Positions 1-64,000 of a DNA stretch of 64,000 nucleotides are shown one piece after another. The position numbers and the translations under genes were made by a program. Position 1 is the first letter of the stretch, and every line of letters starts with the position of its first letter. A model generated the notes under the pieces. It had not been told where the DNA came from and made no database searches. It saw nothing but the letters and a program-made list of their open reading frames with translations. Origin of the DNA: Nitrosomonas sp. (GTDB lineage: Bacteria > Pseudomonadota > Gammaproteobacteria > Burkholderiales > Nitrosomonadaceae); contig JAMWZW010000001.1 of NCBI GenBank assembly GCA_024281995.1, forward strand, positions 372,001-436,000, written 5' to 3'.

Positions 1-319
1 TCTGATCTTTTGTTACTAAATCCGACAGGGATTTTTCCTGCGTCAGATCGTTTTCTTGAGAAGTAGGCGATTGATTAATTGTAGTTATTGCATGTTGTTG
101 TTTGGTTGAGGAAGATTCGTTGTTCGTGATGCTGAATACGATACTACCGATCAAAGCAACGATAAAAAGCAATAGTAAAATGGCGATCGCAATTTTTTTC
201 CAATCCCATGATTGTTCGTATTCAATTTCTGGCTCAGTTAATTCGGGGTAAATCTCTTCGATGGCTTGTTGAGGAGGTTGTTGAATGTTAATACGGATTT
301 TGAATGTATTTTCGTTCAT
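1..319 (-). CDS. Hypothetical single-pass membrane protein, 3' end outside window
   Basis: Reading the minus strand from an ATG at 319 gives an open frame to the window edge (about 106 codons). The first 43 residues are polar and acidic and start MNENTFKIRI. One strongly hydrophobic helix follows (IAIAILLLLFIVALIGSIVF, about residues 45-65), then a Ser/Thr/Gln-rich linker. This predicts a cytoplasmic N-terminus, one membrane segment and a periplasmic C-terminal part that is not in the window. The layout resembles membrane-anchored DUF2914-like proteins, but the deciding domain is missing, so no function is assigned. It is divergent from ligA across about 255 bases. Confidence 0.6.
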   Translation of the reverse strand, partial: MNENTFKIRINIQQPPQQAIEEIYPELTEPEIEYEQSWDWKKIAIAILLLLFIVALIGSIVFSITNNESSSTKQQHAITTINQSPTSQENDLTQEKSLSDLVTKDQ

Positions 320-572
320 AAGGAATCTTGCGACACATGAATATCTGAAAGTTGTTTACTGGCTTATATTCAAAGTATAAAGTATTTTTGTGAATCGCAG
401 AATCTTGCTTGGCCAACACTGGTAGCAGATTTTGGTAAGGATAGATAAATAATATGAACTATCAAAGAGATAACATTGTTATTTTGAGCTTGGCTTAAAT
501 AAAATATTTACTACATTTTTTTAAGTATGAGGTAGTGTAGAAGGATGTTAATCAATCTGTGCATGAAAATAA

Positions 573-2603
<2,031 letters not shown>

Positions 2604-2622
2604 TTTTTGCCGCGCATTATTT

Positions 2623-3285
2623 TTATTCTGTGCTGCCTGCAACCGCAAAGCAGCAATAATTCCCTTTTTTGACAATACATTCTTTGTGCTCGATGTTCGC
2701 TTTTAACAAAGAGGCTAGGAAACTCAGATCTAGTGCACAAAATCCTTGGCGCTCATTAGCGATTTTATAGTAAATGCAATTACTTGCGATGATTTCAGCG
2801 TAATCTTCAGAAACTTGCTTCATACTTGCGTCATAGCCTAACTCACACATAATAGTTACTACTTCACGAAGTTTGTCAGCTGGTGATAACCGATTCATAA
2901 CGCGATTTTCAAACTATTCCGCCATTTGTTTTCCAAGTGATTGTAAGCATGCTTGCGATTCATGTTCGCTTAGATTTTTATCGATCCAGGCAAACAACAG
3001 CTTTGCAATAAACGAGTAGTGTCTGGGAAAAAGCTCGAGTCCGCTTGGAGAGAGTGTGTAAATTTTACTTGGTCTTCCCCCCGTACTATCCAGTGTGGCG
3101 CTCTGAATAAAACCGCTGCTTGCAAGGCTGGAAAGGTGTTGATTGACCGCGTTTCGAGAAATGGACAGCAAATGTGACAGCTCATCCACCGTAAGTCCGT
3201 TACGGTTTTGAAGTAACGCTGTGACTAGGGATTGTTGGCTCTGACCCAGTAATGATAAGGCTGACATTCTAATTTTTGCTGCCAA
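2623..3285 (-). pseudogene. SufR-like HTH regulator interrupted by one in-frame TAG
   Basis: One reading frame on the minus strand runs from the start at 3285 to a stop at 2623, broken only by TAG at 2916-2914. The upstream part (123 codons) is a winged-helix DNA-binding domain with RNAVNQHLSSL as the recognition-helix region and the wing motif GRPSKIYTLSPSG. The downstream part continues in the same frame (FENRVMNRLSPADKL) and carries the cysteine-rich C-terminal domain (CIYYKIANERQGFC, then further Cys). That arrangement is typical of Fe-S-sensing SufR-like repressors. The combined length of about 220 codons equals the usual full length. TAG could come from CAG (Gln) by one transition. It is either a fresh pseudogene or two peptides. 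Its divergent neighbour is also broken by stops. Confidence 0.8.
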
Positions 3286-3380
3286 TTGCGTTCAGTAGTT
3301 TTAACATATTTATATTGCAAAAGTCCTAAAACATAAAAAAGTATAAACGCCTTACATCATAAAAAAGAGAGGAGAAATTA

Positions 3381-3719
3381 ATGCTTACATATTTAATCAT
3401 AGTTTTGACCATAGCTGCTGTCGGCGGTGTGGTTTTAGCAATGAAAGTGCTTGCCGGTCAGCTAGCACCTTGACCTTTATCGATTGTTCATGCTCTATTA
3501 GGTGCCACCGGCTTGATAATGTTGATCATGCTAGTGCTGGAAGGTTCAGGTGACGCGCGCCTAACGGCGGCTTTGGGTTTGCTCGTTGTCGCAGCATTAG
3601 GGGGATTCTAACTTGCCTCCATACATGTAAAAGGTAATGTTGCGTCCAAAAATATTGTCCTGATCCATGCAGGCGTGGCAGTAGCGGGTTTTCTAACGTT
3701 GTTGAGTTTGTTTATTTGA
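3381..3719 (+). pseudogene. Small membrane protein with two in-frame stops
   Basis: A good ribosome-binding site (GAGAGGAGA) precedes ATG 3381. The frame encodes a hydrophobic protein of 112 codons broken by TGA at 3471-3473 and TAA at 3609-3611. The three parts join in one frame with no indel: MLTYLIIVLTIAAV..., then PLSIVHALLGATGLIML..., then LASIHVKGNVASKN... ending in a final hydrophobic helix. Four membrane helices would be expected in the intact protein, which is not recognised as a named family. It is divergent from the broken SufR-like regulator and is followed 18 bases later by an intact DUF2231 gene, so the three probably formed one regulated unit. Confidence 0.72.
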
Positions 3720-3737
3720 TTTTAAAGGAAAACATCC

Positions 3738-4163
3738 ATGAAACACCCTGTCCACCCGATGTTAGTTCATTTTCCTATTGCAACCTGGTTTCTTGCGACC
3801 ATAGCAGATATCGTCAGTTTATTTACAAATGAACAAATAGGCTGGATTGGTGGGGTGTTACTAGTTGTTGGTACAATTACTGCGTTGCTTGCCATGACGA
3901 CAGGTCTTATAGAACTTGGAAAAATTGACCAGCACAGTCCTGCGATCAAAATAGCCAATCAACACATGATACTTATCATGATAAGTTGGTCTTTTTATGC
4001 GGTCAGTCTATTTTTGCGTTTGAATGGTACTCAACTTGAGCAACCAGGTTTGCTTGCTATTTCTTTTTCAATTGCAGGATTTATTTTTCTTTGCAGTGCG
4101 GGGTGGATGGAAGGGAAACTGGTATATGAATATGGTGTTGGTATTTATCATAACAAGGCATAA
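3738..4163 (+). CDS. DUF2231 family membrane protein
   Basis: A 141-residue integral membrane protein with four predicted helices. The N-terminus KHPVHPMLVHFPIATW carries the conserved histidines of the DUF2231 family (HP..VHFPIA), and another His occurs in IANQHMILIMISW. Family members have been suggested to bind haem or take part in redox chemistry at the membrane, but the function is not established. A ribosome-binding site AAAGGAAAAC lies just upstream of ATG 3738. Downstream of the two-stop membrane pseudogene, it may be the only surviving member of a small operon. Confidence 0.85.
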   Translation: MKHPVHPMLVHFPIATWFLATIADIVSLFTNEQIGWIGGVLLVVGTITALLAMTTGLIELGKIDQHSPAIKIANQHMILIMISWSFYAVSLFLRLNGTQLEQPGLLAISFSIAGFIFLCSAGWMEGKLVYEYGVGIYHNKA

Positions 4164-4715
4164 ATATAACAAGTTAATTCAATACCGGAATTTATTACTA
4201 TGGGTAAGTTTTGCAATGATTTACGTATTAGTTTCTAAAATAAAAATGGCATTTTTGGAAACTGCCTAAAACGTACAGAAATTTTTTAGCGTATTTAGAA
4301 ACATCGCCGATCAATGCTAACCATTTATAAACTTGCATCTTTTTTATTAATGATTCTTCAAATTTACTAATATTAAGCACGATGAAGTTGCAGCAGAAGA
4401 CTGCATCATTCTTTTCATGCCACATTTTCTTTGTTCTAATCAAAACTTCATGTTCTGATAATTTTCTGCCTGAATCTCTGTATTTACTCAAAAACGGTTA
4501 GCTTTCCATTTATGTAGATTGGCTAATTTAAAAAAAATTGAGGGTTGTGAGAATGTGAGGTGCATCAATAATAATGAGATTGTGATTATTGTTGCTAGAA
4601 GCATTCTAAAATACATGCTATTTTTTGTTTCAAATGACTTAAAAGAAAATGTATGGTTCAAGATTTAATAGTTATTTACCAATTTTAAGCTCAAAACTAC
4701 AATGAATAATGTCGC
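4164..4715. other. AT-rich intergenic region, no convincing gene
   Basis: About 550 bases with no recognised product. An 87-codon frame on the minus strand (4491-4228) starts only with TTG, lacks a ribosome-binding site and matches no known family. Its bias toward Lys and Phe is what AT-rich noncoding DNA produces. The last part presumably holds the promoter of the hpt-mtnP-def operon, but no clear -35/-10 pair could be chosen. Confidence 0.5.
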
Positions 4716-5273
4716 ATGATGTTGACTTATCAGCAAACACAGCAGATTCTAGCTGCGGCTGAACTCATTCATTCGCAGCAAACAATTATAGAGACAGTGC
4801 AACGTCTGGCAGCAGAGATCACACAGCGGTTAGCGCATCAACAGCCATTGGTTTTATGCGTGATGAACGGAGCTGTGGTGTTTGCCGGACAACTTCTGCC
4901 ACAGTTACATTTTCCACTCGATTTCGATTATGTGCATTTGACGCGTTATGATAATAAGTTGCATGGTGGGAGCATTCATTGGCGGGTTGAATCGAAGGAA
5001 AATGTGCGTGACCGGACAATATTGGTGCTCGATGACATTCTGGATGAAGGCATTACATTGACTGCTATTCGTGACAGACTGCTTAAAAATGGTGCAAAAG
5101 CATTTTATAGTGCGGTGCTTGCAGAAAAAGATTTGGATAAGCCAAAATCGTTCCATGCGGATTTTGTGGGATTGACTGTACCCAATCGCTACGTATTTGG
5201 TTTTGGTATGGATATTTATGGCGCGTGGCGGAATTTACCTGCTATTTATGCAATGACAGATCAGGTTCTATAG
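4716..5273 (+). CDS. hpt: Hypoxanthine-guanine phosphoribosyltransferase
   Basis: Converts hypoxanthine or guanine plus PRPP to IMP or GMP in the cytoplasm. The 185-residue protein has the type I phosphoribosyltransferase fold. The PRPP-binding loop is ILVLDDILDEGITLT (about residues 103-117), with the two adjacent Asp typical of the family. The N-terminal region carries VLCVMNGAVVFAGQL, which forms the pyrophosphate loop. It lies 12 bases upstream of mtnP. The pairing makes sense because methylthioinosine phosphorolysis releases hypoxanthine, the substrate of this enzyme. Two ATG codons stand in tandem at 4716, so either may be used. Confidence 0.92.
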   Translation: MMLTYQQTQQILAAAELIHSQQTIIETVQRLAAEITQRLAHQQPLVLCVMNGAVVFAGQLLPQLHFPLDFDYVHLTRYDNKLHGGSIHWRVESKENVRDRTILVLDDILDEGITLTAIRDRLLKNGAKAFYSAVLAEKDLDKPKSFHADFVGLTVPNRYVFGFGMDIYGAWRNLPAIYAMTDQVL

Positions 5274-5285
5274 CACGAGGGAATA

Positions 5286-6032
5286 ATGCTTGCAATCATT
5301 GGCGGCAGCGGAATGACACAACTATCTTGCCTGGAAATTGCGCACCGGCGAATCATACGGACACCCTATGGTGAGCCTTCCGGGCCGTTAACATTTGGCC
5401 AGATTAACAATCGTGATATTGTTTTTCTAGCGCGACATGGGCATGGGCATACGATTCCTCCACATGCTATCAATTACCGTGCAAATTTATGGGCACTGCA
5501 TTCATTGCGGCCGTCCCATGTCATCGCTATTGCTTCAGTAGGGGGTATTCGCGCTGACCTGACTCCAGGGCGTCTAGTGGTGCCAGATCAGATCATTGAT
5601 TATACTCATGGGCGCAATTTTACCTTTTTTGATGGTACGGATCAGCGCGTGACACATATTGATTTTACCTTGCCCTACTGCTCACAAACACGTATGTTGC
5701 TGCTGCAGGCTGCTAAAATCGCCAATGAAAGTGTTTTCGATAGCGGTGTATACGCTGCAACACAAGGCCCGCGATTGGAGACTGCTGCTGAAATTAACCG
5801 GCTCGAACGCGATGGCGCGGATATGGTTGGGATGACAGGCATGCCTGAAACCGCTCTGGCACGTGAACTGGGATTGAATTATGCGACGCTTGCGGTAGTG
5901 GCAAACCATGCTGCCGGGCGCGGCGCAAATGTGCAAGGTATTCCATTGAAGGAGATTTATGCGGTATTGGAACTGGCAATGGTGAATGTTAGAAATATAT
6001 TGCAACAAGCGGTGAATTGTTATGGCGATTAA
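5286..6032 (+). CDS. mtnP: S-methyl-5'-thioinosine phosphorylase
   Basis: Member of the purine nucleoside phosphorylase/MTAP family. It cleaves methylthio-purine nucleosides with phosphate to a free base and 5-methylthioribose-1-phosphate. The 248-residue protein starts LAIIGGSGM and has the phosphate-binding [11 protein letters not shown] and [12 protein letters not shown] motifs and the substrate segment [12 protein letters not shown]. Near the C-terminus it reads VVANHAAG, with Asn where adenosine-specific MTAP has Asp. Asn there fits a 6-oxopurine such as methylthioinosine, as in the Pseudomonas enzyme. The preceding hpt supports hypoxanthine as the released base. Its end overlaps def by 11 bases. 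Confidence 0.88.
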
Positions 6033-6555
6033 ACCGGTACTCAAAATGGGCGATCCCGTATTGCTGCAGGTGGCAAAGCCCGTTGACCGATTCGACTCAT
6101 CTGAATTGCATGCGTTAATTGAGGATATGCACGATACTATGATTCATCTGAATGGCGCTGGTTTGGCTGCGCCACAGATTGGTGTGAGTTTGCAAGTGGT
6201 GATTTTTGGTTTTGCTGACAATCCACGTTATCCGCGTGCCGAAGAAGTGCCTTTTACCGTTTTAATTAATCCCCAATTGACATTGTTATCGGATGAACAG
6301 GAAGATGGCTGGGAAGGCTGCTTGAGTGTGCCGGGTATGCGCGGTGTAGTGCCACGCTATGTGCATTTGCGTTACCAAGGTATGGATCAATACGGCTGTA
6401 CCATTGATCGAACTGTCAGCGGTTTTCATGCGCGCGTGGTGCAGCATGAATGCGATCATTTGCAGGGAATTCTCTATCCAATGCGAATTAAGGACTTCCG
6501 TTTGTTTGGTTTTACGGAAGTGCTATTTCCCGAACAGGTGGGGATGGACGACTAA
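6022..6555 (+). CDS. def: Peptide deformylase
   Basis: Removes the formyl group from the initiator Met of nascent proteins; an Fe/Zn metalloenzyme. All three family motifs are present: [10 protein letters not shown] (motif 1), EGCLSVPG with the metal-binding Cys (motif 2) and QHECDHLQG with two metal-binding His and the catalytic Glu (motif 3). The length of 177 residues is normal. The start overlaps the 3' end of mtnP, so the two are translationally coupled. This def is next to nucleotide-salvage genes rather than fmt. A second def elsewhere in the genome is possible but cannot be judged here. Confidence 0.96.
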
Positions 6556-6583
6556 GAGAGTTTAGAGAGCCTAAATTAATGAC

Positions 6584-8092
6584 TTAGTTTTGCTTGTCAA
6601 GAGAAGAAATTCTTTTATACCATTTCCCATTTTCAACAGAATCAAATTCAGTGTATTCACTCATCATGAATTCCCAAAGTTTTATATGCTTTGATTCAAT
6701 AAGATCATCATAATCGTTTTTTATAAATAGATAGGTAGGTGGTTTGTTTACGAATTGATCATAAAATTCTTCCCATTGATAGTCCAAGTAATATTCCAAA
6801 ATCCATCCATTGACACTTAATTCGGGTAGGCGAGATGCGAGTACATACATTCTTGGATTGCCACATACAAAAATCGTATCTTCCTTGTTAAGGGCCGCAA
6901 GTAAATTTGCAGCATCATCTTTGGCATAATCATAGGTATACAAGTTTGTGTAATTCTTTGAGATAATGCCTCTTTTTATAGAATCTATCTGTTTGTTAAA
7001 AACAAACAACAATATTACAGCTACTAGACAACCTTTTAATACAGTGGAATTTAGTTTTACTCTTTGTAGAACGTGATACAGGATAAAATCTAACCCTATA
7101 ACAGAAAAAAAACCTATGGGAACATAAAGTAATTGCAAGTGATATGACCACCATGAAGTTTTCTGCATGAGTATTACGAGAAATCCCATAATCCCCCACA
7201 CTAGTATTAGAATAAAAAGATGGGATTCTTTCTTCTTGAAAATGAGGAAAAACCCGATTACCGCAAGTACTAGAAATACAAGCATTCTCCTGCCAAACCA
7301 TCTAAGTGATGAAAATAGTCTTTCGGGATCAACTTGGTCATCTAGGTTTACCACGCTTGTGGGGATTTTAAAAAAAATATCCCATACAAGATGTTCGATG
7401 CGGTGATTAAAAATATAGAGTAAGAAAAATGAAACAGGGATTGCACACCCTAGAATGAGGGGTAGTATTTTGTTGCTAAAGAGATTCGCTACTCCATTTT
7501 TTCTTAATACGAATATGAGGTGAATAATTAGGAAGGAGAAAATGATAGGTGCAAAAACTAATTTGCATAATAGAACAATGCCTATCAATCCACCTATTGC
7601 CAAATATGTAATAAATAGCCTACTTTCAACCTTATATGCTCTATCCAATAGCCAAACGATCAAAAACAATGGGAAGGATATAAGCGCTTCAAGTTGCGTT
7701 AGATGAAAAGAATTTGCATTACAATAATATACACCGATAATAAATAATGGCGTTAGGCCATTAAAATATTGATTATGAAATAATGAATATTTTTTCAGAA
7801 CTAAAATCAGAAGGAAGGAAAATATTAACCAATACCCTAATTCGAAGAGATGGATGCTGATATCGCTCCAACCTATAGTCTTACCTGCCAAAAAATAAAA
7901 CAAAAAGATACCCGGCTGTTTATAATCAAATAAATCCTTGTATAAAATCTTGCCTGAATCCAGTAATTGAGCAATGACTACGAACAGTGATTGATCGCCG
8001 CCTAGTACTGTAGTGGTATGAATCAAGCCTAAAGTTACAATGATTAAAAGTGCGGTAATACTTGCTAGCTTACTTTGAATGTTCAGAATCAT
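6584..8092 (-). CDS. GT39/ArnT-type membrane glycosyltransferase
   Basis: A 502-residue polytopic membrane protein with about 11 hydrophobic segments. Near the N-terminus is the segment GGDQSLFVVIAQLLDSGK followed by LYKDLFDYKQPGIFLFYF. This is the first extracytoplasmic loop of PMT/ArnT-type transferases that take sugar from polyprenyl-phosphate donors. The C-terminal soluble part includes FVCGNPRMYVLASRLP. The acceptor is unknown. The gene is convergent with def, strongly AT-rich and flanked by a noncoding stretch of about 250 bases. Those traits often mark horizontally acquired surface-polysaccharide genes, but no other such gene is nearby. Confidence 0.75.
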   Translation of the reverse strand: MILNIQSKLASITALLIIVTLGLIHTTTVLGGDQSLFVVIAQLLDSGKILYKDLFDYKQPGIFLFYFLAGKTIGWSDISIHLFELGYWLIFSFLLILVLKKYSLFHNQYFNGLTPLFIIGVYYCNANSFHLTQLEALISFPLFLIVWLLDRAYKVESRLFITYLAIGGLIGIVLLCKLVFAPIIFSFLIIHLIFVLRKNGVANLFSNKILPLILGCAIPVSFFLLYIFNHRIEHLVWDIFFKIPTSVVNLDDQVDPERLFSSLRWFGRRMLVFLVLAVIGFFLIFKKKESHLFILILVWGIMGFLVILMQKTSWWSYHLQLLYVPIGFFSVIGLDFILYHVLQRVKLNSTVLKGCLVAVILLFVFNKQIDSIKRGIISKNYTNLYTYDYAKDDAANLLAALNKEDTIFVCGNPRMYVLASRLPELSVNGWILEYYLDYQWEEFYDQFVNKPPTYLFIKNDYDDLIESKHIKLWEFMMSEYTEFDSVENGKWYKRISSLDKQN

Positions 8093-8343
8093 CGCAGTTA
8101 TGAATTTATTGTTGAGTCAAAAATTAAAAACTTTTAAAGCCAATAATTGAATTAATAGGTAACTGAAAATGTATAAAATTTTCTATTAGCTTTTTGTATG
8201 TAAGTTTGATAGAAATATTAATAATTATATCAGTCAAATCAATAAATAATATTTTGTTTTATATATTTAGATATTGATTTATTTTGAAAAAACGTAATAC
8301 CTAAAGCGCCTTATTGAATATATGTGCTTATACCTATAACGTT

Positions 8344-8597
8344 TCATTGTGTGATTTCTTTATTTTTTGTCAACTGGTTTGGCCTGTTATCATAAGCTGC
8401 TTTAGGTTTGGTAATGTCAAGCTTTTTTATTTGTAGTAGCGCCTGTATTATTCGTTGTGAGTTTTCGGTATTCCCGCTACCCATCAATTCACCTAAAACT
8501 CCTGGATTGATTTGCCAGGATACACCGAATTTATCTTTCAACCAGCAACCTTGCTGGGTTTGTATGCCACCCTCTTGAGAACGCTGTGTCCAATAGT
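8344..8597 (-). pseudogene. 3' fragment of a VOC/PhnB-type protein
   Basis: Minus-strand translation gives HYWTQRSQEGGIQ, then GCWLKDKFGVSWQINPGVLG, and ends with ALLQIKKLDITKPKAAYDN. This matches the C-terminal third of the PhnB-like VOC superfamily (often annotated 3-demethylubiquinone methyltransferase-like), in which GWLKDKFGVSWQ and ALLQMKKLDI are highly typical. Homology stops near 8597, where the plus strand becomes transposase coding sequence. The gene therefore lost its 5' two thirds, presumably through insertion and later deletion. No start codon or promoter remains. Confidence 0.8.
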
Positions 8598-8736
8598 GGA
8601 CACACTGCGCCTTAAATTAATCAAAATCGGTGCTGTCATTCTGCGTAATACCCGCCGTATCCGCTTTTTACTCACAAGTGACTGTTCCTACCAAAAACTA
8701 TTCTTACAAGTGGCAGAAAGACTTGCTTATGGATAA
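8597..8736 (+). mobile_element. Remnant of an IS1380-type transposase (C-terminus)
   Basis: Plus-strand frame from 8597 to the stop at 8734-8736 reads VDTLRLKLIKIGAVILRNTR, then RIRFLLTSDCSYQKLFLQVA. The pattern LR..L.KIGA...RN.RR.R..L and the closing helix match the extreme C-terminus of IS1380-family DDE transposases. Only about 45 codons survive, without catalytic residues. The remnant abuts the truncated VOC gene exactly where that homology ends, and a short inverted repeat (GTGTCC/GGACAC, 8586-8603) straddles the junction. The right end probably lies within the next 50-100 bases, but no terminal repeat could be confirmed. Confidence 0.68.
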
Positions 8737-8939
8737 CGCATTCCCAGGATTATGATCCGCTGTTTACCCCATAAAATAGCCATGCGGTGGATGTGCTACG
8801 CAGATCAACAGAAAAAAACATCATTTTCGCCATAATTTCTACCAGAATACACAGAAAACTACATTCCATCCCAACAAATTTTCAATAGAGATCGATTTAT
8901 CCACTTGAAAAATGAATCTCTGGAAAATTAACTGTTATT
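8737..8939. other. Noncoding stretch between two IS remnants
   Basis: No gene recognised. The first part may be the outer end of the IS1380-type element. The rest, including an A-rich tract near 8810, shows no frame on either strand that extends a known protein. Confidence 0.4.
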
Positions 8940-9158
8940 ATTGTTGCGCGTGCAATATTCGGGCTAGCTTCCGCGCTCAGTAGTGGGAGCTACCGCATGC
9001 TTCCATACCAATCAGACAAGATTCTAAATTGGCAAAATACTTTATTACCATTTCGCTATAGCGCAGTTGCTTGCGCAACACAGTCTTGCTATGCATACCT
9101 ACACTGTGAATCTGAATACTTCCTTTGCCAAATCAATGCCTATCGTTGTAATCTTCAT
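8940..9158 (-). mobile_element. Degenerate IS110-family transposase head
   Basis: On the minus strand ATG at 9158 begins MKITTIGIDLAKEVF, the RuvC-like start of IS110-family DEDD transposases, with the first catalytic Asp. A one-base loss near 9113-9115 shifts the frame. The shifted frame then reads QIHSVGMHSKTVLRKQLRYS and CLIGMEACGSSHY, followed by TGA (8979-8977) where Trp is expected, then ARKLARILHAQQ. Homology stops near 8940, so only about 75 of some 340 codons remain. The roughly 130 bases upstream of the ATG (9159-9290) may include the former left end with the bridge-RNA region known in IS110 elements. This is an inactive relic. Confidence 0.8.
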
Positions 9159-9318
9159 GTCGGACGTTTCTATTATGTGGTTTGGTGGTCACTGTACCAT
9201 TACTTTGGCACTTTGATGCCGTTTTGGGTAGTAGGCGTCGAATCTATTACCTCAGTTCCTTCTTATTGATCTTGATAACGACGGCAAAATGATCTAAGAA
9301 TAGCTCAAAAGTATATTT

Positions 9319-10659
9319 TTGTATGATACAAATAGAAAAAGCTCGAATAAAATTTTTAGTCACAGGATTAAGAGATTGTCTTCAAAATTTTCTAAAAAGC
9401 ATATTATTGCCAAATCAAATCAATGTGTTTCTTGCGGTTTGTGTTTGCCGCATTGCCCCACTTATCGCTTGCTGAAATCCGAAGCTGACTCACCAAGAGG
9501 TCGTATTGCATTAATAAATGGAGTCGTTAGTGAACGTATTCCTTTGAATGGCAAATTTATACAACATATGGATCGATGTTTAACGTGCCGTGCTTGTGAG
9601 ATGGTTTGTCCTAATAATGTTGAGTTTGGATATTTAATTGATGGAGCTCGTGCGCTAATTGCTGATCAATCAACACCTTTTGTATTGAATCAGAATTCAG
9701 CTATTAATTTTTTGCTGAAGAAGCTATTGATAATAAAACCTGATCGGCTAGAACGATTGCGCCATATTCTCAGTTTTCTTAAGAAAACTAACTTTTTGCA
9801 AGTGCTATTGAAGCTTCCGCGATTAAAGAAAAACAAATTATTAGAAATTATCGTTCAACTTCCTTTGGTTAAGTTCCCCTATGTGGAAACTGCAGAGAGG
9901 ATGTGTATAAGTAATAGATGGGGTAAGGTCTATCCTGCAAAGGGGGTAGAGCGTGGTAAGGTAGGATTGTTTTTGGGTTGTGTGGCACGCCTAACTGATG
10001 TTGAAACATTAAACACAAGTATTTTTGTACTGAATTTGTTGGGATATAGCGTGCACATTCCATCCAACCAAACTTGCTGTGGGGCAATATTTCAACACAG
10101 TGGTGAATTAAAACAAGCTGCTGTGTTACTAGAAAAAAATAAAACAGCTTTTTCTGAAACTGGTGTAACTACAATAATTACAACTGCTTCGGGATGTGGT
10201 ATGCAATTGTTTGAGTCAGAAATAACCGGCAATCATTACAAAATCGTAGATATCAATCAATTTCTTGCTACTGCAGAAGGTTGGCAGGACATACAAATAG
10301 AGCCGCTACCACAAGAAGTTTTGGTGCATGATCCATGTAGTTTACGCAATGTGTTGCGCGGTGCAGCCTATCCATATCAGTTGCTTTCACGCATTCCTAA
10401 AGTGCAGGCTATACCTTTGGCGAGTAATGACCAGTGCTGCGGTGCCGCAGGAACTTACTTTATAGACCAACCAGAAATTGCAAACATGCTATTAAATAAT
10501 AAAACTATGGCTGTGGCAGAAAGTAAAGTCAAATACTTAGTAACCTCAAATATTGGTTGTGCAATGCATATGGCGAGTGACTTATATAAGAAAAATATAA
10601 ACACGGAGGTATTGCATCCTGTTACCTTATTGGCGAGGCAGATGGGGTGGAAATTGTAG
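9319..10659 (+). CDS. GlcF-like (Fe-S)-binding oxidoreductase subunit
   Basis: A 446-residue protein resembling the iron-sulfur subunit of glycolate oxidase. Two 4Fe-4S clusters are indicated by CVSCGLCLPHCPTYR (about residues 37-51) and CLTCRACEMVCPNN (about 92-105). Two CCG domains follow (GLFLGCVARLTD with TCCGAIF; HDPCSLRN with QCCGAAGTY). Such proteins pass electrons from a flavin dehydrogenase to quinones. No glcD or glcE flavoprotein lies nearby, and IS relics lie directly upstream, so partner loss is possible. The start is uncertain: the only in-frame upstream start is TTG 9319 with no clear ribosome-binding site, and the first 30 residues are basic and not conserved in type. Confidence 0.85.
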   Translation: MYDTNRKSSNKIFSHRIKRLSSKFSKKHIIAKSNQCVSCGLCLPHCPTYRLLKSEADSPRGRIALINGVVSERIPLNGKFIQHMDRCLTCRACEMVCPNNVEFGYLIDGARALIADQSTPFVLNQNSAINFLLKKLLIIKPDRLERLRHILSFLKKTNFLQVLLKLPRLKKNKLLEIIVQLPLVKFPYVETAERMCISNRWGKVYPAKGVERGKVGLFLGCVARLTDVETLNTSIFVLNLLGYSVHIPSNQTCCGAIFQHSGELKQAAVLLEKNKTAFSETGVTTIITTASGCGMQLFESEITGNHYKIVDINQFLATAEGWQDIQIEPLPQEVLVHDPCSLRNVLRGAAYPYQLLSRIPKVQAIPLASNDQCCGAAGTYFIDQPEIANMLLNNKTMAVAESKVKYLVTSNIGCAMHMASDLYKKNINTEVLHPVTLLARQMGWKL

Positions 10660-10791
10660 TGAAGCAGATTGTTGTATTAATTTAATGAATGTTTTTTGAT
10701 TTTTTATTAATTTTGGATCTCTACTGTGAAAGATTGGTTTTGCGATTGAATATCAGTCTATAATAAATAAAATTTTTCCCAATTAAAGATT

Positions 10792-11421
10792 ATGATTGAT
10801 ATTGATAAGCTTATCATCGGTTTTGATAGCGGTTTGCGCACATTGTTGATACCAGCTCAGACTGCGAGACCAGTTCCAGGTAAAGAATTGCCAGAAGCCG
10901 AACTTACTGAAATGGAGAAACGGTTATCCTGTGCATTAATGCGGGTAAACCATGTGGGTGAAGTATGTGCGCAAGCCTTATATCAGGGGCAAGGGTTAAC
11001 AGCACGTAATGAGGTTGTCCAACAGGTACTTATGCAGGCCGCACGTGAAGAGACAGAACATTTGGCTTGGACAGAACGGCGTATCGCTGAACTTGGAGGG
11101 CGCAAAAGCTTACTTAATCCATTGTGGTACGGTGGTTCATTTGTTATTGGCGTTGTAGCAGGATTGTTAGGTGATAAATGGAATTTGGGTTTCCTTGCTG
11201 AAACAGAGCATCAAGTAGAAGCTCATTTGGCTAGTCACCTCCAACATTTACCAAATAATGATGAGAAAAGCCGAGCTATTGTGGCACAAATGAAGAGCGA
11301 CGAGGCTAACCATGCAACAATGGCATTATCATATGGCGGTGCAGAGCAACTGCCGCTGCCTGTAAAGGTTGCAATGAACCTCGGGTCGAAAGTTATGACA
11401 CGAACAGCTTATTGGGTTTGA
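10792..11421 (+). CDS. coq7: Coq7-type demethoxyubiquinone hydroxylase
   Basis: Di-iron hydroxylase for a late ubiquinone ring step (2-polyprenyl-3-methyl-6-methoxy-1,4-benzoquinone to the 5-hydroxy form), replacing UbiF in many proteobacteria. The 209-residue protein has the ferritin-like ligand set: [35 protein letters not shown] and SDEANHA, which give the Glu and His ligands in the E, ExxH, E, ExxH order. A hydrophobic stretch ([11 protein letters not shown]) suits monotopic membrane binding. It lies just upstream of the yqgE-pyrC' run, a neighbourhood seen in related betaproteobacteria. Confidence 0.94.
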
Positions 11422-11498
11422 GTGAATGTTTTATTAACATTTAAAACGTTTAATTAGGAATCAAAAATGTCATGAGCAAATAGGGTATTAAGTTGGCA

Positions 11499-12059
11499 AT
11501 GAAAAATATTAATTTGACACACCATTTCTTGATTGCTATGCCAACATTAGTAGATTCTATATTTTCTAAAACCCTAACATATATTTGTGAACACAACGAA
11601 AATGGGGCTGTTGGCATCGTCATCAATCGTCCCACTGATCTAACTTTGGCTAGCCTATTAAAACAATTAGATATTCCGCAAACTGATTTTTTAACCAAAA
11701 CTACTCCAGTACTTTTTGGGGGGCCTGTACAAATGGATTGTGGTTTCGTATTGCATCATCCTGTGGGTAAGTGGCAATCAACACTCGCTGTAAATCGGGA
11801 AGTGGGTTTAACGACATCGTTAGATATACTGAAAGCTATTGCAAGTGCTGATGGACCACAGCAAGTGTTAATTGCACTTGGTTATGCGGGATGGGCAGCC
11901 GGTCAAATCGAACATGAATTAACCCAGAACGCATGGTTGACGGTGCCTGCATCTTCCGATGTAATATTCGATTTGCCATTGGAAGAAAGGCTTCCCGCAG
12001 CCATGCAATTACTTGGGATTAATGATGCTAATCTTTCCAACGAAATTGGACATGCGTGA
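11499..12059 (+). CDS. yqgE: YqgE/AlgH family protein (DUF179)
   Basis: Conserved protein of unknown biochemical role, usually encoded beside ruvX. The N-terminus [15 protein letters not shown], the motif [13 protein letters not shown] and the later [14 protein letters not shown] are family hallmarks. [15 protein letters not shown] follows. ATG 11499 is chosen over TTG 11493 because homologues begin with a short Met-polar lead followed by NLTNHFLIAMP. ruvX begins 12 bases after the stop, so the two are probably co-transcribed with pyrR, pyrB and pyrC'. Confidence 0.93.
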
Positions 12060-12071
12060 TTATTATTGTGA

Positions 12072-12557
12072 ATGACAGAAAATTTCATTGATGTACGCTC
12101 AAAGCATCAACTTCAAGAGCGACCTCCTCAAGGTACTGTATTAGCCTTTGATTTCGGTAAAAAACGCATTGGTGTGGCTATTGGCAATACGTTGTTAGGT
12201 GTAGCTCAACCTCTTGTTACCATTGATAATGAAGTAACGAAGCAGTGTTTCTCTGCAATTGCTCAATTAATTGAGACGTGGCAACCCGTTTTGTTTGTCG
12301 TGGGATTACCCTTGCATAGTGATGGAACTTCACACGAGCTAACACGCTTAAGTGAGCGCTTTGCGCGACGCTTGGTAGGGCGTTTTAACATCAAGGTAAT
12401 ATTGAAAGATGAACGTTATACCAGTCAAACAGCAAGCGCTACGTTACGTGAATCAGGTATCACCGGAAGGAAGCAAAAAGTTTGGCTAGATCAGATAGCT
12501 GCTCAACAAATACTACAATCATTTTTTGATGAACAATATGCAATTACCAGATGCTGA
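12072..12557 (+). CDS. ruvX: Holliday junction resolvase-like RuvX (YqgF)
   Basis: RNase H-fold nuclease family protein implicated in processing of the 5' end of pre-16S rRNA and in DNA resolution. Its 161 residues are slightly above the usual 140 because of a 20-residue lead before VLAFDFGKKRIGVAIG, which holds the first catalytic Asp. Further motifs are FVVGLPLHSDGT and DERYTSQTA. The 3' end overlaps the start of pyrR, indicating coupling. The yqgE-ruvX-pyrR-pyrB-pyrC' order is typical of beta- and gammaproteobacteria. Confidence 0.94.
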   Translation: MTENFIDVRSKHQLQERPPQGTVLAFDFGKKRIGVAIGNTLLGVAQPLVTIDNEVTKQCFSAIAQLIETWQPVLFVVGLPLHSDGTSHELTRLSERFARRLVGRFNIKVILKDERYTSQTASATLRESGITGRKQKVWLDQIAAQQILQSFFDEQYAITRC

Positions 12558-13044
12558 AATTCTATTCAAAGATCTTGCCAAGAAAATAAAAAATGACTGT
12601 GACAAAAATGTCGCACTTATTGGAATTCATACGGGAGGTGTATGGTTAGCTGAACGCTTGCACCAAGAGCTAGAGATCACGCAACCACTCGGTACATTAG
12701 ATGTTTCTTTTTATCGCGATGATTTCGAAAAAATAGGTTTGCATTCAGAAGTTAAGCGGTCGAACATACCTTTTGAAATAGAAGGAGCACATATCATTTT
12801 AGTTGATGATGTGCTTAATACTGGACGTACAATTCGCGCAGCAATTAATGAATTATTTGATTATGGCCGCCCCGCCAAAATTAGTTTGGCTACCCTGGTT
12901 GATCGAGGCGGTAGAGAATTACCAATTACTGCTCAATATACCGGTATAGAACTCACATTACCGGCAGATAAAATACTAGTTCTGAAACGTGAGAAAAGCG
13001 GTAAACTTAGTTTGGATTTGTATGATAAAAATCTTCCGGAATGA
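12529..13044 (+). CDS. pyrR: PyrR uracil phosphoribosyltransferase/attenuator homologue
   Basis: Type I phosphoribosyltransferase with the PRPP loop [19 protein letters not shown] and the N-terminal [13 protein letters not shown]. In Gram-positive bacteria PyrR binds pyr mRNA and attenuates transcription. In proteobacteria its regulatory role is less clear, and it may act as a UPRTase. No attenuator with anti-terminator hairpins was seen within the operon. Candidate starts are TTG 12526, ATG 12529 and ATG 12538, all inside ruvX, so exact initiation is uncertain. The last codon overlaps pyrB by four bases (ATGA). Confidence 0.92.
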
Positions 13045-14000
13045 TTAATAGAAATCCTCAGCTTGATGAAAATGGCATGTTGCAGCATTTGCTGACGACA
13101 GAAGGATTACCGACATCTATATTGTTACATATATTAGATACAGCCGAATCTTTCGTGGGTGTTACCGAACGCGATGTTAAGAAAATTCCATTATTACGTG
13201 GAAAATCGATATTTAACCTTTTTTTCGAACCCAGTACGCGAACACGAACAACCTTTGAAATTGCGGCCAAGCGATTGTCGGCGGATGTTATTAATCTAAA
13301 TATTGCAGTTTCTGCCCAATCGAAAGGTGAAACATTATTGGATACAGTTGATAATCTTTCAGCCATGAATGCAGATATGTTTGTTGTGCGGCATTCACAA
13401 AGCGGGGCTGCGCATTTAATCGCGAATCATGTTCGTTCGGATGTTCATGTAATAAATGCCGGGGATGGCAGTCACGCGCATCCAACCCAAGCTTTGCTGG
13501 ATATGTTTACGATTCGGCATTACAAGAAAGATTTTCGTAATTTAAGTGTTGCAATTATTGGTGACATTTTGCATTCTCGAGTCGCGCGTTCTCAGATACA
13601 TGCATTAACTACTTTAGGAGTACCCGAAGTGCGTGTAATTGCACCCAAAACTTTACTACCAAAAATGGTAGAACGCTTAGGTGTACACGTATATCATGAT
13701 ATGACAAAAGGGCTGAAAAATATTGATGTGCTAATGATGCTGCGGTTACAAAATGAACGTATGCAGGGCGCAAATTTACCCAGTGCAGAGGAGTATTTTA
13801 AATATTATGGACTTACTTCTGAAAAATTGTCGCTTGCACGACGTAATGCAATCGTTATGCACCCCGGACCGATGAATCGTGGCGTAGAAATTGATTCCGC
13901 TGTTGCGGATGGTAAACAGTCGGTGATTTTACCCCAAGTTACCTTTGGTATAGCCGTACGTATGGCTGTAATGTCTATTCTTGCAGGTAATCAAGTTTGA
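13041..14000 (+). CDS. pyrB: Aspartate carbamoyltransferase catalytic chain
   Basis: Second step of de novo pyrimidine synthesis: carbamoyl phosphate plus aspartate to carbamoyl-aspartate. The 319-residue protein carries the carbamoyl-phosphate motif [12 protein letters not shown], the HPTQALLDM segment and the aspartate-domain motif MHPGPMNRG. It starts in a four-base overlap with pyrR and is followed 10 bases later by pyrC', a dihydroorotase homologue lacking metal ligands. This is the class A (Pseudomonas-type) arrangement, where PyrB needs the PyrC' scaffold, so no pyrI-type regulatory chain is expected. Confidence 0.97.
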
Positions 14001-14010
14001 GGCCTTCAAT

Positions 14011-15285
14011 ATGAAGATTCATATTAGAAATGGCCGGATAATTGATGCAAAGCAAGGCATAGATGCTATTCAGGATATTTTTATTGCAAAAGGTAAAATA
14101 GTTGCAATAGGGAGAGCTCCTGATGATTTCCAGGCCAGTCGTGTCATTGATGCGGATTCATTAATTGTGTGTCCAGGGTTGGTTGATTTGTCCGTGCGTT
14201 TGCGCGAACCTGGGTTTGAATATAAGGCGACACTTGAATCAGAAATGGATGCTGTTGTCGCAGGTGGCGTAACTAGTATTGCATGCCCCCCTGATACGGA
14301 TCCACCTCTCGATGAGCCTGGCTTAGTAGAAATGTTGAAGCATCGTGCCAAGAGCCTAAATTTGGCCCATGTTTACCCCATTGGCGCACTTACACAGGGA
14401 TTGAAAGGTGAGCGCTTAACAGAAATGGCAGAATTAAACGATGCAGGGTGTGTTGTGTTTGGCCAACCGGATGGGCTGCTGCCTAACTTACGGGTGTTAA
14501 TACAGGCTATGCGATATGCTTCTACATTTGGTTTTGGCGTGTGGTTGCGTCCTCAAGAAATCAGTTTGACCAGTGATGGTGTGGCGCACGATGGAGAAGT
14601 AGCAACCCGGCTTGGTTTGCCCGTAGTGCCAGTATGTGCGGAAACAGTTGCGTTATCGAGTATTATTCTGTTGGCAAAAGAAACAGGTGTTAAGGTACAT
14701 ATCTGTCGGGTTTCAAGTGCAGAAGGTTTAACGATGATTCGTTCCGCCAAACAACAGGGACTAGCGATTACCTGTGACGTGACGATTAATCATTTGCATT
14801 TGTCGGATATGGATATTGGTTTCTTCGATTCTAATTGCCATCTGATGCCGCCATTACGTAGTTCCAGTGACCGCGATGCTTTGCGCAATAGTTTTACAGA
14901 TGGAATTATTGATGCAATCTGCTCAGATCATACACCGGTAGACGAAGATGCTAAATTGTTGCCATTCGGTCAATCCGAGGCTGGTGCTACCGGAGTTGAG
15001 TTATTACTGCCACTAACATTGAAATGGGGCATGGAAATGCAACTGCCTTTGCTGAAAGTTTTGGCTAAGATTACATCAAGTCCAGCTGAAATATTGGGGA
15101 TTGATGCAGGACATTTATCAATTGGTAGTGCTGCGGATATGTGTATTTTCGATCCTGATTATTATTGGAAAGTGACACCATCGTCCATTCTTAGTCAAGG
15201 CAAAAATACTCCTTTCTTAGGTATGGAGTTACCTGGTAAGGTCAAATATACCTTAGTGAATGGTCATGTCGTTTATGAGCATTGA
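14011..15285 (+). CDS. pyrC': Dihydroorotase homologue PyrC', probably catalytically inactive
   Basis: Amidohydrolase-fold protein of 424 residues. In active type I dihydroorotases the N-terminal motif is DxHxHxREPG. Here it is DLSVRLREPG (residues 59-68), so both metal-binding histidines are replaced by Ser61 and Arg63. The usual histidine in the middle strand is also unclear (WLRPQEISL), although HICRVSS and CSDHTP persist. In Pseudomonas such PyrC' chains form a dodecameric complex with PyrB and act structurally. ATG 14011, with TTGAGG upstream, is preferred to the in-frame TTG at 13981, which lies inside pyrB. A true PyrC must lie elsewhere in the genome. Confidence 0.9.
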   Translation: MKIHIRNGRIIDAKQGIDAIQDIFIAKGKIVAIGRAPDDFQASRVIDADSLIVCPGLVDLSVRLREPGFEYKATLESEMDAVVAGGVTSIACPPDTDPPLDEPGLVEMLKHRAKSLNLAHVYPIGALTQGLKGERLTEMAELNDAGCVVFGQPDGLLPNLRVLIQAMRYASTFGFGVWLRPQEISLTSDGVAHDGEVATRLGLPVVPVCAETVALSSIILLAKETGVKVHICRVSSAEGLTMIRSAKQQGLAITCDVTINHLHLSDMDIGFFDSNCHLMPPLRSSSDRDALRNSFTDGIIDAICSDHTPVDEDAKLLPFGQSEAGATGVELLLPLTLKWGMEMQLPLLKVLAKITSSPAEILGIDAGHLSIGSAADMCIFDPDYYWKVTPSSILSQGKNTPFLGMELPGKVKYTLVNGHVVYEH

Positions 15286-15355
15286 ATCTCTTCAGTATTG
15301 ATTCATTATTTTGTAACAAGTATCACACTGTTTTTAATTTGTAATTTGGAGCACC

Positions 15356-17446
15356 ATGTCAAATCCGTTACTTGATTTTTCCAGTTTACCTCGTTTTGCA
15401 GAAATTAAGAATGAGCATATTAAACCCGCAGTTGAGGCACTATTGAAAGAAAATCGCGCCGCTATCGAAAAAGCGCGTGCTGATGATGTTATACCTACCT
15501 GGGAGACTTTTGTGCAGCCTATGGTTGACGCTAATGAGCGTCTGTCACGAGCCTGGGGGCAAATTTCTCATCTGAATGCGGTTATGAATAACCCGGAATT
15601 AAGAGAAATTTATAATGAAAATCTGCCGCTGATTACTCAATTTTATGCAGAATTGACGCAAGATTTAGTGTTATATGAAAAATTTAAACAATTGAAGGCA
15701 AGTGCGGAATTTAATCGTTTGAATTCGTCACGAAAGAAAATTATTGAAAATGAACTGCGGGATTTTCGTCTCGGCGGAGCAGAATTACCATCTGACAAAA
15801 AAAAACGATTTTTACAAATCCAGGAAGAGCTATCGAAGTTATCTTCTAAATTTAATGACAACTTATTGGATGCGACAAATGCTTATTCATTACTCGTTGA
15901 AAATGAGGAAACGCTCGCTGGTATTCCGGCCGATGTGCTTCAGACAGCCAAAAAATTAGCCGAGACAGAGTCAAAAACAGGTTGGAAATTTACTTTGCAT
16001 ATGCCATCGTATCTCCCGGTGATGCAATATGCTGATAACCGTGATCTTCGTGAGAAGATGTATCGTGCTTATGTCACACGCGCTAGTGAATTCGATACCC
16101 ACACCGGAGTGGATAAAGATAATATGCCACTCATTAACCAAATATTGGAATTACGCTTGGAAGAAGCAAGGATACTGGATTATAAGAATTATGCTGAAGT
16201 TTCTCTGGCAACAAAAATGGCGACTTCTCCACAACAAATTTTGGATTTTCTTAGAAAATTAGCTGCCAGAGCCAAACCATACGCTGAACAGGATTTGCTT
16301 GCATTACAACAGTTTGCGGTGGAAAAGTTGAATATAACAAAACTAGAAGCTTGGGATTTGTCGTATGTCAGTGAGAAATTGCGTCAAGAACGTTACGCTT
16401 TTTCTGATCAGGAAGTGAAGCAATACTTTCCTGAAGACAAGGTACTGAATGGTATGTTCAAATTAGTGGAAAAGCTATATGGTATTCGTATTACTGCCGC
16501 AACTACTTCACGCAATATTCAATGCTGGCATCCCGATGTAAAGTTTTTTGATATACATAATGCAAACGGTCAATTAATCGGCCAGTTTTACCTTGATCTC
16601 TATGCACGTCCTACGAAACGCGGAGGAGCCTGGATGGATGATGCGATTACAAGGCGGCGAATTGATGCCAAAGACACCACTAGTCATATACAAATACCGG
16701 TTGCTTATCTCACTTGCAATTTTTCAGCACCGGTCACTATTAATCATCAGGTTCGCCCCGCTTTATTTACTCACAACGAGGTAATTGTTTTATTTCATGA
16801 ATTTGGGCATGGACTCCACCATTTATTGACACAAGTAGAAGATCTGGGTGTTTCTGGCATTAATGGCGTTGAATGGGATGCCGTAGAGTTGCCCAGCCAG
16901 TTTATGGAAAATTTCTGTTGGGAATGGGAAGTACTGATAAGCATGACGCAGCATATTGATACAAAAGAACCATTACCTAGAATATTATTTGATAAGATGT
17001 TAAAAGCTAAGAATTTTCAAAGTGGATTGCAAATGCTGCGTCAGATTGAATTTGCTCTTTTTGACATGCATGTACATTTTGATTTTAAACCGAATGGTGA
17101 TAAGACTGTACTACAGCTTCTCGATGAAATTCGTAGTGAGGTCGCTGTGATTATCCCCCCTGACTTTAATCGCTTCCCTAATAGCTTTGCGCATATTTTT
17201 GCTGGAGGTTATGCAGCTGGGTATTACAGTTATAAATGGGCAGAAGTACTTTCGGCCGATGCCTACAGTTTGTTTGAAGAAACTGCCTCAAATGGTGTGA
17301 TCAACGAAACTACAGGCATGCATTTTTTGGAAGAAATTTTAGCTGTGGGGGGTAGTCGTTCAGCGCTTGAATCGTTTATTGCATTTCGTGGTCGTGAACC
17401 CGAATTGGATGCATTATTGCGCCATAATGGAATGGAGACGGCTTGA
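15356..17446 (+). CDS. prlC: Oligopeptidase A (M3 metallopeptidase)
   Basis: Zinc peptidase that degrades cytoplasmic oligopeptides, including cleaved signal peptides. The 696-residue length matches E. coli PrlC. The zinc motif is VLFHEFGHGLHHLL (HExxH near residue 480), and the third ligand lies in the later segment INGVEWDAVELPSQFMEN. A GYAAGYYSYKWAEVLSADA block near the C-terminus is also family-typical. The start ATG 15356 follows TTTGGAGCACC, a fair ribosome-binding site. It stands as a single-gene unit. Confidence 0.96.
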   Translation: MSNPLLDFSSLPRFAEIKNEHIKPAVEALLKENRAAIEKARADDVIPTWETFVQPMVDANERLSRAWGQISHLNAVMNNPELREIYNENLPLITQFYAELTQDLVLYEKFKQLKASAEFNRLNSSRKKIIENELRDFRLGGAELPSDKKKRFLQIQEELSKLSSKFNDNLLDATNAYSLLVENEETLAGIPADVLQTAKKLAETESKTGWKFTLHMPSYLPVMQYADNRDLREKMYRAYVTRASEFDTHTGVDKDNMPLINQILELRLEEARILDYKNYAEVSLATKMATSPQQILDFLRKLAARAKPYAEQDLLALQQFAVEKLNITKLEAWDLSYVSEKLRQERYAFSDQEVKQYFPEDKVLNGMFKLVEKLYGIRITAATTSRNIQCWHPDVKFFDIHNANGQLIGQFYLDLYARPTKRGGAWMDDAITRRRIDAKDTTSHIQIPVAYLTCNFSAPVTINHQVRPALFTHNEVIVLFHEFGHGLHHLLTQVEDLGVSGINGVEWDAVELPSQFMENFCWEWEVLISMTQHIDTKEPLPRILFDKMLKAKNFQSGLQMLRQIEFALFDMHVHFDFKPNGDKTVLQLLDEIRSEVAVIIPPDFNRFPNSFAHIFAGGYAAGYYSYKWAEVLSADAYSLFEETASNGVINETTGMHFLEEILAVGGSRSALESFIAFRGREPELDALLRHNGMETA

Positions 17447-17638
17447 TTGCATAATCGATACTATTTTCAACACGATGACTTTCTTGTTGGAGTGTTTTTT
17501 CTGTATATTGGGTATGAGAAAACATTAATGATGGTAATTAGCGTAAACGGAATAACTACAATATTATGTGTAAGATGTATTGAACCTATCTTGCAAATGT
17601 GGCAAGATCCATCGAATTTTTAATGAGTTAAATAAAGA

Positions 17639-18421
17639 ATGAATAACATTATCCGCTCAAAATTAATTGCTGTTTTAATATGTGGTTTATTATTAAGTGG
17701 TTGCGCTTCAACGGGTACTAATATCCAGAAACTAAATAATAATGGTCCTTATGATCCTCTGGAATCCATGAATCGCGCTGTTTTTAATTTTAATGAAATG
17801 TTCGATAACCATGTATTTGAGCCGGTTGCCAAAGGCTATAAGAAAGTTATGCCGGATCCACTTGAATTAGTAGTAGGTAACTTTTTTTCAAACCTTAATG
17901 ATGTGGTTGTACTGACCAACTCTGTTTTGCAATTAAATTATGAGAGTGCGCTGGCTAGTAGTGCACGGATATTGGTTAATACTACGTTTGGTGTATTTGG
18001 CTTGATTGATATCGCAAGCGATATCAGCGCAGCAAGTGATGTTAATCTTAACAAACGTAATGAAGATTTCGGCCAAACACTAGGACGTTATGGCGTCGGA
18101 AACGGGCCATATATCGTATTGCCTTTCTTGGGGCCCAGTACGTTACGTGATACTTTCGGAATTGCTGTCGACAGCTTCTTTATGGATCCCGTTACACAAG
18201 GCGTAACAGGAGTTTTTATGAAAAATGTTGATTATCTTAATTCAGTGGCTTTACGTCTACCTGTTGCAACCGCGAGAACTATCAATGCTCGTGCTCAATT
18301 TCTTGAGGTGGAAAAAACTCTGGATGAAGCAGCACTTGATAAATATGAATTTATGCGTGATGCCTATTTGCAGAGACGTACCAGTTTAGTAAATAACACC
18401 GATACTCCAGAAACTAAATAA
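17639..18421 (+). CDS. mlaA: MlaA (VacJ) outer-membrane lipoprotein
   Basis: Outer-membrane component of the Mla retrograde phospholipid transport pathway. A lipoprotein signal peptide ends in the lipobox LLSGC (Cys at residue 22). The mature protein starts with the family pattern YDPLESMNRAVFNFNEMFD. VLTNSVLQLNYESALASSARILVN follows, written here in part, with GPYIVLPFLGPSTLRDTFG further on. The length of 260 residues is normal. The mlaBCDEF genes are not in the window. It is flanked by noncoding stretches of 190 and 370 bases. Confidence 0.95.
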   Translation: MNNIIRSKLIAVLICGLLLSGCASTGTNIQKLNNNGPYDPLESMNRAVFNFNEMFDNHVFEPVAKGYKKVMPDPLELVVGNFFSNLNDVVVLTNSVLQLNYESALASSARILVNTTFGVFGLIDIASDISAASDVNLNKRNEDFGQTLGRYGVGNGPYIVLPFLGPSTLRDTFGIAVDSFFMDPVTQGVTGVFMKNVDYLNSVALRLPVATARTINARAQFLEVEKTLDEAALDKYEFMRDAYLQRRTSLVNNTDTPETK

Positions 18422-18791
18422 CCAAAATAAAGAGGATATACATTAATCTTCCAGCATATTGCGGAACCGTCAATTTCTATTGATGATAGGAATACAATGA
18501 ATATGTTTTGGAAGATTAATTTGCTGGACACTCTATATCTTCTTATCTTTTTCGAATAAGCGTTACTTAGTTCAGTCTTTTCGTTAACTACAAATGAATG
18601 CATTGCTCAGTGGTTCCTTCTGAATCAATATGCCTATTTCATTAATTCCAAATAGAATAAATAACATACAACAAGTAATCCAAGCGATAAAATTAAAGTG
18701 GGTATGTACTGATAAGGCGTTGGTTTCGCAAATCGAATTGTCCTTGCGCAAGATAAATAGCACATACATTGAAGTAATGAGGATATGAGTA
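18422..18791. other. Intergenic region of 370 bases with one inverted repeat
   Basis: No gene supported on either strand. It contains the 12-base inverted repeat listed separately. The remainder is AT-rich and presumably carries the promoter of the downstream flavoprotein gene. Confidence 0.45.
18442..18520. repeat. 79-base segment bounded by 12-base perfect inverted repeats
   Basis: ATTAATCTTCCA at 18442-18453 is repeated in reverse complement at 18509-18520 (TGGAAGATTAAT), enclosing 55 bases. It begins 20 bases after the mlaA stop. It could be a long-armed transcription terminator-like structure or a small MITE-like insertion. The right arm has no T-run and no flanking target duplication was obvious. 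Confidence 0.5.
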
Positions 18792-19943
18792 ATGAATAAT
18801 CAAGTAGTTATTGTGGGTAGTGGCTTGGCTGGGTATGCTGTGGCTCGTGAACTACGGAAACTAGATAAAGAAATCCCGATTATGATGTTGTCTGCAGATC
18901 ATGGCGGTTTTTATTCTAAACCAATGCTGTCTAATGCTTTATCATTGGGAAAAACTCCTGCATCGCTTATAAATAGTGACGCAACACAGATGGCATCGCA
19001 ATTGAAAATTTCTATTCGTCCTTATTGCCGCGTTATCACAATTGATCAATCCCGAAATACATTAACGCTGACAAATGGAGAAGAGATTTCCTATGCGCAA
19101 CTGGTTCTAGCATTAGGCGCCGATCAAGTGCGACTGCCATTACAAGGTAATGGCGTGGCGGAAGTATTAACTATTAACGATGTCGATGACTATCGAATTT
19201 TTCGTGATGCCTTACAGGGTAACAGAAAAGTAAGTATCATCGGCGCGGGTTTAATCGGTTGCGAATTTGCAAATGATTTAGCGTCTGCGGGATATCATGT
19301 CGAAGTTATTGATATTAGCCCCCAACCTCTGGGAAGACTTTTACCCCCGGAAGCAGGTGTATTTATTAGACAAAGACTGCAAGCAGTTGGTGTGACTTTT
19401 CACCTCAATACTACAGTTCAAGCAATTGATCAGGTTGAAAAAAAAATTCGCTTAGCATTAACCAGCAGTGAGTTAATCGAATCCGATTTAGTGCTTTCTT
19501 CAATCGGGTTACGTCCTCGAACCCAGCTTGCAGATGCTGCTAGTATTCCAATCAATCGCGGCATTGTAGTCAATCGTTTTTTACAGACAAAATTTCCGAA
19601 TATCTTTGCTTTGGGTGATTGCGCAGAGGTTGATGGCCATGTTCTTCCCTTCGTGATGCCAATTATGCATGCTGGTCGGGCTTTAGCTGCAACACTTGCG
19701 GGTACTCCTACACAGGTTCACTATCCGGCAATGCCAGTAGTAATTAAGACGCCGGCATGTCCAACAGTGGTTTCACCTCCCGATTTTAGCGTAAAGGGAG
19801 AATGGCATGTTGAAGCTGATGAAAACGGAGTAAAGGCGCTTTATCGGGATGATGCCGATAACTTGCTTGGTTTTGCGTTATTAGGTGAAGCGATAAAAGA
19901 GAAAAACGATCTTACACCCAAGCTTCCTGCTGTGTTACCGTAG
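18792..19943 (+). CDS. Rubredoxin-NAD(+) reductase-like FAD oxidoreductase
   Basis: A 383-residue flavoprotein of the pyridine nucleotide-disulfide superfamily. The FAD dinucleotide fold is VVIVGSGLAGYAVARELRKL at the N-terminus. FYSKPMLSNALS matches the rubredoxin reductase/AlkT/NorW subgroup, the NAD fold is VSIIGAGLIGCEFANDL (about residue 146), and the FAD-ribityl motif is IFALGDCAEVDG (about residue 273). There is no redox-active CxxxxC. No rubredoxin gene lies in the window, so the electron acceptor is unproven. It stands alone ahead of yciB. Confidence 0.85.
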   Translation: MNNQVVIVGSGLAGYAVARELRKLDKEIPIMMLSADHGGFYSKPMLSNALSLGKTPASLINSDATQMASQLKISIRPYCRVITIDQSRNTLTLTNGEEISYAQLVLALGADQVRLPLQGNGVAEVLTINDVDDYRIFRDALQGNRKVSIIGAGLIGCEFANDLASAGYHVEVIDISPQPLGRLLPPEAGVFIRQRLQAVGVTFHLNTTVQAIDQVEKKIRLALTSSELIESDLVLSSIGLRPRTQLADAASIPINRGIVVNRFLQTKFPNIFALGDCAEVDGHVLPFVMPIMHAGRALAATLAGTPTQVHYPAMPVVIKTPACPTVVSPPDFSVKGEWHVEADENGVKALYRDDADNLLGFALLGEAIKEKNDLTPKLPAVLP

Positions 19944-20003
19944 GATTGCTGTGTATATTGTTTTATAGCGAATGCAAGTATTGATACCAGGTATTTTGTA
20001 ACA

Positions 20004-20594
20004 ATGAAATTTTTATTTGATCTTTTGCCAGTAATTTTGTTTTTCGTCGCTTTTAAAGCTTACGATATTTTTATTGCAACTGCAGTTGCAATTGCTGCAG
20101 CGATTGTACAAATTTGCTGGCTCTGGGTACGATACCGCCAAGTGGAAAAGATGATGTGGTTAAATTTAGCCATTATTATTATATTTGGTGGTGCTACCTT
20201 ATTATCTCAGGATGAAACATTTATCAAATGGAAGCCTACTGTACTGTATTGGTTGATTGCAACTGTTTTATTGTTGTCCAATCAAATTCTTAGAAAAAAT
20301 TTGATTCAAGCAATGTTAGAGAAGCAGATGACAGTTCCAGTAATAATTTGGAATAAACTGAATTTGAGCTGGATAGTTTTTTTCCTATCAATGGGCTGCA
20401 TCAATCTTTATGTTGCGTTTAATTTCTCAGTAGATACTTGGGTTACTTTTAAATTATTTGGAGCTACTGGATTGATGCTGGCTTTTATTGTTGTGCAAGT
20501 AATGATGCTAGGAAAATATTTAAAGGATGATGCTCAAGTGTTAGTAGTTAGTAAGCAAGATGATCCTGCTGACAAAGGGACGAGTAAAGATTAA
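20004..20594 (+). CDS. yciB: Septation protein A / inner membrane protein YciB
   Basis: A 196-residue membrane protein with five to six helices, family IspZ/YciB, linked to cell envelope integrity and septation. The start [20 protein letters not shown] is almost diagnostic, followed by [15 protein letters not shown] and the conserved [14 protein letters not shown]. Its stop overlaps the start of yciI (TAATG). The yciB-yciI-parvulin order is common in betaproteobacteria, where a bolA gene often sits between the last two; here it is missing. Confidence 0.95.
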
Positions 20595-20899
20595 TGATGT
20601 TATATGTAATTAATGGCGAAGATGTTCCTGATAGCCTGGAGAAAAGAATGGCTGCTCGTCCAGAGCATTTGAAAAGAATTCAAGCGCTGCAAGAGGAAGG
20701 GCGTTTAGTCTTGGCTGGACCCTATCCAGCGATAGACAGCCAGGATCCTGGTACGGCTGGTTTTTCCGGCAGTCTGATTGTTGCTGAGTTTGATTCTTTG
20801 CAGGCTGCACAAGCGTGGGCTGATGCTGATCCCTATGTTAGTTCAGGTATTTATCAGAAAGTCACCGTCAAGCCATTTAAAAAGGTACTGCCGGCATAA
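20594..20899 (+). CDS. yciI: YciI-like protein
   Basis: A 101-residue alpha-beta barrel protein of the YciI family (muconolactone isomerase-like fold). [18 protein letters not shown] and [16 protein letters not shown] hold the family's central and C-terminal motifs. A putative catalytic His-Asp pair in YciI proteins corresponds to residues in [11 protein letters not shown] and WADADPY. The reaction is unknown. It is translationally coupled to yciB by the stop-start overlap at 20592-20596. Confidence 0.92.
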
Positions 20900-21043
20900 C
20901 AATCAGATATATCAAGTAATGTTTCAAAGTAAGTGATATTATGCAAAGATACACGTCAGCCAAGTTAAGGCGTATACTTTCTGTCAGCAAAAAATATTTT
21001 TAGTCAAAATAAACTTTATCCAAATCACAAAAAAGGAAATTCC

Positions 21044-21838
21044 ATGCGTTTGACGAAATTTTCACAAGCAATGATAGTTAGTTTTTTGGGTCTGGTGATT
21101 TTACCAGCACAAGCTCAGTCAACCGGTGTAGTAGCTAAGGTAAATGGTGTATCGATTCCTCAGTCACGATTGGAATTAATGGTAAAAGCCGGTGTGGCTC
21201 AAGGGCAGCAAGATGGACCAGAAATGAGGAAAGCACTGCGTGAGAATTTAATTGCTGAAGAAATCCTTGCACAGGAAGCGATTAAAAAGAAACTAGATAA
21301 AGATCCTGAAGTTATTGCACAACTTGAAATAGCTCGTCAAGCGGTATTGGTGAGAGCTTTTCAAGCGGATTATATAAAACATAATGCGGTTAGTGATGAA
21401 ACATTACGTAAAGAATACGAAATGCTCAAGGTGCAGATGGGCGATAAAGAATATAAGGCACGTCATATTCTGGTTGATAGCGAAAGTGTTGCGCGTGACA
21501 TTATTGCCAGCCTCAAAAAAGGCGGTAATTTTGCCAAAATCGCTGCAGAGAAGTCTATTGATGATGGCAGTAAAGAAAACGGTGGTGAACTTAATTGGAG
21601 TCCGCCCGCGGCTTATGTCAGACCTTTCTCTGAAGCACTAGTGAAACTATCAAAAGGTGGACTGACGGATCAACCTGTGCAAACATCTTTTGGCTGGCAT
21701 GTCATTCAACTGATGGACACCCGACCAATGGAAGTGCCACCGTTTGAAGAAGTTAAACCAAATATACAGCAGCGTGTATTACAGCGTGAATTTGCAACAG
21801 TTGTACAGGATTTACGTGGTAAAGCAAAAGTAGAATAA
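21044..21838 (+). CDS. Periplasmic parvulin-type peptidyl-prolyl isomerase
   Basis: A 264-residue PpiC/SurA-type foldase. A cleavable signal peptide (RLTKFSQAMIVSFLGLVIL then PAQAQS) directs it to the periplasm. An N-terminal chaperone-like helical region (residues 27-125) precedes the parvulin domain (about 135-235). That domain contains KARHILVDS, the GGELNWSPPAAYVRPF segment and TSFGWHVIQLMD. AAAAAGGAAATTCC is a strong ribosome-binding site. The terminator hairpin at 21876 closes the transcript. Confidence 0.93.
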   Translation: MRLTKFSQAMIVSFLGLVILPAQAQSTGVVAKVNGVSIPQSRLELMVKAGVAQGQQDGPEMRKALRENLIAEEILAQEAIKKKLDKDPEVIAQLEIARQAVLVRAFQADYIKHNAVSDETLRKEYEMLKVQMGDKEYKARHILVDSESVARDIIASLKKGGNFAKIAAEKSIDDGSKENGGELNWSPPAAYVRPFSEALVKLSKGGLTDQPVQTSFGWHVIQLMDTRPMEVPPFEEVKPNIQQRVLQREFATVVQDLRGKAKVE

Positions 21839-21875
21839 AATTTTAGTGTTAAATGCAACTACGGGTAGGCTCATT

Positions 21876-21900
21876 TTGCATTACTAATATGCAATTTTTT
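21876..21900 (+). terminator. Intrinsic terminator after the parvulin gene
   Basis: TTGCAT (21876-21881) pairs with ATGCAA (21889-21894) around a seven-base loop, followed directly by six T. It lies 38 bases past the parvulin stop and runs into the last codons of the convergent alr gene. A wider pairing (ACGGGTAG at 21861, CTACCCGT at 21901) encloses it. Confidence 0.65.
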
Positions 21901-22957
21901 CTACCCGTGGAGCGAGTGCGCAAAGCAATTCGTAGCTAGTCGTGCCAGCATGATGAGCGACTTCATCAACGGATACATCTTTCCCCCAAAGTATCACTGG
22001 ACTATTGAGTTCTGTATTTTCAATATCGGTTAAGTCGATAGCTAGCATATCCATAGATACTCGACCGAGTAATCGACTGCGCTGATTATTCACCAGCACT
22101 GGTGTATCCGTTGTTGCATGACGTGGATATCCATCAGCATAACCGCACGCAACTATGCCGATACGCATTGGACGATCAGCTTGGAATAAGCCATGGTAAC
22201 CTACTCTATCACCAGATTTTATATGCTGTATGGCAATGATCTTACTGGATAAGGTCATCACGGGCCGTAAATTTAAGCTTGATGCATTTTGATCAGCAAA
22301 CGGAGAAGCGCCATATAGCATGATTCCTGGCCTTACCCAGTCAGCATAAGTGCTGGGATAACGTATGATTGCCGCTGAATTTGCAAGTGAACGCGAGTAA
22401 TTCTGCCCTCTCGTAGTAACTTCAAAACATTGCAGCTGTTGGATGACACTTTCTTTTTGTGAAGGTTGATCGGCACACGCAAAATGGGTCATCAGTGTAA
22501 TAGTGTTTGTACTTATATTTTCTTTTAATTTGCTCATGACAGCAGGAAATTGCTCGGGTGCGAATCCTAAACGATTCATGCCTGTATTGATTTTAAGAAA
22601 TAAATCCAATGTGTGATGTTTTGAATCTAACATCATCATTAGCTGTTCACTGTGATGGATGACGGCACTAAGTTGATATTGTTCAAATAGTGCTAATTCT
22701 TGTGTAGAAAAGAAACCTTCCAATAATAGAATTGGTTGCTGGAAACCGGATTCACGCAAGGATATCGCAGCATCCAATTCCAATAATGCAAAACCATCAG
22801 CAGCCTTTAATGCGTTAGCTGTGGGAAGAAGTCCATGGCCATAGGCATCTGCCTTAATGACTGCCATAATTCGTGAGCGTGGGACATATTCACGTACTAC
22901 GGTTAGGTTATGAGTTAACGCAGATAGATTAATAGAAGCTTTGGTAGGGCGTGGCAT
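21884..22957 (-). CDS. alr: Alanine racemase
   Basis: PLP enzyme interconverting L- and D-alanine for peptidoglycan. The PLP lysine is K35 in AVIKADAYGHG. The catalytic tyrosine lies in RVGYHGLF of the C-terminal domain, with VSMDMLAIDLTD nearby. The 357-residue length is usual. ATG 22957 is preferred to the TTG one codon upstream. The gene is convergent with the parvulin gene and divergent from lplT. Its 3' end overlaps the parvulin terminator hairpin. Confidence 0.96.
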   Translation of the reverse strand: MPRPTKASINLSALTHNLTVVREYVPRSRIMAVIKADAYGHGLLPTANALKAADGFALLELDAAISLRESGFQQPILLLEGFFSTQELALFEQYQLSAVIHHSEQLMMMLDSKHHTLDLFLKINTGMNRLGFAPEQFPAVMSKLKENISTNTITLMTHFACADQPSQKESVIQQLQCFEVTTRGQNYSRSLANSAAIIRYPSTYADWVRPGIMLYGASPFADQNASSLNLRPVMTLSSKIIAIQHIKSGDRVGYHGLFQADRPMRIGIVACGYADGYPRHATTDTPVLVNNQRSRLLGRVSMDMLAIDLTDIENTELNSPVILWGKDVSVDEVAHHAGTTSYELLCALAPRVEKIAY

Positions 22958-23187
22958 CAATTGTATGTCCAGAATAAGCGGTAGTGAAAAAAGATTATCA
23001 GAATTTTTATATTAATCTAAATTTGATACATACTGTAACTCAACTTTCATGTATTGATGCTCTAATAATATGCTAATCTCGCGCTAAAAATCAGAATGGT
23101 TATAAGGCTTATATTGAGTTTTGTCAGTAACTTCGTAGAGATAATAAAAAAATGCTTTTAGAAAATTTAACCCTGTAAGGAAATAGC

Positions 23188-24462
23188 TTGGAACGCGGTT
23201 TTTATACGATTATGGCAGCGCAGTTTTTTTCTTCTTTAGCAGATAATGCGCTGCTGGTTTTGGCGATTGCGCTGTTGATTGATTTGCACGCTCCTGCCTA
23301 TTTAACACCTATGCTAAAGTTTGTCTTTGTATTGTTTTACGTCATTCTTGCTCCTTTTGTTGGCGCATTTGCTGATTCTATGCCAAAAGGACGTGTAATG
23401 TTTGTTAGCAATACGATTAAAATTATAGGCTGTGCCTTATTGTTTATCGCGATGCATCAATATTTTGCATTGGCTGCCTATGCGGTTGTAGGATTGGGTG
23501 CTGCAGCTTATTCCCCTGCAAAATATGGCATATTGACTGAATTATTACCACCTGAAAAATTGGTGATTGCCAATGGTTGGATCGAAGGATTAACAGTTGC
23601 ATCCATTGTACTTGGTACTGTGCTGGGTGGAGTTTTGATTACACCCGCTGTTGCAGATATATTGTTGGGATTTGATTTTCCCTTTATTAATACTGGGATA
23701 GATAATGCGCTGGAAAGCGGTATTTTGTTGATTGCGATTATCTATGCAATTGCTGCGTTATTTAACTTGTATATTCCAAACACGGGGGTTGATCATCGCA
23801 TACCTAAGAGAAATATTCTTTTTCTGATCCATGAATTTGCCCATTGTGTAAGATTATTGTGGAAGGACAAGCTTGGACAGATTTCGCTGGCAGTGACTAC
23901 CTTGTTTTGGGGAGCAGGCGCAACATTACAGTTTATTGTGTTGAAATGGGCGGAAATGGCATTGAATTATCCACTCAATCAAGCTGCCCAATTACAAGGC
24001 GTGGTAGCCGTAGGCATTGCAGTAGGTGCGGTCCTGGCAGCGCGATGGATTTCCTTACGTCAATCAGTAACTGTAATTCCTTTAGGTGTTGTAATGGGTA
24101 TTGTTGTAATCGCCATGATATTGGTAAAAGATTTGTGGATTGCAATTATTTTATTGATGCTAATTGGAGGCTTAGCAGGTTTTTTTGTTGTGCCAATGAA
24201 TGCTTTGTTACAACACCGTGGCCACATTTTGATGGGGGCCGGACATTCAATTGCAGTACAAAATTTCAATGAAAATCTAAGCATTTTGATAATGCTATCG
24301 CTTTATGCCATGTTGATATTATTGGAAGTACACATTTACGCTGTCATTGTAATTTTTGGAATGTTTGTATCCGTAATGATGACACTCATCCGAAAATGGC
24401 ATCTAATGAACCAAAGCATAGAAGATTCATTGCATCTTATTGGTGCGAGAAAAATACATTAA
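23188..24462 (+). CDS. lplT: Lysophospholipid transporter LplT-like MFS protein
   Basis: A 424-residue major facilitator protein with about 12 helices, related to LplT, which flips lysophospholipids across the inner membrane for reacylation. The N-terminus GFYTIMAAQFFSSLADNALL is typical, followed by GAFADSMPKGRVMF, the MFS loop 2-3 motif. The start is TTG 23188, preceded by TAAGGAAATAGC. The alternative ATG at 23212 would remove conserved residues. An aas acyltransferase partner is not adjacent. lplT next to alr is a known betaproteobacterial neighbourhood. Confidence 0.87.
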   Translation: MERGFYTIMAAQFFSSLADNALLVLAIALLIDLHAPAYLTPMLKFVFVLFYVILAPFVGAFADSMPKGRVMFVSNTIKIIGCALLFIAMHQYFALAAYAVVGLGAAAYSPAKYGILTELLPPEKLVIANGWIEGLTVASIVLGTVLGGVLITPAVADILLGFDFPFINTGIDNALESGILLIAIIYAIAALFNLYIPNTGVDHRIPKRNILFLIHEFAHCVRLLWKDKLGQISLAVTTLFWGAGATLQFIVLKWAEMALNYPLNQAAQLQGVVAVGIAVGAVLAARWISLRQSVTVIPLGVVMGIVVIAMILVKDLWIAIILLMLIGGLAGFFVVPMNALLQHRGHILMGAGHSIAVQNFNENLSILIMLSLYAMLILLEVHIYAVIVIFGMFVSVMMTLIRKWHLMNQSIEDSLHLIGARKIH

Positions 24463-24475
24463 TTCTAGTAAGAAA

Positions 24476-24504
24476 AGTAAAAAATATTTGAATACTTTTT
24501 TACT
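24476..24504. terminator. AT-only hairpin between convergent lplT and udg
   Basis: AGTAAAAAA (24476-24484) pairs with TTTTTTACT (24496-24504) across an 11-base loop. A-rich and T-rich arms allow a terminator role on both strands, although with almost no G-C pairs the stem is weak. It overlaps the stop codon of the uracil-DNA glycosylase gene. Confidence 0.4.
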
Positions 24505-25231
24505 TCAGTGATTGCATAGTTGTGAGAGCGAAACATAAGTCTTTCCAGGCTTTTGCCTTTTCGGGAAGCGCACGCAGCAAATATGCTGGATGATAAGTGA
24601 CAATAAGCGGTATGCCTGAAAAGTGATGTAACTTTCCCCGCAAGCTGGAAATGTTATCCTCACATCCTAGAAGATTTTGTGCCGCTACTTTTCCTAAGGC
24701 AACAATAAGCTTGGGTTGTAATAATTTAATTTGCCGCGTTAAATAAGGCTCGCATTGGCGTGCTTCGAATGAAGTTGGGTTTCTATTGTTAGGAGGACGG
24801 CATTTGACGATATTTGTGATATACACGCCATCGCCGCGTTTTATTCTGATGGCCGCCAACATTTGGTCCAGCAGCTTGCCAGCTTGCCCCACAAATGGTT
24901 CGCCCATTGCATCTTCCCTGGCGCCGGGTCCTTCGCCGATAAAGAGCCAATCCGCTTTTTTGTCGCCAACTCCAAATACTGTCTGCGTACGTGTTTCACT
25001 TAAAGGACACGCCGTGCAACGAGACACTGTTGATTTGAGTTGATCCCAATCCATCTGCTGGATTTCTTGGAGTTGCTGTGAATCTTTTGCAGCGCTTGTC
25101 GGAAGTATCAGATTGTCGTTTTCTATGGGTGGCGATTCGAGAGGTTTTTTTTGCTGTGAGATGTCCGATTTTAAATACCATATGGGCGTAAGTCCCAATT
25201 CTTTGAGTAATTGCTTGCGCCGCGTATTCAT
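24500..25231 (-). CDS. udg: Family 4 uracil-DNA glycosylase
   Basis: Removes uracil from DNA using a 4Fe-4S-containing glycosylase. The 243-residue protein has a variable 85-residue lead and then the family 4 motif LKSTVSRCTACPLSETRTQT with two cluster cysteines. The active-site segment is FIGEGPGAREDAMGEPFVGQ. VKCRPPNNRNP and CEPYLTRQI give the other cysteines, and the C-terminal motif is VTYHPAYLLR. ATG 25231 overlaps the rimI stop (ATGA), which decides the start against an upstream frame extension. It is the last gene of the ispD-to-udg operon. Confidence 0.93.
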   Translation of the reverse strand: MNTRRKQLLKELGLTPIWYLKSDISQQKKPLESPPIENDNLILPTSAAKDSQQLQEIQQMDWDQLKSTVSRCTACPLSETRTQTVFGVGDKKADWLFIGEGPGAREDAMGEPFVGQAGKLLDQMLAAIRIKRGDGVYITNIVKCRPPNNRNPTSFEARQCEPYLTRQIKLLQPKLIVALGKVAAQNLLGCEDNISSLRGKLHHFSGIPLIVTYHPAYLLRALPEKAKAWKDLCFALTTMQSLK

Positions 25232-25689
25232 AGCATCAATTGCATGACAAGTGCATCTTCGCGACCACACATTGCAGGATAGTAACCTTTACGTGTAGCA
25301 ATATGACGAAAACCCATTTTTTTGTAGAGTTGTGCAGCACCGTCATTCGATTCCCGTACGTCCAGAAACACTGATTTTGCATGTGCACTTTTTGCATAGT
25401 CAATAAGATACTGAAGTAATTTCTTTCCGAATCCTCTACTTTGCCAGTTTGCGGCGATACCCAGTGTCAGAACATGCGCTTCTTCGGGACTCATCATCAT
25501 GATCCCGTACCCCATAAGGATGTTGGTTTGTTGTAGAACCTGACATACATAACCAGCTTTGATTGAGTCTGCAAAATTTGCTACAGACCAAGGGAACAAA
25601 AAGATTTCCCGCTCAATACGAATGATGCGATCAAGATCCGATGTCTGCATTGGTCTTATTTCAACTGTGGATTGCAATGTGCTATTCAT
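25228..25689 (-). CDS. rimI: Ribosomal protein alanine N-acetyltransferase RimI
   Basis: GNAT-fold acetyltransferase of 153 residues that acetylates the N-terminal Ala of ribosomal protein S18. The acetyl-CoA binding motif appears as NWQSRGFGKKLLQYLID (Q/RxxGxG/A type), followed by VFLDVRESNDGAAQLYKKMGF, quoted in part, and YYPAMCGREDALVM. It overlaps both tsaB (ATGA at 25686-25689) and udg, so all three are translationally coupled. The tsaB-rimI-udg order is a standard betaproteobacterial group. Confidence 0.93.
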   Translation of the reverse strand: MNSTLQSTVEIRPMQTSDLDRIIRIEREIFLFPWSVANFADSIKAGYVCQVLQQTNILMGYGIMMMSPEEAHVLTLGIAANWQSRGFGKKLLQYLIDYAKSAHAKSVFLDVRESNDGAAQLYKKMGFRHIATRKGYYPAMCGREDALVMQLML

Positions 25690-26360
25690 CGCTCATTTTC
25701 CTTCAGGGCTACTTTATTACGTATATAGATAGGCAAAGCGTTGGCTGCATCGGTAGTCTGACCATTGCAGAATTGCAATCGTGCAAGCTGTGCTATTTCA
25801 TTGGCCCGGGGACGAACTGCGCAGTGAATTCTTTGTAAATGCTCATTATAATGTGCTGATAATAATTGATAATATAAATCAAAACCACTACCGCACCCTT
25901 GCCAATCTTGACCGGCGCATAGCGGTGCGTGTTGAGGCAGGCAAAGTGTAGGCGGACTAATTATTTGCCAGCTTTGATCAGTTACTTTGTCATACGCAGC
26001 ATGATAAATCTCACCCATGCGCGCATCAAGCGCAACAATGATTTTTTGTGCTTTGATCGACTGCGCAGCCGCTTCCAATGTATTGATACCCACCACGGGT
26101 AGATCAAGTGCATACGCCAAGCCTTGGGCAACCCCGCAGGCTATGCGCAAACCTGTAAAAGAGCCCGGCCCCGCACCAAAGGCAATGCCATCAAGCTGGT
26201 GTAGCGTTAATCCGGTTTCCGCTAGTAATTCTTGAATCATTGACAGAATCATCTCAGAGTGGCGATTCCCGGCAAGGATTTCCTTATCATAGATTTGTTC
26301 GCTAATACAGAGTGCTATTGAGCAATATTCAGTGGAAGTTTCGAGAGCAAGAATTTTCAA
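25686..26360 (-). CDS. tsaB: tRNA threonylcarbamoyladenosine synthesis protein TsaB
   Basis: ASKHA-fold partner of TsaD and TsaE in making t6A37 on ANN-decoding tRNAs. The protein is 224 residues. The start MKILALETSTEYCSIAL is typical, as is the inactive kinase-like loop GIAFGAGPGSFTGLRIACG. VALDARMGEIYHAAYD follows in the second lobe. It lacks the TsaD metal-binding HxxxH. It lies 73 bases downstream of thpR on the same strand and overlaps rimI. Confidence 0.95.
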   Translation of the reverse strand: MKILALETSTEYCSIALCISEQIYDKEILAGNRHSEMILSMIQELLAETGLTLHQLDGIAFGAGPGSFTGLRIACGVAQGLAYALDLPVVGINTLEAAAQSIKAQKIIVALDARMGEIYHAAYDKVTDQSWQIISPPTLCLPQHAPLCAGQDWQGCGSGFDLYYQLLSAHYNEHLQRIHCAVRPRANEIAQLARLQFCNGQTTDAANALPIYIRNKVALKENER

Positions 26361-26433
26361 GGCAATTGGAAGGGCGTAATCATAAAGGTATCAATAACTT
26401 CAAATCGGTTTTAATGCAATGGGATATTGCAAT

Positions 26434-26988
26434 TCAAGTTAAATTCCAATGTTGCAGTGAGATATATTTACTGCCGTTATTTGTCTGCCTAGAGTGAATA
26501 AGAAACCATTTATCGACATGCCAAATTGTAGGGGCATTTAAAGCAACATGAGATGAGCAATTGGCTTGACGGATTAATGTGATATGTGGCTTATAGTCAC
26601 GTTTATCAATTAAGAATTCAGCATCTTTAAGCATATCTTTCAACAAATCAACAAGATAAAAAAGTTCCGCAGGAAATGTCATTGCTTGAATATATACAAT
26701 TTTGTTTTTTTTCCAATAGCGGATTTTATCAAGTTCCAATGTAAACTTCTTTGCGCTAACTTTACTTATTGTTTGCTGCAAAATCTCAATTCGAGGAACA
26801 GCAACTTCTCCTAAAAATACCAATGTCAGATGAAGCTGTTCCTGGCTGACTTTTCTGCCGCCGCAGATAATTGCCAATTTTTCAGCGTGATGCGCTAATT
26901 GATCTTGCACAATTTTGTCAGGAAAAATACCTAAAAATAAGCGAATCGATTTTGGCTTGACTGGGTTGCGGTTTTGAATTGGTTTCAT
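26434..26988 (-). CDS. thpR: RNA 2',3'-cyclic phosphodiesterase (2H family)
   Basis: LigT/ThpR-type 2H phosphoesterase of 184 residues. Two HxTx motifs make the active site: [11 protein letters not shown] (about residue 65) and PHITLIRQA (about residue 137). The N-terminal strand [11 protein letters not shown] is also typical. The enzyme hydrolyses 2',3'-cyclic phosphates, although its cellular substrate is unknown. It starts in a four-base overlap with ispF, an unusual coupling of RNA repair to isoprenoid synthesis that probably reflects operon packing only. Confidence 0.9.
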
Positions 26989-27473
26989 GGGCTGACGCGA
27001 TCAATTAAACATACTACCTCTGCCATAATCCCTTCCTTGCGGCCAATTGCACCCAAGTGTTCGGCTGTTTTTGCCTTAATATTGATACAGCTTGGTTGAA
27101 TTTTTAAATCATTAGCAATATTTAAAATCATCGCTGGAATGTGTGGAGCCATTTTAGGTGCTTGAGCAATGATAGTTGCATCGAGATTGATAACTATATA
27201 TCCATTGCTCTCAATTAAACTTAATACGTTACGCAGTAGCACACGACTATCAATATTTTTGTAATGTGGATCAGAATCCGAAAAATGTTGACCGATGTCT
27301 CCCAATGCGGCTGCGCCTAATAATGCATCGCAAATTGCGTGCAATAATACATCAGCATCGGAATGACCAAGCAATCCCTTTTCATAAGGTATCGTGACTC
27401 CCCCAATTATGAGTGGACGATCATCCGCTAATTGATGCACATCGAATCCTTGGCCAATTCTTATGGTGCTCAC
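26985..27473 (-). CDS. ispF: 2-C-methyl-D-erythritol 2,4-cyclodiphosphate synthase
   Basis: MEP isoprenoid pathway enzyme that forms the cyclic diphosphate from CDP-ME 2-phosphate. The 162-residue length is normal. The metal and substrate motifs [46 protein letters not shown] and [16 protein letters not shown] are all present. It overlaps ispD upstream and thpR downstream by four bases each. The MEP products feed ubiquinone and hopanoid synthesis, both represented in the window by coq7 and hpnN. Confidence 0.97.
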
Positions 27474-28177
27474 AAGTCGCTCCTTTGTTGTAATATTAAT
27501 TCGGCTAATACTAGATCGTGAGGATAGGTCACTTTTAAATTGCGGACATCACTGAGTACAAGTTTGGGGTGCAGTCCTAAAGCTTCAATTGCGCTCGCAT
27601 CATCAGTTATATTAGCATGTGCTATATTGTTGAGTGCTTTCACGAGCATACCGTAACGAAACATTTGTGGCGTTTGTGCTTGCCATAGATTTTCTCTAGG
27701 CTGGGTTTGTATGATTCGGTGTTTAGCATTGCCGAGCTTTAACGTATCAGCTACCGGTATTGCCAGAAGCCCGCCTACTTCGTCTTCTGCCAGTTCGTTA
27801 ATTAAATGCTCTAGCTGATGCATTGATAAACACGGTCGGGCTGCGTCGTGAACCAATATCCAATCATTTGAATTAACCAGATTCAGCTGTTTTACAGCAA
27901 GAAGTCCATTGAGTACACTTTCTGCTCGGGTCACGCCACCGCAATTGAGTATGATTAGTTTTTTAGAAAAATGAGCCCAATCGTATTTAAACCAAACAGT
28001 ATCATCCGGCGCAAGTACAACAATAATTTGAGTTATCAGTGGATTGTGCCATAAGGTATTTATTGCGTGATAAATCATTGGGTGATTGTCTAATGGCAGA
28101 TATTGCTTAGGTAGCTCATTACCCATACGCGAACCTGAACCGGCGGCTGGGATTAATGCAAGAAATTTTGTCATCAT
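27470..28177 (-). CDS. ispD: 2-C-methyl-D-erythritol 4-phosphate cytidylyltransferase
   Basis: Transfers CMP to methylerythritol phosphate in the MEP pathway. The nucleotide-binding motif is [20 protein letters not shown], followed by [10 protein letters not shown] written in this protein as [12 protein letters not shown], and by [12 protein letters not shown]. The start is taken at tandem ATG 28177/28174, preceded by TTTCAGGTATTC. The upstream in-frame extension to 28228 has no similarity to the family. It is the first gene of the minus-strand operon ispD-ispF-thpR-tsaB-rimI-udg. Confidence 0.96.
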
Positions 28178-28406
28178 TGAATACCTGAAAAATTGTGTTG
28201 AAAATTGTTCAGTCAACGAGGAACACATCGAACAATTTTATAGTTTTTATTAAGAATAATAATTTTATATTGACTTGTGGTTTAAGGGTATTGATTTACT
28301 TAGCCAGAAAAAAATTATCATGCATCATAAAAATGATTGATTGATGGTTTGAAGATTTAAATGCACTTATAGGTATAATTAAAAATTAAATTAAAGGTGG
28401 GGAATT

Positions 28407-29520
28407 ATGGAAGCAGAACAGATAAACGCAATTTCTAATCATCTTCAGAATTTGGAAAATCGGGCCAATGAGTTACGGAGGTTTCTTTGACTTCGATGCA
28501 AAACGGACGCGATTAGATGAGATTACTCGATTACTTGAAGATCCAACAATATGGAATGACAGTAAGCGGACGCAGGAAATTGGTCGTGAAAAAAAACTTC
28601 TGGAAGATACAATTGTTACTCTGGAGAAAACTGAACATCAATTAAATGATGCTCAAGAATTATTTCTGATAGCCAAAGATGAACTTGATTATGCAACTCT
28701 GGGTAGTGTCGCAAATGATGTCGATGATTTAGAAAAGATAATTGCTGGCCTGGAATTTAAACGGATGTTTTCTGACCCTATGGATCCGAATAACTGTTTT
28801 GTAGATATTCAATCCGGTTCAGGAGGGACTGAGGCGCAAGATTGGGCGGCGATGCTTGAACGAATGTATTTACGTTATTGTGAGAGGCAAGGGTTCACTG
28901 TTGAAATTCTGGAAGAATCAGTCGGAGATATTGCTGGTATAAAGAATGCCACTTTTAAAGTATCGGGAGAGTATGCTTATGGCTATTTGCGTACTGAAAG
29001 TGGTGTGCATCGTCTCGTTAGAAAATCTCCATTTGACTCGGGTAATCGTCGGCATACATCGTTTGCGAGCGTTTTTGTTTATCCCGAAGTGGATGATACG
29101 ATTGAAATTGAGATTAATCCGGCAGACCTAAGAATTGATACTTTCAGGGCATCCGGTGCAGGCGGCCAGCATATTAATAAAACGGATTCCGCAATCCGGA
29201 TAACGCATAATCCAACAGGAATCGTTGTACAGTGCCAAAGTGGACGCTCACAGCATCGCAACAAAGCAGATGCCCTTGCGATGTTGAAATCAAAATTATA
29301 TGAAGCTGAACTACGCAAGCGTCGTGATGAAAAACAGGCCATGGAAGATACAAAAACAGATATAGCCTGGGGGCATCAAATTCGCTCGTATGTATTAGAC
29401 CAATCACGTATTAAAGATTTACGAACAAATGTGGAAATAGGAAATACGCAAAGTGTGTTGGACGGAGATCTAAATAATTTTATCGAGGCTAGTCTTAAGT
29501 TGGGTAATATGAAGATGTAA
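28407..29520 (+). CDS. prfB: Peptide chain release factor 2 (programmed +1 frameshift)
   Basis: Recognises UGA and UAA stop codons and triggers peptide release. Translation starts at ATG 28407 (GGTGGGGAATT upstream), reads 27 codons to CTT and meets TGA at 28488-28490. It then shifts +1 to GAC at 28489 and continues to 29520, giving about 370 residues. The second part carries the codon-recognition tripeptide in [11 protein letters not shown] (SPF) and the catalytic GGQ in [15 protein letters not shown]. Annotating only from ATG 28468 would lose the natural N-terminus. lysS, often the next gene, is absent. Confidence 0.97.
28477..28491 (+). promoter_or_regulatory. prfB: RF2 autoregulatory +1 frameshift site
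   Basis: An internal Shine-Dalgarno-like GGAGG (28477-28481) is followed at three bases by CTT TGA C (28485-28491). The spacing and slippery codon equal the classic RF2 site. Low RF2 makes ribosomes pause at UGA and slip forward, so the protein controls its own synthesis. Confidence 0.95.
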
Positions 29521-29588
29521 TACAAAATTAGATCTGAACTAATACAGATGATACTATGGGAGTATGGACATACTTCAGTAGAGCTACG

Positions 29589-30785
29589 CTACAGAGGCGT
29601 TTGTGTAACTGTGGATTTTGCAATGCGTCTTGCCTGACTGATTTGTTCTAGTACTTTGAGAACCGCGCAACGCGGTGCGCCGATATTCAAGCGCATGAAT
29701 CCGCTGCCTTCCTGGCCAAATTGCACCCCGGGATTCAGGCCCACACCCGCTTCATGAATGAAAAAATATTTCAATTGCTTATCTGTCATACTCCAAGCGC
29801 GGCAATCGAGCCATAGTAAGTATGTGCCTTGCGCGGGAATGACTTTGATTTCCGGTAGATGTTGCGTCAAGTAGGCGCAAACTTCATCGCGCGTATCGTG
29901 CAAGTAGTGCAACAATGCTTCCAACCAGGCTTCACCGTCGCAGTATGCAGCTTCAAACGCGGCGATGCTGAACGGATTGGAGGCGCTGACATGCAATGTG
30001 TTGAACGCTTTGATGATAGCGGTGCGGATCGTTTTATCGGGAATGATCAAGGCTGAGAGGTCTAGCCCAGGGATATTGAAGGTTTTGCTCGGTGCCACGG
30101 CGGTAATGATTTTAACGTCATGTGAAATGGCGCCCAGTGCATGGTGGCGATTGCCGGGGTAAATCAGGTCGGCGTGGATTTCATCGGAAAAAATGATCAG
30201 ATTATGCGCTGAGGCAAGTTGTAGCAATTGCTCCAGTTCCGTAGGCGACCACACGCGCCCGACTGGATTGTGCGGTGAACAAAACAACAATAATTTCGCT
30301 TCTTTGGTGCAATGCTCTAAATGGTTAAAGTCGATGGTGTAGCGGTCATTTTCCAAGTGTAGCGGATTTTCGATCAAGTGCCGGCCGGTTTGCGTGGCGG
30401 CGGAGAAAAACGGAAAATACACCGGCGGCTGAATGATGATGGATTCGCCGGGTTGAGTCAGTGCCAAGACGGCGGCGTTAAGCGACGGCACCACACCAGG
30501 GCAAAACACGATCCAGTCGCGCTGGATGTTCCAATGGTGACGATGTTGCATCCAACCGATCAACGCTTCATACAGGCTATCGGGAAATTGGGTGTAACCA
30601 TAAATGGGGTGTTTGGCGCGCTCGATCAATGCCTGAGTGACTGCGGGTGGCGCGGCAAAATCCATGTCCGCCACCCAGACCGGAATGACATCGCTGGTGC
30701 CGAACATTGCTTGCCGCCCATCGTATTTGACGCTATGACTACCCTCGCGGTTGATTTCCTGATCGAAATCAAAGCCATAACTCAA
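29589..30785 (-). CDS. ovoB: PLP-dependent C-S lyase, probable ovothiol enzyme OvoB
   Basis: A 398-residue fold-type I PLP enzyme of the MalY/PatB group. Signs are VIPVWVADMDFAAPPAV, YGYTQFPDSLYEAL, the SPHNPVGRVW loop and the PLP lysine in APSKTFNIPGL. Such enzymes break C-S bonds. The ATG overlaps the ovoA stop by four bases (30782-30785), and OvoB is the PLP lyase that cleaves the histidyl-cysteine sulfoxide made by OvoA. That makes OvoB the best call over cystathionine beta-lyase. It is convergent with prfB, where base composition changes visibly. Confidence 0.86.
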   Translation of the reverse strand: MSYGFDFDQEINREGSHSVKYDGRQAMFGTSDVIPVWVADMDFAAPPAVTQALIERAKHPIYGYTQFPDSLYEALIGWMQHRHHWNIQRDWIVFCPGVVPSLNAAVLALTQPGESIIIQPPVYFPFFSAATQTGRHLIENPLHLENDRYTIDFNHLEHCTKEAKLLLFCSPHNPVGRVWSPTELEQLLQLASAHNLIIFSDEIHADLIYPGNRHHALGAISHDVKIITAVAPSKTFNIPGLDLSALIIPDKTIRTAIIKAFNTLHVSASNPFSIAAFEAAYCDGEAWLEALLHYLHDTRDEVCAYLTQHLPEIKVIPAQGTYLLWLDCRAWSMTDKQLKYFFIHEAGVGLNPGVQFGQEGSGFMRLNIGAPRCAVLKVLEQISQARRIAKSTVTQTPL

Positions 30786-32896
30786 GAAATTTTCTCCCAG
30801 ATAGTGACTTCCGACAGCGTGTGCTGGAATTTACGCTTGGTTTCACGAATCACAAAAGGTACGGCCACGGGTTCTTGGATCAAACGGAAATGCTTACCGA
30901 GAATTTCTTTCAGGCCATCCAGCGTGGTGAAATTTTCACCGTCACGTTTAAATCCGCCCACCCACGATTCTTTCTTGGTATGTTCCGTTAACCAGGTATA
31001 GGGCGATGTAATCATGAGTAAACCGCCACTATTGATGCGGGTATGGATACTGGTGAGCAGCTTAGCCGGATCGTACAGGCGATCGATTAAATTGGCGGCA
31101 AGAATCAGATCGTAACCGGTGAAAATTGGCTTCAGGTTGCACGCATCGCCCTGGAAAAACTCGACGTGATCTTTAATGTGATCCAATCCAAGGCTAGATA
31201 AGGTACGTTCCTTGTAGGAAATCAGTTCGCCTTCGTCGATCAAGGTGTAGCGTAAAATACCTTGTTGTGCCAGTTGCACGCCCTGACCGATAAAGCGTGC
31301 AGAAAAATCAATGCCGGTGACATGATCGAAATTGCGTGCCAGTTCGAAGGTGGAACGCCCGGAAGCGCACCCTAAATCCAGTGCAGTACGCTTAGGCCGG
31401 TTGCCCATTGCAGTGATGGCTATTTCTGCCAATGCCTTAGGGAAATTGGGCACGTCAAAGTACGTGTCACCGTAATGAAATTCAGCGTATTCCGACAGTA
31501 ATTTGTCAGTTTCATAATGCGAACTTGGTTGTGTTGCCGGTGCGTCCGAAACTACATAACGAAAGCCAGCATGCTGGAAGAAATGACGGCGGAACGCATA
31601 GCGCGAGCTGCGCAGCGATTCGTTACCACAGGAAATCCAGGAACCGCCTTTGATCAGGTTGTGTTGATTGTCAAAAGTGGGCGTGGTGAAATCGTCGTAT
31701 AACGGATGCACATCAAAGCCGGTGAATGGATAGGTCGGAGTTTCAGTCCACTGCCAGACGTTACCTGCGATATCAAAAAACTCGCCATGCGCGAATTCGG
31801 AAACGGGACAGCTGGAGGCATAATAATCCAGATGCAAATTGCCGCGAGCCCTTTCGTGCAGCGGAACTTCGAACAATTGCGCCACATCGTACAAGCGATA
31901 CCATTCGTCTTCCGTTGGCAACCTTACCGGTTGCTGGGAGATTGCAGCTTTCCAATTGCAAAAGGCTTTTGCCTCGTGATAGTTGACTTCTACCGGCCAA
32001 TTCCATGGCATCGGAACTTCTTCGGTCATCAAACGCAAATACCAGGTATCGCCTTTCTTTACCCAGAATGTCGGATGCTCCGCTTGCGTGAATTTTTGCC
32101 AGGAGCGGCCTTCTTCCTGCCAGTAGCTGGCGGTGCGATAGCCGTTGGCTTCGACAAAAGGTAGGAATTCTTCATTGCTGACCAAATACTTACTGGCTTG
32201 AAAAGCGGGAATGTCGGCCGTGTGCAAGCCATATTCATTGTCCCAGCCGTAATGTTGTTGGTCGGTTCTGCTTTTACTGATGGTAATAGTGCCTGCCGTG
32301 ACGTTGATCAGTTCGTTGTGTGGCGCGTTACCGGAATGCCGGCATGGTTGCCAGTTTGGGTGGGGTTGCACGAACTCAAGCGCATGCTGGCGAATCAGTA
32401 CCGATGATGTTTCCAGATGGATACGTTCGTGTTCAATGCCCATCAGTATTGGCCACCATGAGCTTTCCCAAGTAATCGGCAACACCAACGGCATGTCGGA
32501 AATCAGTTTGTCGACTATGTTGCGCATGGTTTTACGGTAACTGCGGACTTCTTCCACAGTAGGCCAATCGTAATGTGTGCTGTCCAGATCATCCCAACTC
32601 ATTTCATCGACACCGACAGCAAAAATGGATTCCAGTTTAGGGTTGATGCGTTCAGAAATAAGTCCCGCTAAAATTAACTTATTGACAAAGAATGTAGCTG
32701 TATGCCCGAGATAGAAAATCAATGGGTGGCGCAACGAAATGGGCTTTTTGTAATAAGCCTGGTCGTTACGCAGCATTTCAAAAAGCTCTTCATAACGATC
32801 CAATGTGGTATGAAAATAATTGCGTATCTCTGATCGTTTTAAGTTGATATCGCTACTATCTAACAAAGGTGTTCTTTGAAATAAAGGTTGTACCAT
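30782..32896 (-). CDS. ovoA: OvoA: 5-histidylcysteine sulfoxide synthase / N-methyltransferase
   Basis: Bifunctional enzyme of ovothiol synthesis. Its iron-dependent sulfoxide synthase joins cysteine to C5 of histidine, and its methyltransferase later methylates 5-thiohistidine at the imidazole. The 704-residue chain has a DinB-like N-domain with the iron ligands in FYLGHTATFF (H65) and GIEHERIHLE (H156, H160). An FGE/sulfatase-modifying-like domain covers about 195-440 (for example VRLPTEDEWYRLYD and FDIAGNVWQWTET). A Rossmann methyltransferase begins near 500 (ALDLGCASGRSTFELA). Ergothioneine EgtB lacks the fused methyltransferase. It is coupled to ovoB and divergent from the arsenic-type cluster across 202 bases. 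Confidence 0.93.
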   Translation of the reverse strand: MVQPLFQRTPLLDSSDINLKRSEIRNYFHTTLDRYEELFEMLRNDQAYYKKPISLRHPLIFYLGHTATFFVNKLILAGLISERINPKLESIFAVGVDEMSWDDLDSTHYDWPTVEEVRSYRKTMRNIVDKLISDMPLVLPITWESSWWPILMGIEHERIHLETSSVLIRQHALEFVQPHPNWQPCRHSGNAPHNELINVTAGTITISKSRTDQQHYGWDNEYGLHTADIPAFQASKYLVSNEEFLPFVEANGYRTASYWQEEGRSWQKFTQAEHPTFWVKKGDTWYLRLMTEEVPMPWNWPVEVNYHEAKAFCNWKAAISQQPVRLPTEDEWYRLYDVAQLFEVPLHERARGNLHLDYYASSCPVSEFAHGEFFDIAGNVWQWTETPTYPFTGFDVHPLYDDFTTPTFDNQHNLIKGGSWISCGNESLRSSRYAFRRHFFQHAGFRYVVSDAPATQPSSHYETDKLLSEYAEFHYGDTYFDVPNFPKALAEIAITAMGNRPKRTALDLGCASGRSTFELARNFDHVTGIDFSARFIGQGVQLAQQGILRYTLIDEGELISYKERTLSSLGLDHIKDHVEFFQGDACNLKPIFTGYDLILAANLIDRLYDPAKLLTSIHTRINSGGLLMITSPYTWLTEHTKKESWVGGFKRDGENFTTLDGLKEILGKHFRLIQEPVAVPFVIRETKRKFQHTLSEVTIWEKIS

Positions 32897-33098
32897 ATTT
32901 TAGTTTTTAACAAATTATTCACTACTTGAGCGGTATTATAACTCCTCAGATTTTTTAGATCATAAGCAATCGGAATAAATGTTCTTTGTATTTGATTTAT
33001 AAAGACTAAAAAGGAGCGAAAGCGGTTTGGGCAATCCCTTTTGGTGTTAGGGATATCAAGGAATTAGTTTAATAATAGATGCAAAAAAACACACTCAT

Positions 33099-33776
33099 AT
33101 GACAGAAATTGCCTTAGTTTTAGTGTGCAAGCGACCCATACTCGGCAATGGCAAACAGAGGTTAGTCGCTAGTTTGGGTATTGGAATAACCCAGCAGGTT
33201 GCCAGTGCACTACTGGCTTGTGCGCTAGAAGATGCGTGCGAATGGCCGGATCCGGTAGTCATTGCACCCGCTGAAGTGAGTGACACCGAGTGGGCGCAAG
33301 CTTTAGCAGCGGTAATTCCTTCTCCGGTTATCATTGTGCCACAAATCGCGGGAAATCTGGGGCAGCGCTTGAATGCACTGGATCAAACATTGCGAGCGCA
33401 GGGCATGAAGCAACTTATTTTCATCGGCAGTGATGCGCCAGGGTTGACCGCAACAGATTATTTAGTAGCTCGTGTTGCATTGCAACACAGTGATGTGGCG
33501 TTGATTCCCGCGCTCGATGGTGGCGTCGTGTTGATGGGGAACCGTTGCGCATGGCCGGATTTGTCAGCACTGCCTTGGAGCAGCGGACAATTAGGAATAA
33601 CATTAAAACATGCTTGTCACTGCGTGGGCCTATCCGTAGCTACTTTGGAACAAAACTATGATGTCGATGAACCGCATGACGTGATGAAACTGGTATCTTT
33701 ACTGCAACAGGATGCGCGGCCAGCGCGCCGTGCACTGCTTGAATTGGTAACAACGCTGTCATTTCCATCCTTGTGA
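33099..33776 (+). CDS. TIGR04282-type glycosyltransferase (DUF2064)
   Basis: A 225-residue GT-A-like nucleotidyl/glycosyltransferase of the rSAM/selenodomain-associated transferase 1 family. The start IALVLVCKRPILGNGKQRL fits the family's KxP..G..KTRL pattern, then FIGSDAPGLTATDYL, with the metal-binding Asp, and ALIPALDGGVVLMG. These proteins occur beside ArsM and radical SAM genes in presumed arsenosugar clusters. The exact sugar and acceptor are unknown. It is the first gene of a nine-gene run. Seven bases separate it from the next transferase. Confidence 0.86.
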   Translation: MTEIALVLVCKRPILGNGKQRLVASLGIGITQQVASALLACALEDACEWPDPVVIAPAEVSDTEWAQALAAVIPSPVIIVPQIAGNLGQRLNALDQTLRAQGMKQLIFIGSDAPGLTATDYLVARVALQHSDVALIPALDGGVVLMGNRCAWPDLSALPWSSGQLGITLKHACHCVGLSVATLEQNYDVDEPHDVMKLVSLLQQDARPARRALLELVTTLSFPSL

Positions 33777-33783
33777 GTCATTA

Positions 33784-34473
33784 ATGCATAAATTCAGCGT
33801 AATCATTCCTTGTTTTCACGATGATGATAAGCTCGCGCACTTACTTGCGCAATTGCAACAGCTGCCAAATAAAGTGTGGCAGGTTATTGTCGTTGATGCC
33901 GCCGGCACTTCGCAGTGCGCTGAAATCTGTAAGCAGTTCGGGGCATTGCAAATAAAAACAGAACCTTGCCGTGGCCAACAGTTACGCACAGGTGCGGCGC
34001 AAGCAATGGGTGATGTCTTGTGGTTTTTACATGCCGATGCGCAATTATCGCCAGATCCTTTGACAGCTATGGCGCTTGCATTGGCGCGAGGTGCGATTGG
34101 TGGCTACTTTCGTTTTAATTTTTCCAGGCCGCGTGCGTGGCCAGCCCCGATTTTGGAAGCGGCGATTGCATGGCGTTGCCGTTTCGGTGTTCCATACGGT
34201 GACCAAGGAATTTTTATCACGCGGGAGACTTATCACCAAATAGGCGGTCATGCGTCGTGGCCATTGTTTGAAGAAGTGTCTTTGGTACGTGGTGCAAGGC
34301 ATTTAGGCAAGTTTTTGCCGCTGGATGAACCTATTTATATCGATTCCCGCCGTTGGCAGCGTGACGGCTGGTGGCGGCGTACATGGCATAATCGCAAGCT
34401 GAGCTTTTATTTCATGTGCGGCGTTTCGCCTCACAAATTGGCTGCGCGATATCATTCTAAAATTGATTCATGA
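33784..34473 (+). CDS. TIGR04283-type GT2 glycosyltransferase
   Basis: A 229-residue family 2 glycosyltransferase (rSAM/selenodomain-associated transferase 2). The N-terminus FSVIIPCFHDDDKLAHLL starts the nucleotide-binding fold. CRGQQLRTGAAQAMGDVLWF and LHADAQLSP supply the acceptor and DxD-like motifs. RFGVPYGDQGIFITRETY, then GGHASWPLFEEVSLV, are hallmarks of the subfamily. It pairs with the preceding TIGR04282 protein and probably acts in the same transfer. No membrane segment is predicted. Confidence 0.9.
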   Translation: MHKFSVIIPCFHDDDKLAHLLAQLQQLPNKVWQVIVVDAAGTSQCAEICKQFGALQIKTEPCRGQQLRTGAAQAMGDVLWFLHADAQLSPDPLTAMALALARGAIGGYFRFNFSRPRAWPAPILEAAIAWRCRFGVPYGDQGIFITRETYHQIGGHASWPLFEEVSLVRGARHLGKFLPLDEPIYIDSRRWQRDGWWRRTWHNRKLSFYFMCGVSPHKLAARYHSKIDS

Positions 34474-34513
34474 ATGACATAATGTTGCAATTAATTCCGA
34501 AGGAAGAAAGATC

Positions 34514-35560
34514 ATGCAAGAGATCGTACAAAGATATTATGGCGAAACGCTGACCAGTAACCGCGATTTGCAAACTAACGCATGTTGCTCGGATGCAAGT
34601 TTTCCGCATTACGTGAAATCGCTGTTGGCGCAAGTACATGGCGAAGTACAGGCACGCTATTATGGCTGTGGTTTGATTTTGCCCGAATTACTGGAGGGAC
34701 TGACCATTCTTGATCTGGGCTGCGGCGCCGGGCGCGATGTGTATGTATTGTCACAATTGGTTGGAGAGAAGGGTCAGGTTATCGGCGTGGATATGACCGA
34801 AGAGCAATTGGCGCTGGCACGGCAGTATGAAAAATATCATCAGAAAACATTCGGTTACAAACACAGCAATGTGCGATTTTTGCACGGCTACATTGAACGC
34901 TTACATGAAATTGAATTGTCTGATGCTAGCGTGGATATCATCGTATCTAATTGTGTGATTAATCTCGCGCCCGATAAGGGAGCTGTTTTGCGCGAAGCTT
35001 TCCGTGTCCTGAAGCCCGGTGGCGAATTGTATTTTTCCGATGTTTATAGTGACCGGCGGATTCCAGCAGCCTTGATGCACGATGCGGTTTTGTATGGCGA
35101 GTGTTTAAGTGGCGCATTGTATTGGAACGATTTTTTGCAACTGGCACGCAAGCATGGCTTCACAGATCCGCGTTTGGTCGACGATCGTTCAATCACCATT
35201 GAGAACCCGGAATTGGCGGAAAAAACGGGTAATATTCGTTTTTACTCAGCTACTTATCGTTTGTTTAAGCTGCATAATCTGGAATGGGCTTGTGAGGATC
35301 ATGGGCAGGCGGTAGTGTATCGTGGCACCATTCCAAATCATCACCATGCATTTCACTTTGATAAGCATCATCTGATTGAAACTGGTAAGCAATTTCCAGT
35401 ATGCGGCAACACCTGGCGTATGCTGCACGATACACGTTTCAACAAGCATTTTGATTTCTATGGCAACTTTGACCAGCATTTTGGTATTTTTCCAGGTTGT
35501 GGTATGGGTATTCCCTTTAGTGATGCTGACGTAAGTATGCAGAAAAGCGGGTGTTGTTAG
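34514..35560 (+). CDS. arsM: ArsM-like arsenite S-adenosylmethyltransferase
   Basis: SAM-dependent methyltransferase of 348 residues, the long form related to ArsM/AS3MT. The SAM loop is ILDLGCGAGRDVYVLSQLVG (about 65-84). The As(III)-binding cysteines expected for ArsM have counterparts in TNACCSD (C24, C25), VSNCVINL (C147) and LYGECLSG (C197). The C-terminal part (VCGNTWRMLHDTRF) is also AS3MT-like, and the chain ends GCC. The ribosome-binding site is GAAGGAAGAAAG. The adjacent radical SAM gene begins one base after its stop. No arsR-type repressor or arsenite efflux gene lies in the window. Confidence 0.87.
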   Translation: MQEIVQRYYGETLTSNRDLQTNACCSDASFPHYVKSLLAQVHGEVQARYYGCGLILPELLEGLTILDLGCGAGRDVYVLSQLVGEKGQVIGVDMTEEQLALARQYEKYHQKTFGYKHSNVRFLHGYIERLHEIELSDASVDIIVSNCVINLAPDKGAVLREAFRVLKPGGELYFSDVYSDRRIPAALMHDAVLYGECLSGALYWNDFLQLARKHGFTDPRLVDDRSITIENPELAEKTGNIRFYSATYRLFKLHNLEWACEDHGQAVVYRGTIPNHHHAFHFDKHHLIETGKQFPVCGNTWRMLHDTRFNKHFDFYGNFDQHFGIFPGCGMGIPFSDADVSMQKSGCC

Positions 35561-35561
35561 A

Positions 35562-36509
35562 ATGAATATTGATGTTGCGTTGATTTCTAGCGAACAGCAG
35601 AATCGTTCCAAACTGTGGTATGTGACGCCTGATAATAAGCCACGCGGTTTCATTCATTCGCATGGTTTGGATGAATTATGGTTTCATACCGGTACCGCAT
35701 GTAATTTGGCTTGTCCATTTTGCCTTGAGGGCTCAAAACCTGGCGATAATCGTTTGCAATTGATGCGTTTTGATGATGTCATGCCATTTATTGAAGAGGC
35801 ACTGGCGTTGGAGGTTAAGCAATTTTCATTTACCGGCGGGGAGCCATTTGTCAACAAGGATATGGTAAAAATTTTGGACGTTGCGTTGCGGCAACGACCA
35901 TGCATGGTGTTAACCAACGCTACTGAACCATTAATTAAACGCCTGCCGCAACTAAAAGGGTTGCGCAAACACCCTCACTCATTGCATTTCCGAGTTAGTT
36001 TGGATCATTTCATAGCAAGTGAGCATGACAAGCGCCGCGGTGAAGGTATGTTTGCTATGGCGTTACAGGGCCTGCGAGCCCTGCACGGTATGGGTTTTAG
36101 CGTATCGGTGGCGAATCAGGTTATCAAGGGATTGCCTGGGAATAAAATCGCGCAGAGTTTTGCTGAAGTATTTCGCCGCGCTGGTTTGCCGGCAAATTTG
36201 CCGCGCATTGAATTTCCTGAGTTTCATCCTCCAGGTGTTGCGGTTACTGCGCCACAGATTACGCAAAGTTGTATGGTAGATTATCAAACGGAATCAACTC
36301 GCCGGGAATTCATGTGCGCTTTCAGCCGTATGGTGGTGAAAAGCGATGGCGAATGCAAGGTTTATGCGTGTACCTTGGTGGATGATGATAGTGATTATGT
36401 GCTGGGAAAAAACCTGGCGGAGAGCTTGCAAGTGCCGGTAAGCCTGAAGCATCATCGCTGCTATAGTTGTTTCCGTTATGGCGCTTCGTGCAGCGAAATG
36501 AAACGCTAG
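35562..36509 (+). CDS. Radical SAM enzyme of the arsenic-type cluster
   Basis: A 315-residue radical SAM protein. The cluster-binding CxxxCxxC is TACNLACPFCLEG (C47, C51, C54), and the SAM GGE motif is FSFTGGEPFVNKDM. Cys-rich C-terminal segments (CKVYACTLVDD and CYSCFRYGASCSE) suggest a SPASM/Twitch-like auxiliary Fe-S site. By position after arsM and two transferases it takes the place of ArsS, which adds 5'-deoxyadenosyl to methylated arsenic. It lacks the usual ArsS DUF3641-like C-terminus as far as can be seen, so it may be a different enzyme with an analogous job. No in-frame TGA/selenocysteine occurs. Confidence 0.72.
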   Translation: MNIDVALISSEQQNRSKLWYVTPDNKPRGFIHSHGLDELWFHTGTACNLACPFCLEGSKPGDNRLQLMRFDDVMPFIEEALALEVKQFSFTGGEPFVNKDMVKILDVALRQRPCMVLTNATEPLIKRLPQLKGLRKHPHSLHFRVSLDHFIASEHDKRRGEGMFAMALQGLRALHGMGFSVSVANQVIKGLPGNKIAQSFAEVFRRAGLPANLPRIEFPEFHPPGVAVTAPQITQSCMVDYQTESTRREFMCAFSRMVVKSDGECKVYACTLVDDDSDYVLGKNLAESLQVPVSLKHHRCYSCFRYGASCSEMKR

Positions 36510-36583
36510 CGGTTTACTTGTTAATTAAATGAATACTGATAAAGACCAAAGAGATAGCTTGAATGGCTAGCATGTGAGTTGTC

Positions 36584-37426
36584 ATGCAAGAGATTTTACG
36601 ATGCCTAGTGGTTAATTCATTTTGTTTTGTGCTTGCTATGGGCTATGCCGCTCAGCTCGGTGCGCAAACAAAAAATACTTCGCAACGGCTGGTTGTGACC
36701 GGTTCGAGTACCATCGCACCTCTGGTGAATGAAATCGCCCGGCGATTTGAATCAACTCATCCGGAGATGCGTATCGATGTGCAAACAGGGGGTTCTTCGC
36801 GCGGTATCACCGAGGTACGTCAAGGAATTGCTGCGATTGGCATGGTGTCGCGTGCGTTGAAGTCGGATGAAAGGAATTTGCACGCCTTCACGATTGCGCA
36901 AGATGGCATTGGTGTCATTGTGCATGCTAGTAACCCAGTTACTGGATTTAGTCGACAACAAATCGCGGACATTTATACCGGCAAAATCACACGCTGGAAA
37001 GTCTTGGGTGGTGCCGACGAACGCATTACCGTGATCCATAAAGCCGAAGGCCGATCTACATTGGAGCTGTTTGTGGATTATATTCAACGTAGAAATAGTG
37101 AAATCAAGCCGCATGTCATCATCGGCGATAACGCGCAAGGTATCAAAGCAGTGACCGGCAATCCGCATGCCATCGGTTATGTTTCCATCGGTGCGGCGGA
37201 ATTTGAGATACGGCGCGGCTTGCCGTTGCGCTTATTGCCGTTGGATGGCATAGCGGCTTCCGTGGAGGCTGTGCGACAAGGCATTTTCCCTTTATCGCGT
37301 CCGCTGAATTTGGTGACTTTAGGAGAACCGCAAGGTTTGGCGCTTGAATTCATCGAGTTCGCCCGCTCGCCGCAAGTTCATGATCTCGTGGAAGCGCAAT
37401 ATTTCATTCCGGTCAATGCCGATTGA
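36584..37426 (+). CDS. PstS-like phosphate (or arsenate) binding protein
   Basis: Periplasmic substrate-binding protein of 280 residues. The signal peptide ends near LGAQTKN (residue 28). Oxyanion-binding loops include VVTGSSTIAPLVNE, QTGGSSRGITEV and the segment KAEGRSTLELFVDYI. The fold is that of PstS, but the protein is shorter than E. coli PstS (346). It precedes complete PstC, PstA and PstB genes in overlapping order. Within an arsenic-type cluster it could import phosphate to outcompete arsenate, or bring arsenate in. Sequence alone does not decide. Confidence 0.85.
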   Translation: MQEILRCLVVNSFCFVLAMGYAAQLGAQTKNTSQRLVVTGSSTIAPLVNEIARRFESTHPEMRIDVQTGGSSRGITEVRQGIAAIGMVSRALKSDERNLHAFTIAQDGIGVIVHASNPVTGFSRQQIADIYTGKITRWKVLGGADERITVIHKAEGRSTLELFVDYIQRRNSEIKPHVIIGDNAQGIKAVTGNPHAIGYVSIGAAEFEIRRGLPLRLLPLDGIAASVEAVRQGIFPLSRPLNLVTLGEPQGLALEFIEFARSPQVHDLVEAQYFIPVNAD

Positions 37427-38258
37427 TCAATGGCTACCCGGCGTATTGCGCGCGGGTGCATTGATAGCCTTGCTGATCATGTTATTTATTCTGATTTTTC
37501 TGATCGGTGAGTCCTGGCCGGTATTATCGAAATTATCCATCGCGCAGCTTGTTACTGATTCATCCTGGCATCCGCTGGAAGGCGCGTACAATCTCATGCC
37601 CATGTTAACCGGCACGGTGCTGGCCAGCACCGGCGCATTGTTGCTGGCTATTCCGCTAGGCTTGGCATCCGCGCTGTTCACACTGTTTTATGCACCACGG
37701 TATTTGGCGGTTAGTTACAAGCGGCTCATCGAGTTGCTCGCGGGAATTCCTTCCGTGGTTTTCGGATTTTGGGGACTGACCGTGCTGGTGCCGCTGATTA
37801 ATCAATGGCACCCGCCGGGCGCGAGTTTGCTGGCTGGTATATTGGTGCTGACGCTGATGATTTTGCCGACGGTCACCGTGACGGCGCACGCTGCCTTGGC
37901 GGCAGTATCGGATGAATTAGCGCGTAACGCGGCTGCATTGGGTTTGTCGCGTTGGGGAACGATTCAGGGGGTTATGTTGCCTGCTGCGAAAGCCGGGATC
38001 AGCGCCGGCATCATGCTAGCGGCGGCACGCGCGCTAGGCGAAACCATGGCGGTATTGATGGTGGCGGGCAATGTGGTGCAATACCCGGAAACCGTGTTTG
38101 ATCCGGTACGTACTTTGGCGGCCAACATTGCATTGGAAACAGCGTATGCGATGGGAGATCATAGGGCCGTGCTGTTCGTGTCGGGTCTGTTATTGATGGG
38201 ACTGATCATGGTGTTTTCCGCTTTGGCGGAAGCGTTGGAGAAACAGCAACATGCATGA
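37416..38258 (+). CDS. pstC: Phosphate-type ABC permease PstC
   Basis: Inner-membrane permease of 280 residues with six helices. The PstC-type segment AIPLGLASALFTLFYAP and the ABC-binding EAA loop (ALGLSRWGTIQGVMLPAAKAG) are clear. ALGETMAVLMVAGN is also typical. ATG 37416 overlaps the pstS-like stop by 11 bases. A longer in-frame extension beginning with TTG at 37344 lies inside the upstream gene and is unlikely. The stop overlaps the start of pstA. Confidence 0.88.
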   Translation: MPIDQWLPGVLRAGALIALLIMLFILIFLIGESWPVLSKLSIAQLVTDSSWHPLEGAYNLMPMLTGTVLASTGALLLAIPLGLASALFTLFYAPRYLAVSYKRLIELLAGIPSVVFGFWGLTVLVPLINQWHPPGASLLAGILVLTLMILPTVTVTAHAALAAVSDELARNAAALGLSRWGTIQGVMLPAAKAGISAGIMLAAARALGETMAVLMVAGNVVQYPETVFDPVRTLAANIALETAYAMGDHRAVLFVSGLLLMGLIMVFSALAEALEKQQHA

Positions 38259-39117
38259 TGCGGCACGTAAACGAAGCTTGCGTAAGCTGCGCGAAAATGC
38301 CGCGCAGTGTGTGATTTATTCTGCAGTAATGCTGGTCAGTGCGGTTTTTATCTGGCTGTTAATTGATCTGCTACGCGGCGGTCTTTCGCATTTATCATGG
38401 GAATTTATCACTGAACTGCCTCGTGATGCCGGACGGGCAGGGGGAATCGCATCCATCCTGGTATCAACACTGCTGATACTACTGGTGGCGGTGCTCACCG
38501 CAGTTCCGGTCGCATGGATGACGGCAATTTTATTGGCGGAATTTGTTGCAACCGGCAGTTGGTTTGGAAAAGCGGTACGATTCAGTTTGTATGTGCTGGC
38601 AGGCGTGCCGTCTATTGTTTTCGGGTTGTTTGGTAATGCATTCTTTTGCGTGTATTTAGGATTGGGCTTTTCGATTTTATCCGGCGGTTTGACGCTGGCA
38701 TGTATGTTACTGCCGATTTTGGCGAGTACTGCGGAAGCGGGTCTACGCGCCGTGCCGCATATTTACCGGCTGACTGCTTCAGCCCTTGGGTTGTCACGCG
38801 CGGCGGCGTTGTTGCATTTGATACTGCCCGCTGCCGCACCGGTCATGGCGGCCGGTTTGCTACTGGGGATCGGGCGAGCTCTGGCGGAGACGGCGGTTTT
38901 ACTGTTTACCAGCGGCTATGCCGAGCGCATGCCGGATTCCTTGTTGGATTCCGGACGCGCATTGGCATTGCATATTTTCGATTTGTCGATGAATGTTCCT
39001 GGCGGCGATGAACCAGCCTATGCCTCAGCATTGGTGCTGGTGAGTCTGTTGCTTTGCATTAATATTTTGGCGATGAAGTTTGCCTATGGTTTGCAACGCA
39101 GTAAACTTATGCCATGA
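38251..39117 (+). CDS. pstA: Phosphate-type ABC permease PstA
   Basis: Second permease, 288 residues and six helices. AVLTAVPVAWMTAILLAEF and LAGVPSIVFGLFGNAF match PstA. The EAA loop is ALGLSRAAALLHLILPAAAP, and GIGRALAETAVLLFTSGYA follows. It overlaps pstC by eight bases and pstB by four (ATGA), so the transporter genes are tightly coupled. The stretch 38461-38520 is 57% G+C by count. Confidence 0.88.
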   Translation: MHDAARKRSLRKLRENAAQCVIYSAVMLVSAVFIWLLIDLLRGGLSHLSWEFITELPRDAGRAGGIASILVSTLLILLVAVLTAVPVAWMTAILLAEFVATGSWFGKAVRFSLYVLAGVPSIVFGLFGNAFFCVYLGLGFSILSGGLTLACMLLPILASTAEAGLRAVPHIYRLTASALGLSRAAALLHLILPAAAPVMAAGLLLGIGRALAETAVLLFTSGYAERMPDSLLDSGRALALHIFDLSMNVPGGDEPAYASALVLVSLLLCINILAMKFAYGLQRSKLMP

Positions 39118-39959
39118 CTATCGAACAATTAACAGACCCATGCGATTCTTTTACACTTGGGCCGCTTGAAGCGGGTCCGGCTTGCTGTGATCCGCAACCA
39201 GTGATTGAAGTAAAGAATTTGTCGTTGCGTTATCACGGCAAGCTTGCACTGAAACAAGTATCGCTGGATATTTATAAAGGTTGCATCACAGCATTGATCG
39301 GACCGTCCGGTTGCGGAAAAACCAGCTTGTTGTCTGCAGTCAACCGCCTGACCGATCTGATTCCAGGTTGCAGCGTGAATGGCCGGATTCTGGTGCAAGG
39401 CCGCAATATTTATGATCCGGATGAGAATGTTCAGGCATTGCGCCGCCAGGTTGGCATGGTGTTCCAGAAACCCACGCCATTTCCGCTTTCTATCCGCCGT
39501 AATCTGTCGTTGCCGCTGCATGAGCATGGCGTCACCCGGAAAGCGGAAGTAGCCGACATTTCCGAGCAGGCGCTGCGCGACGTTGGCTTATGGGATGAAG
39601 TTTGCGACCGCATGGATTCAGCAGCGCTTAATTTATCGGGTGGACAGCAACAGCGGCTTTGTATCGCGCGTGCCTTGGCATTGCAGCCGCAAATTTTATT
39701 GATGGATGAACCGTGCAGCGCACTCGATCCGATCGCTTCCGGTATCGTGGAAGACCTAATTGGCCGTTTGCGTGGCCGCTATACCGTCGTCATCGTTACG
39801 CATAATCTGGCGCAAGCCAGGCGTATCGCCAATTATGCGGCTTTTTTCTGGGTCAGTGAGCATGCCGGGCAGTTGATCGAATTTGGCCGCTGCCAGAAAA
39901 TTTTTGAATCACCCCGCCACGAATTAACTGCAGCTTATGTGAACGGGGTGAGAGGGTAA
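39114..39959 (+). CDS. pstB: Phosphate-type ABC ATPase PstB
   Basis: ATP-binding subunit of 281 residues. Walker A is GPSGCGKTSLL, the Q-loop VGMVFQKPTPFPLS is characteristic of PstB, the signature is LSGGQQQRLCIARALAL and Walker B is ILLMDEPCSALDP, with the switch His in VIVTHNLAQA. A 25-residue lead precedes the domain. No phoU or phoBR follows, unlike standard pst operons, so it may be regulated differently. The flavoprotein fusion gene follows after 28 bases. Confidence 0.92.
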   Translation: MTIEQLTDPCDSFTLGPLEAGPACCDPQPVIEVKNLSLRYHGKLALKQVSLDIYKGCITALIGPSGCGKTSLLSAVNRLTDLIPGCSVNGRILVQGRNIYDPDENVQALRRQVGMVFQKPTPFPLSIRRNLSLPLHEHGVTRKAEVADISEQALRDVGLWDEVCDRMDSAALNLSGGQQQRLCIARALALQPQILLMDEPCSALDPIASGIVEDLIGRLRGRYTVVIVTHNLAQARRIANYAAFFWVSEHAGQLIEFGRCQKIFESPRHELTAAYVNGVRG

Positions 39960-39987
39960 CGGCGATAAAATATCGTAAAGGAAAAAC

Positions 39988-42132
39988 GTGAAAAAACGGG
40001 GATGGGTTGCTTTATTGCTGGGTTTGGCCATAAGTTGTTTTTTTATATTCGATCTGGATCGTTTCCTAAGTCTTGAGGTACTTAAAGAAAGCCGCGATGA
40101 TTTGCATCAGGCCTATCAACAACAACCGTTGCTGATCCTCGGCATTTATTCCTTAGTCTACATCGTCATGGCCGCATTGTCGTTTCCCGGCGCGACAGTG
40201 TTGACTCTGGCCGGGGGTGCCATGTTCGGCGTGTGGGTCGGTGTGCCGGTGGTGTTATTATCGGCCACCATCGGTGCCACGCTGGCGTTTTGGATGGCGC
40301 GTTACTTGTTGCGGGATATTGTTCAGCGGCGTTTTGGCAGGCGTCTGGAAACTATCAATAAGGGATTGGCACGCGATGGCGCATTTTATTTGTTTTCACT
40401 GCGCTTAGCGCCAGTGTTTCCGTTTTTCCTGATCAATTTACTGATGGGATTGACGACGCTGCGAAGCAGCACTTATTTTTGGGTCAGCTTGGTCGGGATG
40501 TTTGCCGGAACTGCCGTGTACGTCAATGCAGGTACGCAGTTGGCGGCGATTACCGAGTTATCGGATATCATGTCGCCAGCACTGGTAATTTCATTGACTG
40601 TCCTGGCATTGTTTCCATGGCTGGGTCGCTGGATTGTCGAACAGATCAAGATCCGGCGGTTTTATGCACGTTGGCCCAAACCGGTGCAGTTTGACCGTAA
40701 TCTGATTGTAATCGGTGCCGGTGCCGCTGGGCTGGTGAGCGCTTACATTGCCGCGGCTACGCGCGCCAAGGTGACATTAATCGAGCGTCATAAAATGGGG
40801 GGAGATTGCCTCAACTATGGCTGTGTGCCATCGAAGGCTTTGATTCGTACCGCCACTTTCTTGCACCAGGCAAAAAATGCGCAATCGCTAGGCCTTGCTC
40901 AGATCAGCACACAATACGATTTCGCGGAGGTGATGGCAAGGGTTGATAGAGTGGTTAAAACCGTTGCGCCGCATGATTCGGAGGAACGTTACAGGCAATT
41001 GGGCGTAGAGGTATTGCAAGGAGAAGCGATCATTACTTCACCGTGGTCGGTAGAGGTCAATGGGCAACCATTGACCACGCGTGCCATCGTTATCGCTACC
41101 GGCGCAAGTCCGCTGATACCGAAAATTCCCGGCCTAGAGTCGGTACGCTATTACACCTCGGATACCATTTGGTCATTGACCGAGCGGCCGCAACGTTTGG
41201 TGGTACTAGGTGGTGGGCCGATTGGCTGCGAATTGGCGCAAGCTTTTGCACGTCTGGATTGCCAGGTAACACAGGTAGTACGCAGTGATTTGTTGCCGCG
41301 TGAAGATGCCGATGCAGTGAGCTTGGTTAAAGCGGCATTGCAAGCAGACGGTGTGACAATCTTGGCGCAAACCGAAACGTTGCGATGTGAAAAACAAGGC
41401 GATGCGCAATTTTTGCTGCTAAGCGATCAAAGCGGCGCGCCACTGCGGCTGCCATTTGATGCGCTACTTTGCGCTATCGGCCGGGTGCCGCGAACAGAAG
41501 GTTTTGGGTTGGAACAACTGGGTATTCCAGTATCCGATACACATGCTATTGAAACCAATGCCTGGTTGCAAACCATTTACCCCAATATCTATGTTTGCGG
41601 CGATGCCGCCGGTCCCTATCAGTTTACGCACATGGCCGCGCACCAAGCCTGGTATGCATCGGTCAATGCCTTGTTTGGCAATATTAAGTCACTCAAGGTG
41701 GATTATTCGGTGGTTCCTTGGGCCACATTTACCGATCCGGAAATTGCCCACGTGGGGTTATCGGAAAAAGAAGCCCAAGCGCGCGGCATTGCCTTTGAAG
41801 TGACGCGTTTTAATCTTGCCGAACTGGATCGTGCGATTGCCGACGAAGCCGCGCATGGTTTCGTGAAAGTACTGACGGTGCCAGGCAAGGATCGCATTCT
41901 GGGTGTCTGTATCGTGAGTGCACACGCTAGCGATTTGCTTGCTGAATTTATACTGGCGATGAAGCACGGCCTGGGGTTGAACAAGATTCTTGCCACCATC
42001 CACACTTATCCGACCTGGTCGGAAGCTAATAAATATGCTGCAAGTGCTTGGAAACGTGCGCATGCGCCGCAATGGTTGTTGAGAGGATTGGAGAAATATC
42101 ATGCTAAACGACGTGGCAAGGCGCATGCATAA
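39988..42132 (+). CDS. VTT/TVP38 membrane domain fused to MerA-like flavoprotein
   Basis: A 714-residue fusion. Residues 1-225 are a TVP38/TMEM64 (DedA-superfamily VTT) membrane domain (SFPGATVLTLAGGAMFGVWV; FSLRLAPVFPFFLINLLMGL). Residues 236-705 are a class I disulfide oxidoreductase with the FAD fold LIVIGAGAAGLVSAYIA, the redox pair C274/C279 in GGDCLNYGCVPSKAL, the NAD fold VVLGGGPIGCELAQAFARL and the FAD motif IYVCGDAAGPYQ. Mercuric reductase's N-terminal HMA domain and C-terminal CC pair are absent (it ends RRGKAHA). The substrate is unknown. The GTG start at 39988 follows AAAGGAAAAAC. It probably belongs to the upstream cluster. Confidence 0.88.
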   Translation: MKKRGWVALLLGLAISCFFIFDLDRFLSLEVLKESRDDLHQAYQQQPLLILGIYSLVYIVMAALSFPGATVLTLAGGAMFGVWVGVPVVLLSATIGATLAFWMARYLLRDIVQRRFGRRLETINKGLARDGAFYLFSLRLAPVFPFFLINLLMGLTTLRSSTYFWVSLVGMFAGTAVYVNAGTQLAAITELSDIMSPALVISLTVLALFPWLGRWIVEQIKIRRFYARWPKPVQFDRNLIVIGAGAAGLVSAYIAAATRAKVTLIERHKMGGDCLNYGCVPSKALIRTATFLHQAKNAQSLGLAQISTQYDFAEVMARVDRVVKTVAPHDSEERYRQLGVEVLQGEAIITSPWSVEVNGQPLTTRAIVIATGASPLIPKIPGLESVRYYTSDTIWSLTERPQRLVVLGGGPIGCELAQAFARLDCQVTQVVRSDLLPREDADAVSLVKAALQADGVTILAQTETLRCEKQGDAQFLLLSDQSGAPLRLPFDALLCAIGRVPRTEGFGLEQLGIPVSDTHAIETNAWLQTIYPNIYVCGDAAGPYQFTHMAAHQAWYASVNALFGNIKSLKVDYSVVPWATFTDPEIAHVGLSEKEAQARGIAFEVTRFNLAELDRAIADEAAHGFVKVLTVPGKDRILGVCIVSAHASDLLAEFILAMKHGLGLNKILATIHTYPTWSEANKYAASAWKRAHAPQWLLRGLEKYHAKRRGKAHA

Positions 42133-42234
42133 TTCCGGACGGGCGGTGGGGTGGTCTTAACGGGAAAAGCGGTCAGTCAGAATGAGAGCTTGTGTCCCAT
42201 TTTTATTTTTCTGAATGAAATTGTCCTCAGTAAC

Positions 42235-42858
42235 TTATTCAACTATCTCAATATCCAGCTTTACGCCATAGCTAGGCTTTTTATTGTTTGTCGCATCATT
42301 TTTCGTAATGATTGCATTGCAAAGGGTGATTTGATTGGATAACCTTTTTTCATTGAGTATGCGGAGAAAATTGTGGGCTTGCTTGCGGCTTAAATAGCCG
42401 ACAGAGCGATTGTGAATGCTGATGCGGACAACTTCGCTGTCGTAAGGATTACTGTTGTCGGGTATCAGTTGCGCTTGCAGGATATGTGCCATAGGATCTG
42501 AGCCATCATCAGAGTTGATGATATTTTCCTGCAATAATTGCTGAAGTGTGCCTTGATAGGGCTCTGCTGAAATTGCGCAAGCGAATTGTCCTCGTTCTGG
42601 CCAGATATAGGTGCTTGCCGCATTGTGTTGCTGTTCATTGTTTTTTGGCCAGGGCGTGGCATCACTTGCGGCGATTTTGTGTCGGTTGAAGAATAATATG
42701 ACCGCTGAAATGAGCGCTATTGGAACTATTTGCGACTTGTCGATACCGGCACCGGCAATCAGTCCTATAAATAAAGATAAAACCAGGATTGAAAGAATGC
42801 TGATTCCTGGTTTCTGCTTGTCTGGTGCATCGCAAGAAGATTGCGGTTGTTTTTTCAT
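42235..42858 (-). CDS. Membrane protein with HIRAN-like domain
   Basis: A 207-residue protein of unknown function. Two adjacent hydrophobic segments (about residues 18-37 and 43-56) anchor it. The C-terminal half contains AQLIPDNSNPYDSEVVRISI and VGYLSRKQAHNFL. These fit the HIRAN pattern (PDNPYD..AV.V...G..VGYL.R..A), found in DNA-damage proteins such as HLTF where it binds single-stranded DNA ends. A membrane-anchored HIRAN is unusual. It lies four bases upstream of the glutathione peroxidase gene on the same strand, so they may form an operon in the order peroxidase then this gene. Confidence 0.68.
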   Translation of the reverse strand: MKKQPQSSCDAPDKQKPGISILSILVLSLFIGLIAGAGIDKSQIVPIALISAVILFFNRHKIAASDATPWPKNNEQQHNAASTYIWPERGQFACAISAEPYQGTLQQLLQENIINSDDGSDPMAHILQAQLIPDNSNPYDSEVVRISIHNRSVGYLSRKQAHNFLRILNEKRLSNQITLCNAIITKNDATNNKKPSYGVKLDIEIVE

Positions 42859-42862
42859 TGAT

Positions 42863-43402
42863 TTATTGCTGTAACGCTTGCTCGATGGCGGTTACTACGG
42901 CAGGGTCAAAGGGTTTTGTGTGCGGACTGAATTGTGCGATGAACTTGCCATCGCGGCCGATTAGATACTTGTGAAAATTCCACGTTGGATAGGTACCTGA
43001 TAATTCAGCCAGTTGTACATAAAAAGGATGAGCATGTTCTTTTTTTACCGCAGTTTTTTCGAACATCGGAAATTTGACATCATATGTAAGACGGCAGAAA
43101 TCCTGAATTTCTGCTTCGGTTCCGGGTTCCTGTCCCATAAAGTCATTGGATGGAAAGCCGAGGACGACAAGACCTTGCTGTTGATATTTTTCATGCAATT
43201 TTTCCAAACCTTCGTATTGCGGTGTATATCCGCATTTGCTAGCAGTATTAACAATAAGTACCACTTTACCGGAATAGGTTTGACACAAATTCACGGTATC
43301 TGATGTCGCAAGTTTACGGAAATTCTGATCCAACAAGGTGCTATTGCAACTGAAAGTGGGAATACTTATAAAAAATGTGATTAAAAATAAAAAAATGCGC
43401 AT
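42863..43402 (-). CDS. Glutathione peroxidase family protein (Cys type), exported
   Basis: Thiol peroxidase of about 179 residues. A signal peptide (RIFLFLITFFISIPTFS) predicts the periplasm. The catalytic Cys is in NTASKCGYTPQYEGLE, the position occupied by Sec in animal enzymes. The partner Gln/Trp motifs appear as VLGFPSNDFMGQEPG and TYPTWNFHKYLIGRDG. ATG 43402, preceded by TTGAAGGAGACTAGC, decides the start. The longer frame from TTG 43417 would include the ribosome-binding site. It may use thioredoxin or another thiol rather than glutathione. Confidence 0.93.
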   Translation of the reverse strand: MRIFLFLITFFISIPTFSCNSTLLDQNFRKLATSDTVNLCQTYSGKVVLIVNTASKCGYTPQYEGLEKLHEKYQQQGLVVLGFPSNDFMGQEPGTEAEIQDFCRLTYDVKFPMFEKTAVKKEHAHPFYVQLAELSGTYPTWNFHKYLIGRDGKFIAQFSPHTKPFDPAVVTAIEQALQQ

Positions 43403-43502
43403 GCTAGTCTCCTTCAATAATAATGATTAGCAGGTCGGATAAATTGATTGGAGCTCATTTTATCCCACTTTGTTGCAAATTGATTTGGATTGATGATCCA
43501 AG

Positions 43503-44204
43503 TTATAAGTCCGAATAGTATTGATGCATGGTTCGTTCAACATAGTGAACCAGATTATCCTTGGATAAACTGTACTCTTTTAGTGGTGATTCGATAGGGC
43601 AAGCAATGATATTGACCAGCAAGCCAAACGCCGAAGCATCTAACGTGGTGGGCTGGTTGTGCAGGAAATACGGTTTATCACTGAGGGTTGCAGCGAGTGC
43701 ATCAACATCTTGCTTGCCGAGCGTGAAAATTTCATCAGCCTGGTGTCTGCCCGTGCCATGACCCAGAATTTGCTGCTGAATTTTTTTACGCGTGTGATTA
43801 GCGATAACATCGCGAATGACGATTGGCAGCGTTCCGAAAATAGCCTGCTTATTGACTTGCCAGTTTTCATCGTTGTATTGCCAGCGAGAGTAAAGCGCAA
43901 CCCAAAATAAATGTTCTTCAAGCAAGCGTTGCATGGCAACAGAGGCGGCTAACTGTACCTCACTTAGCTCTTGATCCAGATCATGATAAGCTGATTTTAG
44001 ATAAGGGACAATAAAACGCGAGTCACCTAATTTCCGATCATTGTCTTCAATATAAGGCAATTTGCCTTTTGGTGCGCGTAGTGGAAGCGCTGGCTTGATT
44101 TCATAATCAATGTTAGCCATGCGTAAATAAGTTTCGACTTTACAGCAAAAAGGGCTTAAGTTTGGAATACCCCAGGTGCGTTCAAATTGGTACAGCTTGA
44201 GCAT
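43503..44204 (-). CDS. Glutathione S-transferase-like protein (metaxin/FAX type)
   Basis: A 233-residue GST-fold protein. The N-terminal thioredoxin-like domain reads LYQFERTWGIPNLSPFCCKV and then APKGKLPYIEDNDRKLGDS. The C-terminal all-alpha domain has PYFLHNQPTTLDASAFGLL. This matches the FAX/metaxin-like GST subgroup rather than canonical detoxifying GSTs. The start ATG 44204 lies 35 bases from an 18-base palindrome and is divergent from an HxlR-type regulator, suggesting control by that regulator, perhaps in response to electrophiles. Confidence 0.85.
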   Translation of the reverse strand: MLKLYQFERTWGIPNLSPFCCKVETYLRMANIDYEIKPALPLRAPKGKLPYIEDNDRKLGDSRFIVPYLKSAYHDLDQELSEVQLAASVAMQRLLEEHLFWVALYSRWQYNDENWQVNKQAIFGTLPIVIRDVIANHTRKKIQQQILGHGTGRHQADEIFTLGKQDVDALAATLSDKPYFLHNQPTTLDASAFGLLVNIIACPIESPLKEYSLSKDNLVHYVERTMHQYYSDL

Positions 44205-44238
44205 GTTAGTGATCCTCGTTGTTGTTAATAAGGCTGAA

Positions 44239-44256
44239 TGTAACTTGCAAGTTACA
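44239..44256. promoter_or_regulatory. 18-base perfect palindrome, candidate HxlR operator
   Basis: TGTAACTTGCAAGTTACA is self-complementary over 18 bases. A second copy of its core, TTGCAAGTTA, lies at 44284-44293, 39 bases away. Both are in the 150-base space between the divergent GST-like and HxlR genes, which is where a dimeric winged-helix regulator would bind to control both. Confidence 0.7.
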
Positions 44257-44354
44257 AGAAACTTTACCGCGAAGACTTGCTGATTGCAAGTTAATGTTTT
44301 ACAGTATGCGTTGTTGGATGACTACTTAATTGACATGATGAGGCTTAGCATTAG

Positions 44355-44714
44355 ATGAATGAGAATTTGCACCAATCTGTTTTCGAGCGTTCATGTTGCC
44401 CAATTGCCTGTGCATTGGATCAGCTTGGCGATAAATGGACGTTATTGATTATTCGCGATTTATTACTGGGTAAGAAACGATATCAGGAATTGATTACATC
44501 GCCCGAGCGGATAGCCACTAATATCTTGGCGGATCGCCTGAAAAAGCTGGAAGCTGCTGGAATCGTTGTGCAGCAAGCTTATCAGCAGAAACCGCTCCGT
44601 TATGAATATAATTTGACAAAAAAAGGTGAGGATTTAAGACCGGTTTTGGAAGCTTTCGTCAAATGGGGAAAAATTTATTATCCTGGCTCCATGGTTTTTA
44701 AGCCTTATGGATGA
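44355..44714 (+). CDS. HxlR family transcriptional regulator
   Basis: A 119-residue winged-helix regulator. The start is CCPIACALDQLGDKWTLLII, with the conserved Cys of redox- and electrophile-sensing HxlR proteins (here C13 and C14, C18 next in line). RYQELITSPERIATNILADR holds the recognition helix, and LRYEYNLTKKGEDLRPVL the wing. It is divergent from the GST-like gene and probably represses it and itself via the palindrome at 44239. An effector is not known. Confidence 0.92.
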   Translation: MNENLHQSVFERSCCPIACALDQLGDKWTLLIIRDLLLGKKRYQELITSPERIATNILADRLKKLEAAGIVVQQAYQQKPLRYEYNLTKKGEDLRPVLEAFVKWGKIYYPGSMVFKPYG

Positions 44715-44932
44715 GGGTCGGGGTCAAAGCTTCGGGGCAATTTTCTGATGCCGCAATTGCTTCAAATTACGAAATTTAGTAATCATTTACAATGAGTAGT
44801 CATTAGGAATCGTAGTGCCTGTTGTCAGACAATGGTGCTCGTTGCACGATTTCATTTTATCTTTACGGGACTATCATTTCTTGTACACTATGGCCCCAGA
44901 ATTTCAAAGGTATTAACGAAAAGGAAAAATTC

Positions 44933-46498
44933 ATGATTTTCTGGCGCGTAAAATCACTGGATGCCATTCTGGCTACAGCAGAAAAGAAAAGTTTGCATCG
45001 TTCATTGGGTGCATGGCAATTAACATTATTGGGCGTTGGCGCGATTATTGGCACCGGTATTTTTGTTTTGACGGCTGAAGCAGCACAAAAAGCTGGGCCC
45101 GGTATGATGTTATCGTTTGTCATTGCTAGTCTTGTTTGTATCGTCGCAGCGCTTTGTTATTCCGAACTATCTTCGATGGTTCCCGTTTCGGGGTCTGCGT
45201 ATACTTATTCTTATGCGGTCTTGGGCGAGCTTGTGGCGTGGTTGGTGGGATGGGCATTGATGTTGGAGTATTCGGTGGCAGCGAGCGCGGTTGCCGTGGG
45301 TTGGTCGGGTTACTTTGTTGGATTGCTTGATAATTCATTGGGTATCAAAATTCCCTTTGCATTGGCTAACGGGCCTTTTGCCGGGGGCATCATCAATCTG
45401 CCGGCAATTTTCGTTTGCATTCTCGTGGTTGGTCTTTTGGTCGTGGGTACACGAGAAAGCGCTGCATTTAACGCCGTTCTTGTTGCGATCAAAATTGCGG
45501 CGTTGACACTTTTTATTGCGCTAACGTTGCCAGCTGCGAATATTGACAATTTTCAGCCTTTCCTGCCTCTCGGTGAGACTGGTGTTATTGCGGCCGCATC
45601 ATCGATTTTCTTTGCTTATGTCGGATTCGATGCAGTTTCGACAGCGGCTGAAGAAACGAAAGATCCTCATCGGAATGTGCCGATTGGATTGATCGGTTCG
45701 TTAGGGATTTGTACGATTTTTTATCTGCTGATTTCGGCAGGTGCGATTGGTTCCATTGGGGCACAGCCGTTGCTCGATGAAACAGGCAAAGGGTTAGTGC
45801 CAGGCTCATTAGTACTGGCAGAGCAATGCCAGTCATTGGCCGCTGTCGGGCAACAGCCGTTGGTTTGTTCCCGCGAAGCGCTGGCGCTGGTTTTGCGTGA
45901 AATTGGATGGGAGAAATTTGGCAACTTGCTTGGTTTGACGGCTTTTCTGGCATTGCCGTCGGTGGTTCTGATGATGCTATATGGTCAAACTCGCATTTTT
46001 TTCGTGATGTCACGCGATGGTTTGTTGCCGGAAATATTAAGCCGTATTCATACACGTTTTAAAACGCCGCATATTGTGACTTACGTAACGGGTGTCGGTG
46101 TAACCATAGCCGCAGCTTTTTTTCCAGTCGGAAAGTTAGCGGATATATCCAATTCCGGGACATTGTTCGCTTTCATGGTTGTGGCATTATCAGTGATGAT
46201 TCTACGCATCAAAGATAAGCATCGCGTACGACCCTTTAAAGCGCCAGGAATTTGGGTGATAGGACCGCTTGCTGTGATTGGTTGTATTACACTTTTTTTG
46301 TTTTTACCCGCCGATGCCAAGTTGGTATTTCCAATCTGGTCTGGAATTGGATTGATTTTTTATTTTCTTTATGGTTATCGTAAAAGTCATGTTGCTCAGG
46401 GTATTGACACTCCATTAGGCGGTGAAGACATGATTGCGCCGATTCGCTCTATTGCGGATTCCACAAAGGATATTTCAGCATCAAGAGATCGCGACTAG
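44933..46498 (+). CDS. APC family amino acid permease
   Basis: A 521-residue transporter with 12-14 helices. LGVGAIIGTGIFVLTAEAA is the helix 1 substrate-binding motif, FFAYVGFDAVSTAAEETKDP is the helix 6 and loop motif, and LPSVVLMMLYGQTRIFFVMS follows. It is closest in type to cationic amino acid transporters such as YfnA. ATG 44933 with AAAGGAAAAATTC upstream is chosen. The extra 37 codons of the upstream open frame lack similarity. It stands alone, convergent with hpnN. Confidence 0.9.
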   Translation: MIFWRVKSLDAILATAEKKSLHRSLGAWQLTLLGVGAIIGTGIFVLTAEAAQKAGPGMMLSFVIASLVCIVAALCYSELSSMVPVSGSAYTYSYAVLGELVAWLVGWALMLEYSVAASAVAVGWSGYFVGLLDNSLGIKIPFALANGPFAGGIINLPAIFVCILVVGLLVVGTRESAAFNAVLVAIKIAALTLFIALTLPAANIDNFQPFLPLGETGVIAAASSIFFAYVGFDAVSTAAEETKDPHRNVPIGLIGSLGICTIFYLLISAGAIGSIGAQPLLDETGKGLVPGSLVLAEQCQSLAAVGQQPLVCSREALALVLREIGWEKFGNLLGLTAFLALPSVVLMMLYGQTRIFFVMSRDGLLPEILSRIHTRFKTPHIVTYVTGVGVTIAAAFFPVGKLADISNSGTLFAFMVVALSVMILRIKDKHRVRPFKAPGIWVIGPLAVIGCITLFLFLPADAKLVFPIWSGIGLIFYFLYGYRKSHVAQGIDTPLGGEDMIAPIRSIADSTKDISASRDRD

Positions 46499-46525
46499 AC
46501 TTTTTTTGGATAACACAGCGCGTAT

Positions 46526-49171
46526 CTAATGGTTCGTCTGTGACGATGGAATGTGCAACAAGGCCGGTAATATCACGAGTGTACAAATAAGCGTAAAGGT
46601 TAATCCCACTGTAAGCAGTATTCCCATGCTGGCGGTACCCTGATGGGATGACAGCATGAGACTTGCAAAACTGACTGAAGTGGTCAATGCGCTATAAAAG
46701 ATTGCACGGGCAGTGCTGCTGTGAATGAGGATTTCACTATCCAGCTTACTGTTTAGGCTGCGATGTACCATGTGCAAACTGCTGTCGATTCCATAACCGA
46801 GTAATAATGGCAATGCAATAATATTGGCGAAATTGAAGGGTATATCGAGCAGCACGGTAAGCGCCGCAGTGAACAGGCTTGACAGCAAGAGTGGCAGTAA
46901 CACCAGCAAGGTGTATTGGATACTGCGCAATAGCAACACCAGAGTGATCACCACGCCAACCAGTGCCAGTGAAAATGCCTCAATGAATGCCTGTACCACT
47001 GCTTCACCGGCTTCTAAACTGATCACCGGGGCGCCGATAGCTTGTGGTGCGACTTGCTGTACAGCATGAACAAAGCGGCGTAGTGCATTATTGTCATTCA
47101 GATCTTCTACGGGATAGACCGCCAAGCGGTATTCTCCTAGATTACTGAGCCAACGTTTGCTCAGTAAAGTAGGAAGGTCTTTTTCATCAAATGGCGTGGC
47201 CTCGGTAGCAGTACGCAAGCTTTGTAAGGCCAGAGGTAACATGGCAAGCCAGTCTTGTTCTATGGCATGAAGTAATTCACTTTTTTCGTCATTGCTCATT
47301 TGCTCAAGCTGAGCGAACAAAGTGTCAAGCGATGTTTTAAAAGTGCGTATGGTTTTTGCTGTTGCATGATCAGGATGCATGGAAGCAAATTGTTGTAAGG
47401 CTTCGCTAAGTTCGATCAGTGCCTTATATTGCTTTGCTAACTTATCATCATTTGCATGTGAGGTTTGTGAAACGGTGGAAATGGGTCCAATCGTTAATGC
47501 CATTTCCTTAATTAGTGAAAATTTTTCTTCTTGCTCTGTGGGTACAAAATCCCGAATAGTAACAACCTTACTTACCTCAGGTAATTGGGCGAGTTGCTGA
47601 GCTAAAGTTTCAGCTTCCTTGCCGTTGTCGGCCAATACCGCAACATGCCAGGGTGAAAGATCGGGATCTGCCAGCAATTCGCGGAAAGTTTGCACGGCAC
47701 CGCCTTGTTGGTCCTGCATGTTCAATAAATTATAGTCAAATCTCACCTGTGGCAATAACGTCAGAGCTGCGAGCGTTGCTATCAAAGTTATGCCATAAGT
47801 AAACTTGCGCCACTTTAAAGAAAACTCCAGTACCTTACCTATTGAACTCTTTGTATTGGAATTGGCAGACTTGCGTTCCGGTAGATACCGTAATAGTGCC
47901 GATCCAATAGTAAAAGTAACCAATAAACTGATGATCATGCCAGTGCCGGAAATGATGCCAAGTTCGGCCACGCCACGATAATCGGTAGGGATGAATGCAT
48001 AAAAGCCAATCGCATTGGTAACGGCACATGCCGTAAGGGCTGCTCCAGCATCGCCGCTGGAAGCGCGGATAGCTTCGGTAAGCGGCAAACCATTTTGTAC
48101 CATTTCACGATACCGCAGCAGGAAGTGGATGGCAAAATCCACTCCCAAACCAATATACAATACCGCAAAGGCAATAGAGATCAAGTTTAGATGACCGACG
48201 GCAGCAGTTGCAAATGAGGCCGTGAGAATGAGGCCCATTAACAGGCAAATCAATACATTGAGAATTAATCCTCCTGTGCGCATGGCAAAATAGAGAACAA
48301 CTGCAACCAGGATAAACGTAATGATGCCGGCATATTCCATGCCACGGAGTGAACTATTGAGCTCATCCTCAGCGAGTGCGACTTCTCCGGTGATGCGTAA
48401 ACGCACGGGACTTGCTTCGGTGATACCCACGCTTTCTGCCGCTTTGTATAAAGCGGCGATGGATTGTTCGGCTGGGAAAAGCTGAGAATAATCGAGTTTG
48501 GGTTTTACGATGATGAGTTCTTGATAAGTGTTTTTCTGTGCTTCGCCGCTAAACATAGTCTGCCATGACAATGCTTTCGGGGATCCATTGAGGCGGGCTT
48601 CTAATGTTGAATTAACACCCTTTAGCACTGGGCGTAGTTCAATGTTGCGCCCCTTGTTCAATTCGTCAACCGCGCCAGTGAGAACATCAGTAAAAGCAGC
48701 AAGCGTAGGGTCCTGAGTGATGCGTGTAATCAAAGGTTGAGCGGTTGCCAGGCTGTCGGTGATACGTTCAAGTTCTGGAATACTTTGATAGAGCAGGCCG
48801 TTACGGGCAGTAAAATCATCTACACGTGGAGAATAAACCTCGTAAAAATTTTCACTATCTTGTTTAAGCTGTCTGGCTAATTGCTCGGTTGCTGAGCGTA
48901 CTTGTTCAGGCGTTGGGGCATTCAACACGATCAGCAGCGTTTCAATATCTTGTGGGAATGTTTTGTTGTAATGCTTCAGATTTACGCGAAACGGCAGCTC
49001 TTCCGATAGCATGTCAGTCGTATCAGTGTTCATCACGAGGTTTCGCGCAATATAAATGCTGCTCATAACGGTAACCGCTAACGCGATTAACAGTACCCAG
49101 AAAGCATAGCGATAAGCAATGCCGGTCCATTGTGCAAAAGCGCGATGAATGAGGCTGTTTGAAGTTTTCAC
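46526..49171 (-). CDS. hpnN: Hopanoid transporter HpnN-like RND protein
   Basis: An 881-residue RND/MMPL exporter with two repeats of one plus five helices and two large periplasmic loops. The first loop begins RNLVMNTDTTDMLSEELPF. The transmembrane part includes AFAVLYIGLGVDFAIHFLLR (helix 4 Asp region) and its duplicate ALPLLLGYGIDSSLHMVHRS. Members with this pattern move hopanoids to the outer membrane. No other hpn gene is adjacent, so the symbol rests on overall architecture and motifs. dedA lies 84 bases downstream on the same strand's far side and may be separate. Confidence 0.83.
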   Translation of the reverse strand: MKTSNSLIHRAFAQWTGIAYRYAFWVLLIALAVTVMSSIYIARNLVMNTDTTDMLSEELPFRVNLKHYNKTFPQDIETLLIVLNAPTPEQVRSATEQLARQLKQDSENFYEVYSPRVDDFTARNGLLYQSIPELERITDSLATAQPLITRITQDPTLAAFTDVLTGAVDELNKGRNIELRPVLKGVNSTLEARLNGSPKALSWQTMFSGEAQKNTYQELIIVKPKLDYSQLFPAEQSIAALYKAAESVGITEASPVRLRITGEVALAEDELNSSLRGMEYAGIITFILVAVVLYFAMRTGGLILNVLICLLMGLILTASFATAAVGHLNLISIAFAVLYIGLGVDFAIHFLLRYREMVQNGLPLTEAIRASSGDAGAALTACAVTNAIGFYAFIPTDYRGVAELGIISGTGMIISLLVTFTIGSALLRYLPERKSANSNTKSSIGKVLEFSLKWRKFTYGITLIATLAALTLLPQVRFDYNLLNMQDQQGGAVQTFRELLADPDLSPWHVAVLADNGKEAETLAQQLAQLPEVSKVVTIRDFVPTEQEEKFSLIKEMALTIGPISTVSQTSHANDDKLAKQYKALIELSEALQQFASMHPDHATAKTIRTFKTSLDTLFAQLEQMSNDEKSELLHAIEQDWLAMLPLALQSLRTATEATPFDEKDLPTLLSKRWLSNLGEYRLAVYPVEDLNDNNALRRFVHAVQQVAPQAIGAPVISLEAGEAVVQAFIEAFSLALVGVVITLVLLLRSIQYTLLVLLPLLLSSLFTAALTVLLDIPFNFANIIALPLLLGYGIDSSLHMVHRSLNSKLDSEILIHSSTARAIFYSALTTSVSFASLMLSSHQGTASMGILLTVGLTFTLICTLVILPALLHIPSSQTNH

Positions 49172-49255
49172 GATTTTACCTTTTTGCTGAATTCTATTTA
49201 TTTTGTACGGAAGGTCTGATTTTGCTAATACCTGATGAGTACGGACAAGGGATAC

Positions 49256-49921
49256 TCACGATTTTTCGGACGGATTGCGGGCATTTCTTCGATTGTTGTA
49301 GCGATGTTTGAGATACTCTATGATTGGCGGTGTGATCGATAAAATGATAATTGCCAGGATAATAAGCTTGAAGTTTTGCTGCACCATTGGAAGCTGTCCG
49401 AAATAAAAGCCTGCGTAAACAAAGATGCCAACCCAAAGCACAGCACCGACAACGTTATAAGCTATAAAAGTGCGGTAGGGCATGGTTCCGATACCTGCAA
49501 CAAAGGGTGCAAAAGTACGAATGATGGGAATGAAGCGCGCGATGATGATCGTCTTGCCACCATATTTGAGATAAAACGCATGCGTTTTATCGAGGTACTC
49601 GCGCTTGAAAAAACGAGATTCACGCGAAGTAAAAACTTTGGGTCCCGTTCTTTTTCCTATCCAATAATTTACCGAGTCTCCCAAAATTCCAGCGATGCAT
49701 AATCCGACAAATAATACATGCGGACTAAGCTGCGAGTCTTTTAATGATGCGAGCGATCCCGCGGCAAATAATAATGAATCACCCGGTAAAAAAGGCATGA
49801 TAACCAAGCCCGTTTCACAAAAAATAATCAAGAACAGGATGCCATAAATCCACAATCCGTATTCTGAAGCAAGTTGTTGAAGATGGATGTCAATGTGAAG
49901 AATAAAGTCAATTAGAAACAT
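49256..49921 (-). CDS. DedA family membrane protein
   Basis: A 221-residue VTT-domain protein close to YqjA/Ygh[22 protein letters not shown] is split over the first re-entrant segment, [17 protein letters not shown] follows, and [20 protein letters not shown] carries the conserved Arg. Recent work implicates DedA proteins in recycling undecaprenyl phosphate and phospholipid scrambling. A second VTT domain in this window is the N-terminal part of the flavoprotein fusion at 39988. It lies downstream of hpnN on the same strand by position, but transcription runs toward lower coordinates, so dedA precedes hpnN. Confidence 0.94.
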
Positions 49922-50222
49922 AAATCAACGACGCCTGTTTGTGGTTTTGAACAAAAGCATTTATAAACGACTGTAGTGTCCTGGATTTCTGTTAAGCACT
50001 TATGAAATTATCCCATATAAATCTTCATGGTATTCAATTAATATGTTCTGGAATCTATCGCCGATGCGGATTTTCTAGATTTTATCCATTTAACTTACGG
50101 TTAGCTGATGAATGTCAACCGAATGTACGGCACCAATGCGATAATTAAATTTTCGGATAGGTAGTATAAATATAATTTCTGTCAGCAGAGATTGTTGATG
50201 ATTGTATGAGATAACAAAAATT

Positions 50223-50678
50223 ATGATATGGAAACCGCACGTAACGGTAGCAGCCGTTATTGAACGCGAAGGCAAATACTTGCTGGTGGAAGAAGAACCG
50301 GATGCCGGTAGCGGCTTGTTTTTAAATCAACCTGCCGGGCATTTGGACCCAGGTGAATCCATTATGCATGGTGCCATACGGGAAACGTTGGAAGAAACGG
50401 CATATACTTTCGTGCCCGAATATTTACTGGGTGTTTATCAATGGCACTCTTTGCGTGCAGACGCGACCTTCCTGCGTTTTGCATTTGCGGGTCATGTCAC
50501 GAGTCACGATCCTGCGCGTATCCTGGACCAAGGGATTTTGCGTGCGGAATGGTTTAGTCTTGATGAAATTTATCGCATGCAATCTCGCCATCGCAGTCCG
50601 CTGGTCATGCAGTGTATTCAGGATCATATTACGGGCAAACGCTATCCACTTGAGCTGCTGACTTGTTATGAGTCTTGA
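50223..50678 (+). CDS. nudJ: Nudix hydrolase, NudJ-like
   Basis: A 151-residue Nudix pyrophosphatase. The Nudix box is [20 protein letters not shown], followed by T and A, with the catalytic REXXEE. The N-terminal [15 protein letters not shown] and [11 protein letters not shown] match NudJ (YmfB), which acts on thiamin pyrophosphates and nucleoside di- and triphosphates. ATG 50223 is chosen over TTG 50202. Its end overlaps mnmA by 11 bases, the same nudJ-mnmA pairing as in E. coli. Confidence 0.92.
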
Positions 50679-51765
50679 GTCAATGAAGAAAAAACGCGTA
50701 GTTGTCGGTATGTCAGGCGGTGTGGATTCATCCGTTGCTGCCTATTTGTTGAAACAACAAGGCTTTGATGTGGTTGGTCTATTCATGAAAAACTGGGAAG
50801 ATGATGATACTGAAACCTACTGTTCTTCCCGTCAGGATTTTCTGGATGCGGTATCAGTTGCGGATGTCATGGACATTCCAATCGAAGTGGTGAATTTTTC
50901 AATTGAATATAAGGATCGCGTTTTTTCGCATTTTCTTGCTGAATATCAAGCCGGACGAACGCCTAATCCTGATGTGTTGTGTAATGCTGAAATCAAATTC
51001 AAGGCTTTTCTCGATCATGCCACGCAATTGGGTGCGGATTGTATCGCGACAGGTCATTATGCGCAGGTGCGGAAGGTTGATGGTATGTTTCAATTATTGA
51101 AAGGTGAAGACGGCACCAAGGATCAAAGCTATTTCTTGTACCGCTTAAACCAAGCGCAATTGGCCAATACCTTATTTCCAATTGGCCATCTCTATAAGCG
51201 TGATGTGCGTAACATTGCCCAACAGCTGAAATTGCCAAATGCTTCTAAAAAAGACAGCACCGGTATTTGTTTTATCGGAGAGCGTCCATTCCGGGACTTT
51301 TTGAATCGCTACCTTCCGCACGAGCCGGGTGAAATTCAAACGCCTGAAGGCAAAGTGGTCGGTCAGCACATGGGGTTGATGTATTATACGATCGGGCAGC
51401 GGCAAGGATTGGGAATCGGCGGTACGCGAGACGGTAATGAAGAACCGTGGTATGTATCCGCCAAAGATACCAGCACAAATGTGCTGGTCGTGGTGCAAGG
51501 CCACAATCACCCCGATCTTCTCCGCTCGTCTTTGAAAGCGGAAGATCTAACGTGGATTAGTGGAAAGCAGCCGCATTGTAATTGGGTTTATGCGGCAAAA
51601 ACGCGTTATCGCCAAGTCGACGCGCCTTGCACGATTTCAAGTATTAATCATGAATCGTGCCAGGTTGATTTTGCCCAAAATCAATGGGCAGTGACACCCG
51701 GTCAATCTGTGGTTATTTATGAAAGCAGGGTGTGCCTCGGGGGTGGAATCATAGCGCAGTCATGA
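50668..51765 (+). CDS. mnmA: tRNA-specific 2-thiouridylase MnmA
   Basis: Thiolates U34 of tRNA Lys, Glu and Gln. The 365-residue protein has the PP-loop [16 protein letters not shown] and the two active-site cysteines in [15 protein letters not shown] and [30 protein letters not shown] is also diagnostic. Two start codons are possible (50668, 50683), both inside the end of nudJ. Translational coupling favours the first. Confidence 0.97.
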
Positions 51766-51878
51766 TCCTAAATTTCAAACGCTTACTCGTACAGTTGGTG
51801 TAATATGGGACAGTTGTAGAAAATTGTGTTTGTTAATTTATAGCTTATTAATTGTACAAAGAGAAAGAGAAAAATCAA

Positions 51879-52178
51879 ATGAATGAAAAAACATTGAAAG
51901 AACAATTGCAAGCTGAGATGGAAAACTTGCAGTCACTTGTTGATGAAGTCAAATTACAAATGCATCTGGGTGCAAAAGAGGCACAAGACAATATCCAGCC
52001 GCACCTTGATGAGCTGGAAGTGGAGTTAAATGAGGCAAAGAAAAAATGGCAGCAATTTGAAAGCAGCTCAGAAAGCGCTTGGGAAGATATCCAAACCGGA
52101 CTCAGAAAGTCCTATAAATCAATGCAACAAGCCTTCGAAAAAGCGAAGAAGCATTTTCCGGAAAATGATAGTCATTGA
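51879..52178 (+). CDS. Small coiled-coil protein of unknown function
   Basis: A 99-residue, highly charged, almost entirely helical protein with heptad patterns (LQAEMENLQSLVDEVKLQM; LDELEVELNEAKKKWQQF). There is no signal peptide or membrane segment. ATG 51879 follows GAGAAAGAGAAAAATCA, a purine-rich ribosome-binding region. The earlier in-frame TTG at 51852 is less likely. The gene is convergent with a DUF4389 gene, and a strong hairpin at 52194 lies between them. The function cannot be inferred. Confidence 0.75.
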   Translation: MNEKTLKEQLQAEMENLQSLVDEVKLQMHLGAKEAQDNIQPHLDELEVELNEAKKKWQQFESSSESAWEDIQTGLRKSYKSMQQAFEKAKKHFPENDSH

Positions 52179-52193
52179 CTTTTTCTATAAAGC

Positions 52194-52230
52194 AAATGGT
52201 TATACCAGATTAAGTGAGGTATAACCATTT
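52194..52230. terminator. Long perfect hairpin between convergent genes
   Basis: AAATGGTTATACC (52194-52206) and GGTATAACCATTT (52218-52230) form a perfect 13-base stem with an 11-base loop. It is 16 bases after the coiled-coil gene and 90 bases from the end of the opposite-strand DUF4389 gene. No T-run of normal length follows on either strand, so it may act bidirectionally or protect the mRNA 3' end. Confidence 0.6.
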
Positions 52231-52319
52231 ATCCTGAATAGCTTAATTGCTTAATTCAAGTGCCCCGCTGCGTTGTTTTAGAGGCTGTAGAAACTCTAAT
52301 AAATCTTAGCTGTAACTAT

Positions 52320-52658
52320 CTATTCATCCCGGTAATGAATTTCTTGGTTGGGAACACCATTCGGCCAAACGCTGAATGGGAATGGGCGCAGTTCGCTGTT
52401 AAATGTTAAAAATAAAGTCATTTGATAAACATACGTACTAAGATTTTGTCCAAATTTCAGCAGTTGTTCGTTGACTTTACCCGTTAAAATGATAGTAACG
52501 AACTGAAATAGCATGACACCTATTACTAGAAATTTTGAAATACTATAGATAATAATGAAAAATAACATATAGAGTCCGCGCTGCCAGGTTTCATCTTTTT
52601 GTAATCTTTGTTTAATCTCTTCTTTCATTTTTTCCGTTGCTTTTAAAAAGTTGGTCAA
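52320..52658 (-). CDS. DUF4389 domain membrane protein
   Basis: A 112-residue protein with two hydrophobic helices (MLFFIIIYSISKFLVIGVML then FQFVTIILTG) and the conserved C-terminal block QNLSTYVYQMTLFLTFNSEL, ending RPFPFSVWP. That pattern defines DUF4389. The function is unknown. The start may be at 52658 or at an internal ATG ten codons later. It stands alone. Confidence 0.85.
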   Translation of the reverse strand: MTNFLKATEKMKEEIKQRLQKDETWQRGLYMLFFIIIYSISKFLVIGVMLFQFVTIILTGKVNEQLLKFGQNLSTYVYQMTLFLTFNSELRPFPFSVWPNGVPNQEIHYRDE

Positions 52659-53262
52659 TGGACTATTGCTAATATATTAAGCAATAAACTATATGGTTTG
52701 TATAATAGTTTCTAACTACTACCCAGTACACTGAAGCAATTTACTACCATTGGATTGCCGGATAATAAAATAATTTTATATGCCTCTGAACTATTTCCAG
52801 TGGAATAGTGTTAAATAATAAAGCATTTAAAATGGATTTAATCTCTATATTTTCCAGGGTATAGTTTTTTTTCTTTAATATTTGGGAGAATTACCCTTGA
52901 AGATTACCCAAATTTTGTAACTCAACTAAATTTCATGTGTTTTGCAGAAATAACGAGATAGTAATATCAAAATAACCCTATCGTAATATGGTTGTAGATC
53001 AAGCAATTTCAAGCATCAAAATATTGACTGTGTTGTGAAAATATCAATAGAGAAGCCTTGCTTCAATAGATAAGGATTGAAAAATTACAAATTGCTCTTA
53101 TTTATTTATTAGCATGACAATGCGATGTTATTAAAAGTAATCATCGAGTTTCAGTTTATTAATTTATATTCAAATTTCAGAATTACTGGGAAAAACTGTA
53201 TCTGATTATGAATTCTTCAATTACCGTGACGTGATATCAATAAGCTTTCTTAATAAAATTGC
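52659..53262. other. 600-base AT-rich region without a gene
   Basis: Stop codons occur densely in all frames and no segment resembles a known protein or RNA. It carries several A/T tracts. Promoters for the flanking genes must lie here, but none can be placed with confidence. Confidence 0.5.
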
Positions 53263-53277
53263 ATGGAGGTTGCTGTA

Positions 53278-53478
53278 ATGATTAAAGAACTTTCCTTTGA
53301 TGATGACGATGGTTTCTATTCAGCTGAAGATGAAAATTATGAAGATGACGATCTGATGGATAGCAAGATTCCTGTCGGTCGGTTTGCAAAAATAATTGAT
53401 GAATTTGAAACTACTAAAGATGATGATTTTGAAAATGAAGAGGATGATATCGATCTTGATTCATTGGGATTGCAATAG
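53278..53478 (+). CDS. Very acidic small protein of unknown function
   Basis: A 66-residue protein with 26 Asp/Glu and only 5 Lys/Arg. Two acidic clusters (FDDDDGFYSAEDENYEDDD; KDDDFENEEDDIDLD) flank a neutral patch IPVGRFAKIIDEF. ATG 53278 has GGAGG at 53264-53268 upstream. An in-frame ATG at 53263 contains that site and is less likely. The composition suits a DNA-mimic, metal- or cation-binding, or chaperone-tail-like role, but no family was recognised. nudF follows after 78 bases. Confidence 0.7.
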   Translation: MIKELSFDDDDGFYSAEDENYEDDDLMDSKIPVGRFAKIIDEFETTKDDDFENEEDDIDLDSLGLQ

Positions 53479-53556
53479 TTATTAAGTTGTTAGTAGTTCG
53501 TTTTAGCAGGCGGATTCACGTTAGTATTAGATTATTTGGCTTTATAGGATGTAGAA

Positions 53557-54174
53557 ATGACAAATACTGATGTGGAAATTCTGGAAAAAAAAGTTTGTTT
53601 TGAAGGGTTTTTCCGCCTCGAATGCTATCGCTTGCGTCACCGGCTATTCAATGGGAATTGGAGTCAGCCGGTGGTGCGGGAAATTTTCGAGCGTGGCCAT
53701 GCGGCGGCGGTTTTACCCTATGACCCCATTCGTAACGAAATCATTCTAATTGAGCAATTTCGTGTTGGCGCATTAGCTGCATCGGGTGGTCCGTGGTTGT
53801 TGGAAATTGTAGCTGGTATGATTGATCCCGGGGAAACGGCTGTGGAAGTGGTTACACGCGAAAGTCTCGAGGAAGCCAATTGCTCCATCAGTGATCTGAT
53901 TCCATTGTATGATTTTTTGGTAAGCCCTGGCGGCACTACAGAACGTATTGCTTTATTTTGTGGTCGAGTGGATACCTCGCAAGCAGGCGGTATATATGGC
54001 GCAAGTGAAGAGGGTGAAGATATCAAGGTTCATGTCGTCACATTGGATGTAGCGCTCGAATTGTTACAATCGGGCGGAATTAATTCCGCCAGCGCAATCA
54101 TTGCACTGCAATGGCTTGCTTTGAATCATTCCTATGTGAAAACTTTGTGGTTAACAGCGCCAGATGATACTTAG
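53557..54174 (+). CDS. nudF: ADP-ribose pyrophosphatase (Nudix)
   Basis: A 205-residue Nudix enzyme of the ADP-ribose diphosphatase group. ERGHAAAVLPYDPIRNEIIL and IEQFRVGAL precede the Nudix box GMIDPGETAVEVVTRESLEE. The downstream FLVSPGGTTERIALFCGRVD is typical of NudF, where the loop supplies a catalytic Glu. It cleaves ADP-ribose to AMP and ribose-5-phosphate, limiting protein ADP-ribosylation. ATG 53557 follows TAGGATGTAGAA, a weak ribosome-binding site. Confidence 0.93.
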   Translation: MTNTDVEILEKKVCFEGFFRLECYRLRHRLFNGNWSQPVVREIFERGHAAAVLPYDPIRNEIILIEQFRVGALAASGGPWLLEIVAGMIDPGETAVEVVTRESLEEANCSISDLIPLYDFLVSPGGTTERIALFCGRVDTSQAGGIYGASEEGEDIKVHVVTLDVALELLQSGGINSASAIIALQWLALNHSYVKTLWLTAPDDT

Positions 54175-54313
54175 AGTGCATAGTCTGAGATAATTGACGA
54201 AAGTGCGATGCGTCTGCTGGAGGCGGTCGTTTCCGTTTGGAAACTGATATAACGGCTGTTGGTTATTGTTTGAGTGTTTTCACAACTTTGAATTCTTCCG
54301 TCAAACAACTTCA

Positions 54314-56032
54314 TTGAAGATTCTATTTCTTACACATAGTTTCAATAGCTTGGCACAGCGTTTATATGTCGAATTGATGCGTTGTGGGCATGATATATCG
54401 ATTGAATTTGATATTAATGATAGTGTAACTCAGCAAGCAGCTGAGTTGTTTCAGCCCGATTTGATCATTGCGCCGTTTTTGAAGCGTGCCATTCCAGAAG
54501 TAGTTTGGCGTATATTTACATGTTTTGTTGTTCATCCTGGAATTATCGGTGATCGCGGTCCTTCCGCGTTGGATTGGGCAATTATGAAGGGTCATCAGGA
54601 GTGGGGAGTCACTGTATTGCAAGCCAATGCCGAAATGGATGCTGGTGATATCTGGGCAGCGGAAAAATTTCCAATGCGGTTTACCACGAAAAGCAGTTTG
54701 TATCGCCGTGAAGTGGTTGAAGCTGCAACCGCTGCCGTATTAACTGCTGTGAGGCGCTTCCAATCCGGCATCTTTAAACCAATTTCTTTGGATTATTCAC
54801 GTTCAGATATACTTGGTCGAGTACATGTGCCAATGCGGCAATTTGACCGCAGTATCGATTGGCAACGCGATAGCACGCTTGCGATTCTAACAAAAATTCA
54901 TGCCGCTGATGGATTTCCGGGGGTTCTGGATACGTTATTCGGTCAGTCATATTATTTGTTTGATGCATGCAGTGAAAGGTATCTAACAGATAAACCTGGA
55001 ACAATTGTAGCTAAACGCAATAATGCCATTTGCAGGGCTACCGTGGATGGTGCGGTATGGATCGGTCATCTAAAACCTAAAAATGATACTGGACCAGCTT
55101 TAAAACTTGCTGCTACGACTGTGCTGCAGGATTACCTCACAGATATACCTGAAGTGTCCTATGATCCTTTTTATATGCCATTCGACGATACATATCGTGA
55201 TATCTGGTTTGAGCAGCAAGGTAGTGTCAGCTATCTCTATTTTGAGTTTTATAACGGCGCCATGGATAGCAGACAATGCAAACGCTTGCGCGATGCTTAC
55301 TTAAAAGCTACTGAAAGTGACGTTCGAGTTATCGTGCTGATGGGCGGGGCTGATTTTTGGAGTAACGGTATTCACCTCAATCATATTGAGAATGCCATCA
55401 GTCCCGCTGATGAATCCTGGCGCAATATTAATGCCATGAATGATTTAGTGCATGCCATTATAACCACTGATCACCAACTTACCATTGCTGCTTTGCAGGG
55501 CAATGCCGGTGCAGGTGGTGTTTTTCTGTCATTAGCTGCTGATTATGTTTTTGCTCGCGAAAGTGTTATTTTGAATCCGCATTATAAAAATATGGGTAAC
55601 CTTTATGGTTCCGAATATTGGACTTATCTTCTACCGCGGCGAGTTAACGAGAGCCAAGTCAAATCTATCATGCAAAATCGTTTTCCGATTAGCGCATTGG
55701 AAGCACGTGCTAGCGGATTAATCGATGATTGTTTTGCAGTGAATAGGGAGGATTTCAAGAAAAAAATCAGGTGCGTTGCGGAAGCCATTGCAACTGATCC
55801 GGGCTTTCCTGAATTGCTAACTAAGAAGCAATGCCAGCGCCGGGTAGACGAACGGACGAAAGCTCTGCAGGAATATCGGAATGAAGAACTGAATCAAATG
55901 CAATTAAATTTTTATGGCTTTGATCCTAGTTACCATGTTGCACGTTATCATTTTGTATACAAAATACCACATGGTTGGACTCCTCGTTACCTTGCCAAAC
56001 ACCGTGCTTTAAAATCGGCCAAGCTTATATGA
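54314..56032 (+). CDS. hypX: HypX/HoxX hydrogenase maturation protein
   Basis: Makes CO for the [NiFe]-hydrogenase active site from N10-formyl-tetrahydrofolate through formyl-CoA, allowing aerobic maturation. The N-terminal formyltransferase-like domain has LFLTHSFNSLAQRLYVELMR and VHPGIIGDRGPSALDWA. The C-terminal crotonase-like domain has VIVLMGGADFWSNGIHLNHI and LQGNAGAGGVFLSLAADYV. The length of about 572 is normal. TTG 54314 is chosen since homologues start at the first strand (xKILFLTH). The frame is open back to 54266. No hydrogenase or hypABCDEF gene is in the window. Confidence 0.9.
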   Translation: MKILFLTHSFNSLAQRLYVELMRCGHDISIEFDINDSVTQQAAELFQPDLIIAPFLKRAIPEVVWRIFTCFVVHPGIIGDRGPSALDWAIMKGHQEWGVTVLQANAEMDAGDIWAAEKFPMRFTTKSSLYRREVVEAATAAVLTAVRRFQSGIFKPISLDYSRSDILGRVHVPMRQFDRSIDWQRDSTLAILTKIHAADGFPGVLDTLFGQSYYLFDACSERYLTDKPGTIVAKRNNAICRATVDGAVWIGHLKPKNDTGPALKLAATTVLQDYLTDIPEVSYDPFYMPFDDTYRDIWFEQQGSVSYLYFEFYNGAMDSRQCKRLRDAYLKATESDVRVIVLMGGADFWSNGIHLNHIENAISPADESWRNINAMNDLVHAIITTDHQLTIAALQGNAGAGGVFLSLAADYVFARESVILNPHYKNMGNLYGSEYWTYLLPRRVNESQVKSIMQNRFPISALEARASGLIDDCFAVNREDFKKKIRCVAEAIATDPGFPELLTKKQCQRRVDERTKALQEYRNEELNQMQLNFYGFDPSYHVARYHFVYKIPHGWTPRYLAKHRALKSAKLI

Positions 56033-56066
56033 TAGTTGCCATTGTTGATTATGGCTACAGATATTA

Positions 56067-56507
56067 TCACCGACTGGTTGCTCTATCCGATTGGGATTCT
56101 TCAACTAAATTCGGATCAAATTCAGGCGGCTTATCGGCGGGTGGAATGATGCCCGGGCATTTTTTGGCGATTGCCCATTGTTGAATTGCATCATATTCAC
56201 TTTTCAATTGCACATACTCAGCTTCCTGCTCCTTGGTTCCACTGAGTGCAAACAATGCCGCCCAGGAAAGTGACAGATCAGTGCCCAAAGCCCACTGATC
56301 TTTGCTCGGAGTTTTGTCGTTGGGTTTGCCCGTTAGTTGATTAACTCGAGTTTGAATACGTTCAATTTCCGCTAATAGTTCTTCACAGCTATATGTTTGA
56401 AATTGCGCCGATGTGACATACGATGCGTGAGAGTTTTCTGGAGATGCTGCGCAGCTCGATAGTATCAAGGCAACAGTCAACAATACTGCCGTAATGGGTC
56501 GTTTCAT
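56067..56507 (-). CDS. Small lipoprotein of unknown function
   Basis: A 146-residue protein with a lipoprotein signal (KRPITAVLLTVALILSSC, lipobox LSSC). The mature part is hydrophilic, with YSCEELLAEIERIQTRVNQL predicted helical and later KKCPGIIPPADKPPEF. ATG 56507 has AAAAGGAGTGGATGTG upstream. A longer frame from 56528 contains this ribosome-binding site. No named family was recognised. The gene is convergent with hypX, 34 bases away. Confidence 0.8.
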   Translation of the reverse strand: MKRPITAVLLTVALILSSCAASPENSHASYVTSAQFQTYSCEELLAEIERIQTRVNQLTGKPNDKTPSKDQWALGTDLSLSWAALFALSGTKEQEAEYVQLKSEYDAIQQWAIAKKCPGIIPPADKPPEFDPNLVEESQSDRATSR

Positions 56508-56921
56508 CACATCCACTCCTTTTCGCATGTCTTTTTTACAAGCACCTGGTTGTATAAAATTTCTTTATTTTGACACTATTGTAAATTGTACACTGTTATT
56601 TGTATTTCCTGCCTTGTATCGTTGTTAAACCATACGGGATGGATGAGGATAGATGCTTAATTATCTGGCAATTTTTAATAGTGGCAAGGTGAGTTTGTTA
56701 AGTAGATCAAGTTCATTATTTCGCATAACGATATTCCGCGTAATCTGTGGATTGCCAATTAAATTCAAATAACTAGTTATAGCTTGCCGGTGTTATGGAA
56801 CTGCAAAATGAAAATATCTTGCAAATTTGAAATCGAATTTTATTTTAATTATTAACCTGATAATCCGCAATTAATTTATAGTACGCCGCTTGATCTTCCT
56901 AATACCTTTAAATACGAGTCG
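56508..56921. other. Divergent intergenic region, about 410 bases
   Basis: No gene seen. It lies between the divergent lipoprotein and TraB-family genes and must hold both promoters. A TTGACA hexamer occurs near 56571, but no good -10 partner stands at the usual distance. Confidence 0.4.
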
Positions 56922-58163
56922 ATGAATAACTTAGAAGAAAAAAATGTTGCTTTAGTGAAACAGAATCATGAGCAAGTTGAGCCGATCAAAACCGTAACAG
57001 TGAATAATTGCAATATTACCTTGCTAGGAACTGCACATGTTTCGAAAGCCAGCGCAGACAAGGTAAAAGAGTTAATCGCTACAGGAAAATATGATGCGGT
57101 GGCTGTTGAATTATGTCCGAGTCGTCATAAGGTTATCGTTAATCCTGATGCGATGGCTAAAATGGATTTATTTCAGGTAATCAAAAATGGCCAAGCGAGT
57201 ATGGTCGCTGCCAGTCTTGCATTAGGCGCTTTCCAGCAGCGTATGGCAGAACAATTCGGTATTGAACCAGGTGCCGAAATGCGCGTTGCGATTAAAGATG
57301 CCCAAGCTGAAAAATTACCGGTTTTGCTAATCGATCGTGAAATTGGGACGACTATGAAGCGGATTTATCGTAGTGTGCCGTGGTGGAAACGCATAAACTT
57401 GTTTGCTGGCTTGATCGCCAGCGTGATCAGTAAGGAAAAATTCAGTGAAGCTGAAATTGAACGTTTAAAAGAAGGCGATGTTCTCGAAAGTTCTTTTTCA
57501 CAGTTTGCAGAAAATGAGAAAGAATTGTTCCGCCCGCTAATCAGTGAACGCGATGAATACATGACTGCTCGCCTTATTAAGGAATGTCAGGAAAGCAAAT
57601 ACCAGCATATCTTGGCGGTGGTTGGTGCCGGCCACCTAAATGGCATGGCGCAGCAGCTTGGAACGCAAAATATGGTCAATCCGGATGAACGAATTGCACA
57701 ACTCGAGATTATTCCGTCCTCCTCCCGCTGGTTCAAATATATTCCTTGGATGATTGTTGTGCTTATTCTTACAGGTTTTGTCATTGGCTTTATGCGCAGC
57801 CCGGAAATAGGCACTGCCATGATAATTGATTGGATTGTAATTAATGGCGGCTTGTCAGCTATAGGAGCAGCAATCGCTTTCGCTCATCCGCTGTCGATAG
57901 TGACTGCGTTTTTGGCAGCACCGTTGACATCCTTAAATCCAACCATCGGTGCAGGAATGGTAGTTGCGGCAGTAGAGGCCTACTTGCGTAAACCTAAAGT
58001 GGAAGATTTTAATCGGCTTAGAACCGACACTACCACCTTGAAAGGTTGGTGGAATAATCAGGTCACGCGAATATTGCTGATTTTTATTTTTTCTACGCTG
58101 GGTTCCGCCATTGGTACTTATGTGGCTGGATTTAGGATCTTTGAGCAACTAAGCAATAGTTAA
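56922..58163 (+). CDS. TraB/PrgY family membrane protein
   Basis: A 413-residue protein. The N-terminal domain carries the TraB motifs NITLLGTAHVSKASADKV (GTAH) and AVAVELCPSRH, and then AVVGAGHLNGM. The C-terminal part has three to four helices (WMIVVLILTGFVIGFM; ALGSAIGTYVAGF-like segments). TraB/PrgY proteins reduce peptide pheromone activity in enterococci and are thought to be metal-dependent peptidases of the tiki/erythromycin-esterase-like fold. The role in proteobacteria is unknown. The next gene, an ABC exporter, begins 19 bases on, so they may be one operon. Confidence 0.88.
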   Translation: MNNLEEKNVALVKQNHEQVEPIKTVTVNNCNITLLGTAHVSKASADKVKELIATGKYDAVAVELCPSRHKVIVNPDAMAKMDLFQVIKNGQASMVAASLALGAFQQRMAEQFGIEPGAEMRVAIKDAQAEKLPVLLIDREIGTTMKRIYRSVPWWKRINLFAGLIASVISKEKFSEAEIERLKEGDVLESSFSQFAENEKELFRPLISERDEYMTARLIKECQESKYQHILAVVGAGHLNGMAQQLGTQNMVNPDERIAQLEIIPSSSRWFKYIPWMIVVLILTGFVIGFMRSPEIGTAMIIDWIVINGGLSAIGAAIAFAHPLSIVTAFLAAPLTSLNPTIGAGMVVAAVEAYLRKPKVEDFNRLRTDTTTLKGWWNNQVTRILLIFIFSTLGSAIGTYVAGFRIFEQLSNS

Positions 58164-58182
58164 ATAAAAAGTATTACTGAGC

Positions 58183-60021
58183 ATGTTTGGTTTCTTTGAA
58201 CGCCTGATTTCTCCTTACCCGCCAGAGCATCCGGTTGAGCCGCCCAAAGGGTTGTATCAATTCTGCCGCCACTATATTCGCGGAATTGAATCTTATCTGG
58301 TGCTGCTCGCGCTATTGACGTCTCTCCTGGCTGTCAGCGAAGCCCTGCTATACAGTGTGCTCGGACAAATGGTCGATTGGCTGGCAGGGAAAAAAATTGA
58401 GCATTTCTTGGAAAGCGAATGGCCCATTTTGCTGGGCATGGCAATCTTCATTCTGATATGGATTCCACTACTGGTGCTCATGCATGCACTGGTAATCAAC
58501 CAAACGCTGATGGGGAATTTTCCGATGCGGGTGCGCTGGTTATCGCATCGCTATCTGCTTAATCAGAGTTACGCGTTCTTTCAGCATGAATTTAGTGGCC
58601 GGATTGCTACCAAAGTGATGCAAACTGCGTTGGCAGTGCGTGAAACAGTGCTGAAACTACTCGATGTCATTTTGTTTGTCACGGTTTATCTCACCACCAC
58701 CTTGTTTCTAGTGGTCAAAGCCGATCCCTATCTGTGCCTGCCGATACTGGCTTGGTTGTTTTCATACATCGGCATTTTGTCGTATTTTGTGCCGCGTTTA
58801 AAGCGTGTTTCCACCTTGCAAGCGGATGCGCGCGCGTTGATGACCGGGCGCATCGTCGATAGTTACACCAATATTCTGACACTCAAATTGTTCTCCCAAA
58901 GCCAGCGGGAATCAGCCTATGCAAAAAACGGTATGGAAGAATTTATGGCCACGGTGTATCCGCAAATGCGCCTGGCAACGGGACTGAATTTCAGTGTCTG
59001 GACGATCAATATGCTGATGGTATTTGCAACTGGCGCATTGGGATTGTGGATATGGCAACAAGGTGATATCAGCCCTGGCGCGATCGCCATCGTCATGAGC
59101 CTTGCGATTCGCATGACGGGTATGTCGCATTGGATTATGTGGGAAGTCAACGCCCTATTTGAAAATATGGGGACTGTGCAAGATGGCATGAACACGATTT
59201 CCCGGCCGCAACTCATCACGGATGCGCCCGATGCGGTTGACTTGAAAGTGCCGCAAGGTGCAATTGATTTCAATCAGGTTGGTTTTTCCTATCACCCGCA
59301 GCAACAGGCATCGCTTTCTATCTTTTGCGACCTCAATTTGCATATTGCCGCTGGTGAGAAAGTTGGCATTGTTGGCCGTTCAGGTGCGGGCAAGTCAACA
59401 TTTGTCAACTTGTTGTTGCGTTTCTATGATGTTCAACAAGGCAATATCACCATTGACGGCCAGGATATTCGTGCCGTTACGCAAGATAGTTTGCGTGCCA
59501 ATATTGCCATGGTCACACAAGATACCTCGTTACTCCATCGTTCGGTTCGTGACAATATTTTATTCGGCAGGCCGGATGCAACGGATGCACAAATGATTGC
59601 AGTCGCCAAGCAAGCGCAAGCTCACGAGTTTATCCAGGCATTACGCGATATCAAAGGCCGTACCGGTTACGATGCTCACGTTGGAGAGCGTGGTGTTACA
59701 CTTTCCGGTGGACAGCGTCAACGCATTGCTATTGCGCGGGTATTGCTGAAGAATGCACCCATTCTGGTGCTGGATGAAGCCACTTCTGCTTTGGATTCCG
59801 AAGTAGAAGGCAGCATCCAGCACAGCCTGTATCAACTTATGGAAGGCAAAACGGTGATCGCGATTGCGCATCGCCTTTCCACCATCGCGGCGATGGATCG
59901 GCTTATCGTATTCGACAAAGGCTGTATTGTCGAGCAAGGCAGCCATGCCAAACTGATTGCTAACAATCAGCTTTATGCGCAATTATGGAATCACCAATCG
60001 GGAGGATTCCTGGGGTTGTAG
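58183..60021 (+). CDS. ABC exporter, fused permease and ATPase
   Basis: A 612-residue half-transporter of the MsbA/multidrug type. Six helices cover about residues 35-320. The ATPase has Walker A GRSGAGKSTFVNLLL (near 396), the signature TLSGGQRQRIAIARVLLK (near 506), Walker B ILVLDEATSALDSE and the H-loop IAHRLSTIA. The periplasmic N-terminal lead RLISPYPPEHPVEPPKGLY resembles a subgroup of bacterial exporters of unknown cargo. It probably forms a homodimer. It is 19 bases downstream of the TraB-like gene. Confidence 0.9.
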   Translation: MFGFFERLISPYPPEHPVEPPKGLYQFCRHYIRGIESYLVLLALLTSLLAVSEALLYSVLGQMVDWLAGKKIEHFLESEWPILLGMAIFILIWIPLLVLMHALVINQTLMGNFPMRVRWLSHRYLLNQSYAFFQHEFSGRIATKVMQTALAVRETVLKLLDVILFVTVYLTTTLFLVVKADPYLCLPILAWLFSYIGILSYFVPRLKRVSTLQADARALMTGRIVDSYTNILTLKLFSQSQRESAYAKNGMEEFMATVYPQMRLATGLNFSVWTINMLMVFATGALGLWIWQQGDISPGAIAIVMSLAIRMTGMSHWIMWEVNALFENMGTVQDGMNTISRPQLITDAPDAVDLKVPQGAIDFNQVGFSYHPQQQASLSIFCDLNLHIAAGEKVGIVGRSGAGKSTFVNLLLRFYDVQQGNITIDGQDIRAVTQDSLRANIAMVTQDTSLLHRSVRDNILFGRPDATDAQMIAVAKQAQAHEFIQALRDIKGRTGYDAHVGERGVTLSGGQRQRIAIARVLLKNAPILVLDEATSALDSEVEGSIQHSLYQLMEGKTVIAIAHRLSTIAAMDRLIVFDKGCIVEQGSHAKLIANNQLYAQLWNHQSGGFLGL

Positions 60022-60244
60022 GATAAAGGTTGAAGTGAAATTCGCCATAATTTCGAATTCAGTACACCCGATTCGATCGTTGATTTTTCAGAAAGTAAAA
60101 TTCATTGGTATAAATGATACAAAAAAATTACCTAATGGATGGTTCATCGCTGCTGTATTCTCTGCTTAAATGAATAGATTCGTGGAATGCAATAAATTAG
60201 GTGGATAAAGCCTTATTTCTCTATTCTTTCAATCGTAACTTTGC

Positions 60245-62290
60245 ATGTTTAAATCGGGGCAATTTGAAATTGGCCCTATTTATCCGCATATGTCCCGAAA
60301 ATTTAGCTTATGTAGTGTTAATCTTCTTGTTAAAAGCGGATTGCTATTTGGTTTTTTTATTATCGTTGCTCCTCCTGTTTTGGCAACCAAACATTTGGAA
60401 CAGATGAGTCTGGAAGAATTGATGAATGTCAGTATCGTAGGAGCTTCCAAGTACGAGCAGAAACAACAGCAGGTCGCAGCTGCTGTCAGCGTAATTACAC
60501 GCCAGGATATCAGAAACTACGGTTGGCGCACATTAAACGAAGCATTGGCCAGTCTTCCCGGCATTCATACGACGTATGATTATCAATATGATTACTTAGG
60601 AATACGGGGGTTTGGCTTACCAGGTGATTTCACTACGCGTGTGTTGATGACGATCAATGGCAATCGCATCAACGAAGCGACCTATGACCAAGGGCCGGTG
60701 GGACGTGATTTTCCGCTGGATATCGATTTGATTGAACGGATTGAATTTATTCCCGGGCCTGGTAGCGCTGTCTATGGTCAGAATGCCATGCTGGGTGTGG
60801 TCAATATCATTACCCGCAAAGGATCTGATGTGAAAGGTGCTGAGCTTTCGGCTTCGTATCAAACTGCCGAAACCATGCCGCAGGAACGCGTAACTTTTGG
60901 TAAAAAATTCGACAATGGTATTGATGCGATCATTTCCTTCTCAGCCTTGCAGGCACGGGGAGCGGACCGCTTCTTTGATTATGGCGAAACAAATATTTCA
61001 GGTATCGCACATCGCTTGGATGGCGAAAACGTCAAGCAAGTATTTGCAAATGTATCGCGTGGCCCGCTTTCATTTGATTTTGTCTATGGAGACCGTAAGA
61101 AGGAAGATCCTACGGCTTCTTATTTTTCTGATCCGCTGGTTGCCGGACAATTTATACGGGATCGTCGCTTAAACACGCAAATCCAGTACAACGACAATTT
61201 TGCCAACAATACACTAAACGTTTTAGGCAGGTTGTTTTTGGGTAAATACGACTGGGATGGCCTTTATATCTATAGCGGCGAACGGACATTATCGACTGGC
61301 CCGAGTGACTGGCATGGTGCGGAACTGCGCTTACTTTCTACGGCGCTAACTCATCATACTCTGATGCTAGGGGTCGAATATCAATACAATACACGCATCA
61401 AGCAAACGTACCATAATTTGGATAATTCGGAAGACAGCAATATATTGATAAAAAGCTCGATGGTACGCACAGGGGTATATATCCAGGATGAATGGCGCAT
61501 TACCGATACGCTTTCAGCAACTGCCGGCTTACGCTACGATTTCAACAGTTGGATTAACAGCCGCTTCAGCCCGCGCGGCGCACTGATCTGGCAGGCGACA
61601 CCTAAAACGACTTTCAAAGCGCTTTATGGCCGCGCTCATCGTGCTCCCAATTCGTTTGAACGGGATTTTGACGATAGTATAACTCAGGTTGCTAATCCTG
61701 GCTTACGCGCTGAAATGGTTGATACGCTCGAGCTGGTTACCGATTATCGTCCCCAATTGAATATGAATCTTCGGGCTACCGCTTATGCATGGGATATGCA
61801 TAACCTCATTACTTTAGGAATAGATCCACTCTCTGAGCTTACTCAGTATCAGCAGTCACCAAAGAAAGTGTTAGCCAGAGGCGCTGAACTATCACTGGAT
61901 AAAACGTGGGATAGCGGAGTCAGGCTGCGGAGTAGTTACGGTATCCAGAATGCCGAACAGCAGGATGCGCACTTGCCCAATTCTCCTTACCATTTGGGCA
62001 AATTCAATGTTTCTATTCCGATTCCATTGATGACAGGTTTACGTGCGGGGTATGAATTGCAATATTTTGGCAAGCGCAAGACGCTTGATGGTTCGCACAC
62101 GGATGATTATGTACTCTCCAATCTTAATTTTGTAACGGATGTTCGCTGGGTGAAAGGGTTGGAAGCGTCTTTGAGCTTCTATAATTTATTTAAAGAAAAT
62201 TACCAGCATCCGGCTGCAGATATCAATTGGCAAAATAGTTTTGTTCAGCCAGGTCGGACCGTGCGTTTCAGACTGGATTACCGTTTTTGA
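60245..62290 (+). CDS. TonB-dependent outer membrane receptor
   Basis: A 681-residue receptor. A signal peptide ends near VLATKH (about residue 48, or 33 from the alternative ATG 60290). The plug domain has SLEELMNVSIVGASKYEQ, IRGFGLPGDFTTRVLMTING and FIPGPGSAVYGQNAMLGVVN. The beta barrel ends in an aromatic strand (TVRFRLDYRF) with the C-terminal Phe. MSLEELMNVSI receptors of this type often sit beside YfiR/DUF4154 genes, as here (12 bases). The ligand is unknown. Confidence 0.92.
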   Translation: MFKSGQFEIGPIYPHMSRKFSLCSVNLLVKSGLLFGFFIIVAPPVLATKHLEQMSLEELMNVSIVGASKYEQKQQQVAAAVSVITRQDIRNYGWRTLNEALASLPGIHTTYDYQYDYLGIRGFGLPGDFTTRVLMTINGNRINEATYDQGPVGRDFPLDIDLIERIEFIPGPGSAVYGQNAMLGVVNIITRKGSDVKGAELSASYQTAETMPQERVTFGKKFDNGIDAIISFSALQARGADRFFDYGETNISGIAHRLDGENVKQVFANVSRGPLSFDFVYGDRKKEDPTASYFSDPLVAGQFIRDRRLNTQIQYNDNFANNTLNVLGRLFLGKYDWDGLYIYSGERTLSTGPSDWHGAELRLLSTALTHHTLMLGVEYQYNTRIKQTYHNLDNSEDSNILIKSSMVRTGVYIQDEWRITDTLSATAGLRYDFNSWINSRFSPRGALIWQATPKTTFKALYGRAHRAPNSFERDFDDSITQVANPGLRAEMVDTLELVTDYRPQLNMNLRATAYAWDMHNLITLGIDPLSELTQYQQSPKKVLARGAELSLDKTWDSGVRLRSSYGIQNAEQQDAHLPNSPYHLGKFNVSIPIPLMTGLRAGYELQYFGKRKTLDGSHTDDYVLSNLNFVTDVRWVKGLEASLSFYNLFKENYQHPAADINWQNSFVQPGRTVRFRLDYRF

Positions 62291-62302
62291 GCGTATCGTA
62301 AT

Positions 62303-62869
62303 ATGGTACGCGGGCTTGCTAATCTCCATTTTGGAAAACATGCAGTGGAAATGTTATCTTCGGTCTTGCTATGGTGCAGTTTATTGGCCCTGGTACATTC
62401 ACCGCCAGTGCAAGCTGAGCAACCTTCCGAATACCGGTTAAAAGTGGCATTTTTGTACAATTTTGCTATGTATACCGAGTGGCCTAAACAATCTAGTCAG
62501 TATCTGGATTATTGTATTTATGGTGATGACCCTTTCGGTGAACATATAAAACATTTGCACCAGAAGAAAGTTGATCAGCAGGAAATAGTGGTCAAGTATC
62601 CGCAAAATTTAGATGCTTTGCCGACATGCCACGTTGTTTTTATTACTCGTTCTGTTATCAATAATCTTGACGATATTTTGAAACTACTGAATGGAAAACC
62701 GATATTGACCATTGCAGATTCACCCGGCAGTTGCCAACAAGGTATTATGCTCAATATGGCGATTAGTGGAGGAAAAGTGATTTTTGAAGCCAATCTTTCT
62801 GCTGCAAAGCAAAATGGTTTAAGACTAAGCGCTCAACTCCTCCGTTTTGCCAATGAAGTACTGCAGTAA
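62303..62869 (+). CDS. YfiR/DUF4154 family periplasmic protein
   Basis: A 188-residue protein with a signal region ending near VQAEQ (residue 38). The motif SEYRLKVAFLYNFAMYTEWP is the hallmark of YfiR-type proteins. GDDPFGEHI, CHVVFITRS and ILTIADSPGSCQQGIMLNMA follow. In Pseudomonas YfiR represses the membrane diguanylate cyclase YfiN under reducing conditions. Here it follows a TonB-dependent receptor, suggesting a signalling link between uptake and an inner-membrane partner, which is not visible in the next 290 bases. Confidence 0.9.
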   Translation: MVRGLANLHFGKHAVEMLSSVLLWCSLLALVHSPPVQAEQPSEYRLKVAFLYNFAMYTEWPKQSSQYLDYCIYGDDPFGEHIKHLHQKKVDQQEIVVKYPQNLDALPTCHVVFITRSVINNLDDILKLLNGKPILTIADSPGSCQQGIMLNMAISGGKVIFEANLSAAKQNGLRLSAQLLRFANEVLQ

Positions 62870-63156
62870 TGAAGGACTAATCAATGGGTACCTATGAATG
62901 AATCTTGTAGCCTTAAGGAAAGCGAAATGATAGGTGTGTGGCGCGATAACCACACCATCCACTAGGAATTTGAATAACGTAATGTCTTATGAAATACTTT
63001 TATATTTTTAATCTGCCAGATAATTCTTACACGTAGTTTTTACTTAATTATGAATGAAAAATTTAGTGTAGCGGACGACTTTTGCTGATTCTCCTAGGAG
63101 CAATCGGTGAATAAAGATGAAAACGTGAGAGAGCTACAAGAAATTGAGGGAATGAT

Positions 63157-63510
63157 ATGCCTATATTGAATAATGCTCAACTTGATCAATTGCGAAATTT
63201 AGATATTTCCGGAGAACGTAAGTTGGTTCAAAAGTTTCTACATGTCTTTCTTGATTCTGCGGAAAAATATATGTGTCAACTTGAGCAAGCGTTAGACAAT
63301 AATGATGCAGAGGCTTTATATCGAGCTGCACATACATTCAAATCCAGTGCGGCAAATATTGGAGCTGAAGATTTATCGAAACTGTTAGACCAATTGGAAG
63401 AATTTGGAAAAGCCAAAGAATTAGTAAATGCGAAATCACTACAAGCAACAATACAACAATATTATCAACTAGTAATCAACGAAGTAAAAGAAAAGCTTGA
63501 GAAATCATGA
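63157..63510 (+). CDS. Stand-alone histidine phosphotransfer (Hpt) protein
   Basis: A 117-residue four-helix Hpt domain protein. The phosphorylated His lies in YRAAHTFKSSAANIGAEDLS (HxxKSxxxxxGA). It passes phosphate between response-regulator receiver domains in a phosphorelay. The start has GAGGGAATGAT upstream. No histidine kinase or receiver gene is in the window. The HDOD gene follows after about 100 bases and the YfiR gene precedes it by 290, so the true partner may lie beyond the right edge. Confidence 0.93.
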   Translation: MPILNNAQLDQLRNLDISGERKLVQKFLHVFLDSAEKYMCQLEQALDNNDAEALYRAAHTFKSSAANIGAEDLSKLLDQLEEFGKAKELVNAKSLQATIQQYYQLVINEVKEKLEKS

Positions 63511-63606
63511 TGTTTGAAATTATTTGGATTTAATTGACAAGAAAAAAGTGCTTGCTGTTGAGATCTATAGATGATCATCGAAGTTACTTAGTCGAAAGGT
63601 TAGATA

Positions 63607-64000
63607 ATGAAAATCGCTGATGTTAACCAGTTAAAAATTAGTAACTTGTTGCCAAGCCCGAAAGGTGTTGCGCTAGCTTTGATGGAAGCTTGTCGGCGAG
63701 ATGATGTCACTATTGCAGAAATCACCCGGCTTGTTCAAACCGATCCAGCGCTTTCAGGTCGCTTGATACAAAGAGCCAACTCAGCCAATCAGGCGACGCG
63801 TACTATCACTTCTGTCACAGAAGCAATTTCGCGCGTGGGTTTGTCCACAGTGAAACAATTGGCAATGGGATTCTCGTTGATAGATCAGTATCAAAAGGGT
63901 TCTTGCAAGCAATTTGATTACCAAAGATTCTGGTTGCACTCGCTTCTCATGGCCATTGCGATGCAAGAGTTGGCAAAAGCCACACGAATATCGGCGCCTG
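63607..64000 (+). CDS. HDOD domain protein, truncated by the window end
   Basis: Open frame from ATG 63607 (GAAAGGTTAGATA upstream) through the last base. The visible 131 residues start KIADVNQLKISNLLPSPKGV and include VQTDPALSGRLIQRANSANQ and VTEAISRVGLSTVKQLAMGF. These are the typical N-terminal helices of HDOD domains, catalytically dead relatives of HD-GYP proteins used in signalling and swarming control. WLHSLLMAIAMQELAK continues the domain. A second domain could lie outside the window. Confidence 0.9.
   Translation, partial: MKIADVNQLKISNLLPSPKGVALALMEACRRDDVTIAEITRLVQTDPALSGRLIQRANSANQATRTITSVTEAISRVGLSTVKQLAMGFSLIDQYQKGSCKQFDYQRFWLHSLLMAIAMQELAKATRISAP

Follow-up and report, generated by a model that had tools for sequence, protein, structure and literature searches.

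Radical S-adenosylmethionine (SAM) enzymes form C–As bonds by two reactions named in a review, adenosylation, leading to arsenosugars, and aminocarboxypropyl transfer, leading to arsinothricin. The closest described systems are the ArsM/ArsS arsenosugar clusters, the arsinothricin arsQML genes of Burkholderia gladioli and, as a further case of bacterial organoarsenical secondary metabolism, the bisenarsan bsn cluster of Streptomyces, which is reported to involve no SAM-dependent enzymes (PMC12159101). In arsQML (PMC8552651), ArsM has a radical SAM gene as its neighbor and ArsS is missing, and this is also the arrangement at the locus reported here. That locus differs from arsQML in the length and cysteine position of its radical SAM enzyme, in its additional transferases and VTT-flavoprotein, and in having no ArsQ-like gene; it differs from ArsM/ArsS clusters in lacking ArsS and carrying a radical SAM enzyme from a different family. 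We consider it somewhat more probable than not that the genes specify an arsenosugar-type pathway, with this enzyme, from an unnamed family, taking the part of ArsS, namely 5′-deoxyadenosyl transfer to methylated arsenic.

Results and Discussion

The window, that is, the whole 64,000-nucleotide stretch of Nitrosomonas sp. DNA that was analyzed, carries nine confirmed open reading frames at 33099..42132, all on the + strand. As the first-pass annotation had described, they form a one-strand cluster with short gaps or overlaps (gaps of 1–74 bases): the intergenic gaps before pstS measure 7, 40, 1 and 74 bases in order, pstS, pstC, pstA and pstB overlap, and 28 bases separate pstB from the VTT-flavoprotein gene. 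The first gene (33099..33776, +, 225 aa) encodes a putative arsenosugar transferase/nucleotidyltransferase, CofC-like and matching Pfam DUF2064, that aligns over the full length of NCBIfam TIGR04282 at 104.6 bits, under the cut-off of 134; we propose that it works similarly and claim no formal family membership. The second (33784..34473, +, 229 aa) is a family GT2 "arsenosugar biosynthesis glycosyltransferase" that belongs to TIGR04283 (202.7 bits, cut-off 182). Of the two rSAM/selenodomain-associated transferases annotated earlier, then, one is placed in its family and the other is only TIGR04282-like; NCBI names both families arsenosugar glycosyltransferases. Downstream of ArsM, the radical SAM enzyme and PstSCAB, the last gene (39988..42132, +, 714 aa) encodes a fusion of a VTT domain (PF09335 at 69–183) with a pyridine-nucleotide-disulfide oxidoreductase (PF07992 and PF02852 at 238–684). 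NCBIfam and Pfam profile scans found no arsR, arsB or arsC among the nine genes, in agreement with the earlier annotation, and these genes do not make up a detoxifying ars operon of arsR, an efflux arsB/acr3 and arsC. No acr3 match was found in the genome searched, two ArsC-family matches lie elsewhere in it, outside the cluster, and alignment of upstream DNA from four genomes identified no regulator site ahead of the operon.

The methyltransferase (34514..35560, +, 348 aa) had been called ArsM-like, and this call is confirmed by near full-length profile matches to solved ArsM structures (5evj, 1.9e-128, positions 2–342; 4fr0, 1.9e-111, positions 2–328) and by the As(III)-site cysteines C24/C25, C52, C147 and C197, which align with cysteines of 5evj and, like a C-terminal GCC, are invariant in 12 aligned sequences. 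Full alignment did not assign the protein to a family outside arsenic metabolism, the outcome that had been named as speaking against the annotation. It scores below the cut-offs of the NCBI models for AsSugarArsM (NF038099, 100.2 bits against 400), arsenite methyltransferase (NF008823, 192 against 263) and arsinothricin ArsM (155 against 500), and it is because of the structure matches, not the NF008823 score, that we count it as ArsM. Its identification as an As(III)-methylating enzyme, predicted from these comparisons, is strongly supported.

The radical SAM enzyme (35562..36509, +, 315 aa) belongs to its superfamily by PF04055 and by a CxxxCxxC motif (C47/C51/C54) present in 51/51 aligned sequences, across which the further cysteines C237, C252, C270, C300, C303 and C310 were counted. 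Its AF2 model has a pLDDT of 90.1, and its best PDB match is SkfB (6efn, E 9.6e-12, TM 0.58). The ArsS model TIGR04167 matches the core only, at 46.2 bits against a cut-off of 300, whereas a true ArsS from another Nitrosomonas genome, G035, used as positive control, scores 471 bits. By hhalign the family scores 86 against ArsS and 103 and 98 against two control radical SAM families, sets X and Y. Both sets were assigned by eye, and 3/10 rows of Y are truncated or wrong ORFs without the CxxxCxxC motif. Because both controls scored higher, the hhalign probability of 97% against ArsS reflects the shared radical SAM core only, whole-length homology to ArsS was rejected, and the reaction cannot be predicted from the sequence by itself. 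Control X, assigned from its motif to the adenosylhopene transferase HpnH, is the family at 103; its core is alike and its C-terminal part unlike that of the window enzyme. HpnH, too, adds a 5′-deoxyadenosyl group. The nearest named family is Rv1681 (NF049973), whose model matches 51/51 aligned sequences of the family and reaches 96.5 bits with the window enzyme, over the core only, against a cut-off of 380. As judged from these alignments, the enzyme belongs to a family distinct from ArsS, and the equation with ArsM plus ArsS implied by the first-pass annotation is not supported. The family occurs in Nitrosomonas, Methylotenera, Marinobacter, Halomonas, Oceanospirillales and other phyla; a full-text search of the open-licence PMC literature found no description of it.

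The last conserved cysteine, C310, is C in 78 of the best 80 scan loci, is not reached in one and is replaced by TGA in one, L122, so selenocysteine across the family at large was rejected. In the L122 homologue the TGA may possibly encode selenocysteine, or the gene could simply end there. In L068, L085 and L104 the stops near residue 314 are ordinary ends. SelB is present in the L122 genome; no tRNA-Sec was found on the one SelB locus searched for it, and RNA folding at L122 revealed no hairpin unusual against shuffles (z −0.61). A search of the surrounding phylum, in which 48/392 genomes matched at E 1e-30 and 4 of these 48, including L122's own genome, exceeded 350 bits, listed no second TGA case.

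We then compare neighborhoods, as the earlier annotation had suggested, in the best 80 loci of a GTDB scan, within ±7 retained ORFs of the radical SAM gene. The same neighbors recur in many genera, and for this reason the co-location of the cluster genes is beyond chance: a VTT-flavoprotein is found in 44 loci, a TIGR04282-type transferase in 41, a TIGR04283-type transferase in 35 and ArsM in 29, with 25/29 ArsM genes being the immediate same-strand neighbor of the radical SAM gene. All nine genes of the annotated cluster are present in the window, and it is these four partners plus the radical SAM enzyme that form the recurring unit of five, PstSCAB being an optional insert. By the clustering used, all four partners are missing from 10/80 loci; four of the ten span less than 9 kb, and one of the ten, L090, does carry a neighboring ArsM fragment where the contig ends. 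The linkage is kept at 32–34% identity, where one locus (L182) holds a TIGR04283-type gene, the radical SAM gene, ArsM and a TIGR04282-type gene and another (L181) has ArsM adjacent to the radical SAM enzyme, and at the distant locus L190 two transferase domains, fused to each other, lie beside both genes. An MTA phosphorylase lies 1–2 genes from the radical SAM gene in 5/80 loci, and the one of these five that was scanned scores 283.7 bits with TIGR01694 (cut-off 274.85). Marinobacter loci carry the VTT-flavoprotein, the radical SAM enzyme, a solute symporter and an unassigned protein of ~322 aa.

Similar partners surround ArsS itself: 11 true ArsS loci have the VTT-flavoprotein in 9, TIGR04283-type genes in 9, TIGR04282-type genes in 6 and ArsM in 2, with transferases only 21–33% identical to those on the window side. 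At E 1e-20, ArsS was found in 0/49 genomes carrying the unnamed enzyme. The Nitrosomonas genome G035 holds both, a full ArsS cluster (with DUF547, an ECF sigma factor and PstSCAB) and a second ArsM beside a radical SAM enzyme of the unnamed family. At this second place ArsM and the radical SAM gene remain, a TIGR04283-type gene is reduced to its final 87 residues, and no TIGR04282-type gene or VTT-flavoprotein lies in the 19.9 kb analyzed; two complete parallel systems in G035 were rejected on account of this reduction. In quick trees, with SH-aLRT only, two ArsS loci have VTT-flavoproteins, and two have ArsMs, that nest among their counterparts from loci of the unnamed family, so that both gene trees mix the two partner types. 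Four very long rows, probably not true orthologues, were left in these trees (L132_S11529, which may inflate the label-change count in one tree, L103_n6931, L077_n8776 and L127_n3768), and the G063 and G001 rows of the ArsM tree are labeled "ArsS" by shared fetch only and do not lie beside ArsS.

The inserted transporter comprises a PstS-type substrate-binding protein (36584..37426, +; PF12849, TIGR02136 at 168.3 bits, cut-off 206.6), the permeases PstC (37344..38258, +; TIGR02138, 232.3 bits, over cut-off; its true start is probably downstream of the listed TTG) and PstA (38251..39117, +; TIGR00974, 215.7 bits, over cut-off), and the ATPase PstB (39114..39959, +; TIGR00972, 324.6 bits, under the cut-off of 343.2). 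It may be an ordinary phosphate transporter placed here by chance and with no role in arsenic metabolism, a reading to which we give slightly less than even weight. In its favor, PstS lies near the cluster in just 2/20 fetched genomes and 4/80 loci, and the window PstS keeps TGSST/SRG-type motifs that we take to be ordinary. Against it stand the position of the four genes inside a same-strand run, their standing as a third, divergent copy besides two systems elsewhere in the genome whose PstB proteins exceed the TIGR00972 cut-off, and the PstS that adjoins ArsM in 1/11 true ArsS loci, that of G035. Phosphate transport genes in arsenic islands have moreover been published (PMC3834237). Oxyanion uptake, earlier proposed as part of the pathway, is weakly supported.

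How closely the radical SAM enzyme depends on ArsM bears on the main alternative, that the core of radical SAM enzyme, VTT-flavoprotein and transferases acts on another substrate, such as inorganic As(III) or a non-arsenic nucleoside or lipid, with ArsM as a frequent accessory. Among 37 same-genus genomes, 24 have both ArsM and the radical SAM enzyme, one ArsM alone, none the radical SAM enzyme alone and 12 neither (Fisher p 7e-9, not corrected for relatedness), so that in these genomes the enzyme always comes with ArsM (24/24). A wider sample of 49 genomes with the enzyme, hand-picked from the best 80 loci, tells in the other direction: 29/49 show no window-type ArsM at E 1e-40, a broader ArsM model gives a candidate in 4 of those 29 (1 over cut-off), and the 25/49 with no candidate by either model led us to reject universal dependence on ArsM. 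The alternative also gains from Marinobacter, where window-type ArsM was found in only 4/14 genomes searched, and from true ArsS genomes, 7/11 of which have no window-type ArsM at E 1e-30. It is opposed by the adjacency of ArsM, which persists in distant relatives (5/20 loci), and by the arsenosugar names of both transferase families. On balance we regard it as rather unlikely, and clearly less so than the two alternatives that concern the type of radical SAM chemistry.

In an arsinothricin-type pathway the enzyme would move a 3-amino-3-carboxypropyl group to As(III), and ArsM would methylate the product. The neighboring ArsM and non-ArsS radical SAM genes fit this, as does the published description of ArsL, a noncanonical radical SAM enzyme that acts together with ArsM; the same source gives ArsL 428 aa and a CX3CX2C motif at 194–201 (PMC8552651), against 315 aa and C47/C51/C54 here. 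With no GntP-type permease like ArsQ among the nine genes, the low score of the window ArsM in the arsinothricin model, and no role for two transferases or for the MTA phosphorylase neighbors, we hold this pathway to be very improbable. At least as improbable is a canonical ArsM/ArsS cluster whose radical SAM gene is a divergent ArsS. The shared partners speak for it, as does a short and weak C-terminal resemblance to ArsS (HxC-x2-C...SC; hhalign E 0.0044, probability 8%, 15 columns) that is better than the E of 0.33–0.52 obtained for the family against controls, and ArsS carries the name "(seleno)protein", which the in-frame TGA of L122 at position C310 brings to mind. The TIGR04167 score, a whole-length match no better than that of control families, the nearness of Rv1681 rather than ArsS, and the coexistence of a true ArsS in G035 all argue against it.

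Returning to the arsenosugar-type pathway that we favor, the organoarsenical assignment made in the first-pass annotation is supported by the identity of ArsM, the names of the transferase families and the family-wide neighborhood. ArsM, with strong homology support, would methylate As(III), and the radical SAM enzyme would place the 5′-deoxyadenosyl group of SAM on a trivalent (di)methylarsenical in the manner of ArsS. An enzyme of MTA-phosphorylase type, whose gene is close to that of the radical SAM enzyme in some relatives and presumably lies at another site in this genome, could then remove adenine, after which the TIGR04282/TIGR04283 pair may activate the arsenoribose and transfer it to an acceptor, possibly glycerol or a lipid. 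The VTT-flavoprotein might act at the membrane to hold arsenic or a thiol in the reduced state, might move the lipid product, or might do both, and the third Pst transporter might be an optional add-on for arsenate entry or phosphate recovery.

Conclusions

We tentatively suggest, while leaning slightly against so broad a statement, that arsenic is adenosylated by a second family of radical SAM enzymes, widespread and independent of ArsS in its evolution, which swaps with ArsS in shared clusters, can use selenocysteine at a terminal arsenic or cluster thiol (C310), and acts on inorganic arsenite where ArsM is absent. The apparent swap of two unlike enzymes, together with the presence of both in G035, would offer a direct system for finding the fold features needed in arsenic adenosylation. 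Annotation based on ArsS would miss the unnamed family, and a further C–As family would add to the organisms in which arsenosugar or arsenolipid production is to be expected. If the proposal is true, arsenosugar-type metabolism would extend to ammonia oxidizers, methylotrophs and marine oil degraders.

Results and Discussion

The first-pass annotation reported nine open reading frames at 33099–42132, on a single strand with short gaps or overlaps, and the run was seen as described; the observation is right, and overall we judge it more interesting than was stated. The entity that recurs is an arsenosugar-type unit of five genes. The usual place of ArsS, the TIGR04167 radical SAM enzyme of arsenosugar clusters, is taken there by a radical SAM family that is nameless in the libraries searched. 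Four partners accompany the 315-aa radical SAM enzyme: a TIGR04282-type transferase, a TIGR04283-type transferase, the methyltransferase ArsM and a fusion of a VTT domain with a pyridine-nucleotide-disulphide oxidoreductase (VTT-flavoprotein). We infer the function of the cluster from this company of genes. Divergent to it lie ovothiol genes (29589–32896, minus strand), which include OvoA (TIGR04344, 691 bits; TIGR04345, 347 bits) and a gene of PLP aminotransferase fold, PatB-like by eye, and which adjoin the cluster only in part of Nitrosomonas. A second, stand-alone VTT-domain protein is encoded close by (49256–49921, minus strand).

Judged by its sequence, the methyltransferase is an ArsM. 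It falls under several NCBI ArsM cut-offs in the family-model scan; a 12-sequence profile matches the solved ArsM proteins 5evj (1.9e-128) and 4fr0 (1.9e-111) over nearly full length, and the arsenic-site cysteine positions show no variation in the 12-sequence alignment.

A scan of GTDB contigs yielded relatives of the radical SAM enzyme at E 1e-3 in at least 432 of 594 candidate stretches, and the best 80, at 47–79% identity, were kept. These loci come from Nitrosomonas, Nitrosovibrio, Methylotenera, Marinobacter, Halomonas, Amphritea, Alcanivorax and, going by record titles, scattered other phyla. At ≥65% identity the gene occurs in 36/61 same-genus genomes, and it is absent from a sample of 40 further genomes of the same order. 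Of 369 genomes drawn from the class, eight gave a match at E 1e-15, among them the window's own genome and one of the same genus. Assignment of the window enzyme to ArsS was ruled out (TIGR04167, 46.2 bits against a cut-off of 300). Among named families Rv1681 comes closest, with 96.5 bits against a cut-off of 380 and over the core region only; in an alignment of the window enzyme with 50 sequences from the best 80 loci, Rv1681 matched 51/51 and ArsS 1/51 at E 1e-15. Profile–profile comparison of the new family gave 86 with ten true ArsS proteins and higher scores, 103 and 98, with two other radical SAM families of the same genomes, and on these comparisons we therefore place the window enzyme in a family separate from ArsS. 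Cysteines C47, C51 and C54 (radical SAM cluster), C237, C252, C270, C300 and C303 are present in all 51 aligned sequences and C310 in 50, the remaining row stopping short of it. The AF2 model of the window enzyme is confident (pLDDT 90.1), with SkfB, BlsE and MoaA as best PDB matches at modest TM-scores of 0.45–0.58.

Neighbors were counted within seven retained ORFs of the radical SAM gene in the best 80 of the at least 432 loci. The VTT-flavoprotein was found in 44, the TIGR04282-type transferase in 41, the TIGR04283-type transferase in 35 and ArsM in 29; at least one of the four is present in 70 loci and none, by the clustering used, in 10, four of which are under 9 kb and one of which (L090) does have an adjoining ArsM fragment. 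ArsM is the immediate same-strand neighbor of the radical SAM gene in 25 of the 29 ArsM-bearing loci, and among 37 same-genus genomes searched for both genes, 24 hold both, 12 neither and one (G001) ArsM only. A sample from another phylum comprised 20 short-flanked loci; ArsM adjoins the radical SAM gene in five of them, namely L176 and L178 (42–52% identity) and the more distant L181, L182 and L190. The order in L182 is transferase, radical SAM, ArsM, transferase; in L190 (109–1482, minus strand) GT2 and DUF2064, of TIGR04283 and TIGR04282 type, are fused in a 457-aa protein beside the radical SAM and ArsM genes, a hint that the two transferases may act together. A related radical SAM group (L183–L189 and L191–L194), with a C-terminal CxTCxxxGxIC[ST]N motif, had no ArsM within the short flanks; in L185 a flavoprotein precedes the radical SAM gene and a calcineurin-like phosphoesterase comes after it. 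Marinobacter loci (e.g., L081, L107 and L116) combine the radical SAM and VTT-flavoprotein genes with an SSS-type symporter and a ~322-aa protein, which has no Pfam or NCBIfam match and by eye resembles a gene in the ArsS loci L137–L139; an ECF sigma gene lies near several of them.

The PstSCAB transporter is an optional neighbor of the five-gene unit: PstS lies near the cluster in 2 of 20 fetched genomes and in 4 of the best 80 loci, and in five of these six cases it stands directly after the VTT-flavoprotein rather than before it. The window PstB is a divergent third copy in its genome. Two further PstB genes there exceed the family cut-off; by eye, one belongs to an apparent full pstSCAB set and the other sits beside pstC and pstA where a contig ends. 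Acr3 was searched for in the available sequence of the same genome and none was found; two ArsC-family proteins are encoded elsewhere in it.

The distribution of ArsM speaks against the simplest reading: a window-type ArsM was found in only 20 of the 49 genomes with the new radical SAM enzyme. With a broader ArsM model, 4 of the remaining 29 gave a candidate, above the cut-off in G505 and below it in G504, G514 and, as a split match, G483. The pattern is alike for ArsS: at E 1e-30, four of 11 ArsS genomes have an ArsM of the window type, one match being partial, and seven have none, so ArsM may often be missing from ArsS clusters as well. Either the core can work without ArsM, or ArsM is inessential to what these clusters make.

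Arsenosugar formation involves removal of adenine from a 5′-deoxyadenosyl product. In five of the best 80 loci (L063, L070, L090, L104 and L108), a member of one phosphorylase cluster lies one or two genes downstream on the same strand; the representative of that cluster is an MTA phosphorylase by TIGR01694 (283.7 bits; cut-off 274.85). Such a neighbor fits a 5′-deoxyadenosyl product that needs its adenine removed. In locus L122 the radical SAM gene (10001–10888) has TGA at the C310 codon, followed by S-D and, five codons on, by another, family-like stop. The genome encodes SelB (393.7 bits), and the hairpin after the TGA has 7 bp and a GGUCA loop, its energy being not unusual. An ArsM-like gene of this genome (165 bits, below the cut-off) has a TGA near or at the expected position of the arsenic-binding C197 (by eye), and its protein is without a C147 counterpart. 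The radical SAM and ArsM-like genes (L122, L172) may encode selenoproteins, and the TGA, SelB, the hairpin and the ArsM-like TGA together suggest, short of proof, a thiol or selenol role at C310.

Among 11 true ArsS loci, the VTT-flavoprotein is present in nine (45–60% identical to that of the window), the TIGR04283-type transferase in nine (28–31%), the TIGR04282-type transferase in six (21–33%) and ArsM in two. The ArsS cluster of the Nitrosomonas genome G035 was confirmed to carry DUF547 and an ECF sigma factor, as were representatives from new-family loci. Quick trees suggest that the two enzyme types may swap among such clusters. The VTT-flavoproteins from two ArsS loci (G035, G065) group with new-family ones of Nitrosomonas and Methylotenera (branch 99), and five other ArsS-locus rows share one clade with one new-family row; the ArsMs of the two ArsM-bearing ArsS loci (G035, G079) fall inside a supported clade (97) with those of L074, L124 and L125, which lie near a new-family radical SAM gene. 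The TIGR04283-type transferases mostly separate by partner type.

At E 1e-20, ArsS was found in 0/49 genomes that hold the new radical SAM enzyme; among 37 same-genus genomes it exceeds the cut-off in one, G035, which has both enzyme types. The ArsS place of G035 (L135) carries ArsS, ArsM, both transferases, DUF547, the VTT-flavoprotein and PstSCAB. At L034, the window-type place of this genome, intact ArsM (81%) and radical SAM (71%) genes lie beside the ovothiol genes, the TIGR04283-type gene is reduced to its last 87 residues, and there is no TIGR04282-type gene or VTT-flavoprotein within 19.9 kb. Here both enzymes may draw on the ArsS set; alternatively, the window-type set has become redundant and is decaying. 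Each alternative fits, without proving, overlapping roles of ArsS and the new radical SAM enzyme.
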